Origin: Cladocopium goreaui
Lineage: Eukaryota > Sar > Dinophyceae > Suessiales > Symbiodiniaceae
DNA: 64,000 nt
NCBI GenBank assembly: GCA_947184155.2
Contig: CAMXCT020000113.1
Location: 699,182-763,181 of the forward strand
Direction of reading: 5' to 3'
A program made the position numbers and the translations under genes. A model generated the notes under the pieces. The model did not search any database, was not told where the DNA came from, and saw only the letters and a list, made by a program, of their open reading frames with translations. Below, piece by piece: positions 1 through 64,000 of this stretch; within the stretch, counting starts at the first letter, position 1; each line of letters begins with the position of its first letter.

Positions 1-1290
1 CACTTTCAAAGAGTCCAGGACCCTCCTAGCTTTGGCGACAGATCAGTTGTCAACAGGTGCAGTGCCAAGCTCCTCCACAGGCTCCAGCACCCTGCCGAAA
101 TGTCTTCTCGGCAGTCTCCCGGTTGTCTCTCGGTTGTCTCTTGGTTGTCTCTAAGTTGTCTCAAGTAAAACAAGCAACTTCTGCAGATGCATTAATGAAA
201 TTTATATAATGAATAGATAAAGAGGTCCTCATGCTTTGTTCGCCAAAGTTGCCAGACCGTCAATGCCAGACCGGCAAGAGGAAGTCACTGGAAAAATTGT
301 CTGATGGGATGGGGTTGCAGGGTATATCGAACATTAGTTTTGCTGGATACCTTCGGTCCAAAGAAATAGTGTTGGCCACCGAACAGAGCAGTTACAAAAT
401 ACTGCATATTTTGGCATCTCCAGATACAGATGTACATAGATGTGTAATAATGTGGCAACCCAAGAATAGACGCTTTCTGGGCTGTGGGTAGGGTTTGTGA
501 TTTGCCCCACGTCCCCAATTGTGACATTCAGCAAATTGAGGATGGGCTAATTGTTGGGTCTACCACATGATCTGTGCCAAGTTGCCAAACTAAAGGACGA
601 ATATAATGAGGATGGACTGTTCATCTGAGGGAGGACGTTGTGCTAGAAAACTATCAGGGTCTCAGGGATGCACCGTGTTTTCACCACAATCAATCAATCG
701 GTTGAAGTGTAATCGACAGCAAACCATGGATTCTACCAACAAAAACAGGGCATTCAAGCCATTTCGGGCACAAAGTGAATTTGAAGATTGAGTGGCAAAG
801 GGGGATGTGCTTTCCGGTGCCTTCTTGTTCTCTGCTTTGCCTGACGTACAAGAGTGGAACCCTGTGGGTGTGTCGATATGGTCAAATTTAGATAGGGTAG
901 CCACTCGTCATGATGTTCCAGCTAGTTGCTGAAATGACTCGCAAAACATCTCTACAAAAAACTTTAATGAGTGCACAGAGTAGTGCTATCTCCCGATTCC
1001 TTTCAATTCTAAGTACCAGGATTGTGTTGTTGCTAGACCAAAGCTAGTACCCGTGCCCATTTATTGTGTGCAGCATGGGTTCCATTCAAAAGCCAGCAAA
1101 CTCTAAAATTCAAGGAGAGATTTCAAGGGTTCAGATTTTGTTCAGTTTGTCCCCAGTCTAGGTTAGTTTGAAATGGGATCTCATTCCGGTCCACTGTGTT
1201 TACTGTACTGATGTTTCCATACAGATGCTGCTATTTAATTGCCTTCGGCAAGCCCGCCGGCCATAGAGAGGTGGCCCCAAGGGAGTTTGA
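1..1290. other. unique sequence, no gene seen
   Basis: Only short open frames on both strands, none with a recognisable domain, motif or exon-like splice context. Composition is mixed, with a short run of near-repeats of 'ggttgtctc' around 120-160. Nothing else is supported. Confidence 0.5.
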
Positions 1291-1291
1291 T

Positions 1292-1700
1292 GTGCACTCT
1301 AGGTGGAAGCCCGCGAGAGAAGCAAAAGAGAAAAGAAGGAGGAGAAGAAGAAGAAGAATAAGAAAGGAAGAGGAAGACAAAGCCGTAAAACGGAAGCGGC
1401 TTGTGTAGCAAGTGCTGGCTGTAACAACCTATTGATCATATCCCACATTAGTACCGCCCCCAGCAAAGTAGCGCCAGGTACTGTGTATGAGCCCCTGGCT
1501 TGACAGCAGACCGCTGCGTGGAAGAAGACAGGGTGGAAGCGGAGAGAGAAGAAGCTTATGTGCACGCTAGGTGGAAGCCTGAGAGAGAAGCCGAAGAGAA
1601 GCAGAAGAGAAGAGAATAAGAAGAAGAGGAAGAAGAGACGAAGACAGAGCCGTAGATCAGAAGCAGCTTGAGTAGCAAGAGCCTGCTTGAACAACCTAGG
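1292..1700. repeat. diverged duplication of a ~145-bp purine-rich unit
   Basis: 1292-1433 and 1560-1700 are diverged copies. Both start with a 'ctaggtggaagc' motif, run through a GAA/AGA-rich purine tract and end in a similar 'agcaagtgctggctg / agcaagagcctgctt' segment. They are about 268 bp apart. The Lys/Arg-rich or Phe/Leu-rich open frames across them are by-products of the purine bias. Confidence 0.6.
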
Positions 1701-1837
1701 ACCGCATACCAAATGAGTATTGGTCGATGAGTTTAGTACCGTGTGCGTCCTGTGACGAACACCTGTAGACGACTGTAATGCTGTAGGCGGTGTCATTCGC
1801 TACCGGCACTACCACTTTAGTATTTGGGGAAGAAGGG

Positions 1838-2520
1838 AGGAAGGAGTAAAGGAGTAGAAGTAGGAGTAGGAGCAGGCGTCGGAGTAGGAGTCGGAGTAGG
1901 CGTAGGCGGAGGCGGAGGCATAGGCGTAGGCGTAGTCGTAGTCGTAGTCGTAGTCGTCGTCGTAGTAGTAGTAATAGTAGTAGTAGTGGTGGTGGTGGTG
2001 GTGGTAGTAGTGGCAGTGGCAGTGGCAGTGGCAGTGGCAGTGGCAGTAGTAGTAGTAGTAGTAGCAGTAGCAGTAGCAGTAGCAGTAGCAGTAGCAGTAG
2101 CAGTAGCAGTAGCAGTAGTAGTAGTAGTAGAAGTAGTAGAAGTAGTTGAAGTAGTAGTAGTAGTAGTAGTCGTAGTAGTGGTAGTAGTGGTGGTAGTGGT
2201 GGTAGTGGTAGTGGTAGTGGTAGTGGTAGTGGTAGCGGTAGTGGTAGTGGTAGTAGTGGTAGTAGTGCTAGTAGTGGTAGTAGTGGTAGTAGTGGTAGGA
2301 GTGGTAGTAGTGGTAGTAGTGGTAGTAGTGGTAGTAGTGGTGGTAGTGGTGGTAGTGGTAGTATAGTGGTAGTATAGTGGTAGTGGTGGTAGTGGTGGTA
2401 GTGGTGGTAGTGGTAGTAGTGGTGGTAGGTAGTGGTAGTAGTGGTAGTAGTGGTCGTAGTAGTGGTCGTTGTAGTAGTAGTAGTAGCAGTGGTAGTGGTA
2501 GTGGTAGTGGTAGTGGTAGT
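1838..2520. repeat. GTA/GTG/GTC trinucleotide-type array
   Basis: Nearly 700 bp of interwoven trinucleotides and hexamers (GTAGTG, GTAGCA, GTAGTC, GGAGTA). The unit changes in blocks along the array, which suggests stepwise local expansion. The poly-Val, poly-Leu, poly-Thr and poly-Ser open frames here are artefacts of a period-3 repeat. Confidence 0.9.
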
Positions 2521-2564
2521 CAAAGGAAGTTTAGGGGGAGAAACTTCCGTGTTACGGACTTTTA

Positions 2565-2840
2565 GAATGTCAGGGAAAGAGTTAGTCAAAGAAAGAGTTA
2601 GTCAAAGAAACAGTTAGTCAGGGAAAGAGTTAGTCAAAGAAAGAGTTAGTCAAAGAAACAGTTAGTCAGGGAAAGAGTTAGTCAAAGAAAGAGTTAGTGA
2701 GGGAAAGAGTTAGTCAAAGAAAGAGTTAGTCAGGATATGTGAGGTAGTCAAAGAAAGAAATAGCAAAGAAAGAGTTAGTCAAAGAAAGAGCAAAGAAAGA
2801 GTTAGCAAAGAAAGAGTTCGTTAGGGAACGAGTTAGTCAA
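2565..2840. repeat. minisatellite of 'gttagtcaaagaaaga' type
   Basis: Tandem units of about 16-24 bp built from 'agttagtc' plus 'aaagaaag' or 'agggaaag'. The array runs directly into the 397-bp satellite that follows. Confidence 0.85.
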
Positions 2841-2844
2841 AGAA

Positions 2845-4462
2845 ATTGTTCCCTCACTGTAAATGGGATTGCAAGTGGTGCTGGTGGAGGAGTTGCCGAT
2901 GGAGTTTTGAAGGAAGTCTCGCACGAAATGCGTTTTTGAGAGATAGCAGATGCACGAAACCCTGTGTTTTTCCATACAAAGTCCGTCCCCGAACCTCGAT
3001 GATCTACCTCTGCGGTGCGACGGTTGCGAGACGGTCTCGTGTGTGGTCGGATCATGGTCGGATCATTCTCGGATCGGTTCCGCATTGTAAATGGGGTGTC
3101 ACCTGTGTTTCGTGCATTTGTGGTCGACAGAATTCCATTGTGATTTGCAACTGTAGGATCGTTCCCGCAATGTAAATGGGATTGCAAGTGGTGCTGGTGG
3201 ATGAGTTGCCGATGGAATTCCATTGTGATTTGCAACTCTAGGATCGTGCCCTCACTGCAAATGGGATTGCAAGTGGTGCTGGTGGAGGAGTTGCCGATGG
3301 AGTTTTGAAGGAAGTCTCGCACGAAATGCGTTTTTGAGAGATAGCAGCTGCACGAAACCATGTGTTTTTCCGGACAAAGTGCGTCCCCGAACCTCGATGA
3401 TCTACCTCTGCGGTGCGACGGTTGCGAGACGGTCTCGTGTGTGGTCGGATCATGCTCGGATCATTCTCGGATCGGTTCCGCATTGTAAATGGGGTGTCAC
3501 CCGTGTTTCGTGCATTTGTGGTCGACAGAATTCCATTGTGATTTGCAACTGTAGGATCGTTCCCGCAATGTAAATGGGATTGCAAGTGGTGCTGGTGGAT
3601 GTTGCCGATGGAATTCCATTGTGATTTGCAACTCTAGGATCGTTCCCTCACTGCAAATGGGATTGCAAGTGGTGCTGGTGGAGGAGTTGCCGATGGAGTT
3701 TTGAAGGAAGTCTCGCACGAAATGCGTTTTTGAGAGATAGCAGCTGCACGAAACCATGTGTTTTTCCGGACAAAGTGCGTCCCCGAACCTCGATGATCTA
3801 CCTCTGCGGTGCGACGGTTGCGAGACGGTCTCGTGTGTGGTCGGATCATGGTCGGATCATTCTCGGATCGGTTCCGCATTGTAAATGGGGTGTCACCTGT
3901 GTTTCGTGCATTTGTGGTCGACAGAATTCCATTGTGATTTGCAACTGTAGGATCGTTCCCGCAATGTAAATGGGATTGCAAGTGGTGCTGGTGGATGAGT
4001 TGCCGATGGAATTCCATTGTGATTTGCAACTCTAGGATCGTTCCCTCATGTAAATGGGATTGCAAGTGGTGCTGGTGGAGGAGTTGCCGATGGAGTTTTG
4101 AAGGAAGTCTCGCACGAAATGCGTTTTTGAGAGATAGCAGATGCACGAAACCCTATGTTTTTCCATACAAAGTCCGTCCCCGAACCTCGATGATCTACCT
4201 CTGCGGTGCGACGGGTGCGAGACGGTCTCGTGTGTGGTCGGATCATTCTCGGACCATGGTCGGATCATTCTCGGACCATGGTCGGATCGGTTCCGCATTG
4301 TAAATGGGGTTTCAAGTGTTTTTCGTGCATGCGCGGTCGACAGAATTCCATTGTGATTTGCAACTGTAGGATCGTTCCCGCAATGTAAATGGGATTGCAA
4401 GTGGTGCTGGTGGATGAGTTGCCGATGGAGTTTTGAAGGAAGTCTCGCACGAAATGCGTTTT
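2845..4462. repeat. 397-bp tandem satellite, about four units
   Basis: The marker 'ggagttttgaaggaag' recurs at 2901, 3299, 3695, 4092 and 4427, giving periods of 398, 396, 397 and a shortened 335 bp. Copies differ by scattered substitutions and small indels. Each unit holds internal partial repeats ('ttccattgtgatttgcaact', 'aaatgggattgcaagtggtg') that appear two or three times per unit, so it is a higher-order repeat. The conserved core 'agtctcgcacgaaatgcg' also occurs elsewhere in the window. Open frames here are not conserved between units and are not called as genes. Confidence 0.92.
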
Positions 4463-4463
4463 T

Positions 4464-5280
4464 GGCGCTAGTGATTTTCCTTCTAAAAATCCTTTTAAAA
4501 AGTGCTTCAAAATCGTCTTTTTTTCGCTCTGGCGTCGAGATCCGGTTTTGGAGCTACAATTTCCGACGCCGTTGCGTGTAGTTCTATTGTGTTTTGCAAC
4601 TCAATCTCCGCAGATCGCAATGTAATGGCTGCGTCAAGGTTGCTTCATGCTGTGGCTGCATGCGTAATACTATTGTCTTTTGCAGCTGGACTTCGTAAAT
4701 CGTATTGGAGTGGCTGCATGAAGGCTGCGACAGTGATTTGTCAGCAGATTTTCTCCATTTTGGCGCTAGTGATTTTCCTTCTAAAAATATTTTAAAAAAG
4801 TGCTTCAAAATCGTCTTTTTTTCGCTCTGGCGTCGAGATCCGGTTTTGGAGCTACAATTTCCGACGCCATTGCGCGTAGTTCTCTTGTGTTTTGCAACTC
4901 AGTCTCCGCAGATCGCATTGGAATGGCTGCGTCAAGGAGTTTTGAAGGAAGTCTCGCACGAAATGCGTTTTTGGCGCTAGTGATTTTCCTTCTAAAAATC
5001 CTTTTAAAAAGTGCTTCAAAATCGTCTTTTTTTCGCTCTGGCGTCGAGATCCGGTTTTGGAGCTACAATTTCCGACGCCGTTGCGCGTAGTTCTCTTGTG
5101 TTTTGCAACTCAGTCTCCGCAGATCGCATTGGAATGGCTGCGTCAAGGTTGCTTCTTGCTTTGGCTGCATGCGTAATGTCTTTTGCAGCTGGATCTCGTA
5201 CATCGTCTTGGACTGGCTGCATGAAGGCTGCGAAATGGATTTGTTAGCAGATTTTCTCCATTTTGGCGCTAGTGTTTTTT
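4464..5280. repeat. ~300-bp tandem satellite, three units
   Basis: The start 'ggcgctagtg' recurs at 4464, 4762, 4973 and 5267. Units of about 298, 211 and 294 bp share 'ccggttttggagctacaatt' and 'tttccttctaaaaat'. The middle unit has lost its second half and instead contains the 'agtctcgcacgaaatgcg' core of the preceding 397-bp satellite, so the two families have exchanged sequence. Confidence 0.9.
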
Positions 5281-5310
5281 TGTTGCACGTAGGTTTAGAG
5301 CAGTGTGAAG

Positions 5311-6190
5311 TGTGGGGCGTGAAGAGTGCAGTGTGAAGTGTGCAGTGTGAAGGAAGCAGTGGGAAGTGAGAAGTGTGAAGTGTGGAGTGTGAAGTTTAAG
5401 TTTGGAGTGCGAAGAGCGCAGTGTGAAGTGTGAAGTGTGAAGTGTGAGGTTTGGAGTGTGAAGGAAGCAGTGAGAAGTGTGAAGTGTGGACTGTGAAGTG
5501 TGAAGTGTGAGTGAAGTGTGGAGTGTGAAGTGCGAAGTGAGAAGTGTGAAGTGTGAAGTTTGGAAGTTTGGAGTGGGAAGGAAGCAGTGAGAAGTGAGAA
5601 GTGTGAAGTGTGGACTGTGAAGTGTGGAGTGTGAAGTGCGAAGTGAGAAGTGTGAAGTTTGGAGTGTGAAGGAAGCAGTGAGAAGTGAGAAGTGTTAAGT
5701 GAGAAGTGTGAAGTGTGGACTGTGCAGTGTGGAGTGCGAAGAGCGCAGTGTGAAGTGTGAAGTGTGAAGTGTGAGGTTTGGAGTGTGAAGGAAGCAGCGA
5801 GAAGTGTGAAGTGTGGACTGTGAAGTGTGAAGTGTGAGTGAAGTGTGGAGTGCGAAGTGCGAAGTGAGAAGTGTGAAGTGTGAGTTTTGGAGTGTGAAGT
5901 TTGGAGTGGGAAGGAAACAGTAAGAAGTGAGAAGTGTGAAGTGTGGACTGTGAAGTGTGGAGTGTGAAGTGCGAAGTGAGAAGTGTGAAGTTTGGAGTGT
6001 GAAGGAAGCAGTGAGAAGTGAGAAGTGTGAAGTGAGAAGTGTGAAATGTGGAGTGTGAAGTGTGAAGTGGGAAGTGAGAAGTGTGGACTGTGAAGTGTGA
6101 AGTGTGAAGTGTGGACTGTGAAGTGCGAAGTGTGAAGTGTGGACTGTGAAGTGTGAAGTGTGCAGTGTGAAGTGTGAAGTGTGAAGTGGT
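5311..6190. repeat. 7-bp satellite (AGTGTGA/AGTGTGG), array 1
   Basis: About 880 bp of heptamers AGTGTGA, AGTGTGG, AGTGAGA and AGTGCGA, interrupted by 'aggaagcagtgagaag' spacers that make a higher-order unit. Because 7 is not a multiple of 3, all minus frames show a Thr/His/Ser/Leu-rich pseudo-protein. The same heptamer satellite reappears at 18.9-20.6 kb. Confidence 0.93.
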
Positions 6191-6511
6191 TGAAATTGTT
6201 TCTCAATTCCTTTCCTATTTGAACCCTCTCTCAAACCCTTTCTGAAGCCCTCAAGACTCTTTGAGCTGGAAGCAGTACACTCCGTACACTCCAAACTCCA
6301 AAATCTTGCCTGAAAAGTTCTGGAGTTGAAAAAAAACAACAAGGCTCAAATGGTCGATTTCCTTACTAAACCCTCTCGAAAAAGGCAAAAAAACAATCGT
6401 GCAAAGGGGGTGACCCTGAAGACCCCAGACATCAAAATAATAATGTATGTTTGCACACCCCTAAATAAAGTATTTGGATTTCAGGGTTCTAATAAAAATT
6501 TTTGATGGTTG
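6191..6511. other. short unique spacer, no gene seen
   Basis: A transition between two satellite arrays with several A-runs (6330-6340, 6390-6400). Nothing supportable in either strand. Confidence 0.5.
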
Positions 6512-7190
6512 AATACTAAAGTTCCAAGAAAGTTCACTTTATGTGTTCGTTTTCAATTAGGCAATTCATTTGTGAATGCTAAAGTTCCAAGAAAGTTCAC
6601 TTTATGTATTCGTTTTCAATTAGGCAATTCATTTGTGAATACTAAAGTTCCAAGAAAGTTCACTTTATGTATTCGTTTTCAATTACGCAAGTCATTTGTG
6701 AATACTAAAGTTCCAAGAAATTTCACTTTTTGTATTCGTTTTCAATTAGGCAATTCATTTGTGAATACTAAAGTTCCAAGAAAGTTCACTTTATGTATTC
6801 GTTTTCAATTAGGCAATTCATTTGTGAATACTAAAGTTCCAAGAAAGTTCACTTTATGTATTCGTTTTCAATTAGGCAATTCATTTGTGAATACTAAAGT
6901 TCCAAGAAAGTTCACTTTATGTATATATTCGTTTTCAATTAGGCAATGCATTTGTGAATACTAAAGTTCCAAGAAAGTTCACTTTATGTATTCGTTTTCA
7001 ATTAGGCAATTCATTTGTGAATACTAAAGTTCCAAGAAATTTCAATTTATGTATTCGTTTTCAATTAGGCAATTCATTTGTGAATACTAAAGTTCCAAGA
7101 AAGTTCACTTTATGCATTCGTTTTCAATTAGGCAATTCATTTTTGAATACTAAAGTTCCAAGAAAGTTCACTTTATGTATTCGTTTTTAG
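6512..7190. repeat. 63-bp tandem repeat, 11 copies, open in one frame
   Basis: 'aatactaaagttccaag' recurs at about 6513, 6575, 6638, 6701, 6764, 6827, 6890, 6957, 7020, 7083 and 7146. The unit is exactly 63 bp except for a 4-bp insertion (a doubled 'tata') in one copy. Since 63 = 3 x 21, the plus strand reads as a 21-residue repeat around NTKVPRKFTL..RFQLGNSFV, broken only by that insertion. No start context, promoter or flanking exon supports translation, and the very high AT bias argues against a gene, so it is called as a satellite. Confidence 0.93.
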
Positions 7191-7325
7191 TTAGGCAATT
7201 TGTTCGGCGCCACATAGGTCTGAAAAAAATCCAGGAACCCTAAGTGAATGTTTGGCCTAAACTTTATTTTGATGCTCTTAATGATTGGGGGCGAGGGGGG
7301 GTTTATGAATACGATGTTGGCATTG

Positions 7326-7331
7326 TGTATG

Positions 7332-7362
<31 letters not shown>

Positions 7363-7535
7363 GTATGTAAGTATGTAAGTATGTAAGTATGTAAGTATGT
7401 ATGTAAGTATGTAAGTATGTAAGTATGTAAGTATGTAAGTATGTAAGTATGTAAGTATGTATGTATGTATGTATGTATGTATGTATGTATGTATGTATGT
7501 ATGTATGTATGTATATGTGTATGTATGTATACAAG
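7326..7535. repeat. GTAT/GTAA tetranucleotide microsatellite
   Basis: About 200 bp of ATGT with interspersed AAGT units. The Tyr/Ile/His/Thr open frames on the minus strand are artefacts. Confidence 0.95.
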
Positions 7536-8277
7536 CATATGCTGTACATGTACTTTGTTATCCAACTTAAAACATTGTTCAATCCACCTTAATCTTCCGC
7601 AGTTCAAGCTAGCGATGGGTTTTGATAAGCATTGCTAGCATTGCCCATTTAGCTTCACGATTTACCTATCAAGAAGAGGCTGATGTTCATTATGTTGGTT
7701 ATATTATCTGATTATATAGCCCCACTGTATCATATTACATACCCATTGACCATTGATGGTTGGTTTAATCTCCATTTTACTGTATTCCTTGTGATCTTCC
7801 CGTTGTCAAACCACCACGAAACTTTCATGAACTTCCCACATCTTCAGACGGCACCGCCTTGGAAGACCGCCTGCTTCACATAGCGGATTCCCAAGGGATC
7901 AATCTTCCTAGGCTTGAGAAACGTAGATAAATCATGATAAATGGATGTTTAATGGACATTCATCGGGTTTTATTGTGCTTGCTTGGGATTTAACCAGCAA
8001 AAATTGTTTATCTTGGACCCCGTTTGCCACAGGTTACTTGCAAAAACTGTGCTATACAAATAGCGTCTGGGTCTGGCACATTCAACGGTGATACCTGTGA
8101 GAGAAATGATCCGGAGACAACAAATTTACAAGGGAATGTCTATGGGTTCGTTGCGCTCAGAAGTGCTCGATAACATGCATCATGGAAATTACCGACCATG
8201 TGAGTTACTTTGTTCGGGTCGGAAGTTGTTTAGTTTTTAAATGTTTAGGTGTTTATTTTGCTTTCTGGCTGAGCTCT
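7536..8277. other. unique sequence, no gene seen
   Basis: A 66-codon plus frame at 7683 has no recognisable motif. No splice-like junctions continue it. Confidence 0.5.
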
Positions 8278-8562
8278 CTCTCTCTCTCTCTTTTTCTCTT
8301 TCTCTTTCTCTCTCTTTGACTCTCTTTCTCTTTCTCTCTCTTTGACTCTCTTTCTCTTTCTTTCCCTTTCTTTCTCTTTCTTTCTCTTTCTTTATCTTTC
8401 TTTCTCTTTCTTTCTCTTTCTTTCTCTTTCTTTCTCTTTCTTTCTCTTTCTTTCTCTTTCTTTCTCTTTCTTTCTCTTTCTTTCTCTTTCTTTCTCTTTA
8501 TTTCTCTTTCTTCTCTTTCTTTCTCTTTCTTTCTCTCTCTCTCTCTCTCTCTGTCTCTCCAT
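8278..8562. repeat. polypyrimidine CTTT/CT microsatellite
   Basis: A strict strand asymmetry: only C and T over about 230 bp (CTCT, then TTTCTCTTTC units, then CTCT). Polypyrimidine tracts of this kind can form triplex DNA; that is an inference. Confidence 0.95.
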
Positions 8563-10705
8563 CGCCATCCCGAGGGCTGGTTGTGCCTACTTTCCATGCT
8601 CTTTGCAACATTTAGGAGCTGGAACCTTCCATTTTGCAAGCCAACATTTTGGATGGGGCGACCCAACATCATCCTGCAGGTCTTTGCATGTTGGGACTTG
8701 TGTGCTGGCGCTCTGCATGACTTGCAACATAGTGTAAGGGAACAAACATAAGAGTTCTTCCAACATGTCCGGTTTTTGGTATGGTTTTTAGTTGGCAAAT
8801 GTTCTTGATATTGTGAGAGGGCCCCTCAGGAATGCTTCTGGCTGGGGACCCGCAGGAGGCTTCATCCGAGCAATGCAATAGTAATGGACGATTCGTGTTG
8901 CAATGTTGCACTACTGGTGATTAGCTTGTTGCAAATTGGTCTTCTGCAGCAAATTACAATTGTAACTGGGGACGTGCGCCGTGCAATCAAATATGGAAAG
9001 CCTGATAATTAAGATTGAATTATTGACGGGGGCAGCTCTAATGCAAAACAGCTATCAACTCAACTGATCCTTTGCCCCAAGAGGGGCTAGCAGCATCCAA
9101 AAATGAACATAATTTCATTCATCAATGCCCCGTTGATAATCATAAATAGACCCTACAAATTGATAAATAAATAACACATATATATATATATATAATATGT
9201 GCGTGTGTGTGTGTGTGTCCCTAGAAGTTATATATAATTATATAGCTCCCGTTGCTTCACAGAAAAACCATTTAGAGAGGGAGATGTGCTATCTAAAATA
9301 TTTGACATTTGTATATACACATTCATGTTGTTTCTATGAGCTTGATGTGCACGCACATCAGCGCATCAACACTTTTATTGCCACATCCATTCTTGCTATT
9401 AGGTTCTCATTGGTTTCTGGTGATGTGTTCAAAATAAACAAATAACACATACAAACTCACTCCTTTGTATTGTATAGGATGTCCTAGAAATGATAGTTCT
9501 ATAGATGATCTACGAGGTGGCGCTCCCAAACCATAGCTAGGCTGACTTAAAACTTATTTAACTATAGTTTATGAAAAACTATATCTATACCTGGGTTTCT
9601 AAACAAAGACCACTGGGGGACCTCAACTTGCTATAGTTCTGACAGTCCATATGCTTCCAAGGGAAAGCATGGAGGCCGAATCCAGCCAAATAATAGATAG
9701 CTAAGAAACCCGTTTTTTTCGCGGTTGTTGGTGCTTAAGAACACCCGTAAGTTACCCGTAGAATTGCTGGCTGCTGGCTGTTAAGATTCGCCTGTCAAAC
9801 CCTCACATGAAGCCAGCGAGTACATCGTCACGAAGGTCAAAGCCAGGGCCTACTGTAATTCTCAAGTTGGCCGTCACGCCAAGGAAGCAGTCCATGACAA
9901 CTTTCGCATGTTCTCAACTGGACAGATGTGCAAAACAACAGAAACACTCGGGACGACGCCTGGTCGAGATACTGCTCCGATTTGGGAAATTGGCGAGATG
10001 AACAGCAAGAATTCAGTTGCTCTAACAGGCTCAACGCGTTGGATCTCCAGCATGAGGTTCTCAAGGTGCCCGGCACTGTAATATGTCCGACTGTATGTTT
10101 AGAGCTGTGGCCAGCATCACCCGGGAAAACAACTGATGTATAGTCTGATGTCAGCTATCTGGAACTTTGTAGTGAATACAAAGTTCCACGTGCACCTCGT
10201 AATGCATCTGCACCTTTGCACAAGCCGAACCGCAGAGTTCCAAACTAGATCCAGTTGCCATCCAGTCAGAGACATGGGCATGTTGTGGCCACAACTTCCT
10301 TGGCCAACCTGGGTTTTTCCATGTTTTTCCTTATTGTTCAAAGGGGTTACACCAAAGGGTTGCACCAAGACCGAAACTGATGTGTGGCAATTGTGCTGCC
10401 CAAATACTTCATCACGCTTTCTTGAAATCATCCACTTCGTCTTCCACACAAATCGTGGACTTCGCACCCAGAAGGTTCTGACATCAGTCAGTGTGGAGGA
10501 CTCGGCGGCATCAAGCACGCCAAGGAGATCTTCACGGCCGGAATTTCACCAGTTTTTGTACATTGAAGCCGTCGAGACTAAGGTGCAACTTGGAAAAAAA
10601 TGTTACGGCAAGACTGGAAGGTTAGAACGGTGTTCAAATGTTATCCTTCGACATGCTCAAATACCCGCACAGGGCCAATGATTGGTATTTCCTAGACAAC
10701 GAACT
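8563..10705. other. mostly unique sequence; possible gene remnant near 9.8-10.1 kb
   Basis: Contains a TA/GT dinucleotide stretch at 9181-9220. On the plus strand about 9818-10080 reads in one frame as a plausible protein-like piece (…EYIVTKVKARAYCNSQ… to …RWISSMRFSRCPAL) ending in TAA. A second open stretch at 10,136-10,681 has no recognisable content. No family is recognised. I treat these as possible decayed exons only. Confidence 0.25.
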
Positions 10706-10778
10706 CTAAACCCTAAAACCCTAAAACCATCTAAAACCTTAAACCCTAAACTCTAAAACCATCTAAAACCCTAAACAC
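10706..10778. repeat. interstitial degenerate telomere-like repeat (CCCTAAA type)
   Basis: Contains 'aaccctaaaaccctaaaacc', 'ttaaaccctaaactctaaaa' and 'aaaaccctaaac' with interspersed 'atctaaaacc'. TTTAGGG is the telomere repeat of plants and of dinoflagellates. The mixture of 6-, 7- and 8-bp registers shows an old, internal copy rather than a chromosome end. Confidence 0.75.
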
Positions 10779-11708
10779 CAAAGAAGCTCTGAATATCTCT
10801 GAATCCTAAACCAGAAAACATTGCATATACGCAGCATTTCCTGCAATCTCTCTTATCATGTTTGACAACAGGGCATCCTCAATGTTGCAGTCCAGGCAAA
10901 CCACGGGGACTGTGCGTAATCTTAGTTCCCTGATGGCTAAAATCACCTGGGGGTTGGATCCCCCGTTCGGAGTGCAAGGAACGCTAGAACTGTCATGATC
11001 TTATGAGCCGCTTCGCAGACTTGAGGACTAATGAAGTTCACCTTATCGCAGAGGAGGAATCGGTTCCCCCCTTTCCAGCGCAACAAAGGTGATTGGTGGT
11101 CCACCCTGAAAACATCTGACAGTCTTTGCGATGAGACATGAAACATGCTTGACACCAGAAAAGACTTCTGAACACAAAATCACGGTTTGACAGTCCTGTT
11201 GAGAGACCCAGCTCTTGTGGTCATTTCGTCTGTTTTATTTTTTTGTTCAGGAGACACCCTGAGAAAACTCAGGGCATGAGGCTTGGCCCAAAACTGACAT
11301 GGAAAAAATCCAAAAAGCGGGGAAATTGTCAGGTCGACCACAAAGCAACAAGGCAACCAAGCTGTCCAAAGATCATGAATGATCACACCCTGCAGCAAAC
11401 AAAGCCGGTAATGACTTTTTGAGCTGGAAAACTGATGAAAATAATCTATCAAGAGGGAGTTTTCCAGTCTCTACCAAGGAGGGTTGAGGCATCAAAGGGA
11501 AAAATGATAATAACCATCCAACCAATCCAATCCATCCATATCCCCCACATGCTGTTGGGATGAACCAGAAATTTGCAGCTGCGAGTTCGCCACGTCACCA
11601 CCGCCAATTTCGGCCAAGGGATATAGATATAGTCGAAGAATGGACCCTTGGCAATGGCAAGTCAGCAATTCACAAACTGTGAAGTGGCATTTCCCAGGAA
11701 GTTGGGGG

Positions 11709-11812
11709 TACCCTCCGGTAAACTAACATAACTATGGAAAATCACCATTTTTAATGGGTAAATCCACTATAATTGGCCATTTTCAATAGCTATGTTAAAT
11801 TACCAGAGGGTA
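11709..11812. mobile_element. MITE-B copy 1
   Basis: A 104-bp palindromic element. It begins TACCCTCCGGTAAAC..AACATA and ends with the inverted partner GCTATGTTAAATTACCAGAGGGTA. The centre holds 'ctatggaaaatcaccat' and its near inverse. No coding capacity. The ends start and finish with TA, as expected for an element that duplicates TA (Tc1/mariner-like), but this is an inference. Confidence 0.75.
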
Positions 11813-23905: not shown

Positions 23906-25484
23906 AGACATTTCAGTCCATCAGTGGCTTCGCTCTGCTATCCCTGATTCACAACAACCAACCTCTCCTATAGGTCTCCTATTTTTGAAACTTCCGCCAC
24001 CGCCTTGTGCGGTACTACTGGTATATCTATATATTATGTTGATAGTGTTTGAAAAGGATCCAGATAAGCCAAGGGTTTTAAACCAATCAAACTTTCAACG
24101 GAAAAAAAAGGACATGTCAGAACCATTAACGTTTATGGAGGTTCTTTGTAATTTTGGCAACGGACAAGCTCCAAATCAATAGAATCCTACGTTCAGCCCG
24201 CTTTGAGGGGCCATCAAATTTCCGCAAGATTTCAATGCTAACTCTTTCAAAGCACCTCATACATATCATCCATACAATAATACAGTATCTACATGTATCT
24301 GCATATACTAGTGTATATATGCACATGTATACACGTATATGTATATGTATATGTATATGTAGATGTATATGATTGTATATGTATATATCGGTTGGGTAAT
24401 ATATACAGGGATGCCAAATGATGCCATGTATAGTTAATACATGTTCATCCATGGCATATATGGTAGTATCCTGTGGACATCGGTATGTTAGAATAGCAAT
24501 CAATATATGGTAGTAAATCAATATCAATATAATATCAAATATATATATATATATATAAATACATATCATAAATCATAAAACAATATCATATATGATTCAT
24601 ATACAATTATAAAAGCAACACGTATACAACTATATACAATTCATATACAACTTAATATAATTCAAAAACAATTTTATAGATAATTCATAAACAATTAAAT
24701 ATAATTCAAATAACATATCAATGTGATCTATATCAAAATAATAGTATAGTACCTACAGTATATGGTAGTACAAATATATTGCAACAAAATGTCATAGAAC
24801 AATGAGAACATCAACAGGATATCAATATATGATAATCATCATATAAAATATTGCTGGTTCGATCCCAGATGTTCATCTGGTGATGCCATGGCATCGCCTA
24901 GATCCGACGCGGGAAACTCTCAGAACGCCTTAAAGGTCTCAATGATGATCTCTCCTCGTGCCAACCTCAGCAGAGGGTGCTGTCAGAACTCGAATACCCC
25001 TCCGGTAATTCAACATAGCTATGGAAAATCATCATGGTTAACATTTTGTAGGCAAATCATCCATAAATGAACCATCTTCAATAGCTATGTAAAATTACCA
25101 AAGAGTATAATCATTATTCTAGCTATAGTGTTTCTAACCCACAGGGTTTAACTGTTTATAACTATAGTTAGTGATTATTCTAGCTGATTATTGGATAATT
25201 TTGTGGTTCTGGTGGTTCAAAAAATTGCCCCAAGGCACGTGCGCTACGCCCCACAGGTGCTCCACTAAAAACTAGACGACGGATGGCCCGAGAGCGTAGA
25301 GGAGCAGGGTCTTCTCTTGTTAGGATGGAGACACCATATTACAAAACAATATATTAAAGATGTGTTATAGGCAGACGAGAAGAGGAGTATCAAGACAATA
25401 TAGCACAAGTACAAGACAATAGATTGCATCGTATCTTTCAAATAGCTTTTCACACACACAACTTTTTACAGAGAGACGCTTTTG
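23906..25484. other. AT-rich unique sequence, no gene seen
   Basis: Contains alternating TA/GTAT runs at 24,300-24,390 and 24,540-24,560 and many 'atacaattcatatacaa' near-repeats at 24,595-24,720. MITE-B copy 2 is embedded. No gene supported. Confidence 0.45.
24995..25109. mobile_element. MITE-B copy 2
   Basis: Ends TACCCCTCCGGTAATTC and ATTACCAAAGAGTATA. The core 'acatagctatggaaaatcat … atagctatgtaaaattacca' is shared with the other MITE-B copies. Diverged ends suggest age. Confidence 0.7.
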
Positions 25485-25826
25485 CATATGGAAGCTTTTG
25501 CGCAGAGATATTTTTACACGCAGACACTTTTACACACAGGTGCTTTTACACACAGACAGTTTTACACACAGACGCTTTTACGCACAAAAGCTTTACACAC
25601 AGAAGCTTTTACACACAGGAGCTTTTACACACAGAAGCTTTTACACACTAACACTTTTACACACAGACGCTTTTACACACAGACGCTTTAACTTTTACAC
25701 ACAGACGCTTTTACACACAGAAGCTTTTACACACAGACCTTTTTACAAACACTTTTACACACAGACGCTTTTACACACGGAGGCTTTTACACCCAGACCC
25801 TTTTACACACAGACCCTTTTACACAC
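25485..25826. repeat. 16-bp minisatellite TTTTACACACAGACGC, array 1
   Basis: About 20 units of 'cttttacacacagacg' with a variable seventeenth base. The inverse-strand version of the same unit forms the array at 32.7-33.3 kb. Confidence 0.93.
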
Positions 25827-25848
25827 TTCGCCGGACAACTTGGAAATT

Positions 25849-26270
25849 GCAATTTTACCTCAGTTTTTGGCGATCGAACCTCATTTCATGCGAAAGGGTC
25901 GCGATTGGACCCTTGAAATCGCAATTTTCCCGCAGTTTTTGGCGATCGAACCTCATTTCATGCGAAAGGGTCGTGATTGGACCCTTGAAATCGCAATTTT
26001 ACCTCAGTTTTTGGCGATCGAACCTCGTTTCGTGCGATCAGGGTTGCGCGGGACGACTTGGAAATCGCAATTTTACTTCAGTGTTTGGCGATCGAACCTC
26101 TTCGTGCGAAAAGGTTTCGCGGGGCGACTTGGAAATCGCAATTTTACCTCAGTTTTTGGCGATCGAACCTCATTTCGTGCGAAAGGGTTGCGCCGGAGAA
26201 GTTGAAATCGCAATTTTACCTCAGTTTTTGGCGATCGAACCTCATTGCGTGCGAAAGGGTTGCGTTTCGT
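25849..26270. repeat. 72-bp tandem repeat, six copies
   Basis: 'gcaattttacctcagttttt' starts at 25,849, 25,921, 25,994, 26,067, 26,138 and 26,210 (70-73 bp apart). 'ggcgatcgaacctcatttc' is the most conserved part. Units are contiguous without unique spacers. Confidence 0.93.
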
Positions 26271-26361
26271 GCCGTCTCGTTGGCCCTGCCCCTGCCCCTG
26301 CCTTCAGAAGAGAAATAGAAAAGAAGGAGAGGGCAAGAGGGCAAGAGATGGCAAGAGGACA

Positions 26362-27095
26362 AGAGGAGAAGATGTGAAGATGTGAGGATGTGAAGATCTG
26401 AAGATGTGAGGATGAGAAGATGTGAAGATGAGCAGATGTGAAGATGTGAAGATTTGAAGATGAGCCGATGTGAAGATGAGAAGATGTGAAGATGTGAAGA
26501 TTTGAAGATGAGCAGATGTGAAGATGAGAAGATGTGAAGATGAGAAGATGTGAAGATGAGAAGATGTGAAGATGAGAAGATGTGAATATGAGAAGATGTG
26601 AAGATGAGAAGATGAGAAGATCTGAGGATGAGAAGATGTGAAGATGTGAAGATGAGAAGATGTGAAGATGAGAAGATGTGAGGGTGAGAAGAGAAGATGT
26701 GAAGAGGAGAAGATGTGAAGATGAGAAGATGTGAGGATGAGAAGATGTGAAGATGAGAAGATGTGAAGATGAGAAGATGTGAGGATGAGAAGATGTGAAG
26801 ATGAGAAGATGTGAATATGAGAAGATGTGAAGATGAGAAGATGAGAAGATCTGAGGATGAGAAGATGTGAAGATGTGAAGATGAGAAGATGTGAAGATGA
26901 GAAGATGTGAGGGTGAGAAGAGAAGATGTGAAGAGGAGAAGATGTGAGGATGAGACAATGTGAAGATGAGAAGATGTGAAGATGAGAAGATGTGAAGATG
27001 AGAAGATGTGAGGATGAGAAGATGTGAAGATGTGAAGATGAGCAAATGAGAAGATGAGAAGATGTGAAGATGAGAAGGTGTGAAGATGAGATACA
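26362..27095. repeat. 8-bp minisatellite GATGTGAA/GATGAGAA
   Basis: About 730 bp. A block of about 230 bp ('gaatatgagaagatgtgaag … gtgagaagagaagatgtgaa') is present twice (about 26,583-26,720 and 26,812-26,950), a higher-order duplication. The Ser/His/Leu-rich minus frames are artefacts. Confidence 0.94.
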
Positions 27096-28339
27096 GACCC
27101 CCACTATTGGAAGAACCCTGCGCTCAGACGCTCTCGGGAAAAATGGTGTGCGTGGTCCAAAGGCAGAAAAATATAATCTAGGGAGTGATCTCTCTGGTGC
27201 CCCAGAGTTGCAAACAATATGCAAAAATAGAAACCTATACACCAACATCTCAACGTGTAAGCACTCACCTTTTTCAGTTTCATGAATTTCAAGCCCAATG
27301 TTTTCATCCTATGCAGGCATTTCACATTTTCTGCTTCATGATTCTCAGGCCCAATGTTTTCAGCCTGCGCAAGCACGTGTCCATTCAATTTTCATGAATA
27401 TCAGGCTCATGTTTTCAGCCACTGTGAGCGATTTCTACCTTCCTGTTTTCCTATCCCTAACACCTCGGATCATCTCTTTCCAACGCTTCCCTTTTTGACG
27501 TTATAAATAAAAAAAACATCAACAGAACTTGAAACTTGGTGCATGAGACTTCACCAAACTTCCACCAGTTTCTTCCTCACACAACCATGTTTTGAACTTT
27601 GCCGGACAATCTCCATATGTGCGTGTACACATGTGACGATATGCATGTACAATACATATATATATATATATATATATATACGTGTGTGTGTGTGTTTGTG
27701 CGCGTGTCTATCTACCTACCTACCTACCTACCTACCTATCTATCTATCTATCCTATCTATCTATCTATCTATCTATGTATACATCTATCTATCTATTGCA
27801 TGAATCAAATATACATCAAAATTAATACACATATATATATATATATAGTTATCGCTGTGCTGAATTCTGTCAAGTGGCTCATTTTACTATGCCATGGGGG
27901 CTAACCACCGCCCCAGAACAAAGCTTCCAGTTTTGCACTCAAATACTCAAACATGGCATTCAATGCAAAAAATGTGCACATATATACAGCAAATAGATAT
28001 AGATTCTATTCCCATCAAAAATGGTGATGTGTGATTGCCAACGATGTTTCAATGGCTTCAGTGAAGGAGAACAATACAAGATGTTGAAGGAAACACACGT
28101 TCTTGTTTGCCCCTAATCGCAAGATACATGCAATGAATGGGACATATATGCACATATCCCCATCATATAAACAAATAAATGCATACACATAAATATAAAT
28201 AAACAAGCAAACCCGCGCACCGAAGGTGCCGAGGCGTTGTGCACGCATCAACCGGAAGCAATTGCAATAGCTATTACACTTTAGCTTGGGGAAATCTAGA
28301 ACCCTGTGTTTTTCACGATTTTTCTTAAGGTACCGCTGC
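27096..28339. other. unique sequence with CTAC/CTAT microsatellite
   Basis: A CTAC-to-CTAT tetranucleotide run lies at 27,703-27,796 and TA runs at 27,655-27,680 and 27,830-27,848. 27,288-27,420 has two or three near-copies of 'ttcatgaatttcaagcccaa'. No gene supported. Confidence 0.45.
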
Positions 28340-28490
28340 CAAATTTGGGCTCAACATGGCCCAATATAGGCACAACATGGTCCCAAATTGGCCCAACATA
28401 GGCCCAACATGGCTCACCATAATAGGCCCAACATGGGCACAACATAGGCCTAAGATGGCCCAACATGGGCCCAACATACCCCCAACTTCA
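28340..28490. repeat. ~15-bp minisatellite 'ggcccaacat'
   Basis: Roughly ten degenerate units of 'ggcccaacatgg' and 'ggcccaacatag'. Confidence 0.85.
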
Positions 28491-30006
28491 GAGCTAACAC
28501 TCCGGTGCGGGTGGATGTCGTCGCGAAGCGACCAGAATAAACAAAATAAATACATGCATAATAAGATGCAGAACACATAAAATCAAATCCTAAAAGAATA
28601 ACGTAATTTCTGGTCCGAATATATCAATATCAGTTCCTATGTTTTTTTTGAAAAGTGATATTCAAGTTTACGCCACATATAGCCAGATATATACGCCTAA
28701 AGTCTAGCGACACCTTGATAAACAAAAAACAAAAGCTACTAGTAGTAGTAACTTCCAATAGTTATCTCTATAACTTGGATATAATTCTATGTTCAAGTAA
28801 TGCAAGTTCTCTTAAATAGTTAGTTCCAAGTTGTCGCTAAAATGCCCTGTTTGATAATTTGATATCACTAGTACTTCACTAAGATTTAGTTAAAAAAATA
28901 GAGGAGGAAATCACCTCACAATATGAATACTAGACAATTACTCCTAGTAATTTCTTAAATAACTCAAATAACAAGTATCTCCATGAAATAATTGGAATTA
29001 TACCCTATCCCTATTATTGGTGGTTCTACCACCACTAAATCACCGAATAATAGCTTGAACATATTTTCCTACATTGTCTAAATGTCAAAAGCAAAACATA
29101 TCACTAGTAATATCACAAATCAGTTAAATATCCATGTGCAGTGTTATAACTCTATTTTGAACTATATTCAAATATAGCTCAAGATAGTTCTTCAAGTATT
29201 CCTGGATCACTGCTAATTAAGTCAAATGAGAACGTCAAGTAGTTTAAACTGAAAATAACTTGACTTGAGCAGTGATCAAAATCCCGAAATGTCATGCCAT
29301 GAAATACTGGTTGGCTAATAGGGATTACTGGATTTTTTTTGATCCCCAGTATATTGGGTAGGTTTGAGTAGTATACCCTCTGGTAAACTGTCACATAACT
29401 ATGGAAAATCACCATGCTATCAATGGGTAAATCCACTATAAATCACCATTTTCAACAGCTATTTTGACATAACCAGAGGATAATTCCCTAGAATCATCAA
29501 CCCACCAGGCTTTGGAATACCGCCATCGACAACTGCTGAGCTCAACCAACCTGGCGTGGCCCTTGATGTCCGCTGCCAAGGAGTGGTAAACGCCGCAGAA
29601 TTGCCTCAGTGTTGAGCAAAAGGAGAAATGTGCAGGGAAAATGATGGAAACTAGTCTGGTTTTCTGTTCTTTCTTAGATATGCTGCTGATATGTTTCAAT
29701 GTAAAACTTGAAAGCACCAGGACTTCCCTTTTCCTTCTGGGTTGAGTCCAGTTCTGGGAACATGTCTCGAAATTCGGGCTTAGACAGCGACATGGACATG
29801 AGTCCCCTGCCAAAATGCTGCGTCAGAAAGTTCAACAATAGATATTTCCCCACCTGCCAGGTGAGGGTTGTTAGATTTTATCAGAGTTGTTCTTCTCCTC
29901 CTCTCCTTCCTCCTCCTTCTTCTCCTCCTCTTCTACCACCCCTGCCTCCACCTTCACGTCCACTGTTGCCTTGCCAACTCTTGGCCAAGCTCTTCGCCAA
30001 CTTCGG
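28491..30006. other. unique sequence, no gene seen
   Basis: AT-rich to 29,370, then MITE-B copy 3, then a moderately GC-rich piece with a CTCCTT run (29,895-29,935). Open frames have no recognisable motif. Confidence 0.4.
29374..29482. mobile_element. MITE-B copy 3
   Basis: Begins TACCCTCTGGTAAAC and ends AACCAGAGGATA. The centre 'aactatggaaaatcaccat … caatgggtaaatccactata' is nearly identical to copy 1 at 11.7 kb. Confidence 0.78.
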
Positions 30007-30195
30007 AGCTCAGTGCGCACTGCTGGACCTCAACGTGGGACCTTCCCAGCTCAGTGCGCACCGCTGGACCTCAACCTGGGACCTTCCTAGCTCAGTGCGC
30101 ACCGCTGGACCTCAACCTGGGAGCTGCCGAGCTCAGTGCGCACCGCTCGACCTCAACCTGGGGCCTTCCGAGCTCAGTGCGCACCGCTGGACCTC
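30007..30195. repeat. 41-bp tandem repeat, five copies
   Basis: 'agctcagtgcgcaccgctgg' starts at 30,007, 30,048, 30,089, 30,130 and 30,171, an exact 41-bp period. Confidence 0.93.
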
Positions 30196-30199
30196 AAAA

Positions 30200-30535
30200 G
30201 CCAGATAGAATGCCAAAAGATATGCCAGATAGAATGTCAGATAGAATGCATGCGAGAAGATATGCCAGATAGAGTGCCAGGAGATATGCCAGATAGAATG
30301 TTAGAAGCTATGCCAGATAGAATGCCAGAAGGTATGCCAGATAGAATGCCAGATAAAATGTCAGATAGAATGCCAGAAGATATGCCGGATAAAGTGCCAG
30401 AATGTTTGCCAGATAGAATGCCAGAAGATTTGGGTATATAATATGCCAGAAGATATGCCAAATAGAATGCCAGAAGATATGCCAGATAGAATGCCAGAAG
30501 ATATGTCAGATAGAATGCCGGAAGATTTGCCAGTA
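30200..30535. repeat. 24-bp minisatellite 'atgccagatagaatgccaga'
   Basis: About 14 units of 24 bp with 12-bp half-units. The period is a multiple of 3, so the plus frame reads as a Met/Pro/Asp/Arg repeat; no gene context supports it. Confidence 0.92.
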
Positions 30536-32699
30536 ACAAAATGTCTAAATGTCATGGTGGGGATCACACGAAGGAAAGTAATTTAAACATATTGGTTTGG
30601 TGTTTGTGTCCTGTACATGGGAAAAACTATGGAAAAACTTCACACACATATTCCCGCATACATCTTGGAAATGGTTGGACCTCAGGGAATGTATTTACAT
30701 CATCGAATCATACATCAGTGAGTGGTCAGAATCTTGATCAGCTTTTGGGCTCAAAACAAACCACACCAGTGGCAAACCCCAGCCTCCCTCCGACAAGGGA
30801 CGAAACTAGGAGGTTGAAGAAGAAACTGTACACAAGCATCATGAAGAGTAGGATTACCTCGGCGATGAATCTGAAGAAACCAGCCAGAAAATGTCCACCA
30901 AGAGGTGGCCAGGGGAATTTTGCGTGTGGTTCATCTATAAGAAAGGAACCACATTTAATCCATTCCGGCATTTGTTTCATTGACATAAAGGTTGGAAAAC
31001 ATGGATCTGAATATATATGTTAAGAAGTCACTTAACTGAAACAAGGCAATCTTGGGATAGTTTCCCCATGTTCCCCTATAGACCATCATTAGGGTGCATG
31101 ATTGGATTTGTACCATCAAACATCAAATCATATGCGCCTTCCCTCCGATATATAATATTTGATGATGTGCGCACTGTTGGAAGGGACGGTTTTCCTCATT
31201 GCATTATAATTATAATCCATTGAAGTAACCCTCAAAAAAACGCAAAGTAGAATCCTCCTACTATATTGGTGAATCTTTCATTGGATTTTAGGAAAAATCT
31301 GTGCGGAAAACGTGGGATTTGACCATGGAATTACCAGGAACTTTTTTGGGGGTGCCATATGGCTTTCCATCGCCGTAAAAATCCACTGATTCACCCAATT
31401 TCGGCCAGAACGAATCCTAGTTGCCAAAACCAGCAACGGACTCTCTTCAGCCAGGTTTGAGAGGGCTCCCTCAGTGGCGAGTAAGGGAGAACTGGCGGCA
31501 ACAGAGGTCAAATCCCCATATCTATCTATAGACGCGCATGCAAATTATGTGAATGAATGTAAAGTACAATATTATATGCATATATGTATATATTCATATA
31601 TGTATATAATTTGTATTATATTTAGGTCGTTTAGGTTCCACGTTGAAAAAACCCTATTCTGTTCAATTGCAAGAACCGAACCGCAAAATTCAACCTTGCA
31701 GCTCTCCACTCTTTCAAGGTTCCAATGGTTTCCTTACTTCGATGTTTGTTGGCTCCGGTCCTCATCGCCAAGACTCTAGGTCCATAGCACCAAATGCCAA
31801 ACGATCACCATTTTTATAGGTGGTACACACCATTCCCAAATGGATTGTTTATGGCATTGTTTTACCACGTTTTACTCACATTGCATCAAAAACCCACCAG
31901 AACTATACCAAAACCAGTTGTCAGTTCGACGAAACTGTGTCCGAATTTGCTTTGCGACGAGGATCCGTGCCCGTGATAGCCTGCACCTGGGTTCTTTCCA
32001 TGATTTTTTTTTGGGGGGGGGTTCAAAAAGATTTGGATCAATGATTTTGGGACCCCCGAACCTCGTGGAATGGTGGGTCATCTCTTGTGGACCTCTTTTT
32101 TTTCAGTCACTGTGGGTGCTTGGCGGTTGCTTTCATCATCTGCACCCCAGGCACGCAGGCAAGGGAAACAAACAATCCAGGAGTTTGTAGCGTTTGGTTT
32201 TTGAAGAAGTATAGGAAATAATTATTGGGAAAACACATGTTTTCACCTTCATCCAACATCCAACACGGGCTTTCCCAGCCCTGCCTCGCGATCCATGCCC
32301 GAGATAGCAAAGGCGAAGGTCAGGATCACCAGGAAAACCACCCCCAAGCACAAAAGGATCTGGTGCCGAGGTGCCCATGGAGATGACATGAGATGACTAT
32401 AAAAACAGAATGGAAGAGATGATGTGATGAGTGCCAATCACAAAAAAATGGAGACATGAAAAAACGGAGACATGAAAATAAATGAAAATAATATATAAAC
32501 ATTTTATAATATAATGTGATGAAACTTGATTTTTCTCTGCTTATTTTACGATTTTGGATGGTTCTCAAGATCCGCAACTTATTTCGGCAAGAGTTGATGA
32601 AACTTGGATTGACGTCAGGGATTTTTTTGAATGATTTTCAGCATTTGCTAGCAAGAAAACCCACTTGAGAGGGGGAACACGAAAGGTAGGTGATCAAGA
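30536..32699. other. unique sequence, no gene seen
   Basis: The longest frame (30,541-31,023, plus) begins inside the preceding minisatellite and carries a Lys/Arg-rich stretch, but no family is recognised. A minus frame near 32,250-32,437 encodes one hydrophobic helix without exon context. Neither is called as a gene. Confidence 0.35.
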
Positions 32700-33330
32700 A
32701 AACACGAAGCAAAGCCTCTCTGTGTAAAAGTTGGCTGTGTGTAAACGCGTGCTGTGTGCACAAGTTTCTGTGCAATTTGTGCCTGTGTAAAGACATCTGT
32801 GTGTAAAAGCGTCTGTATGCGGTGCGTAAAACCTTCTGTGCGTAAGACTTCTGTGCGGAGAACTTTTTGTGCAAAAACCGTCTGTCTGTAAAAACTGCTG
32901 TGTATATTATTTTTTGTGCATAAAGGTTTTCTGTGCAAAAAAAATGCTAGGTAAAAACAGTTCTGGGTAAAATTTATGCGTGCAAAAAAAAGTCGGTCTG
33001 TAAAAACTTCTGTGTGCAATCTGTGTGTATAAGTTTCTCTGTGTCAAAGGTTTTTTTGTGTAGAAAAACATGTGTGAAAACTGTTCTGTGCAAAGGCTTC
33101 TCTGTGGAAAAGGTTCTGTGTGTAAAAACGCCTGTGTGCCTTGATTTATGTGCGCAAAAAAACATCTTTGTACAAAGCATTTCCTTCTTTGCGTAAAAAC
33201 CTCCGTGTAAAGGCGTCTGTGTACAGATTTTTTTTGTGCACAAAACTCTCTGTGTAAGAATATCTGCGCGTAAAAGCTGCTCTGTGTAAAGGCGTCTGTG
33301 CGTAACGCCGTCTGTTTGTAGAAACCTATC
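32700..33330. repeat. 16-bp minisatellite, array 2 (opposite orientation)
   Basis: Degenerate units of 'gcgtctgtgtgtaaaa' type, the reverse complement of the 25.5-kb array. Divergence is much higher here, so this array is probably older. Confidence 0.85.
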
Positions 33331-33689
33331 GGTGCAAAATGCGTCACCACATCCAAAGCGAAAAAAAACATGAAACAAAAGAATCTAAGATCAAATGCTT
33401 GATGTCGTTACCGTTGTTTATGATGGCGATGATACGCGCAGGGCACCACAAAGCGTCATTTTGGCTGTCTTAAGTCAATTTGTTAAAGCCTTCGGAACAA
33501 ATTACTTTCTTCGAGTGATCCCCACCAAGTGACACTCTCTTGACATATTTTCTGACATGCTATCTGGCATTCGCATCTATCTCATATATTTTCTGCAATT
33601 CTTTCTGGCATTATATCTGGTATATCTTCCCAGATTCTTAGTGGTTTAGGTCCGGCGGGCAACACTCTGATCATACATTTCGATGTTTT

Positions 33690-33820
33690 TGTTGTTGTTG
33701 TTGTTGCTGTTGTTGCTGGTGTTGTTTGTTGTTCTTGTTGTTCTTGTTGTTCTTGTTGTTCTTGTTGTTCTTGTTGTTCTTGTTGTTCTTGTTGTTGTTG
33801 TTGTTACCGCTGTTACCGCT
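33690..33820. repeat. GTTGTTCTT nonamer repeat
   Basis: 'gttgttctt' units flanked by pure GTT runs and by 'gttaccgct' repeats. Confidence 0.93.
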
Positions 33821-34168
33821 GTTACCCGTGCAGTTATTTCTGTCCCGTAGTGGCCAAATCGTCAAATCGGTGTTGTTGTCACGTTTTTTTTTTGGAAGCT
33901 CTCGGAACCAAAAAACACCGTAAATACTGACTTATGTTTTTTGCGCCTCGGAAGCCAGCCCAAAACCACGGTATTTACGATGTTTGTTTTTTGTTTTCCT
34001 CGGTAACAAAAATCACGGTATTTACAGTGTTTTTGTTGCCAGTGCCTAGCAAAAGCACAGGTATTTACGCAGTTTTCAGAATGTTGCAAGAAGTACAGTA
34101 CTTTTTCCATGCCAAAGGCACAAAAACACTGTAAATTACAGTGTTTCGGGTCTGCTCTTAGGGTTCGT

Positions 34169-34199
<31 letters not shown>
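34169..34199. repeat. uninterrupted 31-base G run
   Basis: Thirty-one consecutive G on the plus strand. It could be a true G-quadruplex-prone tract or an assembly artefact next to a gap. Confidence 0.85.
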
Positions 34200-34200
<1 letters not shown>

Positions 34201-36470
34201 CCTGAAATGAACAGCAATCGCCTGAATAATCAGGTAACTGGGCTGGCCAGCCTCCCCTTTACTTTGTAAAGCTAAACTCAAGGTAGAACCACTGGAGCTA
34301 CCTTTCGTGATCAACCTACCCATGATGAAGGACATTTCATGACATTTCAGACCTATCAAAAACTGGGGACTTTCCTGAAGTTCGGGAAATGTCAACTACA
34401 TCATTGAATTAGGGCGACCACTTCCACAATGCCAATCTTTGGAACCTCACATGAATAAATGGTCAAAGCGAAATTGCCTAAGGCCTAAGGGAATCTCGCC
34501 CCAAAACGCTCCAAGGCCCTCATATGGCAGAGTAGCTGCATTTAAGGTACTGAAAAGGAACATTGAGAAACTTCAAGTGACAGAGATCTCTGACGAGTCT
34601 GGGAAACCTTTGTTTTTTGGGCTACTGGGTTTGAAATGGCCTGTCCTGTGGGACCTATGATGTTCCATTGTACATGGGCCGTCCCCTATAGGACCCTTCA
34701 CTGGCTGATGAAATTGACTGAACTGGAAATGGCGGATGCTACTCTCAATAACGGCTCTTGGAACCTATTGAAAGCCTTCAAATGTCTAGATCACTTTTGG
34801 CATTGATAACTTAATCTCATTGGAACCCATTGGAACGCCTCGAAAAGTGTGCATCTTCCCCTTACCGCAGAACGCTAATGGCCTGCTCAACCGCATGGAT
34901 GCACAGCACGCGGTACTCAGAGAGTTTGATGGAGATGCTTCCCACTTCCACGATCAACATCACATACCTCAGCAGATGCACACAGTAACCCAGGGCCCAG
35001 GGTCATGGATGTTGATGGTACCACAAATGGTCATATCACACGGCTAGAGATCCAGCATACTCAGGCACAACTATATACAGGTTTATAAATTGTAGGTTAA
35101 AAAGGTTGACCCCTTTTTTAGTGCGCTGTGGGCTTGAACATAACATACCCCCAAATCCACTGGTTATATAATATTGTTCTTACCAAAACTGCATAACATT
35201 TCCTGCCAATCACATTTCCACAATTGGGGGGTTGACCCCCCATTTTCAAACCCATATGGCAAGCGAGGTACAGGAACACGCCAATGGTCACCAACACTTC
35301 GTACGTCAAACCTGGGAGGAACGTCATGTTGATCTCGGAGAAATCCAGAAATTTACATGTCTCCTTTGAGATCTTTAGGATAGTTGGATATGTGGATTAA
35401 TGATTATATATATATATATTAAAAATTAATTCAATATTATATTTATATATGGATATATATACCTTGGGGATGCCTTGGCGATCTTAGAGAATCATCCCAG
35501 TATAGCCACCAGTCTACCATTAATGATCCGATCCATCCGATCCACTGCCAGGCTTCAACCAAAGGACTCATGGTATCAGTCCAGGCATTGCATTCAAACG
35601 TTGCAATCCCCTGCAACAGTTGACTGGAACCACGCAAGGCGTGGTAGAAAGATGTAGAAAGGGGTATACGTAAAAGGATGGAAATGGATATAATTAAATG
35701 GGGTATGGTTGATTTGATGATTCGGTTGCTTATTTTCGTGTTGGATGACATCTTTGGGCAGCCTGTGATTTTGTCTTCGTGAAGCGTGCAGCATGTTTTT
35801 CTTTTGGGGGGCGTGCTGCAGGATTTTGACTTTGATATTTGAAAAAAAACTTAGAATGGCTAATCGTCGCTATGCTTCAAGAAATGTGTGAATTTATTAG
35901 CTGGTTCTGCGAGTCATATCCTCCGTGGCTAAAGTGTAGAATACTCTCTGGATCTCTCTGGCAATTTAACAGTTTGCGAAGCCTTGCCCCATATAGTTCG
36001 ATGATCGTTTGGACATTGATGGTGATTCGGTAGCAAACTGTTAGATTCCTGGGTAATTCCATGTAGTAATTCCCATCAAAATCACCATTTCTGTTGATGA
36101 AATCTGTTCATCGGCCATAAAATAAAGAACAAAAAACCATGTTTTGCCCCCATTTACCCTCCAGGAATCAAGGGTAGCAATGGAAAGTCCCTTATCAACG
36201 GAGGTTTGATCGAAAAATCATGTGTACATCATATATAAATCAGGATGTTCATGGATTTTCCCATGTTTTGAGTAACAGATATCAATTTCCCTTAAGTAGA
36301 TTACCAACCCACCAACCTGGCCTAACCACCTGGCCCCCGTCCCCAGTTGACTTGGCCTGGCCCATGCAATGGAACAACGGCTCCACCTGGCGCGTTTTCT
36401 GCTTGGAGTTTCTGCATCTGGGAGGACACTCATGACTACCACATCCCATTACTACCTGGGGTATGGTTTG
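34200..36470. other. unique sequence, no gene seen
   Basis: Only short frames. TA-rich stretch at 35,400-35,460. No exon-like structure recognised. Confidence 0.4.
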
Positions 36471-36505
36471 CTGGTTGGTGGTTTCAACCCCTCTGAAAAA
36501 TATTA
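36471..36505. mobile_element. MITE-A copy 4, left part (interrupted by the LINE)
   Basis: Begins CTGGTTGGTGGTTT and continues through 'caacccctctgaaaaatatta', after which the LINE starts. Joined to 46,821-46,882 it gives a normal 97-bp MITE-A, so the MITE was in place before the LINE arrived. Confidence 0.9.
36491..36505. repeat. LINE target-site duplication, left copy
   Basis: CTCTGAAAAATATTA, identical over 15 bp to 46,806-46,820. Bases beyond the 15 differ on both sides. Confidence 0.92.
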
Positions 36506-36564
36506 CACTTTGTTGATGAGACACGGGGCTGCACGCGACCCTGCATCCCCACTTGTTCGCGCGC
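36506..36564 (-). other. LINE 3' untranslated tail, 59 nt
   Basis: From the RNase H/RT stop to the target-site duplication there are only 59 nt, ending CATCAACAAAGTG with no poly(A) or microsatellite tail. The RT must therefore recognise an internal 3' sequence or structure rather than poly(A); this is an inference from other tail-less LINEs. Confidence 0.75.
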
Positions 36565-39500
36565 CTAGCCGCTTCTTGCAGCTTGAAGCCGAGCCACATC
36601 AGCCGCATTTACGGTCTGACGACCCTGCTGGGTGAGAAGGACCTGGTCCACCCTGTCCAACATGGATGCATCCCACCTGAGGCGGTAACATACCACCCAT
36701 TTGGCGACAGCCGTGGATGTAGGACGGGCCATCTTCGTCGGGACAATCACCTTGTTACCTTTCCAATAGCTGCGTAGGAGAAGCAAGAAGGGCTTGCACC
36801 TATTGCCCCAAGTCTGGCGTCCTTTCTCTGGGACTGCCTCCTCATTGTCGTACCAACGCTTCTTGTAACACCACGGCCCTTGATATCCAGTGTGTAGGTT
36901 GAAGGACACAAAAAGCTGCAGCCCTGAAATTTGGGACAGCGGCACTGAGCTGGTCAACATACCTGGCCCCCAAACTGTCCACCAGTCATGCAGCTTCTGC
37001 AAATTGACCTCTCCATACCGACGCACCAAAGATGTCGGAATTTCCCAAGCCACCGGTGCCACTTGAACCTGTGTCGGCAGTGCAACAACCTGCGGTACCA
37101 TCTGCACGGGCCGCTGTTCGGCTGCTGCCATTTTCGATGTCTGTAAGAGCACCCGAAGTATTGCGGAGTGCAACTGCCGGTAAAATTCAAGTGCACTCCG
37201 CAGTTGTGTCCACACGGCCCAAAATTCAGGCTCACGGCGGTAGTTAATGGCTTCTGCCGCCTTGTCTGTCAAATTGTTGTGCCAGTAGACCCATTGCTCC
37301 AGTGGATCCAACGCTCGATGTATTTCACCATGAGAAACAACCTTTCTGATTTGGATCAAGTCTTCATTGCCCCGCACCCAAGCATGTAGCTGTCCCCACA
37401 GATCAGAGTGAGGTCCATTGCGCCTCCACCGTTTTCGTTGCAAAGCTTTGTTGACTCCACGCACCACACTCTGACAGTCACACCACAAGCGCACACGCCT
37501 GCGGTGCATTACTGCCCAACGTATTGCATGTAATGCCGCTGTCAGCTCCGCTCTGAATGCCGTTTGGCACAAGCCTGAGACATGGCCTCCCATGAGGACT
37601 TGGTTATCTAAAATCCCAACTCCAGAAACCAAGGTCACGGCCCAGCTTGCAAATCGAAGCTTCACTTCTTTCGGAAAAGCACTTGTACCATCCATGAAAA
37701 GTTCCAGCAGCTGCGAGTCACTACCTGCTGGTGGTTCTGCTGGTGACATCCGACAAAGTCCATCAGACCGAAGCAACATCCCCGCAAAAACTTCCCACTC
37801 CGGCAACAAAACAGGCCAACCGTGATCAACCAAACAAGGAGGGAGAGTGACAAGGGCACGCTGTTGCGCAGGAGTAAGATGAGACCGACAGGCAGCAAAG
37901 TGCGGGCAAATCCAGGCCCGATGATGAAATCCATCTTTGGCAGGGCACCATGGACACTTGTCTGTTACTCCCGGCTGGAACTTCGCCCGGCCATTCTGGG
38001 TGAAAAGGGTTCCATCAAGGTGACACCGCAAGAAAACCAAGTCAGCAGGACCAAAAACCGACAGGGCTCTGTAGAGTTCTGGCAAGTCCACATTTGCCAG
38101 TCCATCAAAGGTAGATCGATGACCCAGTTCACGAGCCAACACGGAGCCCCAAGAGAGCTTAATGCGAAGAACCAACTCATCCCAGGAGATAGACATCAAG
38201 CTGAAGGTACCCAAACGGTCCTGCACTAGGCCTTGACCCCCAATGCCCCATCCAAGTCGCTGCAGTCGGGAACATAAAATAGCCGTGGGACCATTCTGGG
38301 GTAAGGGTTCACCACTCCCAGCAAACAGGCCCAGCAGAGGTTCAACTTGGTCAGACCCCAATTCCCGAACATCCCGCACCGTCTGAACAATGGACCAGGC
38401 CTCAGGGTCTGTCATCAAAGCAGAAGCAACCAAGTGCAAGTAGGGATTTGAGCCTTTCTTGTCAGCCCTGAGTGCACGCACAGCACCTGCTCGCAAAGTC
38501 TTGTAATGACATGCACCCAAATGGACAACTGAGATGCCATGAAGAGCCCGTGGCCACGCCATCATGTGTATGGCTGTCACCTTGAAGCGGTATGGCCCCT
38601 GGCTGGCACGGAGTCTGATCCACACCTGCGGCATTTTGGAGAGCCTGGCTTGAAGACTGGAGTTATGACAATGGCGACTAAAGTTCTGGTGTGCCCCCAA
38701 GTTTCTGGCTGCCAAAGTCACTGCGACAGTACTGCTGCCTCTGAAATCACGGCGAGCAGTAGCTTCTGTGGACCAGACCCTCGTCTTTGAAAGGTCAATG
38801 GCCAAGTCCAAGTGGCCAGTGAATTGCTCAATGGAAGTCCAGATCCTAGGCAAGGCCTCAGCACATCGAAACATCACACCCCAGTCATCAACAAAAGTAC
38901 GCAAGTCCACTGCCACCTCCAAACCACCCAGCCACCAATCCAAAATCCAGTCAATCATTGTCATGCCAAAAACCGACAGTGCACAACCTTCAGGAAGCCC
39001 ACAGTTGGAAGAAATGGGAAGGCCCACTGAACGACGGACTTTGAAGCGCCTAGTTTGGCCTGAAACAAACGCAACCCACGCCCGAAGGACAGGTTCGGGG
39101 AAACCCATCAAGACCAAAGCCCACCACAGTGGCTGGCGGGGGATGTTGTTGAAACACTTTTGAATGTCCATCAGGAGCCCATGCAGACCTTCCCCATTAA
39201 GATATGCAAGTTCCATTGCTGACGCAAGTTCATACCAAATGGTTTTGGCTTGTCGGGCCGGGACACCCCCATGGACACTAGCCGGAAGGAGGCTGGAGAC
39301 TGAGTGCAAGGCCTCTCGTGCACGCTCTGACGACCAGATCCGGTAAGCCAAGCTGTAAACCACCACAGGACGGAACTCATCCACACTCTGGGCATTAGGC
39401 GTCTTAGCAAGACTGGCCACAAATCCACTGGCCATTTGGATGGGCCATCCCGCCCCCCTCTCAACTGCCCTGTAAATTCCAAGAAGGGCTTCACAGGCCG

Positions 39501-39978
39501 TCTCAGGTAACGCCATCAGATCAGGTTGAGAGACCCCGTCCGGACCTCGTGCTGCTTTCGGCTTCTTATGCCTAACCGCTTGTTGAAACCTGGCAACATC
39601 CCATGGGGTGGAAGACCATTGGATGGGTTTGGCCGTCCTTTCCAAGAAACCACAAATTTGATCCCACTGGCCAGGCTGGACGTGGGAGTGTTTATTCCAT
39701 CTATCCTTCCAGACTTGGGAAAACCTTGCCAAAATGGCCTCATCTGAACTGATAGCACGTTCCTGTGTGAGCACATGACCAGGTTGAATGCCATCCACAG
39801 CAGTCAGCCAAACCTGATCTTCATGATGCACCACCACTTCAACCACCCGTCCCTCAACCACCACTGGCAAGTCATCAAAGAGCTGAGCAGGACGAGTCAG
39901 TACAACGGACTGGTCATCAGGACGTACTTCCTCAACTCCAACTTCAACCCTATCCAGAAGCGTGTCGGCTTTAGGCAA
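36565..39978 (-). CDS. LINE ORF D: reverse transcriptase - RNase H
   Basis: A 1,137-residue frame that copies element RNA into DNA during insertion. Residues ~135-420 form the RT: GPDG (145-148), RPVVV (203-207), motif A with D271, motif B G327-S335 (GLPEGCALS), motif C F362-V-D-D365. A Cys/His cluster at 675-697 (CPWC…H…C…C) looks like the zinc-knuckle-like region downstream of LINE RTs. RNase H spans ~755-915 with D763, E811, D834 and D905, plus H883. The last ~200 residues are unassigned. The frame opens just after a TGA, its first codon is TTG, and the first Met is residue 155, inside the RT domain. It is therefore probably entered by a -1 shift from ORF C, which it overlaps by 82 nt, unless a 1-nt lesion split an original endonuclease-RT fusion. 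I found no canonical X XXY YYZ slippery heptamer in the overlap. Confidence 0.93.
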   Translation of the reverse strand: MPKADTLLDRVEVGVEEVRPDDQSVVLTRPAQLFDDLPVVVEGRVVEVVVHHEDQVWLTAVDGIQPGHVLTQERAISSDEAILARFSQVWKDRWNKHSHVQPGQWDQICGFLERTAKPIQWSSTPWDVARFQQAVRHKKPKAARGPDGVSQPDLMALPETACEALLGIYRAVERGAGWPIQMASGFVASLAKTPNAQSVDEFRPVVVYSLAYRIWSSERAREALHSVSSLLPASVHGGVPARQAKTIWYELASAMELAYLNGEGLHGLLMDIQKCFNNIPRQPLWWALVLMGFPEPVLRAWVAFVSGQTRRFKVRRSVGLPISSNCGLPEGCALSVFGMTMIDWILDWWLGGLEVAVDLRTFVDDWGVMFRCAEALPRIWTSIEQFTGHLDLAIDLSKTRVWSTEATARRDFRGSSTVAVTLAARNLGAHQNFSRHCHNSSLQARLSKMPQVWIRLRASQGPYRFKVTAIHMMAWPRALHGISVVHLGACHYKTLRAGAVRALRADKKGSNPYLHLVASALMTDPEAWSIVQTVRDVRELGSDQVEPLLGLFAGSGEPLPQNGPTAILCSRLQRLGWGIGGQGLVQDRLGTFSLMSISWDELVLRIKLSWGSVLARELGHRSTFDGLANVDLPELYRALSVFGPADLVFLRCHLDGTLFTQNGRAKFQPGVTDKCPWCPAKDGFHHRAWICPHFAACRSHLTPAQQRALVTLPPCLVDHGWPVLLPEWEVFAGMLLRSDGLCRMSPAEPPAGSDSQLLELFMDGTSAFPKEVKLRFASWAVTLVSGVGILDNQVLMGGHVSGLCQTAFRAELTAALHAIRWAVMHRRRVRLWCDCQSVVRGVNKALQRKRWRRNGPHSDLWGQLHAWVRGNEDLIQIRKVVSHGEIHRALDPLEQWVYWHNNLTDKAAEAINYRREPEFWAVWTQLRSALEFYRQLHSAILRVLLQTSKMAAAEQRPVQMVPQVVALPTQVQVAPVAWEIPTSLVRRYGEVNLQKLHDWWTVWGPGMLTSSVPLSQISGLQLFVSFNLHTGYQGPWCYKKRWYDNEEAVPEKGRQTWGNRCKPFLLLLRSYWKGNKVIVPTKMARPTSTAVAKWVVCYRLRWDASMLDRVDQVLLTQQGRQTVNAADVARLQAARSG

Positions 39979-42353
39979 TCACGGCAGTCCTGAAAGACAT
40001 AGGCTAAACCTTGGGCCCGACGGTGCTTGGCATGCTGGTACCTCTGGCTAATCAAGGTTTGCTCATACTTCATAACAAACTGTTGAAAGCCCAAGAAGAG
40101 GCCCTGTGCAAAGTCCAAATCAGGGCAAAGCAACGGTAAAGTCCCCCTAAGACGAGGCTCCAAACCCTGTGCCACCCACCAGTCCCCGAAACCTCCTGGA
40201 AATCCAACTGCAGAACGGATGGCCCTCCAGGTTTCATCACAGCTGATCCGTCCACTCCAAGTTGTGACCCCCTTGGCAAGGATACGGGAGAGTGACTGCA
40301 AACGCCGAAGCTGCTTGAAGAATCTGGCATGCTGCAAGCTGACTCCCAGGTAAGAGGGTTGGACATCTCCTGGTCGGCCTTTCTTCACAGGTGCCAAGTG
40401 CTCCTTGACCTTCTTGGGTTCCAATACACTGGCTCTGCCGAGCTGACCCTTCAAAACTGGAACCCCCTGGTGACGCACCCAACACTTAGCCTGTGTTTCA
40501 ACCTGATTCCAAAATTGGGCATAGGCCAAGGAGAGGTCTCCGCTTCCAGGCGGTTCAACTTGGCAAGTCCATTCTTTTGGCCACGGAAACTGAGAAGGAG
40601 CAGGCCAGGAATCAACATTAACAACGAGGCCCTCATGGGAAAAGGTAGCCATCACCGCTGCATGGTCAGCCCAATGATCAAACTCAACGCGAACAGACAC
40701 CAAGACCCGCTGAAGTTCTGGGGAAATCCACAATTGGTCAATTCTTTTGGAACCCCTCCCCGTAGCTTCGACTGATTGACCTGTGCGCCAAGCGCGCAAA
40801 TCTTGGACCTCTCGAAAACCCAGCATATGGAGGCGACTGAGCTGCTCCAATTCCTCTGGCCCAAAGTTGAAGTCCCCACCTATGGCCCTAGGCCCAGATG
40901 CTTGGCAGCCTACCCTGTCGACCAAATCAGCCAACATGGCATCCGTTTGATACCGCGCCTGTTTGTGGGAGGCATTGCAGGGGTAGCCATACAACATGCC
41001 AACCGTGACCCAAGTATCCGCCAAGGAAACCCCAACTACTTGAACTCTCGCTGAAGAGTACACCTGGGCATCAAAAACATGGGGCAAGGGACGCGCTGGA
41101 TACTTGGAGACCATCAGAACCCCTGAGTGTACGCCTGTGTCGGTATGTTGTCTAGGCTGACATGGCGCCCCAGGCACTGCATACTTCCATGTACTACCCA
41201 GCATATTCAATCCCTTTTTGAAAGCTGTCAGGCCCCGCTGGGAAAGATGGGTTTCGGACAAAATCCAGACATCACCTGACATGTGGTTGACCTGATCCAA
41301 CTTGCCATTAAGCCCGGATGGATTGGCAATTCCAAGAGTCCATGAAGTGGCAACGGCCGGACCCGGATGCAGGGCTTCTCCAACGCGCAACAAATTGCAA
41401 AGTGCAAACAAAAGGAACCACCTTCGGAAAACTGTACAAGTCGATACAGACACGGAACCCCCAGGTACCTGCCTCTTGGTGGAAAAGGCCAAAGTCCAAC
41501 CGCCTACTTTGCCCTGCAGTAGCCTCTGGGCACACCACATTAGGCATCGTTTGGAAACCGTCCACCAGGTGAAAACAATCCACAAGGCACACTGCACGCA
41601 CTTAAGCACCTCATTGTTATACCATGCAGATCTGAAGGGTTCCCTTAAACTCAACAGCCTGCAACAAAGTCCAGAAAGGCCAAACACCCAAAACGGAGAG
41701 TGGCCTGGAGTCCATAAGGCCAAGGGCCAAAAAAGTCCAGCGCGGCCCAAAATCCACAAAACACCTGGAATGGCCCGCAGTGACAACTGAGCACACCACC
41801 TGAGGCATTGCGTAGAAACAATCCAGCTGAGAAAGACGATCCACATTGCATGCTGCACGTACTTGAGCCGTTCATGTATAGACCGTGCACCACTTCGTTG
41901 AAACCACCAACTCAGCATCTGATCACCAACTCCAGAGAAAACAAACACCGCCGGCAAACAGTGGCCTGGAATCCAAAAGGCCGAGGGCCAGGAAAGTCCA
42001 ACGCGGCCAAAAGTCCACCCAACCCTCTGCCCTGGTTCCTGCATGGTCGAACCAAACCACTGAAGGCGTTTCTTGGAGGCTACCCAACAACAAAAAACCA
42101 GCCACACTACACAACGCACACACCTGAGCACCGCAGGTTCATAACAGGCCCCACTGGATTGTGTCCTCAAAGTCCAGATCCGACAACCTGGTGCCAAAAG
42201 TCCAAAAGCCCAAGAAGGATAACAGCCGAGAGTCCAACTGGCCAAAGACAAGAAGAGCCCAATGCAGTTCAACGTCCAAATGACCCACGTTACCAATCCA
42301 AGCAGATGACCACCACATGTTGCGACCCAATCGTGCATGGCAGTCTGATGCAC
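39897..42353 (-). CDS. LINE ORF C: hydrophobic repeats + APE-type endonuclease
   Basis: An 818-residue frame starting right after the readthrough-like UGA. Residues ~25-285 are three 87-residue Trp/Cys/Leu-rich repeats. 'LLRVGEALHPGP' (321-332) resembles the start of many dinoflagellate LINE endonuclease ORFs. The exonuclease-endonuclease-phosphatase domain covers ~337-572: N344, E367, GDFN (493-496), RIDQ (537-540) and ADH with D563-H564. This enzyme nicks target DNA to prime reverse transcription. Residues ~590-818 form the linker that normally leads into RT. No AUG context was used for the start: the frame is continuous upstream with ORF B except for the UGA, and the first codon after it that could serve is GTG, with ATG six residues in. 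The catalytic set is complete. Confidence 0.92.
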   Translation of the reverse strand: MHQTAMHDWVATCGGHLLGLVTWVIWTLNCIGLFLSLASWTLGCYPSWAFGLLAPGCRIWTLRTQSSGACYEPAVLRCVRCVVWLVFCCWVASKKRLQWFGSTMQEPGQRVGWTFGRVGLSWPSAFWIPGHCLPAVFVFSGVGDQMLSWWFQRSGARSIHERLKYVQHAMWIVFLSWIVSTQCLRWCAQLSLRAIPGVLWILGRAGLFWPLALWTPGHSPFWVFGLSGLCCRLLSLREPFRSAWYNNEVLKCVQCALWIVFTWWTVSKRCLMWCAQRLLQGKVGGWTLAFSTKRQVPGGSVSVSTCTVFRRWFLLFALCNLLRVGEALHPGPAVATSWTLGIANPSGLNGKLDQVNHMSGDVWILSETHLSQRGLTAFKKGLNMLGSTWKYAVPGAPCQPRQHTDTGVHSGVLMVSKYPARPLPHVFDAQVYSSARVQVVGVSLADTWVTVGMLYGYPCNASHKQARYQTDAMLADLVDRVGCQASGPRAIGGDFNFGPEELEQLSRLHMLGFREVQDLRAWRTGQSVEATGRGSKRIDQLWISPELQRVLVSVRVEFDHWADHAAVMATFSHEGLVVNVDSWPAPSQFPWPKEWTCQVEPPGSGDLSLAYAQFWNQVETQAKCWVRHQGVPVLKGQLGRASVLEPKKVKEHLAPVKKGRPGDVQPSYLGVSLQHARFFKQLRRLQSLSRILAKGVTTWSGRISCDETWRAIRSAVGFPGGFGDWWVAQGLEPRLRGTLPLLCPDLDFAQGLFLGFQQFVMKYEQTLISQRYQHAKHRRAQGLAYVFQDCRDCLKPTRFWIGLKLELRKYVLMTSPLY
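41499..42281 (-). repeat. three tandem 261-bp repeats inside ORF C
   Basis: Protein-level repeats start at residues 25, 112 and 199, exactly 87 residues apart, with a fourth start near 286. Each begins W(T/I)(L/F)…G(L/V)…, continues with W-P-x-A-x-W-x-P-G-type sequence and later a Cys-rich 'VLKCVQCALWIVF'-like segment. The DNA copies are diverged but have kept the frame and contain no stop. Each unit holds one or two helices hydrophobic enough to cross a membrane. Confidence 0.85.
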
Positions 42354-42368
42354 AACTGGGCACCGTCA
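42326..42368 (-). promoter_or_regulatory. candidate stop-codon readthrough element (UGA-CGG + hairpin) between ORFs B and C
   Basis: ORF B ends GAG-TGA-CGG (stop at 42,368-42,366) and the same frame continues as ORF C. After the spacer CGGTG, CCCAGTTGTGCAT pairs with ATGCACGATTGGG: 13 uninterrupted base pairs (11 Watson-Crick, 2 G-U) around the 9-nt loop CAGACTGCC. UGA followed by CGG or CUA plus a 3' hairpin is the known type II readthrough layout of several plant RNA viruses and alphaviruses. The hairpin is seen directly; its activity is inferred. Confidence 0.65.
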
Positions 42369-43649
42369 CTCTTGGCGAGGACGTTTGGCAAGCAAAGTTT
42401 CAAATTGACACATCTGCTTGCTGAACATATTGTCCAGCATGGTCTGCTGGTGGTTCACCTGCTGTCGGAACTGCTCCTGGAAGGCATCTTGGAATCCCTG
42501 GATGGTGGAAGCCTGAGCTGCAATGGCACTTTCAAAGTGGGTTCCTTGTTGCTGAATTTGACCCCTGAGTTCTTGCATCTGTGTGGCGGTCTCCTGAGCA
42601 TTCTTCTGCGTTGCAGCGGCAATGACCTGAGTTTGGCCTTGAAGCTCTTGGAACTGTTGCTCAAGGGCAGCCACCCGACTGGCTTGGCCTTCTTCAGAGT
42701 CCACCTCCATTGTCCCTTTGGGGATCTGTGCCATCACTTCAGCAATGACCTTCTGCGTCATGTCCTCAAGAGGGTTGCCAATCTGGAACGTGGCTGTCTT
42801 TGAAGGCAAACGGCTGGCTGCTTTGGCCCATGGGTCATGCTGCTGGATATAGTCCTGTTCCCCTGCCTTGGAAATCATAGACTCCGTGGTGGAAGTTGCT
42901 ACCACCTTTGGCACAACCTTCTCAGGCACCGAGGCTTCATCTTCTTTGGCAATCATGACATCACCGTGAGCCATGCGGATGACCTTTTTTGGAGGTTCCT
43001 GCACTGCTTGCACCCTGAACATCAATCCATGGACGTGTGTCTTTGCTGCCACGGCATGAATTGGTTTTGCAACCCATCCAATGGAGTGCAACATCTGAGT
43101 CACTGAGGTCTGCAGTGTGCCAAAGTCAAAGGGTCCCACCAAAAAGGTCTGTCGCTTGCCTGGCGGCAGGAAAGTCTGGCCTGGTCGCAACTTGGAGAAG
43201 ACCTCCGCTGCATGTTCGGCTCTGCACCTCAATCCCATCTTAAGACCTAGACGGGCCATGCCGACAACGTTGGCAACTGTCTGCCTTTGGACAAGCAGCT
43301 GAGCTTCATCTACCTTGGGCATCCAGATGACAGTGAACTCATGAGACGGATGTCGGCCATCGATTGACTTCGGTTCAAGAAAAACCCCATCATGTCCTGA
43401 GAAATGTTGAACCTGCATCTGCATGCATTCAGGCAATCGCATATGGGCTGTAAACAGCTCTGCTCGATCTGGCGCAGCGCTCTTGAAGTCCAACATCAAC
43501 CATTGTTTCCCCCAAACTTCCAAAACTGGGGACTCCATCGGGTAATCTGGCGACTTATGCCAGCTTTCACATCCACAGCACTCCTGGTCAAGGCACTTTT
43601 GAAGAGGAGGTACCTGTGCAAAGATATGCAACAACGGATGCATGACCAC
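42366..43649 (-). CDS. LINE ORF B: coiled-coil ORF1-like protein
   Basis: A 427-residue frame in the same frame as ORFs A and C. A Cys-rich patch lies at 19-31 (C…CCxC…H), and a basic/hydrophobic mixed region at ~105-225 may be an RRM-like or other small alpha/beta fold (inference only). Residues ~315-415 form a long Gln/Ala-rich heptad pattern, a probable coiled coil, and the end is basic (KRPRQE). LINE ORF1 proteins are typically coiled-coil, RNA-binding and trimeric, which fits its place between the accessory and the replication enzymes. The first ATG is codon 3 (43,643). A separate start there or readthrough of the upstream UGA would both work. No gag-type CCHC knuckle was seen. Confidence 0.8.
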   Translation of the reverse strand: MVMHPLLHIFAQVPPLQKCLDQECCGCESWHKSPDYPMESPVLEVWGKQWLMLDFKSAAPDRAELFTAHMRLPECMQMQVQHFSGHDGVFLEPKSIDGRHPSHEFTVIWMPKVDEAQLLVQRQTVANVVGMARLGLKMGLRCRAEHAAEVFSKLRPGQTFLPPGKRQTFLVGPFDFGTLQTSVTQMLHSIGWVAKPIHAVAAKTHVHGLMFRVQAVQEPPKKVIRMAHGDVMIAKEDEASVPEKVVPKVVATSTTESMISKAGEQDYIQQHDPWAKAASRLPSKTATFQIGNPLEDMTQKVIAEVMAQIPKGTMEVDSEEGQASRVAALEQQFQELQGQTQVIAAATQKNAQETATQMQELRGQIQQQGTHFESAIAAQASTIQGFQDAFQEQFRQQVNHQQTMLDNMFSKQMCQFETLLAKRPRQE

Positions 43650-43655
43650 CTCAGA

Positions 43656-43658
43656 TCA
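43656..43658 (-). promoter_or_regulatory. in-frame UGA between ORFs A and B
   Basis: Context CCA-TGA-TCT-GAG. The frame is open on both sides and ATG follows five codons after the stop, so either termination-reinitiation or readthrough could express ORF B. Only weak downstream pairing was seen (GAGGT with ACCTC about 40 nt on). This stop lacks the CGG/CUA context of the second one. Confidence 0.4.
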
Positions 43659-46600
43659 TGGCACTTGGGTTTGATCACGGAAAATCATCGCCTTCACCAC
43701 GCATGTTGGGATGGATTGGACAGAGCATCCTGGTTGCAGTGGGGCTCTTTGAACACGCATAGCACCAAGCTGGATAAGGTGACCATCAATCAACAACGGC
43801 TCTGAATTGACAGCACACACCATTGGGATTCGTTCTGAAGATACCTGAAATCCAGTGGCAGGAACACCCGGTGAATCAACGACAAAGAAGGCCAATGGCC
43901 CAGAAGACAATGGATTGCCAGCCTTCAAGTACGGCTCAATGGTATGCACCGACACAACCACTACCCCAACCGCAGTAGGTCCAACCTGCGACAGACCAAG
44001 CTGAGGAAGCAACTGACCCTGTTCGCTCTGGAAAATCCCTGTCTCAAGTCTCAAAGAAGCTGGGTCCACACTGAGCTGGGTCGACAATCCCTTGCCCTTG
44101 CCCTTGGACGGCCGGGATTTGTGCTTCTTTTGTCCTACTGGCTTGTCCTTGTCTCGCAGTTCAATTTGGGATTGCAACTCAGAAGGCTTGATGAACATGT
44201 ATGGTGGCCTGGATTGATTTCCCAACCACTTCAACTCACGCCACTGGTTGTCAGAGTCCAGGGCCTTTCCAATTCCATCTTCACCCAAAGCCTTGATAGC
44301 CAAAGTGGCACGACCCATCGCCTCTTGTGTGGGCACTCCATGTTTGCACAACAAGTCTGCCAAACGTGCCTGGACTGTGAGACCCAAACCTGCCAACATA
44401 GGACGGAGACATGGTTCTGGAAGTTGCGCAGCAAAGTCCTTTCTCATCTGATCAGAAACCCATTGCAGAGAACACTGGTCATCAACCAAAAGCCAACCCC
44501 ACAACAGATGGCGAACAAAGCACAAGGCCAAAGCACCACAGTAGCCACCAGGCACAAAACCGGGTTCATGAGCTTTCCAGACACCTCTCGCCCCTCCCCG
44601 GTAAAGGTCGATCGCCCGACACAGAGAGTCCAGGACGGGCTCAAAGTACACAGTAACCGCCAAGGTATGAAGCTTAGCACCAACCGTGTCAATCCTCCAA
44701 ACCAACGGAATCCAATGACCCCCCAAGAGGACCGCAGAAACCACAGTTGTCATAGGACGCAAGGCAGCGACCAACTGGGACCATGTTGCAGGTACATCCT
44801 GTTGCACAAGACCTGAAATCAAAAGTGGATCCCAAACGGTGACACATTGATCTGCATCAGTGTTATCTGCAATCTGGTGAAGGCCAAAGAGGAGTTCATC
44901 GTCACCCCATACCGGTCCTTGCATGGCCAAAACACTCTGACGGGTGACATTGGGCATGTCCGGATGACGCACTGCACTAAGACGCCCTAGGTCATTCATG
45001 GGACCAGGCTCGAATGCATCGGATGCTCGGACAAAGTGCAAAAAGGCATCAACATCAAGACAGCATGGGACCTGCTTTTCGGCATACAGTTGTTCAGGAG
45101 TCCAGGCTGGGGAAACCAAGGAAACCAGAGCATCATTAGGAAACGTCTGAGATGGATTCATGGGTTCACCATTGACTCTGAGTTGAAAATCCTTCACTGC
45201 ATTCCCTAGCTTGACCTCGGCCGCAAGCAATTGCTCACCTGTAGACCCTGGGGAAACACGAACCAGAACATCCGATTCATCTGACAGCGGCCTGGAGAGT
45301 GTGATCAGGCCAGCCACTTCAGTCTCTTCAATGGGATCCTCAGCTGTCGGTGCACATGGCATGGTGGCAGGTGGCCATTTGAGTCGGCAAGCATGAATCA
45401 CCTCAGCCATGTATTCTTGAAACAACGGCAAGGGGTTACAGGGCGGCAATTCCAAGGCCAAGTCCAAAACCCTGCGAATGTGTGCAAAAATCCAAAACCC
45501 CATCAAAGGTGCCACTGCTTGTCCAACTCCTGCCATTGCAAGTCTAAGGTTACTCCCCATATTGACTTCTGGGTGACACCCCATGAGTGCCCACATCTCA
45601 ATTGGGTGCAAGTACCTGGCATGGCGCATGCAAACGTTCATGTGCACCTGTGTAGTGCCCAGAGGAATGAGAACACCAACCATCCCTTTTTGTTTGAGGC
45701 GCTGCTCCGACAGTGCTGCTCGGCAGCCACAAGCACAAGTGTACATCTGATTTCCTGCACTGTGAAGGAGTGTCGGCAGTTTCTCATGGAGTTTGATAAA
45801 CGACTCATCAATTCCACCTGCAGCATATTGATAGTACTTGGACAACTCATACAGGTTGAGATTCAACTGGGCTTGATCATATTGGTGCCAAACTCCAAAC
45901 TCTGCAATGAGGTCACGGATGCATGGGACGGATGTTTCCTGAGGCATGTCTTGCAGTTCACACATCGGAAGCACTGGTGCAGTGAGCACTGCAACCCATC
46001 GGTCCCTTTTGCAGCACCAAGAATTGGCCAGCCTCAGGATGGTTTGAGTCATCCGATATCCTGTTGAGACACAAAACTGACGGAGGACTTCCTGCGCCTG
46101 AGCATCTCGAAGAACTTCTGGGGTACACTCGAGGACCAAAATGGCCGCTTGCAACAACCATGCGACAGACAAAGTCTTGGGTAGGGACTGTGCCCTCGGA
46201 TCTGCCATGCCCCGCCTGTCTCCCAAAACTGAGTGCGGCTGACAAGCTATGCCTGAGCAAACAACTCCATGGAAGTGTCCTTGTGCCAACAACTTCCTAA
46301 GCACAGCAGTGTCCATGAGGTCCCCACAGAAAAAGGAAGCATCCGGATGCAAGACAGAAAACAGAGGACCCCATCGTTCATTCTGATCAACCCCAGCACC
46401 CACCGTAAATCCAAGGCGGGGAGCAGTGACAGAGAAACCCCCTAGGCCCGAACACAAGTCAGTCACCCTCAGCAAGGACAAACGGTCACACGGTGGCACA
46501 GGTGTAACAAACGATGCATCATCCACCTCCAAGTGCAACGGCCATTCAGATGTCACCAGCAGATCGACACCAGCGATAGTTCCTGCATGTGGGATACTTC

Positions 46601-46769
46601 CATGGACCCAAAGTTTATATCCCCTTCGATCCTGGCTTTGAAGTAGGTGCCAATTTCCTTGAGAATCATAACAGATCAAAGACAAAACCAATGAGGTTCT
46701 TTGCCCCTTAGTAAATGCCCAATCCATTACGAGCACCACAACGAGAACTAAACTCCAGGGGGTCTGCAT
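43656..46769 (-). CDS. LINE ORF A: C5-cytosine DNA methyltransferase polyprotein
   Basis: A 1,037-residue protein beginning at an ATG 36 nt from the element's 5' end, with a hydrophobic N-terminus (residues 5-15). Residues ~100-435 are a complete C5-MTase: motif I DLCSGLGG (104-111), D128 (motif II region), motif IV SGIACQPHS with catalytic C176, E214 (motif VI), KRDR (254-257, motif VIII region), a Cys-rich patch CACGC (345-349) in the target-recognition region, HPIEMWALMG (388-397) and motif X GQAVAPLMGFW (416-426). The usual Pro before the catalytic Cys is Ala. Residues ~498-555 follow a ubiquitin-like pattern. H685-W, D694 and C744-G resemble a Ulp1/papain-type protease. A basic Lys/Gly stretch (879-894) follows. 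Likely role: methylation of element or target DNA in the nucleus; the protease could process the polyprotein (inference). Confidence 0.9.
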   Translation of the reverse strand: MQTPWSLVLVVVLVMDWAFTKGQRTSLVLSLICYDSQGNWHLLQSQDRRGYKLWVHGSIPHAGTIAGVDLLVTSEWPLHLEVDDASFVTPVPPCDRLSLLRVTDLCSGLGGFSVTAPRLGFTVGAGVDQNERWGPLFSVLHPDASFFCGDLMDTAVLRKLLAQGHFHGVVCSGIACQPHSVLGDRRGMADPRAQSLPKTLSVAWLLQAAILVLECTPEVLRDAQAQEVLRQFCVSTGYRMTQTILRLANSWCCKRDRWVAVLTAPVLPMCELQDMPQETSVPCIRDLIAEFGVWHQYDQAQLNLNLYELSKYYQYAAGGIDESFIKLHEKLPTLLHSAGNQMYTCACGCRAALSEQRLKQKGMVGVLIPLGTTQVHMNVCMRHARYLHPIEMWALMGCHPEVNMGSNLRLAMAGVGQAVAPLMGFWIFAHIRRVLDLALELPPCNPLPLFQEYMAEVIHACRLKWPPATMPCAPTAEDPIEETEVAGLITLSRPLSDESDVLVRVSPGSTGEQLLAAEVKLGNAVKDFQLRVNGEPMNPSQTFPNDALVSLVSPAWTPEQLYAEKQVPCCLDVDAFLHFVRASDAFEPGPMNDLGRLSAVRHPDMPNVTRQSVLAMQGPVWGDDELLFGLHQIADNTDADQCVTVWDPLLISGLVQQDVPATWSQLVAALRPMTTVVSAVLLGGHWIPLVWRIDTVGAKLHTLAVTVYFEPVLDSLCRAIDLYRGGARGVWKAHEPGFVPGGYCGALALCFVRHLLWGWLLVDDQCSLQWVSDQMRKDFAAQLPEPCLRPMLAGLGLTVQARLADLLCKHGVPTQEAMGRATLAIKALGEDGIGKALDSDNQWRELKWLGNQSRPPYMFIKPSELQSQIELRDKDKPVGQKKHKSRPSKGKGKGLSTQLSVDPASLRLETGIFQSEQGQLLPQLGLSQVGPTAVGVVVVSVHTIEPYLKAGNPLSSGPLAFFVVDSPGVPATGFQVSSERIPMVCAVNSEPLLIDGHLIQLGAMRVQRAPLQPGCSVQSIPTCVVKAMIFRDQTQVP

Positions 46770-46805
46770 GGACAGCTCTACGACTGGAACGTCCCTGGGC
46801 CAGAG
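46770..46805 (-). other. LINE 5' leader, 36 nt
   Basis: CTCTGGCCCAGGGACGTTCC… to the ATG of ORF A. The frame is open through it. No dinoflagellate spliced-leader sequence is present. An internal promoter, if any, must lie within or upstream of these few bases or in the coding region. Confidence 0.7.
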
Positions 46806-46882
46806 CTCTGAAAAATATTAGTCAGTTGGGATAATTATTCCCATATATGGAAGAATAAAAAATGTTCCAAACCACCAATCAG
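46806..46882. mobile_element. MITE-A copy 4, right part, beginning with the right LINE target-site duplication
   Basis: 46,806-46,820 repeats CTCTGAAAAATATTA exactly. 46,821-46,882 then completes the MITE with 'gtcagttgggataattattccc' and the end AAACCACCAATCAG. The right terminus has one mismatch (T for C) to the family end. Confidence 0.9.
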
Positions 46883-47129
46883 ATATTATGTGCATAGACA
46901 TTGGCGGTATTTATTCATGTTTAAACAATATCACCTGTATATATACCAGGACCTCCTCGATCCTGAGAATCCGGGGTGCTCACCGAGGAATTGCACAATT
47001 CCGGGTTGATCTCCGGGCCTCCGGTAGGAATTGTACAATTCCGGGTTGATTTTTGGTCCGCCCCTTTTTTCCTTCTTCATGTTGTCCATCCTTTTTTTGC
47101 CAGAATTAATATGTTCAAAAGTTGCGCTA

Positions 47130-47600
47130 TCATTGGTTGCCTTGCCAATGGCGCCATAGCGAAACTAGATACAAGTCGATTGTGCGATCCACTGTGCTGG
47201 ATGGGCTAACTCTCCGACTGTACCTGCTGATGTGGCCAATGAAGCCCTCGCACATTTGGCATGAATCGCACATAGGGCTTTCGACCCATTCGGACTTTGC
47301 ACCCCGCCAAATGAGCCACCAAAATTGGTGCAATAACATGTGAAACTTTGGGTACAAGGGGTACCGGGGCTCATTCATCTCCATGCTGATTTTCGCCAGT
47401 TTAGCGTATCCTCTCAAAGCAATCAATCCTTGGCGGCCAACTTCAAGAGCAACATCTTGAGGCAACCACACCCCAGAACTGTAGAGCTTGCGGAACACAG
47501 AATTGATGCAACGCAACACCAGGAGAATAGTCAAGAACCGTTCATCATCTTGAAGTTGGACAGCCCAATCCGGTTGCTCCAGTTGCCATTCTAGCCATTC
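47130..47600 (-). CDS. last exon of transposase-like dinoflagellate family gene
   Basis: Starts after CTCAG|GAATGG at 47,600 and ends at a stop at 47,132. It encodes EWLEWQLEQP…, then a hydrophobic/aromatic helical part (…RCINSVFRKLYSSGVWL…), then PLYPKFHMLLHQFWW, and closes with SRYSRRVSPSSTVDRTIDLYL. I remember this ending from many Symbiodinium proteins of unknown function. It continues the exons at 47.8, 48.9-49.6 and 49.5-50.2 kb. The 'PKxHMLxH' segment may supply a late acidic/His element of a DDE-type fold, but that is speculation. The LINE's 5' end lies only about 325 bp downstream. Confidence 0.6.
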   Translation of the reverse strand, partial: EWLEWQLEQPDWAVQLQDDERFLTILLVLRCINSVFRKLYSSGVWLPQDVALEVGRQGLIALRGYAKLAKISMEMNEPRYPLYPKFHMLLHQFWWLIWRGAKSEWVESPMCDSCQMCEGFIGHISRYSRRVSPSSTVDRTIDLYLVSLWRHWQGNQ

Positions 47601-47799
47601 CTGAGAAAGGAAAATCAGTCATGGCCACATGATTGTTTGTTCCACTTAATGTTTCATACCTGTCGTTTCTGTCTCCAACCATGCAAATACAATGTTTAAA
47701 TGTTTTGGATCTAGGACTGATGGATACAAAAATGATTTCCAAAGCACTTCCAGGGAAAAAACACCACAAGGAAAAACCGATTCATACGGCAGGCACGAT

Positions 47800-47945
47800 G
47801 CGCACAAGTCAGTAGTGGTGCTGCCCTTTTGCCAGCAACCCTCCGGCCAGTCAGAAGGGCCCAGCCAGGCACATGTTCGGGTAATTTCAAGGAGATACGG
47901 CTTCCGGGACCTCAGGTGGTTTGCCGGTCTCTTGCGCATCTATGA
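47800..47945 (-). CDS. internal exon of the same family gene
   Basis: Reads …HLRSRKPYLLEITRTCAWLGP…GCWQKGSTTTDLC…, matching the remembered family pattern 'KP(Y/F)LxEITR…GSWxKGxxTT'. It lies between the 'CKSK' end of the 48.9-kb exon and the 47.6-kb exon. Borders are approximate. Confidence 0.5.
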
Positions 47946-48104
47946 ATCCAAGTTCTGGCATGCATGCATGCAACTCCCCAAGGCGCATCACGGAATTATA
48001 TATGTCCTGGTGACGCACGGAAGCACTGGTGCAGAGTACATCATGGATTCTTACTTACAGATTGCAGATTACATCGCGCATTTAAGGCCTGGATACTTCC
48101 AGGT

Positions 48105-48665
48105 TACAGCACGCAGTCCTGGTGATGCAGGGATGCATTCCCCCAGGTTACATCAGGCACCTATGAGACCTGGTGATGCACGGATGCATACTTCCAGGCT
48201 ACAGCACGCAGCCCTGGTGATGCAGGGATGCATTGCCACAGGTTACATCAGGCATCTAAGGCCTGGTGATGCACGGATGCATACTTCCAGGTTACAGCAC
48301 GCAGTCGCAGGGATGCATCGCCCCAGGTTACATCAGGCACCTTTAAGACCTGGTGATGCACGGGTGCATACTTCCAGGTTACAGCATGCAGTCCTGGTGA
48401 TGCAGGGATGCATTGCCACAGGTTACATCAGGCATCTAAGACCTGGTGATGCACGGATGCATACTTCCAGGTTACAGCACGCAGTCCTGGTGATGCAGGG
48501 ATGCATCGCCCCAGGTTACATCAGGCCCCTTTAAGACCTGGTGATGCACGGGTGCATACTTCCAGGTTACAGCATGCAGTCCTGGTGATGCAGGGATGCA
48601 TCGCCCCAGGTTACATCAGGCATCTAAGACCTGGTGATGCACGGATGCATACTTCCAGGTTACAT
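48105..48665. repeat. 92-bp tandem repeat inside an intron, six copies
   Basis: Units alternate 'cctggtgatgcacggatgca', 'tacttccaggttacagca', 'cctggtgatgcagggatgca' and 'ccaggttacatcaggca', i.e. two diverged ~46-bp halves. Starts are near 48,170, 48,264, 48,349, 48,444, 48,536 and 48,628. The plus frame is open across it but is an artefact of the repeat. Confidence 0.92.
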
Positions 48666-48852
48666 TGAATAGTATATTATATACTATATATACTACATAT
48701 TATATATGTATTTATATTTCCATATATAACAGGACTGCATATATATTTACTATATTACTAATATATATATATATAAGAAGAACAATAATAACAACATTAA
48801 GAATAACATGTACTACATGTGCATAGATGCATACTTCCAGACACGGCACATG

Positions 48853-49575
48853 TTAAAGCCCAAGCCACTTTGACTTGCACCAGCTCCTCCACAGCTGAGT
48901 GAGCTCCTCAAAGCGCTTTGGGATGCTGGAGCCAGGGCACATAGAAGAAAGGAGGACCAAGGTAGAGCCGACGAAGCACTGACCCATCCCCAGATGCCAA
49001 TTGTGGAAGAGGTCCGGGCGGAACAGCATTGCCGGCTCCGCCGGGTTTTTCACGAGACCAAGAGTGATAGGGCTTTCAACATCCCAAGCAAAAGACGCAG
49101 CCGCTGAGCCCATGGTTTGGATCCATGCAGCCGTGTCGCTTGTGTCACTGCAAGGAACACCCTCTGTACCTGCAAGGCAAAAGTGGCATAGGCCGGCGTT
49201 GGGCACCGTCTTAGCTTCCGATTTTTTGGCTGCTCGCCTGAAATGCCTTGTCAGCCCACCTGCTTCTATCAGCCACGGCCAATCACCCTTGGTGACCAAG
49301 CAGCAAAGTCGGAGGCGAAACTTTTCACCGCGGTAGACCACCTCAATGCCATCGCGTAAGCCATGCTGAAAATTTAGGACGATGTGCCTCAAGGCGTCCG
49401 TTAGCACGTCAGGATCATTGGCGTAGGTTTCTCTGAGAGCACAAAAACTGAGAAATCGGGTGACTTCAGGATGGCCAACAAAATTTAACCTCTGATGACG
49501 ATCTTGTTCTGCTTCGGGAAGGTCACTTGTTTTGGAGGTGCCACGCCCCAACGTACTCTGCCACGATATTATCAT
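48853..49575 (-). CDS. central exon of transposase-like dinoflagellate family gene
   Basis: Encodes …HPEVTRFLSFCALRETY…, …GIEVVYRGEKFRLRLCCLVTKGDWPWL…, a zinc-ligand pair CHFC in 'GLCHFCLAGTEGVPCSD', then 'LFRPDLFHNWHLGMGQCFVGSTLVLL'. I recognise this arrangement (GDWPW/GDLPF, CHxCLAGT, FKPDxWHxxHLGIGK) from a very abundant dinoflagellate protein family without a known function. The order Asp, CxxC, His-rich resembles the TNP2/Plavaka-type DDE transposases (established pattern); the link is my inference. The upstream part overlaps the next exon's frame by 53 nt, so a short frame change exists between 49,523 and 49,575: a lesion, a sequencing error or a very short intron. Confidence 0.6.
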   Translation of the reverse strand: MIISWQSTLGRGTSKTSDLPEAEQDRHQRLNFVGHPEVTRFLSFCALRETYANDPDVLTDALRHIVLNFQHGLRDGIEVVYRGEKFRLRLCCLVTKGDWPWLIEAGGLTRHFRRAAKKSEAKTVPNAGLCHFCLAGTEGVPCSDTSDTAAWIQTMGSAAASFAWDVESPITLGLVKNPAEPAMLFRPDLFHNWHLGMGQCFVGSTLVLLSSMCPGSSIPKRFEELTQLWRSWCKSKWLGL

Positions 49576-49993
49576 AATAGGGCTTTTCTTCTTGCCTGGG
49601 CAAGTTCAATGAAACAGAAAACTTGGAATACCGAATCCACTGAGGCCACAGAAACCCAGCCCCAAGTTCAGGCAAGAAGCTTCTTCCTTCGTCGCCATGC
49701 AATCGAACCGGGAGTGTGAGGCACAAATCCTCCTTCCGCACCTCCTGGAAGATGGTATGGTCTTCCCCATACTGTGCCCGCCACCGGGACCAAAATTCCT
49801 GCAAGGTTTCTTTGCACTTTGCAAGATCCTCGTGCGGCAAAAGCAGTTCCAAGTTTTTGCTCTTCGCCAGGCCTCGGACAAAGTCAGTGGGATTGAGGAG
49901 CGGGTGGTTCGCGGCCGAGCCCACAGTCACACGAGTCACAGAAATGGGCGCCCGCATCTCTTGGGCTTCAAAAGTGCGGAACGCACTTTCTGC
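49523..49993 (-). CDS. upstream exon of the same family gene
   Basis: Begins after CTTAG|GCAGAA at 49,993 in phase 0 and encodes AESAFRTFEAQEMRAP…, a hydrophilic domain, LTLPVRLHGDEGRSF and FSVSLNLPRQEEKPYYDNIV. 'LPxRLHGDEG' is a recurrent motif in this dinoflagellate family. Its frame ends at 49,523, where the following exon is in another frame. Confidence 0.55.
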   Translation of the reverse strand, partial: AESAFRTFEAQEMRAPISVTRVTVGSAANHPLLNPTDFVRGLAKSKNLELLLPHEDLAKCKETLQEFWSRWRAQYGEDHTIFQEVRKEDLCLTLPVRLHGDEGRSFLPELGAGFLWPQWIRYSKFSVSLNLPRQEEKPYYDNIVAEYVGAWHLQNK

Positions 49994-50084
49994 CTAAGGA
50001 AGCAAAGAACGGAAGAAAAAAAACACACAAATAACGTCAAAAAACAAAAAATCACACTGATAGAAGCAGTCAAAGTTATATGCC

Positions 50085-50211
50085 AAGCATCCGCATGCGC
50101 TGGTGTATTCTTCGCCAAGCGCTGCAGCACCGGGTCCTTCCGTCGAATGCCCAAACGCTCATCATCGGCGAGGATTGCACGGGCATGCTCCTGTAGCTGC
50201 ACTGCTGGGGC
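50085..50211 (-). CDS. small upstream exon of the same gene
   Basis: After CTTAG|GCCCCA it encodes APAVQLQEHARAILADDERLGIRRKDPVLQRLAKNTPAH… and ends near a GC-type donor. The hydrophilic helical content and AG|G acceptor fit the neighbouring exons. A further possible exon at ~50,420-50,531 (after CCAG|GTGTTG, before CGCAG|GTATTG) reads GVAQPAFAKRKAPLAHSNVA in one frame; weaker. Confidence 0.4.
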
Positions 50212-50976
50212 CTAAGCCGTAAAAAAAGCGCAGAACGCCGGATGTTCAACCAAAAAGCGTATGAAAATCAAAATGTTTTTTGATTTTCATACTGGGGTGG
50301 ATGGGGCGGCATCTTACCTGCAGTGGTGCAATTTCATGTTTCCTGTCAATGTCACCACATCATACTAGTCGATTGTGTGATGTGGTGAAATTGATAGGAA
50401 ACTGCATCAATACCTGCGACCAAAAAACGCCTCGAGCAAGACTGCGTGCCAAACTTTTGGCCACATTGCTGTGTGCCAGAGGTGCTTTCCGCTTTGCAAA
50501 GGCCGGCTGAGCAACACCTGGCGGTGCAGGTCTCGATGCAATTCTTATTGCTGGAAGGGGCATGGCCAGCAAGAATTGCACGCTGAGCAAAGGTGTGACA
50601 CAGCGAAACGCGTATTTTCACTGCGCCATGTTCACTCTGTTCACTACTTTTCCCCAGGTGGCACAGTGTCTAGAAACACTGTCCACAACGCGCACACTGA
50701 TCTATATGTAGGGGTAGTTTTGCCTGCAGCACCCAATGGCCACAAAATCATGGTGTTCAGTTCAGCGATTGGAAAACAAAGCTGCTGGCCAACCACCACA
50801 AAGGAACACTGTGACACAGGTCCGTGTGAGGATTATGGCATGCACGACCCCGTTTTGGCAATTAAATTATTACAATTACTATAATATATTGAAGTTTTGG
50901 CATGCCAACCCCACAGCAGGAACACTGTGAAACTCGAGGCAGCCCGCTGTCTGCAGCAGGCTTGCCCGAAAAAAAA

Positions 50977-51151
50977 TCACTGCTTAGGCTTCTTGCCAGT
51001 CTGCGCTTTGGCCTTCGGCTTCGATTTGGCCCCAGGCTCGGACTTCGCTGGAGGAATCTCACCAGGGGGATCCTTGCGCTTGCCAGGACAGTTGCGCCCA
51101 GCCGGAAGAAGCAGCTTGTAGGTGTGCTCTTTTGCCAGCAAGCTGACACAC
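50977..51151 (-). CDS. terminal exon of unknown-family gene
   Basis: Starts after GGCAG|GTGTGTC and encodes CVSLLAKEHTYKLLLPAGRNCPGK… followed by a Lys/Pro/Ala tail ending KKPKQ and a stop. The highly basic tail suggests a nuclear protein. It closes the gene whose earlier exons lie between 51.3 and 54.4 kb. Confidence 0.5.
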
Positions 51152-51298
51152 CTGCCAGTGGATAGTTTTCCAGCACAAGGGTACGACCTGTTATGTGTGG
51201 GCTTGTTGTTTCGAACACAAGGACGCCAACACAGCCCATAAATCAAGCTTTTGCATGCCGCACGTCTGAGCAAGGCGTGGCAATTTTTGACAAGTCAC

Positions 51299-51343
51299 GG
51301 CTGTCGGGCTGCTTCCTTGGCCTTCTGGTACTTCTCGTCAAAC
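51299..51343 (-). CDS. 45-nt micro-exon of the same gene
   Basis: Between TGAG|GTTTGACG and CAGCC|GTGACT. It encodes FDEKYQKAKEAARQP, charged and helical. A small exon, called from its clean splice borders and composition. Confidence 0.4.
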
Positions 51344-51436
51344 CTCAGCCAGCGGTTGGGCCAAGACGCCCTGAAAGCAGCACAGCAGCACTGACTGCAG
51401 ATTGTCGCAGTTACATCTATTTAATTTGCCAACTTG

Positions 51437-51567
51437 TTCGCATGAAGGTAACATAGCCGAGGAACTGTGGAGTTTTGCCATGCTCTTCCAGCATGTGCTG
51501 GCATTCGGCTAACTGCAAGAAGGCGGCCTCCATTGACTCAAGGATGCGCTGCACATCGGCGACAAAC
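51437..51567 (-). CDS. internal exon of the same gene
   Basis: After CTGAG|GTTTGTC it encodes RFVADVQRILESMEAAFLQLA…HMLEEHGKTPQFLGYVTFMRTS, an amphipathic helical segment typical of this gene's C-terminal half. Confidence 0.45.
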
Positions 51568-51736
51568 CTCAGCTAGTGGCTGCAGTCACTTCAAACCAGA
51601 TGTTCAGTTCCTATGTGCAATCCTGGGGGTTGGAGAAACTATGGCAGCTGCAAGCAAGAAACGCTTTTTGCTTGTCATTGGGTTTCTCCAAGTTTGGGGG
51701 TTCCAATGATGTCACCCACACCGTTGCGGCGCTTGC

Positions 51737-51996
51737 CTTTTTGTGCAGGCTTTCCACGAACTTATCCAAGTTGTCCTTGGTCTCAGCAACCATGGGCGCA
51801 GGCACAGAACCACCGTCCTGCTGAGGTACTCCCGGCATAAGCTCTTGCTGAGGCAGGTCCGATGGGCCAGGGGCGGGGGCGTCTGGGTCCAAGCCTTCCA
51901 TGGTCTTGAAGCCTTCCAAGTCGCACTTTCGAATCTTCACCGGCTCTTCAGTTTGAACGAAAAATTCGGTCACCTTGTCGTCGTATTTGAAAGCCC
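51737..51996 (-). CDS. internal exon of the same gene, GC donor
   Basis: Starts after CTGCAG|GGCTTTC (51,996) and encodes AFKYDDKVTEFFVQTEEPVKIRKCD…, an acidic/Pro linker, and …DNLDKFVESLHKK. It ends at AAAG|GCAAGC, a strong GC-type donor of the kind common in dinoflagellates. The pattern 'KYDDxxxEYWV…' recalls a large dinoflagellate family that I cannot name. Confidence 0.5.
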
Positions 51997-52499
51997 TGCA
52001 GGGTAAAGGCAACAGACAGTTTTCATGTTGTGGCCAACATTGCCAAATCAAATGTGGCGCCAGCAGTCCTGGTGAGCACTGATTTGAACCGGTAGCAGTA
52101 TGCCTTGATCTTTGAGATCAAAGTCCTGGCTTGCAAACTTGCTGGGTTCATATGCTGATTTGCGGGTGGATTTTCTTGAAAACATTGCAGCACATGGACT
52201 AGGACATGTATTATGTATTGGTGTTTCTGGAGAGTATGAAACTGGCAAATTAATATTTAGTGATCACTAGTAATTAATCGTGTAAGGAAGTCCTGTAGGA
52301 GAACTCAAAGAAGAGAATACCATTGACCATTGGCAATTTCAATCGTGTTCCTTCAGGAGCTTTGTTTGAAACTACCTGGGGCATTCTTCCCTTGAGTGGA
52401 AGCTCCTGGAGATCATATCATGAAGAAAACGAAATCCAATGGTTGGAATTTAAACAGTCCCGATATGAATTGAGTAGTCAGCAGTTCTGCGATCCGTCA

Positions 52500-52641
52500 T
52501 GGCAAAATCTTTCGCGCCAAGCGTCGCGCTGTACTTCAAGTCCCGCTGCATGCTCTCTTCAGTACACCACTTGCCATGGAGAGTCTCTTCCCTTTCGGTC
52601 GTGTACTGACGAACCTTGACCACCTTCGCAGCGAACTCAGC
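52500..52641 (-). CDS. internal exon of the same gene
   Basis: After CTGCAG|GCTGAG it encodes AEFAAKVVKVRQYTTERE…LHGKWCTEESMQRDLKYSATLG…. The 'KVRQY…GKW.TEE.M…LK(Y/W)S' pattern is one I recall from many dinoflagellate proteins that also hold the 'KYDD' segment found downstream here, which supports one gene. Function unknown. Confidence 0.5.
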
Positions 52642-52729
52642 CTGCAGGGGCTATGCAGAAAATTATCTTGCGGCAGGGAAAAAGCAAGCAAACCCAAGAG
52701 CACACATGTTTTGATCAAGCCCTGCCCGA

Positions 52730-52920
52730 ACTGCTTTTCTGCAAGCTGCGGTGTCTTCGCTTCCGCACTTCCTCAGGGCTGCCACCAACGCCAAACTCAA
52801 GACGTCTCGGTTGCCCGAAACCCACATGTTATGGGTTTCAGGATCAACCGACAGGGCACCACCAGCTTTCTTCTCGCACAGTCTTTTCAGGCGCATGTAA
52901 ACTGCGTGTGGCGAAAGCTC
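52730..52920 (-). CDS. internal exon of the same gene
   Basis: Encodes ELSPHAVYMRLKRLCEKKAGGALSVDPETHNMWV…DVLSLALVAALRKCG…. Well-mixed composition, unlike the low-complexity frames around it. Borders approximate. Confidence 0.4.
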
Positions 52921-53066
52921 CTTCATGCAGGACGTCGCAGGAACAATTAATTTCAATCAAATGCGAAATGATTCCGTCATGTTCTCAAGTTGCGTGCGTT
53001 GGTGGAAATGATCCAATGGCGCGCATGCTGTCAATCAGTCCTTCTGTGACAGGTCAAAAGCATCGC

Positions 53067-53690
53067 CTAACTCAGGAGAAGCGCCAGCATCATTGTGACC
53101 CTCGAGGTGTGCAGGCGGATCTGGTGGAGGGGAAATATCCGACGTGCTTCTCGCCGAAGCTGGGGCAGCTTTGGGCACACCGAGGCCAGAGGACATGCTT
53201 TGGGAGTGCTGGCAGATGGGGTGAAAATTTCTTTCTGCACTGGTGGTGAAAGGCCTGGGCAAGAAACAGGTTTGCCGCAGCCAGTCAGAAGCTCAAGCAT
53301 CTTGTCAGCCCCCAACTTTTTCTGCAGCTCAGCCAGCTGCGATGCGGCATCTCCTTGAGCAGGCGCAGGAATTCCAGGAGCTTTCGGTGCAGGGAACTCA
53401 GAGGGAGTCGCGGAAGGGGATGCTTTCACGGGCATTTGCTTCGTGGCCGTCATCTTCTTGCGATCCGGCTCCACTTCCAGAGCTTTCAAAGCCGCAGATT
53501 CTTCAGCGTCATTGTCGTCCAAGTCGATGATGGCAAGCGGGTCAATGCCCATGGAATCCCATTCAGTTTTGCTCAGGTCACCAAAGGAATTGGCACGGGC
53601 CGAGTCGCATCCGGCCTTCTCCGCACCTGCAGGGCTGTCCACCAAAGTTGCTGTAACTGTTTCCTGGGGTGCAAGTTTCGCCCTAGCCCG
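53067..53690 (-). CDS. long low-complexity exon of the same gene
   Basis: A ~200-codon frame rich in Ala, Pro, Lys and Glu with an acidic patch (IIDLDDNDAEES) and a predicted helix (AASQLAELQKKLGADKMLELL). Probably a disordered linker. A likely acceptor lies near GCTAG|GGCGAA. The 3' border is not clear. Confidence 0.4.
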   Translation of the reverse strand, partial: RARAKLAPQETVTATLVDSPAGAEKAGCDSARANSFGDLSKTEWDSMGIDPLAIIDLDDNDAEESAALKALEVEPDRKKMTATKQMPVKASPSATPSEFPAPKAPGIPAPAQGDAASQLAELQKKLGADKMLELLTGCGKPVSCPGLSPPVQKEIFTPSASTPKACPLASVCPKLPQLRREARRIFPLHQIRLHTSRVTMMLALLLS

Positions 53691-53813
53691 AGCACTGAAC
53701 AAACAGAGAATGATTAAGATTGCCTTGCTACAAGAAAAACGTGCATTCAACGGCAGAAGTTATAACAGACGAGGTTAATTTTCCCAGAGGATCACCAATT
53801 TGAAATAATTAAG

Positions 53814-54010
53814 CTACAGCCAAGACACCAGAGCAGAATGGTCAAAGCCAGCAGCGCCAGTAACTTCCACGGTAGGAGGGGCATGGTCTGCACGAACAGG
53901 TGTAGGCACAGGCGGTTCGCTCATCTTTGTGTAGAGGTCGTTGCGGATCTGCTGCGTCAACATATCTTCGTGCTGCTCGTGCTTAACAAAAAGCCAACGT
54001 TCCTCAGGAC
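53814..54010 (-). CDS. probable exon of the same gene
   Basis: Encodes GFACPEERWLFVKHEQHEDMLTQQIRNDLYTKMSEPPVP…. Flanks are approximate; composition and strand agree with the neighbours. Confidence 0.35.
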
Positions 54011-54204
54011 AGGCAAAGCCGAGGGAAAATGCTACTCTCATATGCTTTCACCGAACGTTGAGCCAATTTCGAAGAAACAACTGAGGGCTCATCCACTGCA
54101 TCCCTTTGGCCAGCACAAACATGCTTGTCCATTGCCTGCTCGGTCTCCTACAGGGTATGGTACTTGGTGGCCCGTCCCATCCCATTGTATATAAGACAAT
54201 TAGA

Positions 54205-54430
54205 CACCCATAATTTCACAATAGGACTCCTTCAAGAGCTGCTCCAGTTCATCCACCTGCATGTCACTGGTCTCGGACAGGAGGCCCCGCTTGTAGTTCA
54301 CAACTTCTAGGTCGGTAGCTGCACCGTCCATCTGGTCGACTACAGCAGAGGCCCCGGCTACTACGTCACCGCAAGACCAAGCTCTACTTGGAAACCTGTC
54401 AGGCATGACACCTACCTTGAAGCCAAGCAC
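54205..54430 (-). CDS. probable exon of the same gene
   Basis: Encodes VGVMPDRFPSRAWSCGDVVAGA…, then …EVVNYKRGLLSETSDMQVDELEQLLKESYCEIM, an acidic amphipathic helix. No domain recognised. Confidence 0.35.
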
Positions 54431-54469
54431 TGCAATATACTGCAATGAGAAAATCTCTGCAAGCAACCC

Positions 54470-55503
54470 GGCAAAGCCAAAACACCGCGTATGGTGACAT
54501 CCCGCATCTTTAGGTGCTTCCAGCTTCCCAAGGAAGCATGGCCTGAAACTGTCAATGTTATTCGCCGTCCAGTATTGGATTTGTTTTGAGGCTGATCAAA
54601 TTCTGGGACCACAAAGCCATAGGAATTCAAAAGCAAGAAGCAACGGAAAGCTCCATGTCGGGAATATTTCCAGTGACAGGTTGCAGGAAAAATTAAAGCC
54701 TGTAACCTCCACAATTCATTTTCTCCAAAGATGTATAGGAACCAATATTTTAAGAAGTTGTCCTTGTCCAATTTTCGGGAAATGTCTTTGTCCCAGATAC
54801 AGCTTTCAATAAAAGCGTTCACCAACAGACCAACCCAGAAAAATACAGTTGTAACCGAAGAAAATACGAAACATCTCGTCCAGAATCCTCCAGTGACAGA
54901 TTGACAGGACAATTGACATGCTTTATGAGCCGGCATGGTTTGATTGACCCAAAGATTTCGCAGCAAAGCTGTTCTACAGCTCTGATTGACTAGTTTGCAA
55001 ACTATTTCCTTGATCCGAACATCTAAGATCCAAGACTCCATGGCTGAAAACCACAGGGTTGTGATGATCTGTACCCTAATCATTTCAGAAAGAAATTTAG
55101 GAGAAAATCTACACTCTTAGCCGCCGTGGCCTTGAAAAGGTGTGGGAAAATGAGAATTTGGGGAATAGCGGCATTTTTTTGGGCAAAAAAAACCTGTTGA
55201 AAATGGCACAAGAATTAGCAATCTCCGGTCCAAACCATGAAATCTCTGGTCCTAAATCTCCGGTCCATCTCCGGCAATCTCCGGGCAATCTCCTGGAATC
55301 TCCGGTCCTAGTCCGGTGCGCCTATTTTCTCCGGGTTCGGTCTGCCGAATTGGCAAACCAGGATTCCTTTTGCAAGAAACTAGGATTTCTGCATCCATAT
55401 CTTGTTTTTCTGTATTTTCTCCGGGTTGGTCTGTTGAGATAGTCCGGGGAGTCCTACAGCCAAGTCCAAAATCAGGGTTACTCCTATTTTTCACCACTTC
55501 GCG
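54470..55503. other. spacer between two minus-strand genes
   Basis: No exon recognised. 55,195-55,310 holds several short repeats of 'aatctccggtcc'. Confidence 0.4.
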
Positions 55504-56878
55504 CTAGTCGCTAAAGTCCATGGTTTCAGGAAAGGCTTCTTTCCACCTGGCCGTGGTTGCCAAATGGAAGCTTCCCCTTAAGTATACGCATGCCTCAAAA
55601 ACAGCGGCTTCAGCCCATAAATCGCCCCAGGCTGTTTCAAAGAAAACCTTAGGGGCGTCAGCCGCAGCTCGGTCATCAGGAGTCCAAGTGCTGCTGCCCT
55701 TCGTCTGCCAGAAGAGACGTTGGATGCGGAGGCCAAACGATATGGGATAAGACCTTAGGCAAAAATAAGATTCTTTTAAACACTGTTGACGCAACTTCGC
55801 GTGAAACCATGCACGAGACAAAACTTGTCAGCTCAGAACTTTGAGAAATTGAGGTTCAGACTGGGTATGCTTCAGGAACTTATTTCCAGAGTAGGTGGCG
55901 CGGCCATCTTTCATGGTCTTCTTCGTGGTCTTCACTATGCACTTCTCCCTGTCAGCCTTCTTCAAGACGCCCCGGCAAAGCATTGAGACAAGTGAGCAGT
56001 TGCTCCAAGCTTTGTGCCTTTTCCTGCAGACATTCTATTGGACACACTTCTTACGTGGATCTTTTCATTAATTCAGGGCCCCTCCATATGTTCAAAAACA
56101 AAGTATCCCCAATTCAAGAGGTTATGAGTGTCATAAGTGGCATTGACGCTGTTGACATCGGAGTATGAAGCAAATTGTGCCACAATGGCTTTTTCCACCG
56201 CATTTGAAATGCACAAGTTGTGCATTTCAAGTGCGCAAGAAAAACCCAGACCAAGAAAAACAACAATTCAGACAAGTTTCGGCGTCAAGGCACCATAGTG
56301 CCTTCCCCACCAAGCTGCGCACCAGATGGGGAGACAACTCATCAGGTGCTCGAAGCGGGGATACCATGGCAGGACGCTTGAACCTGGGTTTTCCAGGAAC
56401 CATTTGCCCCCCAGACACGTCACCAACATCGCCAGAAGAATGCTGCGCGAAAGTAAACAATTTCCCAGCCGGACATACTCCAAATTGATGTTGCCAAATG
56501 GTGTCGTCGGCGATCTCCTAGACGTTCCCAAATTGACACTGCTGAACGATGTGCACACACATGCTAGCCATGTGACAAAGTCCGGGGCGGCATTGAGCAC
56601 GCACCAGATAGCCAACCTTGAGCAGGTTAGGGATTATCACTTTTTAATCCAAAAAAGAAACAAGTGCCACCAAGAAGCGCAAAACCAGCAGCCGACGCCA
56701 AATCAAAAGGGTCTTGCTTCCTGCGACGCTTCCTGCTGTGCCGCATGTCAGCGCTGTATCTGACATCCAGAGCTGCTGTGCTGATCCAAGCAAGCCGGCA
56801 GGACTTGCTGACAGCAGCGTCCCCAGCAAACACTTCGATCATCTCAAACGGCAGCGGGGCTGCAGGCCACATATTTTC
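55504..56878 (-). CDS. four-exon gene with degenerate DNA-methylase-like fold (dinoflagellate family)
   Basis: Exons 56,878-56,689, 56,616-56,281, 56,023-55,862 and 55,753-55,504 join into one frame. Exon 1 holds EMIEVFAGDAAVSKSCR and TAALDV, like motif I and the motif II acid of SAM-dependent DNA methylases. Exon 2 holds LACVCTSFSSVNLGTSRRSP (motif IV position) and KWFLENPGSS (an ENP motif as in DNA methylases). Exons 3-4 hold TPKRHKAWSN, a Lys-rich KTTKK…Y…K(F)LK segment, SYPISFGLRIQRLF and WGDLWAEAAVFEACVYLRG. I recognise this as a hugely expanded dinoflagellate family of unknown role. The methylase resemblance is my inference; the motif IV Pro is absent, so activity is uncertain. The start and true end are not fixed: an upstream frame extends to 56,992. 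Confidence 0.65.
55754..55861 (-). other. GT-AG intron, 108 bp
   Basis: TACCCA|GTCTGA … CCTAAG|GTCTTA. Joining gives KHTQSYPISFG, in line with the family. Confidence 0.6.
56024..56280 (-). other. GA-AG intron, 257 bp
   Basis: GACGCC|GAAACT … CTGCAG|GAAAAG. Joining restores TPKRHKAWSN. The shared GAAA allows a shift of up to 4 bases, but no shift yields a GT or GC donor. Confidence 0.65.
56617..56688 (-). other. GC-AG intron, 72 bp
   Basis: TTTTGC|GCTTCT … CTCAAG|GTTGGC. Joining restores GFALAIWCVLN, the family-typical sequence. Confidence 0.65.
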
Positions 56879-56999
56879 CTGGAAGTATGTCAAGACAACT
56901 AGCCATACAAATATCTTTGGGGCACCCATGGTAAGCAGCCGCAAAGTGAGGCGATCCAAAGCCGCTTCATCAGGCACCGCACGGCAAGGCATGGTCCCT

Positions 57000-57432
57000 G
57001 TTTCGTTTACCGAGGTGCTTTGAGCATCTTTGAGCCGGAGAAGATCTCATGGGCAGCAAACAAATCCATACAAATCCTAATTACTAATTATCCTTATTAT
57101 CCTCTTTAATAGGATTAATAAGGATAATTAAATAACCATGCAGGTACGTGGCTCAGAACACATGCAGCAGGAAGCTCAAAACATGACAGTGGCACAGCGT
57201 CGAAAGGCAGGCTCCGCAGCATTGGCTGCTCGCCTCTTCCTGCCACTTCGCGCAGGCGCGCCCATGCAGCGGCGGCAGCGCCAGCCTGACAAAAGTTGAC
57301 AATCAGAACACAACTTTGACAGCAATTTCTGTTTTGAAAGTATTGGCGCAGCCAACAGATTCAAAACAGATGCAAGGCGAGCCACTCGAAGAAAACATGA
57401 GGCTGCCATGTTTTACTTTGACTGACCATGTG
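57000..57432. other. spacer, no exon recognised
   Basis: Contains an AT-rich stretch with 'aattactaattatccttatt' at about 57,075-57,130. Frames here have no motif. Confidence 0.35.
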
Positions 57433-57940
57433 CTAAGTGCTAAGTCTCTGCATGTAAGTCAACAGCGCATTGCCGAAGGCAGTGAAGCCGCAGCCATGTT
57501 TTCCACTTGGACTCAGTCGCAGAACTTGTTCTCTACCTGTGGCTACGTTTTCTGCGGTCACCGCGGCCCTCACTATGGTCCCTGCACTTTCGCTCATGGC
57601 GCTGGCTTCGGCGATGGCTTCTGTAACGTCGATCTGAACGCAGGTGCTCGGAATGTTCCCGCCTGTGAAGACTGCCATCTGAAGCACCTGCAAGGAGAAC
57701 AGATTTGAGAAGAACATAGAAGAACTATATAAGAAGAGGTTTGAGAAATACCAAGAAGAGGCGCATGCAGGGATGGCAAACAAAAGAATCCGCGCGCCTC
57801 GGGCCCCACGGTCAAGGGAAGCAGGCGCAGAGCTGATTGGGCCAGGCGCCGAGCCGGCAGGTTCACCTCCGGCAGCTAAGTCATATTCAGTGGGCTCGGG
57901 CTCCACGAGGATCTCCTCAGTCTCCTCAGCTGTGGATCAG
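57433..57940 (-). CDS. one or two low-complexity exons of an unrecognised gene
   Basis: After CTGAG|GAGACT (~57,930) the frame encodes ETEEILVEPEPTEYDLAAGG… followed by Gly/Ala/Pro-rich sequence. A second part at ~57,440-57,680 reads MAVFTGGNIPSTCVQIDVTEAIAEAS…IVRAAVTAENVATG. No domain recognised. Borders approximate. Confidence 0.35.
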
Positions 57941-58029
57941 TCAGTTTTGCCTTCGCAACCGCACATGTTCACAAAAACCGAAAAAACAAAGGGAAAGGCA
58001 ATTTGCTGCCAAGAAGCTTCCATCTCGGA

Positions 58030-58650
58030 TGCTGGCCGCTCTGGTACAGGAAGCCACATCCAGGCCTGAACCCACATGCCACGTCCAGGAAGGGAAGGCA
58101 CCCCAGGCCCGCCTGGCATTGCTTTGGGCTTGGGCCAGGTGGCCGTGCCCATGCCTTTGCCCTTGAAAGGTGTGGCTTTCGGAAGGAGGCCTTTGTCTCC
58201 TTTGCCTTTGGGCCCAGCGCCCTTCGGCTTCCCCTTCGGCTCCCCCTTCGGCTCGCCCTTCGGCTCGCCCTTCGGCTCGCCCTTCGGCTCGCCCTTCGGC
58301 TCACCCTTCGGCTCGCCCTTCGGCTCACTCTTCGGCTCACCCTTCAGCTCACCCTTCGGCTCACCCTTCGGCTCCCCCTTCGGCTCACCCTTCGGCTCAC
58401 CCTTCGGCTCACCTTCTGGCTCAGGAACCCCAAGGTGGCGTCTCGGGCTATGCTTTGGTTCAGGCACCCCGGTGCATTTCGACCCCCCATCAGCGCCCTT
58501 GTTGCCAGCCATGCTCCCAACGCCCTTCCCAGGAGAATCGCCACCTTTCCCTGCACAACCTGATCCCACAGGGCCGGGAGCGTGTGGAACCGTCTCCACC
58601 GCCTCCATAGCTTTAACCCTTTGCCTTTGACATGTTGGGCAAGGCGCCAC
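58030..58650 (-). CDS. exon with GEPK repeats
   Basis: Encodes a Gly/Lys-rich leader (GKGGDSPGKGVGSMAGNKG…), then about 17 tandem Gly-Glu-Pro-Lys tetrapeptides, then a Lys/Gly/Pro tail (GKGDKGLLPKATPFKGKGMG). The lysine-glycine spacing is kept despite base changes, which suggests a translated disordered basic segment. Strand agrees with the neighbours. Confidence 0.45.
58225..58425. repeat. 12-bp minisatellite CCCTTCGGCTCG within the exon
   Basis: About 17 units of cccttcggctc(g/a/c). Third-position variants change Glu/Lys codons mostly silently on the minus strand; one unit reads cagctc. Confidence 0.92.
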
Positions 58651-59641
58651 AAAGTGTCCCAGACTTCAGGTCCACTGTCAGCACCACGGGAGAGGGAATC
58701 CTAAGCGGCAAAGGCTTCAGCATGTCAAGGCTTACTCCCCAAAATCAAAATTTATTGTGGGATATTATAAAGATCTTCAAACAAAAAGCAGAGACAAGAG
58801 TCGACCAGCGCGTCCCATCCTTCACGGCCATCATGGCCCCGTCCATCTTTGCCCGCCATTCTACTGAGCCCAAAAAACCGCTACAAACACATATAGTGAT
58901 CAAGACCCCTTCCAAGGCAACTTTCCCAAGCATGCACACAGCAGGGTGGGCCTGCGACTAGCTCTTGTACAGCTAGCAGCACAGCAGCGCCCAGCCAACG
59001 ACTTGGTACCTCCAGGGAATATTGAAACTTTACCCTTGGGTAGAAGATGTCATTCATGAAACTCGGAGCGAGTTTCTTGTCTAACATTTCTACCTTCTGA
59101 AGGCTGACGTGAAAACCGCTGAAGGATTTTCATGCCCGCCTTTCAACAATTTCCCCGCAGCGCGTTTCCGACATCTGAAAAGCACACACCTTTTCAGATC
59201 TGGGAGGCGCGCTGAAATCCCTTCCCAATAACTCTGAATTTTGAGTTCCACTTTCAAGCGTCAATGCCATTTTTTTCCACCAGAAAGGAAGAAAAAAATA
59301 GCCTTGACACTTGCAAGCAGCTAAGCATGCAGACACCAGCCCACCAGCCTCATGCCACCGCGGCCATGCGCCTTCACAGGAGATGCAATGACAAAAAGCA
59401 ACCAATTAAACATGCATACTGCCACAGAAGACAGGATGCAGACAGCAAGGCTTAGCACTTTTTTCGCCACCTGACAAAGCAGACTCCAACCCCAAGGATT
59501 GAAAGAGTTCCTGGCAAGCTAAGCAAAGATCTCACTATAAACATGTTTGGCCTGCTGGTTTCTGACATGCTTGCCCGGAAAGTTCCCCTATAGAGTCAAC
59601 AGCGCTTTGCTGCTGACAACCATCCCCCCAGAAAATCCGTC
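58651..59641. other. spacer or intron, no exon recognised
   Basis: Frames on both strands are short. Nothing supportable. Confidence 0.35.
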
Positions 59642-60100
59642 TCAGATGAGCTTGTCATGGGCCGCTTTGGCCGACCGAGCAAGAATCCCATAGTGGACAC
59701 CTGCCTCAGAGCCCTCAGCCCACCCAGGCGCTTCCGCAGCGCACTTCTCCTGGAACTTCTTTGCCAGGTACAAGTTCACAGCCATCGAAGAGCACTTGTC
59801 GAGGCGGAGGGCAAAGTAGCAAGCCTGGAATTTGCCCGAGCCATCCTCCTTCTCCATCTTTATGCCAGCCGCATCACGAGACCAGTATGGAGTCATTCCG
59901 GGCACGTCCTTGTGCACCGTGTGCTCGTCCTTCTTGTAGGAGACGGTGCGCCACTGCTTCATAAAGATGCTCAGCTCCTGCACGAGGCTCTTGTTGATGA
60001 CATCCGATTGACCGCCTCGGCGAATCGTTTTTGGCTTCTTGGCATTGTCGTCAGCAGCAGGAGTGGACGAGCTTGCAGCAGCGGCAGCGCTCGAAAAACC
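59642..60100 (-). CDS. conserved-looking exon, frame-shifted from the upstream charged exon
   Basis: Reads SSNPGFSSAAAAASSSTPAADDNAKKPKTIRRGG…, then LVQELSIFMKQWRTVSYKKDEHTVHKD…YWSRDAAGIKMEKEDGSGKFQACYFALRLDKCSSMAVNLYLAKKFQEK. The second half has a globular composition. It directly follows the 60-kb charged exon but in another frame, with the change falling at about 60,100. A single-base indel or a missed micro-intron would explain it. Confidence 0.45.
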   Translation of the reverse strand, partial: GFSSAAAAASSSTPAADDNAKKPKTIRRGGQSDVINKSLVQELSIFMKQWRTVSYKKDEHTVHKDVPGMTPYWSRDAAGIKMEKEDGSGKFQACYFALRLDKCSSMAVNLYLAKKFQEKCAAEAPGWAEGSEAGVHYGILARSAKAAHDKLI

Positions 60101-60931
60101 AGGATTCGATGAACTCGATCTTGCGGGGTCTGCCCTTTGCTTTCGGCGAAGCCACGCGTCTTCTCCTCTTCTTCTTCACTTCAGTCTCCACCGCTTCAAC
60201 CTCCTCAGCAGCGGCTTCATCTTCACCCTCTCCGTCAGCCACAGGCTCCGAAACGTCATCTTCCAAATCGGCCTCGACATCCATGGGCTTCTCTGGTGAA
60301 GGGTCCACCTTATCCTCTTTCGAAGCTGACTTTCTATTCTTCAACTTCTTCGCTGCTGCCTTGGCAGCTTTCACTTCTTCTCGCAGTCTCTTCTTCTCTG
60401 CTTTCGCAGCTGCTTTCTGCTCCTTCTCAAATTCCTGTTGCTTTTTTTTGGCTGCTGCAGCTTCTCGGTTCTGCGCCTTGAAAGCCAACTGTTTCTTCCT
60501 CAAATCCTCCTCGGGGGACTGCAGCGGCTCAGCAAGTGAAGAAGCTTCAGCAGCAATCGCAACGTCCAAGCCGTCCTTTGCCGCAGATGCAGAAGGCCCC
60601 GGAGGATGCGCATCTTCCACCAGTGCAGGAGAAGAAGGGCCGCAGGCTGGCCGAGAAGACGTATCATTGCAAGTCTCCAACTCCTTGGGGGGATCATTCT
60701 CCCGCCCTGTCTCTGAAGATGGTTCCAGAGCCTCGCTTCCAGCCTCAGCCTGCGCTGGCATCTCCACATCATCATCCGAAATCTCTTCGATTTTTGGCTG
60801 CTTCGGTTCAGCGGAAAAGTTTTCCTCGAAAGGCAACTTCAACACAGGCTCAGGAGAAGGCATCGCTGCAGTTGCCATGTCACCAGCAGGCTCAAAAGGA
60901 AGCGTGGTGGCAGCGTCCATAGCGGAACCTG
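60100..60931 (-). CDS. charged exon with AT-hook-like motif
   Basis: Starts after TGCAG|GTTCCGCTATGG (acceptor at ~60,931). It encodes acidic/Ser-rich sequence (EEISDDDVEM…), a long Lys/Glu/Ala helix (KKKQQEFEKEQKAAAKAEKK…), an acidic block and the basic KKKRRRR followed by KAKGRPRK. G-R-P flanked by basic residues is the AT-hook core, so DNA binding in the nucleus is plausible (inference). No catalytic domain. Confidence 0.5.
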
Positions 60932-61069
60932 CACATGCAGCGCGCTGATTTCAGGTGAACAAAAATTGAGAAAGAAAAGATGCAACCTGCGGCCAAGCAA
61001 CCAAGAGCGGTCGTTGAGCTGGCCTCCAAGGCCTCTTCAGCTCTCATCTTGGCAATCTGGAGCCTGAAT

Positions 61070-61434
61070 TGCATGCGGCGCCGGCATGCATACCAATAAG
61101 AACCAAGCAACAAGCCGAGACTGAAATGAAAAATGCCAAGGAACTGCTCCTGAAGGTGTCGGCGTCGCACGGCCAAAGCCAGAAGACTTGGTGTTGTGGG
61201 GGCATTTTTGGATTTGAGAGGAGCAGCAACCGGCTCGACAGCTCCAGCAGTCGTTTTCAGCTGGTCTGCCTTCAATCCCTCACATCCACCAGGCTTTGGC
61301 TTCACAGTTGGACTCGGCGGCGCTGCACCCTTCCTCTCCACAGGTGGAGGCGCAATCTGCTTTACAGGTCCAGTCTTAGGTGAGGCGGTCTTTTGGTTCG
61401 AAGCGTCCTGTCGAACAGGTGCCGGGGAAGGCAA
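61070..61434 (-). CDS. Pro/Lys-rich exon
   Basis: Encodes …PVKQIAPPPVERKGAAPPSPTVKPKPGG…, then LALAVRRRHLQEQFLGIFHFSLGLLLGSYWYACRRRMQFRLQIAKMRAEEALEAS. Low-complexity first half, helical second half. Borders approximate; same strand as all the genes here. Confidence 0.35.
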
Positions 61435-61482
61435 ACTTCCAGAAGCCGACTCCTGCCAGCGTTATAAAGGGGGCAGTTCCAA

Positions 61483-62810
61483 CATTGGGCATCTGGAGAT
61501 TTTCTTTTCCAAATTCAAAACCTTCCTTCAGGAAGTCTTGGAATTCGGAGAAGAAAATATCCAGGATACATCAATGTTGGTGCTGCGGAAAACGCATCAA
61601 AAAAAGGAATCTTCAACATGTCAAAATTTCTTCGAGAAATTTCGACATATGTCAAAGGTTCCCAGAATATGGTGAAAAAAAGGAGAAATCTTGCCATATT
61701 CTGCACAAAGTGAACTCCATCATTGGGCACCTGGAGATTTTCTTTTCCAAGTTCAAAACCTTCCTTCAGGAAGTCTTGGAATTCGGAGAAGAAAATTTCC
61801 AGGATAGATGAATGTTGGTGCTGGGGAATGCGCATAAAAAAAGGAATCTTCAAAATATGTCAAAATTTCTTGGACAAATTTCGAAATATTTCAAAGGTTC
61901 CCAGAATATGGTAAAAAATCCGGAGAAATTTTGCCATATTCTGCACAAAGTGAAGTCCATCATTGGGCATCTGGAGATTTTCTTTTCCAAATTCAAAACC
62001 TTCCTTCAGGAAGTCTTGGAATTCGGAGAAGAAAATTTCCAGGATAGATGAATGTTGGTCGGTGCTGCGGAAAACGCATCAAAAAAAGGAATCTTCAAAA
62101 TATGTCAAAATTTCGTAAAGAAATTTCAACATAACATATGTCAAAGGTTCCCAGAATATGGTAAAAAATCCGGAGAAATTTAGCCACATTCTGCACAAAG
62201 TGAAGTCCATCATTGGGCATCTGGAGATTTTCTTTTCCAAATTCAAAGCCTTCCTTCAGGAAGTCTTGGAATTCGGAGAAGAAAATTTCCAGGATAGATG
62301 AATGTTGGTGCTGGGGAATGCGCATAAAAAAAAGGAATCTTCAAAATATGTCAAAATTTCTTCGAGAAATTTCGAAATATTTCAAAGGGTCCCAGAATAT
62401 GGTAAAAAATCCGGAGAAATTTTGCCATATTCTGCACAAAGTGAAGTCCATCATTGGGCATCTGGAGATTTTCTTTTCCAAATTCAAAACCTTCCTTCAG
62501 GAAGTCTTGGAATTCGGAGAAGAAAATATCCAGGATACATCAATGTTGGTCGGTGCTGCGGAAAACGCATCAAAAAAGGGAATCTTCAAAATATGTCAAA
62601 ATTTCGTAAAGAAATTTCAACATATGTCAAAGGTTCCCAGAATATGGTGAAAAAAAGGAGAAATCTTGCCATATTCTGCACAAAGTGAACTCCATCATTG
62701 GGCACCTGGAGATTTTCTTTTCCAAATTCAAAACCTTCCTTCAGGAAGTCTTGGAATTCGGAGAAAAAGATATCCAGGATACATCAATGTTGGCGCTGTG
62801 GGGAAAAAGT
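61483..62810. repeat. ~242-bp tandem repeat, 5.5 copies, in an intron
   Basis: 'cattgggcaYctggagattt' starts at 61,483, 61,721, 61,961, 62,211, 62,452 and 62,696 (periods 238-250). Copies are highly similar. Variant pairs alternate ('tgctgcggaaaacgcatcaa' versus 'tgctggggaatgcgcataaa'), which suggests duplication of two-unit blocks. Confidence 0.95.
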
Positions 62811-63059
62811 ATATTGTGCAGATTCCAGAAATTGAGAAATTGATCACATTTAAAAGCACCGAAAGGCAGTCCTGGCCAGGAGAGCCTCCCCCAACCTTGG
62901 CGCTTCGAAGGTAAGGCAACTGAGCCGCTTGCCATTTCTCAATGTCCACCGCAAATGCGCGTAGCAACCCCAAGAAGACAGTATCCTGACAATGACCAGG
63001 TCCAAGCACCTAAAAACCGAAAGCTAATCGAAAAGTAAGAAACCACCTCAGCTACACAT

Positions 63060-63460
63060 GGCCAAGCAGCCCTTGGAGGAGCAGGCTTGTAGAGCAGATG
63101 CTTCGTCACGCCGAACAAGTACCGGACAGACCACGCCTGGTCCATGATGTGATCCTTCGTAGGATTGCGATGCTCCGACAAGGCCAACTTCTTGAACTCA
63201 TGGCACAAACTTGCAAGTTCAGGAACCTTGTCGAAAGCACCACTCATCTTTTGCATCACAGGCATCAAAGCGTCCGAGTTGTAACGGGCGTTCTGCATGG
63301 TTCTGGGAATGTAACCTTCCAAAGGCACCTCGGCACCACCTTCGGTAGGAAATTCCACAATGATGCACCCCAACTCCTTCACACGTGAGCGGAGGACTTT
63401 GTAACCCTCCCAGAGGTCAGCTAAGCCATGAAGCTCAGTGTAAACCTTCTGGGTGCCCAT
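63060..63460 (-). CDS. upstream exon of an unrecognised gene
   Basis: Begins MGTQKVYTELHGLADLWEGYKVLRSRVKELGC and continues …DKVPELASLCHEFKKLALSEHRNPTKDHIMDQAWSVRYLFGVTKHLLYKP…, ending near GGCCATGT|GTAGCT. Well-mixed helical sequence. It may be a 5' exon of the gene whose other exons lie at 57.4-61.4 kb, with the 242-bp array in its intron. Family not recognised with confidence. Confidence 0.5.
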
Positions 63461-64000
63461 TGCAAGTCAGGTCAAACTACTTGGTCCGCAAATGCTCTTT
63501 GAGCAAAAACACCTGCCAGTGAAAGTACAGACCAAGTTATCTTCAAGGAAGATTTGCTCAAGAACTGCTGCGCAAGATCACAGCGCCTCAACCCCGCAAG
63601 GCAACACACAGAATTGGCAAGCAGCACCAAGCCTGCAAAATCACAAAGAGCATCTGAAGTTGGGGCAGGCGTGCAAAAAAGCTGCAGAGACGGGCTGCGA
63701 GCAACGAACATCCATTTGATCCATACACGTGCATGCATTCATGATTTATATATAATATATAATCATCCCCTCCCAAACCCGAAAAATTGTGATTGTTCGA
63801 AAAAGATACCTTTCCTGAGGAGCCAACCAGGATTTCTGCACGGGACCAAAAATAGTTAGGCCAAGACCAGGAATCGTACCTTTTTCTAAAAATCGTACTT
63901 TTTCGGGTGTGGGAGGAGATGCTGGTATATATATATACACAGACTTAGACGTATGACATATTGAAATATAATGATACTATGAAAAAAATACCATACAACC
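63461..64000. other. window edge, no gene assigned
   Basis: Possible continuation of the minus-strand gene beyond the edge. TA run at 63,925-63,940. Confidence 0.35.

Follow-up and report, generated by a model that had tools for sequence, protein, structure and literature searches.

A LINE retrotransposon family of the dinoflagellate Cladocopium goreaui very probably carries a signal for stop-codon readthrough. Its first open reading frame (ORF1), with a DNA methyltransferase (DNMT) domain, and its second (ORF2), with endonuclease and reverse transcriptase (RT) domains, share one frame across a conserved UGA, and a covarying H-type pseudoknot 5 nt downstream is predicted to let a fraction of ribosomes decode that UGA and continue into ORF2. 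Judging from sequence, we put the probability of this reading at roughly 0.87. The observations that carry it are a UGA in all 41 genomic copies read, the common frame, linkers free of stop codons, the lack of any start codon kept across the family, and covariation within each of the pseudoknot's two stems. Mechanistically, the pseudoknot would lie close to where the mRNA enters a ribosome that has the UGA in its A site, and would disfavour termination, so that a near-cognate tRNA—probably for Trp, Arg or Cys—could enter; the majority of ribosomes would terminate and release the ORF1 protein, and a minority would make an ORF1-ORF2 fusion, from which endonuclease and RT are predicted to come.

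The window, by which we mean the whole 64,000-nt stretch of DNA analysed here, spans positions 699,182-763,181 of the forward strand of contig CAMXCT020000113.1 (assembly GCA_947184155.2). The element on its minus strand is a SymbioLINE-Dnmt LINE: an ORF with the DNMT domain (Pfam PF00145, E 1.5e-10) lies upstream of one with endonuclease (PF03372) and RT (PF00078) domains, the same domain content that a first-pass annotation had read from the sequence, and an RNase H match falls just under the Pfam cut-off (23.8 vs 25.8 bits). That annotation had also taken frame B for a separate gene; however, the break between frames A and B is a second in-frame TGA absent from relatives, and A and B together form a single ORF1. 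This TGA (43658-43656) is a decay lesion outside the readthrough signal. Frames C and D overlap at 39897-39978, and the break between them is missing from 12 of the 26 other copies, in which ORF2 is open for 1,719-1,954 codons. The signal is a property of the family, of which the window copy is a decayed member with two lesions. Its features are summarized in Table 1.

Table 1. Features of the element in the window copy (positions are those of the window).
Feature	Position	Strand	Remark
ORF1 5' part, stop-to-stop frame A, with cytosine DNA methyltransferase domain	43659..46817	-	PF00145
In-frame TGA within ORF1, private to the window copy	43656..43658	-	sense codon in relatives
ORF1 3' part, frame B, in frame with A	42369..43655	-	
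UGA, end of ORF1, proposed readthrough codon	42366..42368	-	TGA in 41/41 copies read
5-nt spacer CGGTG	42361..42365	-	+4 free; G at +5 invariant; G at +6 in 38/41
Pseudoknot stem 1, 5' strand CCCAGTTGTGCAT	42348..42360	-	
Loop 1, 2 nt	42346..42347	-	
Pseudoknot stem 2, 5' strand GACTGCC	42339..42345	-	
Pseudoknot stem 1, 3' strand ATGCACGATTGGG	42326..42338	-	
Loop 3, 11 nt	42315..42325	-	
Pseudoknot stem 2, 3' strand GGTGGTC	42308..42314	-	beyond the first-pass coordinates
Fast-evolving linker, frame 0 open from UGA to pre-endonuclease motif	41382..42365	-	family without conserved AUG
Conserved GEALHPGP motif directly before endonuclease domain, putative 2A-like end	41358..41381	-	
ORF2 endonuclease part, remainder of frame C	39897..41357	-	PF03372
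ORF2 RT/RNase H part, frame D	36565..39978	-	PF00078

On the minus strand, frame C (42365-39897) continues the reading frame of B (43655-42366) after a single TGA followed by CGG; the UGA-CGG and 13-bp stem noted there in the first pass are present in the window copy as described. To read the site across the family, 150 of 528 candidates were scored, giving 42 copies of at least 42% identity; one of these (C5882) was omitted because its match does not extend to the stop. At this site all 41 copies read have a TGA preceded by a Glu codon; for the last 14 the pattern used to locate it itself includes the TGA, but the position coincides exactly with the end of the protein match. A sense codon here, which had been named as grounds for refutation, occurs in none of the 41 genomic copies. 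The matching Glu is the C-terminal end in 14 of 19 database relatives; the stop that closes ORF2 varies (TGA in four, TAG in two and TAA in one of seven fully open copies).

The bases after the stop are less uniform than had been expected. UGA is kept throughout, but CGG follows it in only 4 of the 41 copies, the other triplets being TGG (14), AGG (12), GGG (8) and CGA (3); CUA follows in none. The +4 base is T in 14 copies, A in 12, G in 8 and C in 7, and G stands at +5 in all 41 and at +6 in 38. Across the family, the copies point to NGG plus the pseudoknot, in place of CGG, as the conserved unit. A C at +4 is the leaky context for UGA, and its restriction to 7 of 41 copies counts against readthrough.

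Might the UGA instead be a sense codon in this host, by reassignment or for selenocysteine? A syndinean relative of dinoflagellates is described as having reassigned all three stops (PMC6394959). Reassignment was, however, rejected on the seven fully open copies: each runs for 2,932-3,150 codons with no further UGA in frame, and four of them end ORF2 at UGA. Selenocysteine insertion finds no support in Rfam: among its families at E up to 1, no selenocysteine element (SECIS) was found in positions 33000-48000 of the window copy. We give sense decoding practically no chance. The two Rfam matches in that interval are unrelated and far below threshold.

Starting 5 nt after the TGA (spacer CGGTG), CCCAGTTGTGCAT pairs with ATGCACGATTGGG at 13 of 13 positions, two of them G.U, around a 9-nt loop, just as the first-pass annotation had it. 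The hairpin stands; its limit at 42326 does not, because the hairpin loop pairs downstream (GACTGCC at 42345-42339 with GGTGGTC at 42314-42308), making the hairpin one half of an H-type pseudoknot that had been overlooked and that reaches 42308. Stem 1 begins 5 nt past the UGA in all 41 copies, and loop 3 measures 10-11 nt in 37 of them (3 nt in L035, 8 nt in L038, and 23 nt in L044 and L048). Pairing in stem 1 is imperfect in a few copies—11 of 13 pairs in L020, L024 and L025, 10 in L028 and L041, and 8 in L035—as is that in stem 2 (6 of 7 pairs in L024, L035 and L043). Of the 27 long copies, 25 have the exact geometry, with at least 11 of 13 pairs in stem 1 and 7 of 7 in stem 2, at 5 nt past the TGA; elsewhere it occurs at 18 of 540,120 placements, 15 of them in L027.

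Both stems are conserved by matching changes. Taken together, 94.1% of their cells are paired, against 80.2% in shuffled alignments and 31-50% when the stems are slid, and their covariation score is 0.469 against 0.194 (0 of 500 shuffles); double changes are seen at 13 of the 20 pairs. On the ORF1 tree of 26 copies we count 33 double changes that keep pairing, 51 single-sided changes and 15 that break it, whereas slid stem 1 controls give 1-5 double and 60-71 breaking changes; the compensatory changes that the first-pass annotation had proposed as a check on the stem are thus found. With loop 3 free to vary between 3 and 25 nt, stem 2 comes in 14 distinct versions, of which 12 are fully paired, in 39 of 41 copies. 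Single-sequence folding was set aside as evidence, being too weak by itself: the window hairpin gives z -1.57, with 9 of 200 shuffles equally good, and across 35 distinct copies the hairpin alone averages z -1.02, compared with -0.19 for controls.

LINE RNAs need cis elements, and the pseudoknot could be one used in packaging or in recognition by RT, standing next to a normal stop by chance. The constant 5-nt gap after the UGA in every one of the 41 copies, the fixed identity of the stop, and the stop-free linkers in the same frame would all be left unexplained, and we regard such an element as highly improbable.

The linker between the UGA and the endonuclease provides further evidence for readthrough. 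Across 25 distinct linkers there are 0 stops in 5,656 codons of frame 0, against 179 in 5,634 for frame 1 and 157 in 5,634 for frame 2, with a shuffle expectation of about 205. Of the 27 long copies, 23 have the endonuclease in frame 0; L014, L021, L030 and L031 have it in frame 2, presumably through a later indel. The family has no conserved ORF2 start codon: the first in-frame AUG falls anywhere from codon 5 to codon 161, the sole one before the endonuclease in L010 is at codon 142, and the decayed L027 has none before that domain. Protein-level selection on the linker is weak as proof of translation (one informative pair, dN/dS 0.68; differences at the three codon positions 1903:1593:2220), and the argument therefore rests on the stop-free frame instead. 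At the far end of the linker, the family motif GEAx(H/N)PGP shares with the 2A (StopGo) consensus D(V/I)ExNPGP only its terminal PGP, sometimes NPGP; judged by its sequence, the GEAxHPGP form may or may not release the endonuclease from the fusion.

These linkers also bear on termination followed by reinitiation, in which ribosomes would stop at the UGA, the pseudoknot would hold the 40S or 80S ribosome, and ORF2 would be restarted nearby, as has been proposed for the LINE SART1. There is something to be said for it: SART1 is reported to require structure downstream of its stop-start site and calicivirus reinitiation to accept non-AUG starts (PMC5972666), and an AUG overlaps the UGA (as UGAUG or AUGA) in 24 of our 41 copies. 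Those AUGs, however, open frame 2 rather than ORF2, and among the 27 long copies that frame runs for 4-17 codons in 16 and for 60-154 in 11 before it closes; only the four copies named above have the endonuclease in frame 2. The in-frame AUGs are unconserved, and restarting would not need ORF2 to keep frame 0 with ORF1. A variant with a non-AUG start in frame 0, right at the UGA, may apply; on the whole we consider reinitiation unlikely.

A small intron that removes the UGA, leaving one long frame in the spliced mRNA, fares worse. Dinoflagellate introns can be non-canonical, and a deposited Cladocopium goreaui gene model (P0023) does skip the stop, joining the two ORFs of copy L021. After the stop, however, L021 aligns with that model in three separate frames, and the joins therefore look like repairs that a gene-caller made to a decayed copy. 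In all 25 distinct linkers frame 0 stays open from the UGA itself onward, something that an intron would not require, and splicing leaves the pseudoknot covariation unexplained; LINEs, moving via RNA, are also expected to lose introns. We think an intron very unlikely.

How old the arrangement is can be approached through more distant relatives. From the rows at 24-38% identity five pieces (L049-L053) were read, one of which (L051) excludes the stop; the four that show it have TGA followed by AGG or TGG, with ORF2 in frame 0. Their structure differs, L049 and L050 having another hairpin and L052 and L053 no clear hairpin. Some predicted database proteins have a sense residue at the UGA site—W in P0002, P0077, P0085, P0119 and P0126, and L in P0111 and P0113—which counts against our reading; P0129, P0131, P0137 and P0139, which have long upstream parts, are left out of the site reading. 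One protein search scored 7,991 candidates, with 120 of 138 proteins listed. Contigs from IMG/VR and GTDB gave 28 and 29 pattern matches, respectively, none of which was confirmed as a relative; phage records gave no match. It seems somewhat probable to us that a dinoflagellate LINE clade makes its endonuclease-RT solely as a readthrough fusion to a DNMT-bearing ORF1 (UGA plus H-type pseudoknot), that the UGA and shared frame predate the divergence of subfamilies whose ORF1 C-terminal regions are today 27-38% identical, and that some of these subfamilies have since changed the stop to a sense codon and become single-ORF elements.

Dinoflagellates are, to our knowledge, a lineage little studied for recoding. 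The conserved UGA and pseudoknot would likely let some ribosomes read through and so make reverse transcriptase; if so, a non-LTR element carries a retrovirus-style stop-readthrough signal, a DNA methyltransferase is tied to a set ratio with RT, and a naturally covarying set is available for work on the way in which pseudoknots overcome termination at UGA. Because a single genome contains dozens of diverged natural variants that share the stop, its spacing and, apart from a few, the pseudoknot, the signal is directly testable. In the open-licence PMC literature, outside which most subscription papers lie, we found no LINE with such a readthrough signal.

Translation of LINE ORF2 is a disputed matter, for which reinitiation and an unknown unconventional initiation have been proposed (PMC5972666; PMC5009743). 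SART1 and LINE-1 are, like our element, non-LTR elements with two ORFs per RNA, and SART1 has structure downstream of the stop; they are thought to reinitiate (PMC5972666), whereas here the frame is shared and no in-frame AUG is conserved. TRE5-A was rejected as a precedent, since the "stop codon suppression" in that report appears as a host-gene tool and not as a feature of the element (PMC4559204). The Candida albicans element Tca2 is also a retrotransposon with a UGA between two ORFs and a possible 3' pseudoknot, but it is a gag-pol element with LTRs and its abstract does not mention covariation; its UGA and possible pseudoknot were reported as insufficient for readthrough in S. cerevisiae, which counts against our reading (PMC2194720). 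The described SymbioLINE-Dnmt is likewise a Symbiodiniaceae LINE, whose ORF1 carries a DNMT and whose ORF2 carries endonuclease, RT and RNase H, but its paper treats the ORFs as separate and the main text has no occurrence of "readthrough" (PMC5890265); that the frame is shared, the UGA fixed and a pseudoknot present is reported from the present analysis.

Among viral signals, the first-pass annotation had chosen type II, that of alphaviruses and tobraviruses. UGA, a downstream structure, and CGG in the window copy and three others agree with it, but the low frequency of CGG and a compact pseudoknot at a 5-nt spacer, rather than an extended stem-loop about 8 nt downstream, do not (PMC3542737); the claim of programmed readthrough is supported by the conserved UGA and covarying stem, and the type II layout is rejected. 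The type III signal of gammaretroviruses (murine leukemia virus) uses UAG, a spacer of 8 nt (about 8 in known cases, a difference that counts against our reading) and a 3'-adjacent G or purine-rich octanucleotide, none of which the element shares, and belongs to retroviruses rather than LINEs; the layout is nevertheless alike, with a single stop between a gag-like and a pol-like ORF that share a frame (PMC3542737), and a compact pseudoknot just 3' of it, which in our element covaries in both stems.

The LINE in the window extends over four stop-to-stop frames, A and B making up ORF1, and C and D making up ORF2. By Pfam, A carries a cytosine methyltransferase domain, C an endonuclease, and D a reverse transcriptase, with an RNase H match slightly under the cut-off; SymbioLINE-Dnmt has a matching architecture (PMC5890265). 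The first-pass annotation put B and C in one reading frame, which is indeed the case, and A shares it. The A/B stop is TGA too; tryptophan stands at that point in the database relatives P0002-P0005, and more than 429 codons are open upstream of the ORF1-ORF2 junction in 19 of the 26 other long copies—the A/B stop is not common to relatives. ORF2 runs uninterrupted over 1,719-1,954 codons in 12 of these 26, and the C/D break is therefore private as well to the window copy, a decayed member of a family that has open copies. Five almost identical copies on separate contigs (L030-L034), at least one of them (L032) with both ORFs open, are probably a recently active subfamily. Several further tandem arrays, besides the one adjoining the element, lie elsewhere in the window.

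Features of the LINE and of the predicted pseudoknot, in window positions
Feature	Position	Strand	Remark
Tandem repeat	48093-48664		188 bp, 3.1 copies; adjoins element
Frame A	46817-43656	minus	frame common to A, B, C
Frame B	43655-42366	minus	frame common to A, B, C
Junction UGA	42368-42366	minus	proposed readthrough codon
Frame C	42365-39897	minus	frame common to A, B, C
Linker	42365-41382	minus	hydrophobic, W-rich look (by eye)
Stem 1	42360-42348 with 42338-42326	minus	13 bp
Loop 1			2 nt, between 5' strands of stems 1 and 2
Stem 2	42345-42339 with 42314-42308	minus	7 bp
Loop 3			11 nt in window copy
GEALHPGP	41381-41358	minus	directly before endonuclease
Frame D	39978-36565	minus	frame differs from A/B/C

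Judging from related proteins and copies, the junction UGA is the genuine end of ORF1. The matching glutamate is the C-terminal end in 14 of 19 database relatives of B; P0019 ends on a glutamate a little further on, P0002 continues with tryptophan, and P0011, P0013, and P0017 stop short of the position. A DNA search of the genome (1.17 Gb, 6,202 contigs) gave 27 matches including the window, and a protein search added more; 42 copies reached at least 42% identity, of which 41 were read (the window copy and L009-L048). TGA immediately follows the glutamate codon in 41/41—in the last 14, a pattern containing TGA served to locate this position, which is the exact end of the protein match. The next codon is TGG (14 copies), AGG (12), GGG (8), CGG (4), or CGA (3), with G at +5 in 41/41 and at +6 in 38/41. 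Conservation of UGA-CGG had been proposed as a check: the UGA held throughout, and CGG, present in 4/41, is therefore not the conserved part.

The structure 3' of the UGA, first described as a 13-bp hairpin, is predicted to be a pseudoknot, with stem 1 beginning 5 nt from the UGA in all 41 copies. Across 35 distinct sequences 94.1% of cells are paired (shuffles 80.2; slid 31-50), double changes occur in 13 of 20 pairs, and the covariation score is 0.469 versus 0.194 shuffled, with 0/500 shuffles as high. Because kinship among sequences can inflate covariation counts, we placed the changes on a phylogeny built from the ORF1 end in 26 copies: 33 double and 51 single changes keep pairing and 15 break it, compared with 1-5 double and 60-71 breaking changes for a slid stem 1 as control. 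The compensatory changes anticipated for the stem are thus borne out. Among 14 distinct versions of stem 2, 12, which account for 39/41 copies, pair fully with loop 3 allowed 3-25 nt; loop 3 itself is 10-11 nt in 37/41 (3 nt in L035, 8 in L038, 23 in L044 and L048). This geometry is found at the junction in 25/27 long copies, and elsewhere at 18 of 540,120 placements, 15 of the 18 in L027. Pairing is imperfect in stem 1 of L020, L024, and L025 (11/13), L028 and L041 (10), and L035 (8), and in stem 2 of L024, L035, and L043 (6/7).

The linkers running between the UGA and the [HN]PGP motif that precedes the endonuclease (25 distinct sequences, 117-417 codons) are open throughout in frame 0, with 0 stops in 5,656 codons; frames 1 and 2 hold 179 and 157, and shuffling predicts ~205 per frame. 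The linker is fast-evolving, with weak protein-level constraint. The best rival to readthrough is SART1-like reinitiation, whereby translation would restart at the junction. An AUG overlaps the UGA (UGAUG or AUGA) in 24/41 copies, opening frame 2. Of the 27 long copies, 16 have this frame closed within 4-17 codons and 11 within 60-154; the endonuclease lies in frame 2 in 4/27 (L014, L021, L030, L031), presumably through an indel arising later. The first in-frame AUG after the UGA falls anywhere from codon 5 to 161; in L027 the whole stretch up to the endonuclease lacks one. Reinitiation leaves unexplained both the common frame and the missing conserved in-frame start codon, though it might still proceed from a non-AUG start directly at the stop. 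The GEALHPGP motif recurs as GEAx(H/N/V)PGP in genomic copies and database relatives, and is similar to the end of 2A peptides, which usually have a D(V/I)E that it lacks; it might free the ORF2 enzyme following readthrough.

Leaving aside four further proteins with long upstream parts, at least 7 of the 105 PGP-containing relatives of ORF2 have it fused to ORF1. The stop-site residue is W in P0077, P0085, P0119, and P0126, as in P0002, and L in P0111 and P0113; P0117 is continuous through the site, without a clear counterpart residue. The tryptophan could be UGG, or UGA read by another code. Such relatives, which are mutated copies or natural single-ORF forms, show that the fusion product is allowed, yet that the stop is not universal across the wider group, and single-ORF lineages have possibly swapped readthrough for direct fusion. 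As accounts of the junction, splicing out of the UGA and reassignment of UGA both fare worse than reinitiation. A deposited Cladocopium goreaui gene model, P0023 (602 residues matching L021 at 100%), joins ORF1 and ORF2 of that copy across three frames, omitting stop and pseudoknot; the joins look like a gene-caller's patch.

Five pieces were taken from deeper subfamilies, which share 27-38% identity over the C-terminal region of ORF1. TGA is present in all four that show the stop, followed by AGG, AGG, TGG, and TGG, with ORF2 in frame 0 up to the PGP motif. By eye on folds, L049 and L050 have a common hairpin, unlike the family's, ~6 nt 3' of the UGA; none is clear in L052 or L053. Fold z is -2.07 (L049), 0.75 (L050), 0.72 (L052), and 1.75 (L053). 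Since these pieces keep UGA-NGG and the frame, and not the structure, both look older than this pseudoknot's sequence. The open frame containing the ORF1 end in L052 (G000:C2124) spans 2,949 codons, about twice the usual ORF1.

In the readthrough we propose, the pseudoknot would sit near the ribosome's mRNA entry when the UGA is in the A site, and would slow or block termination; a near-cognate tRNA would be taken in at the UGA in a minority of events. Selenocysteine insertion there fares worse than reinitiation. The main product would be the ORF1 protein and the rare one the fusion, as with gag and gag-pol.

The junction lacks the CGG/CUA feature that defines type II readthrough, to which the first-pass annotation assigned it. 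It likewise lacks the UAG of type III and that type's +4 feature; we therefore file it under neither. Our searches of an open-licence paper collection turned up no description of a LINE with such a readthrough signal. Candida Tca2 is similar in its UGA and possible pseudoknot; that junction was insufficient in yeast (PMC2194720), which is the chief caution for our reading. Gammaretroviral gag-pol readthrough also relies on a pseudoknot (PMC3542737); the LINE junction would work in the same way, but with UGA and a shorter spacer in place of UAG and a longer one.
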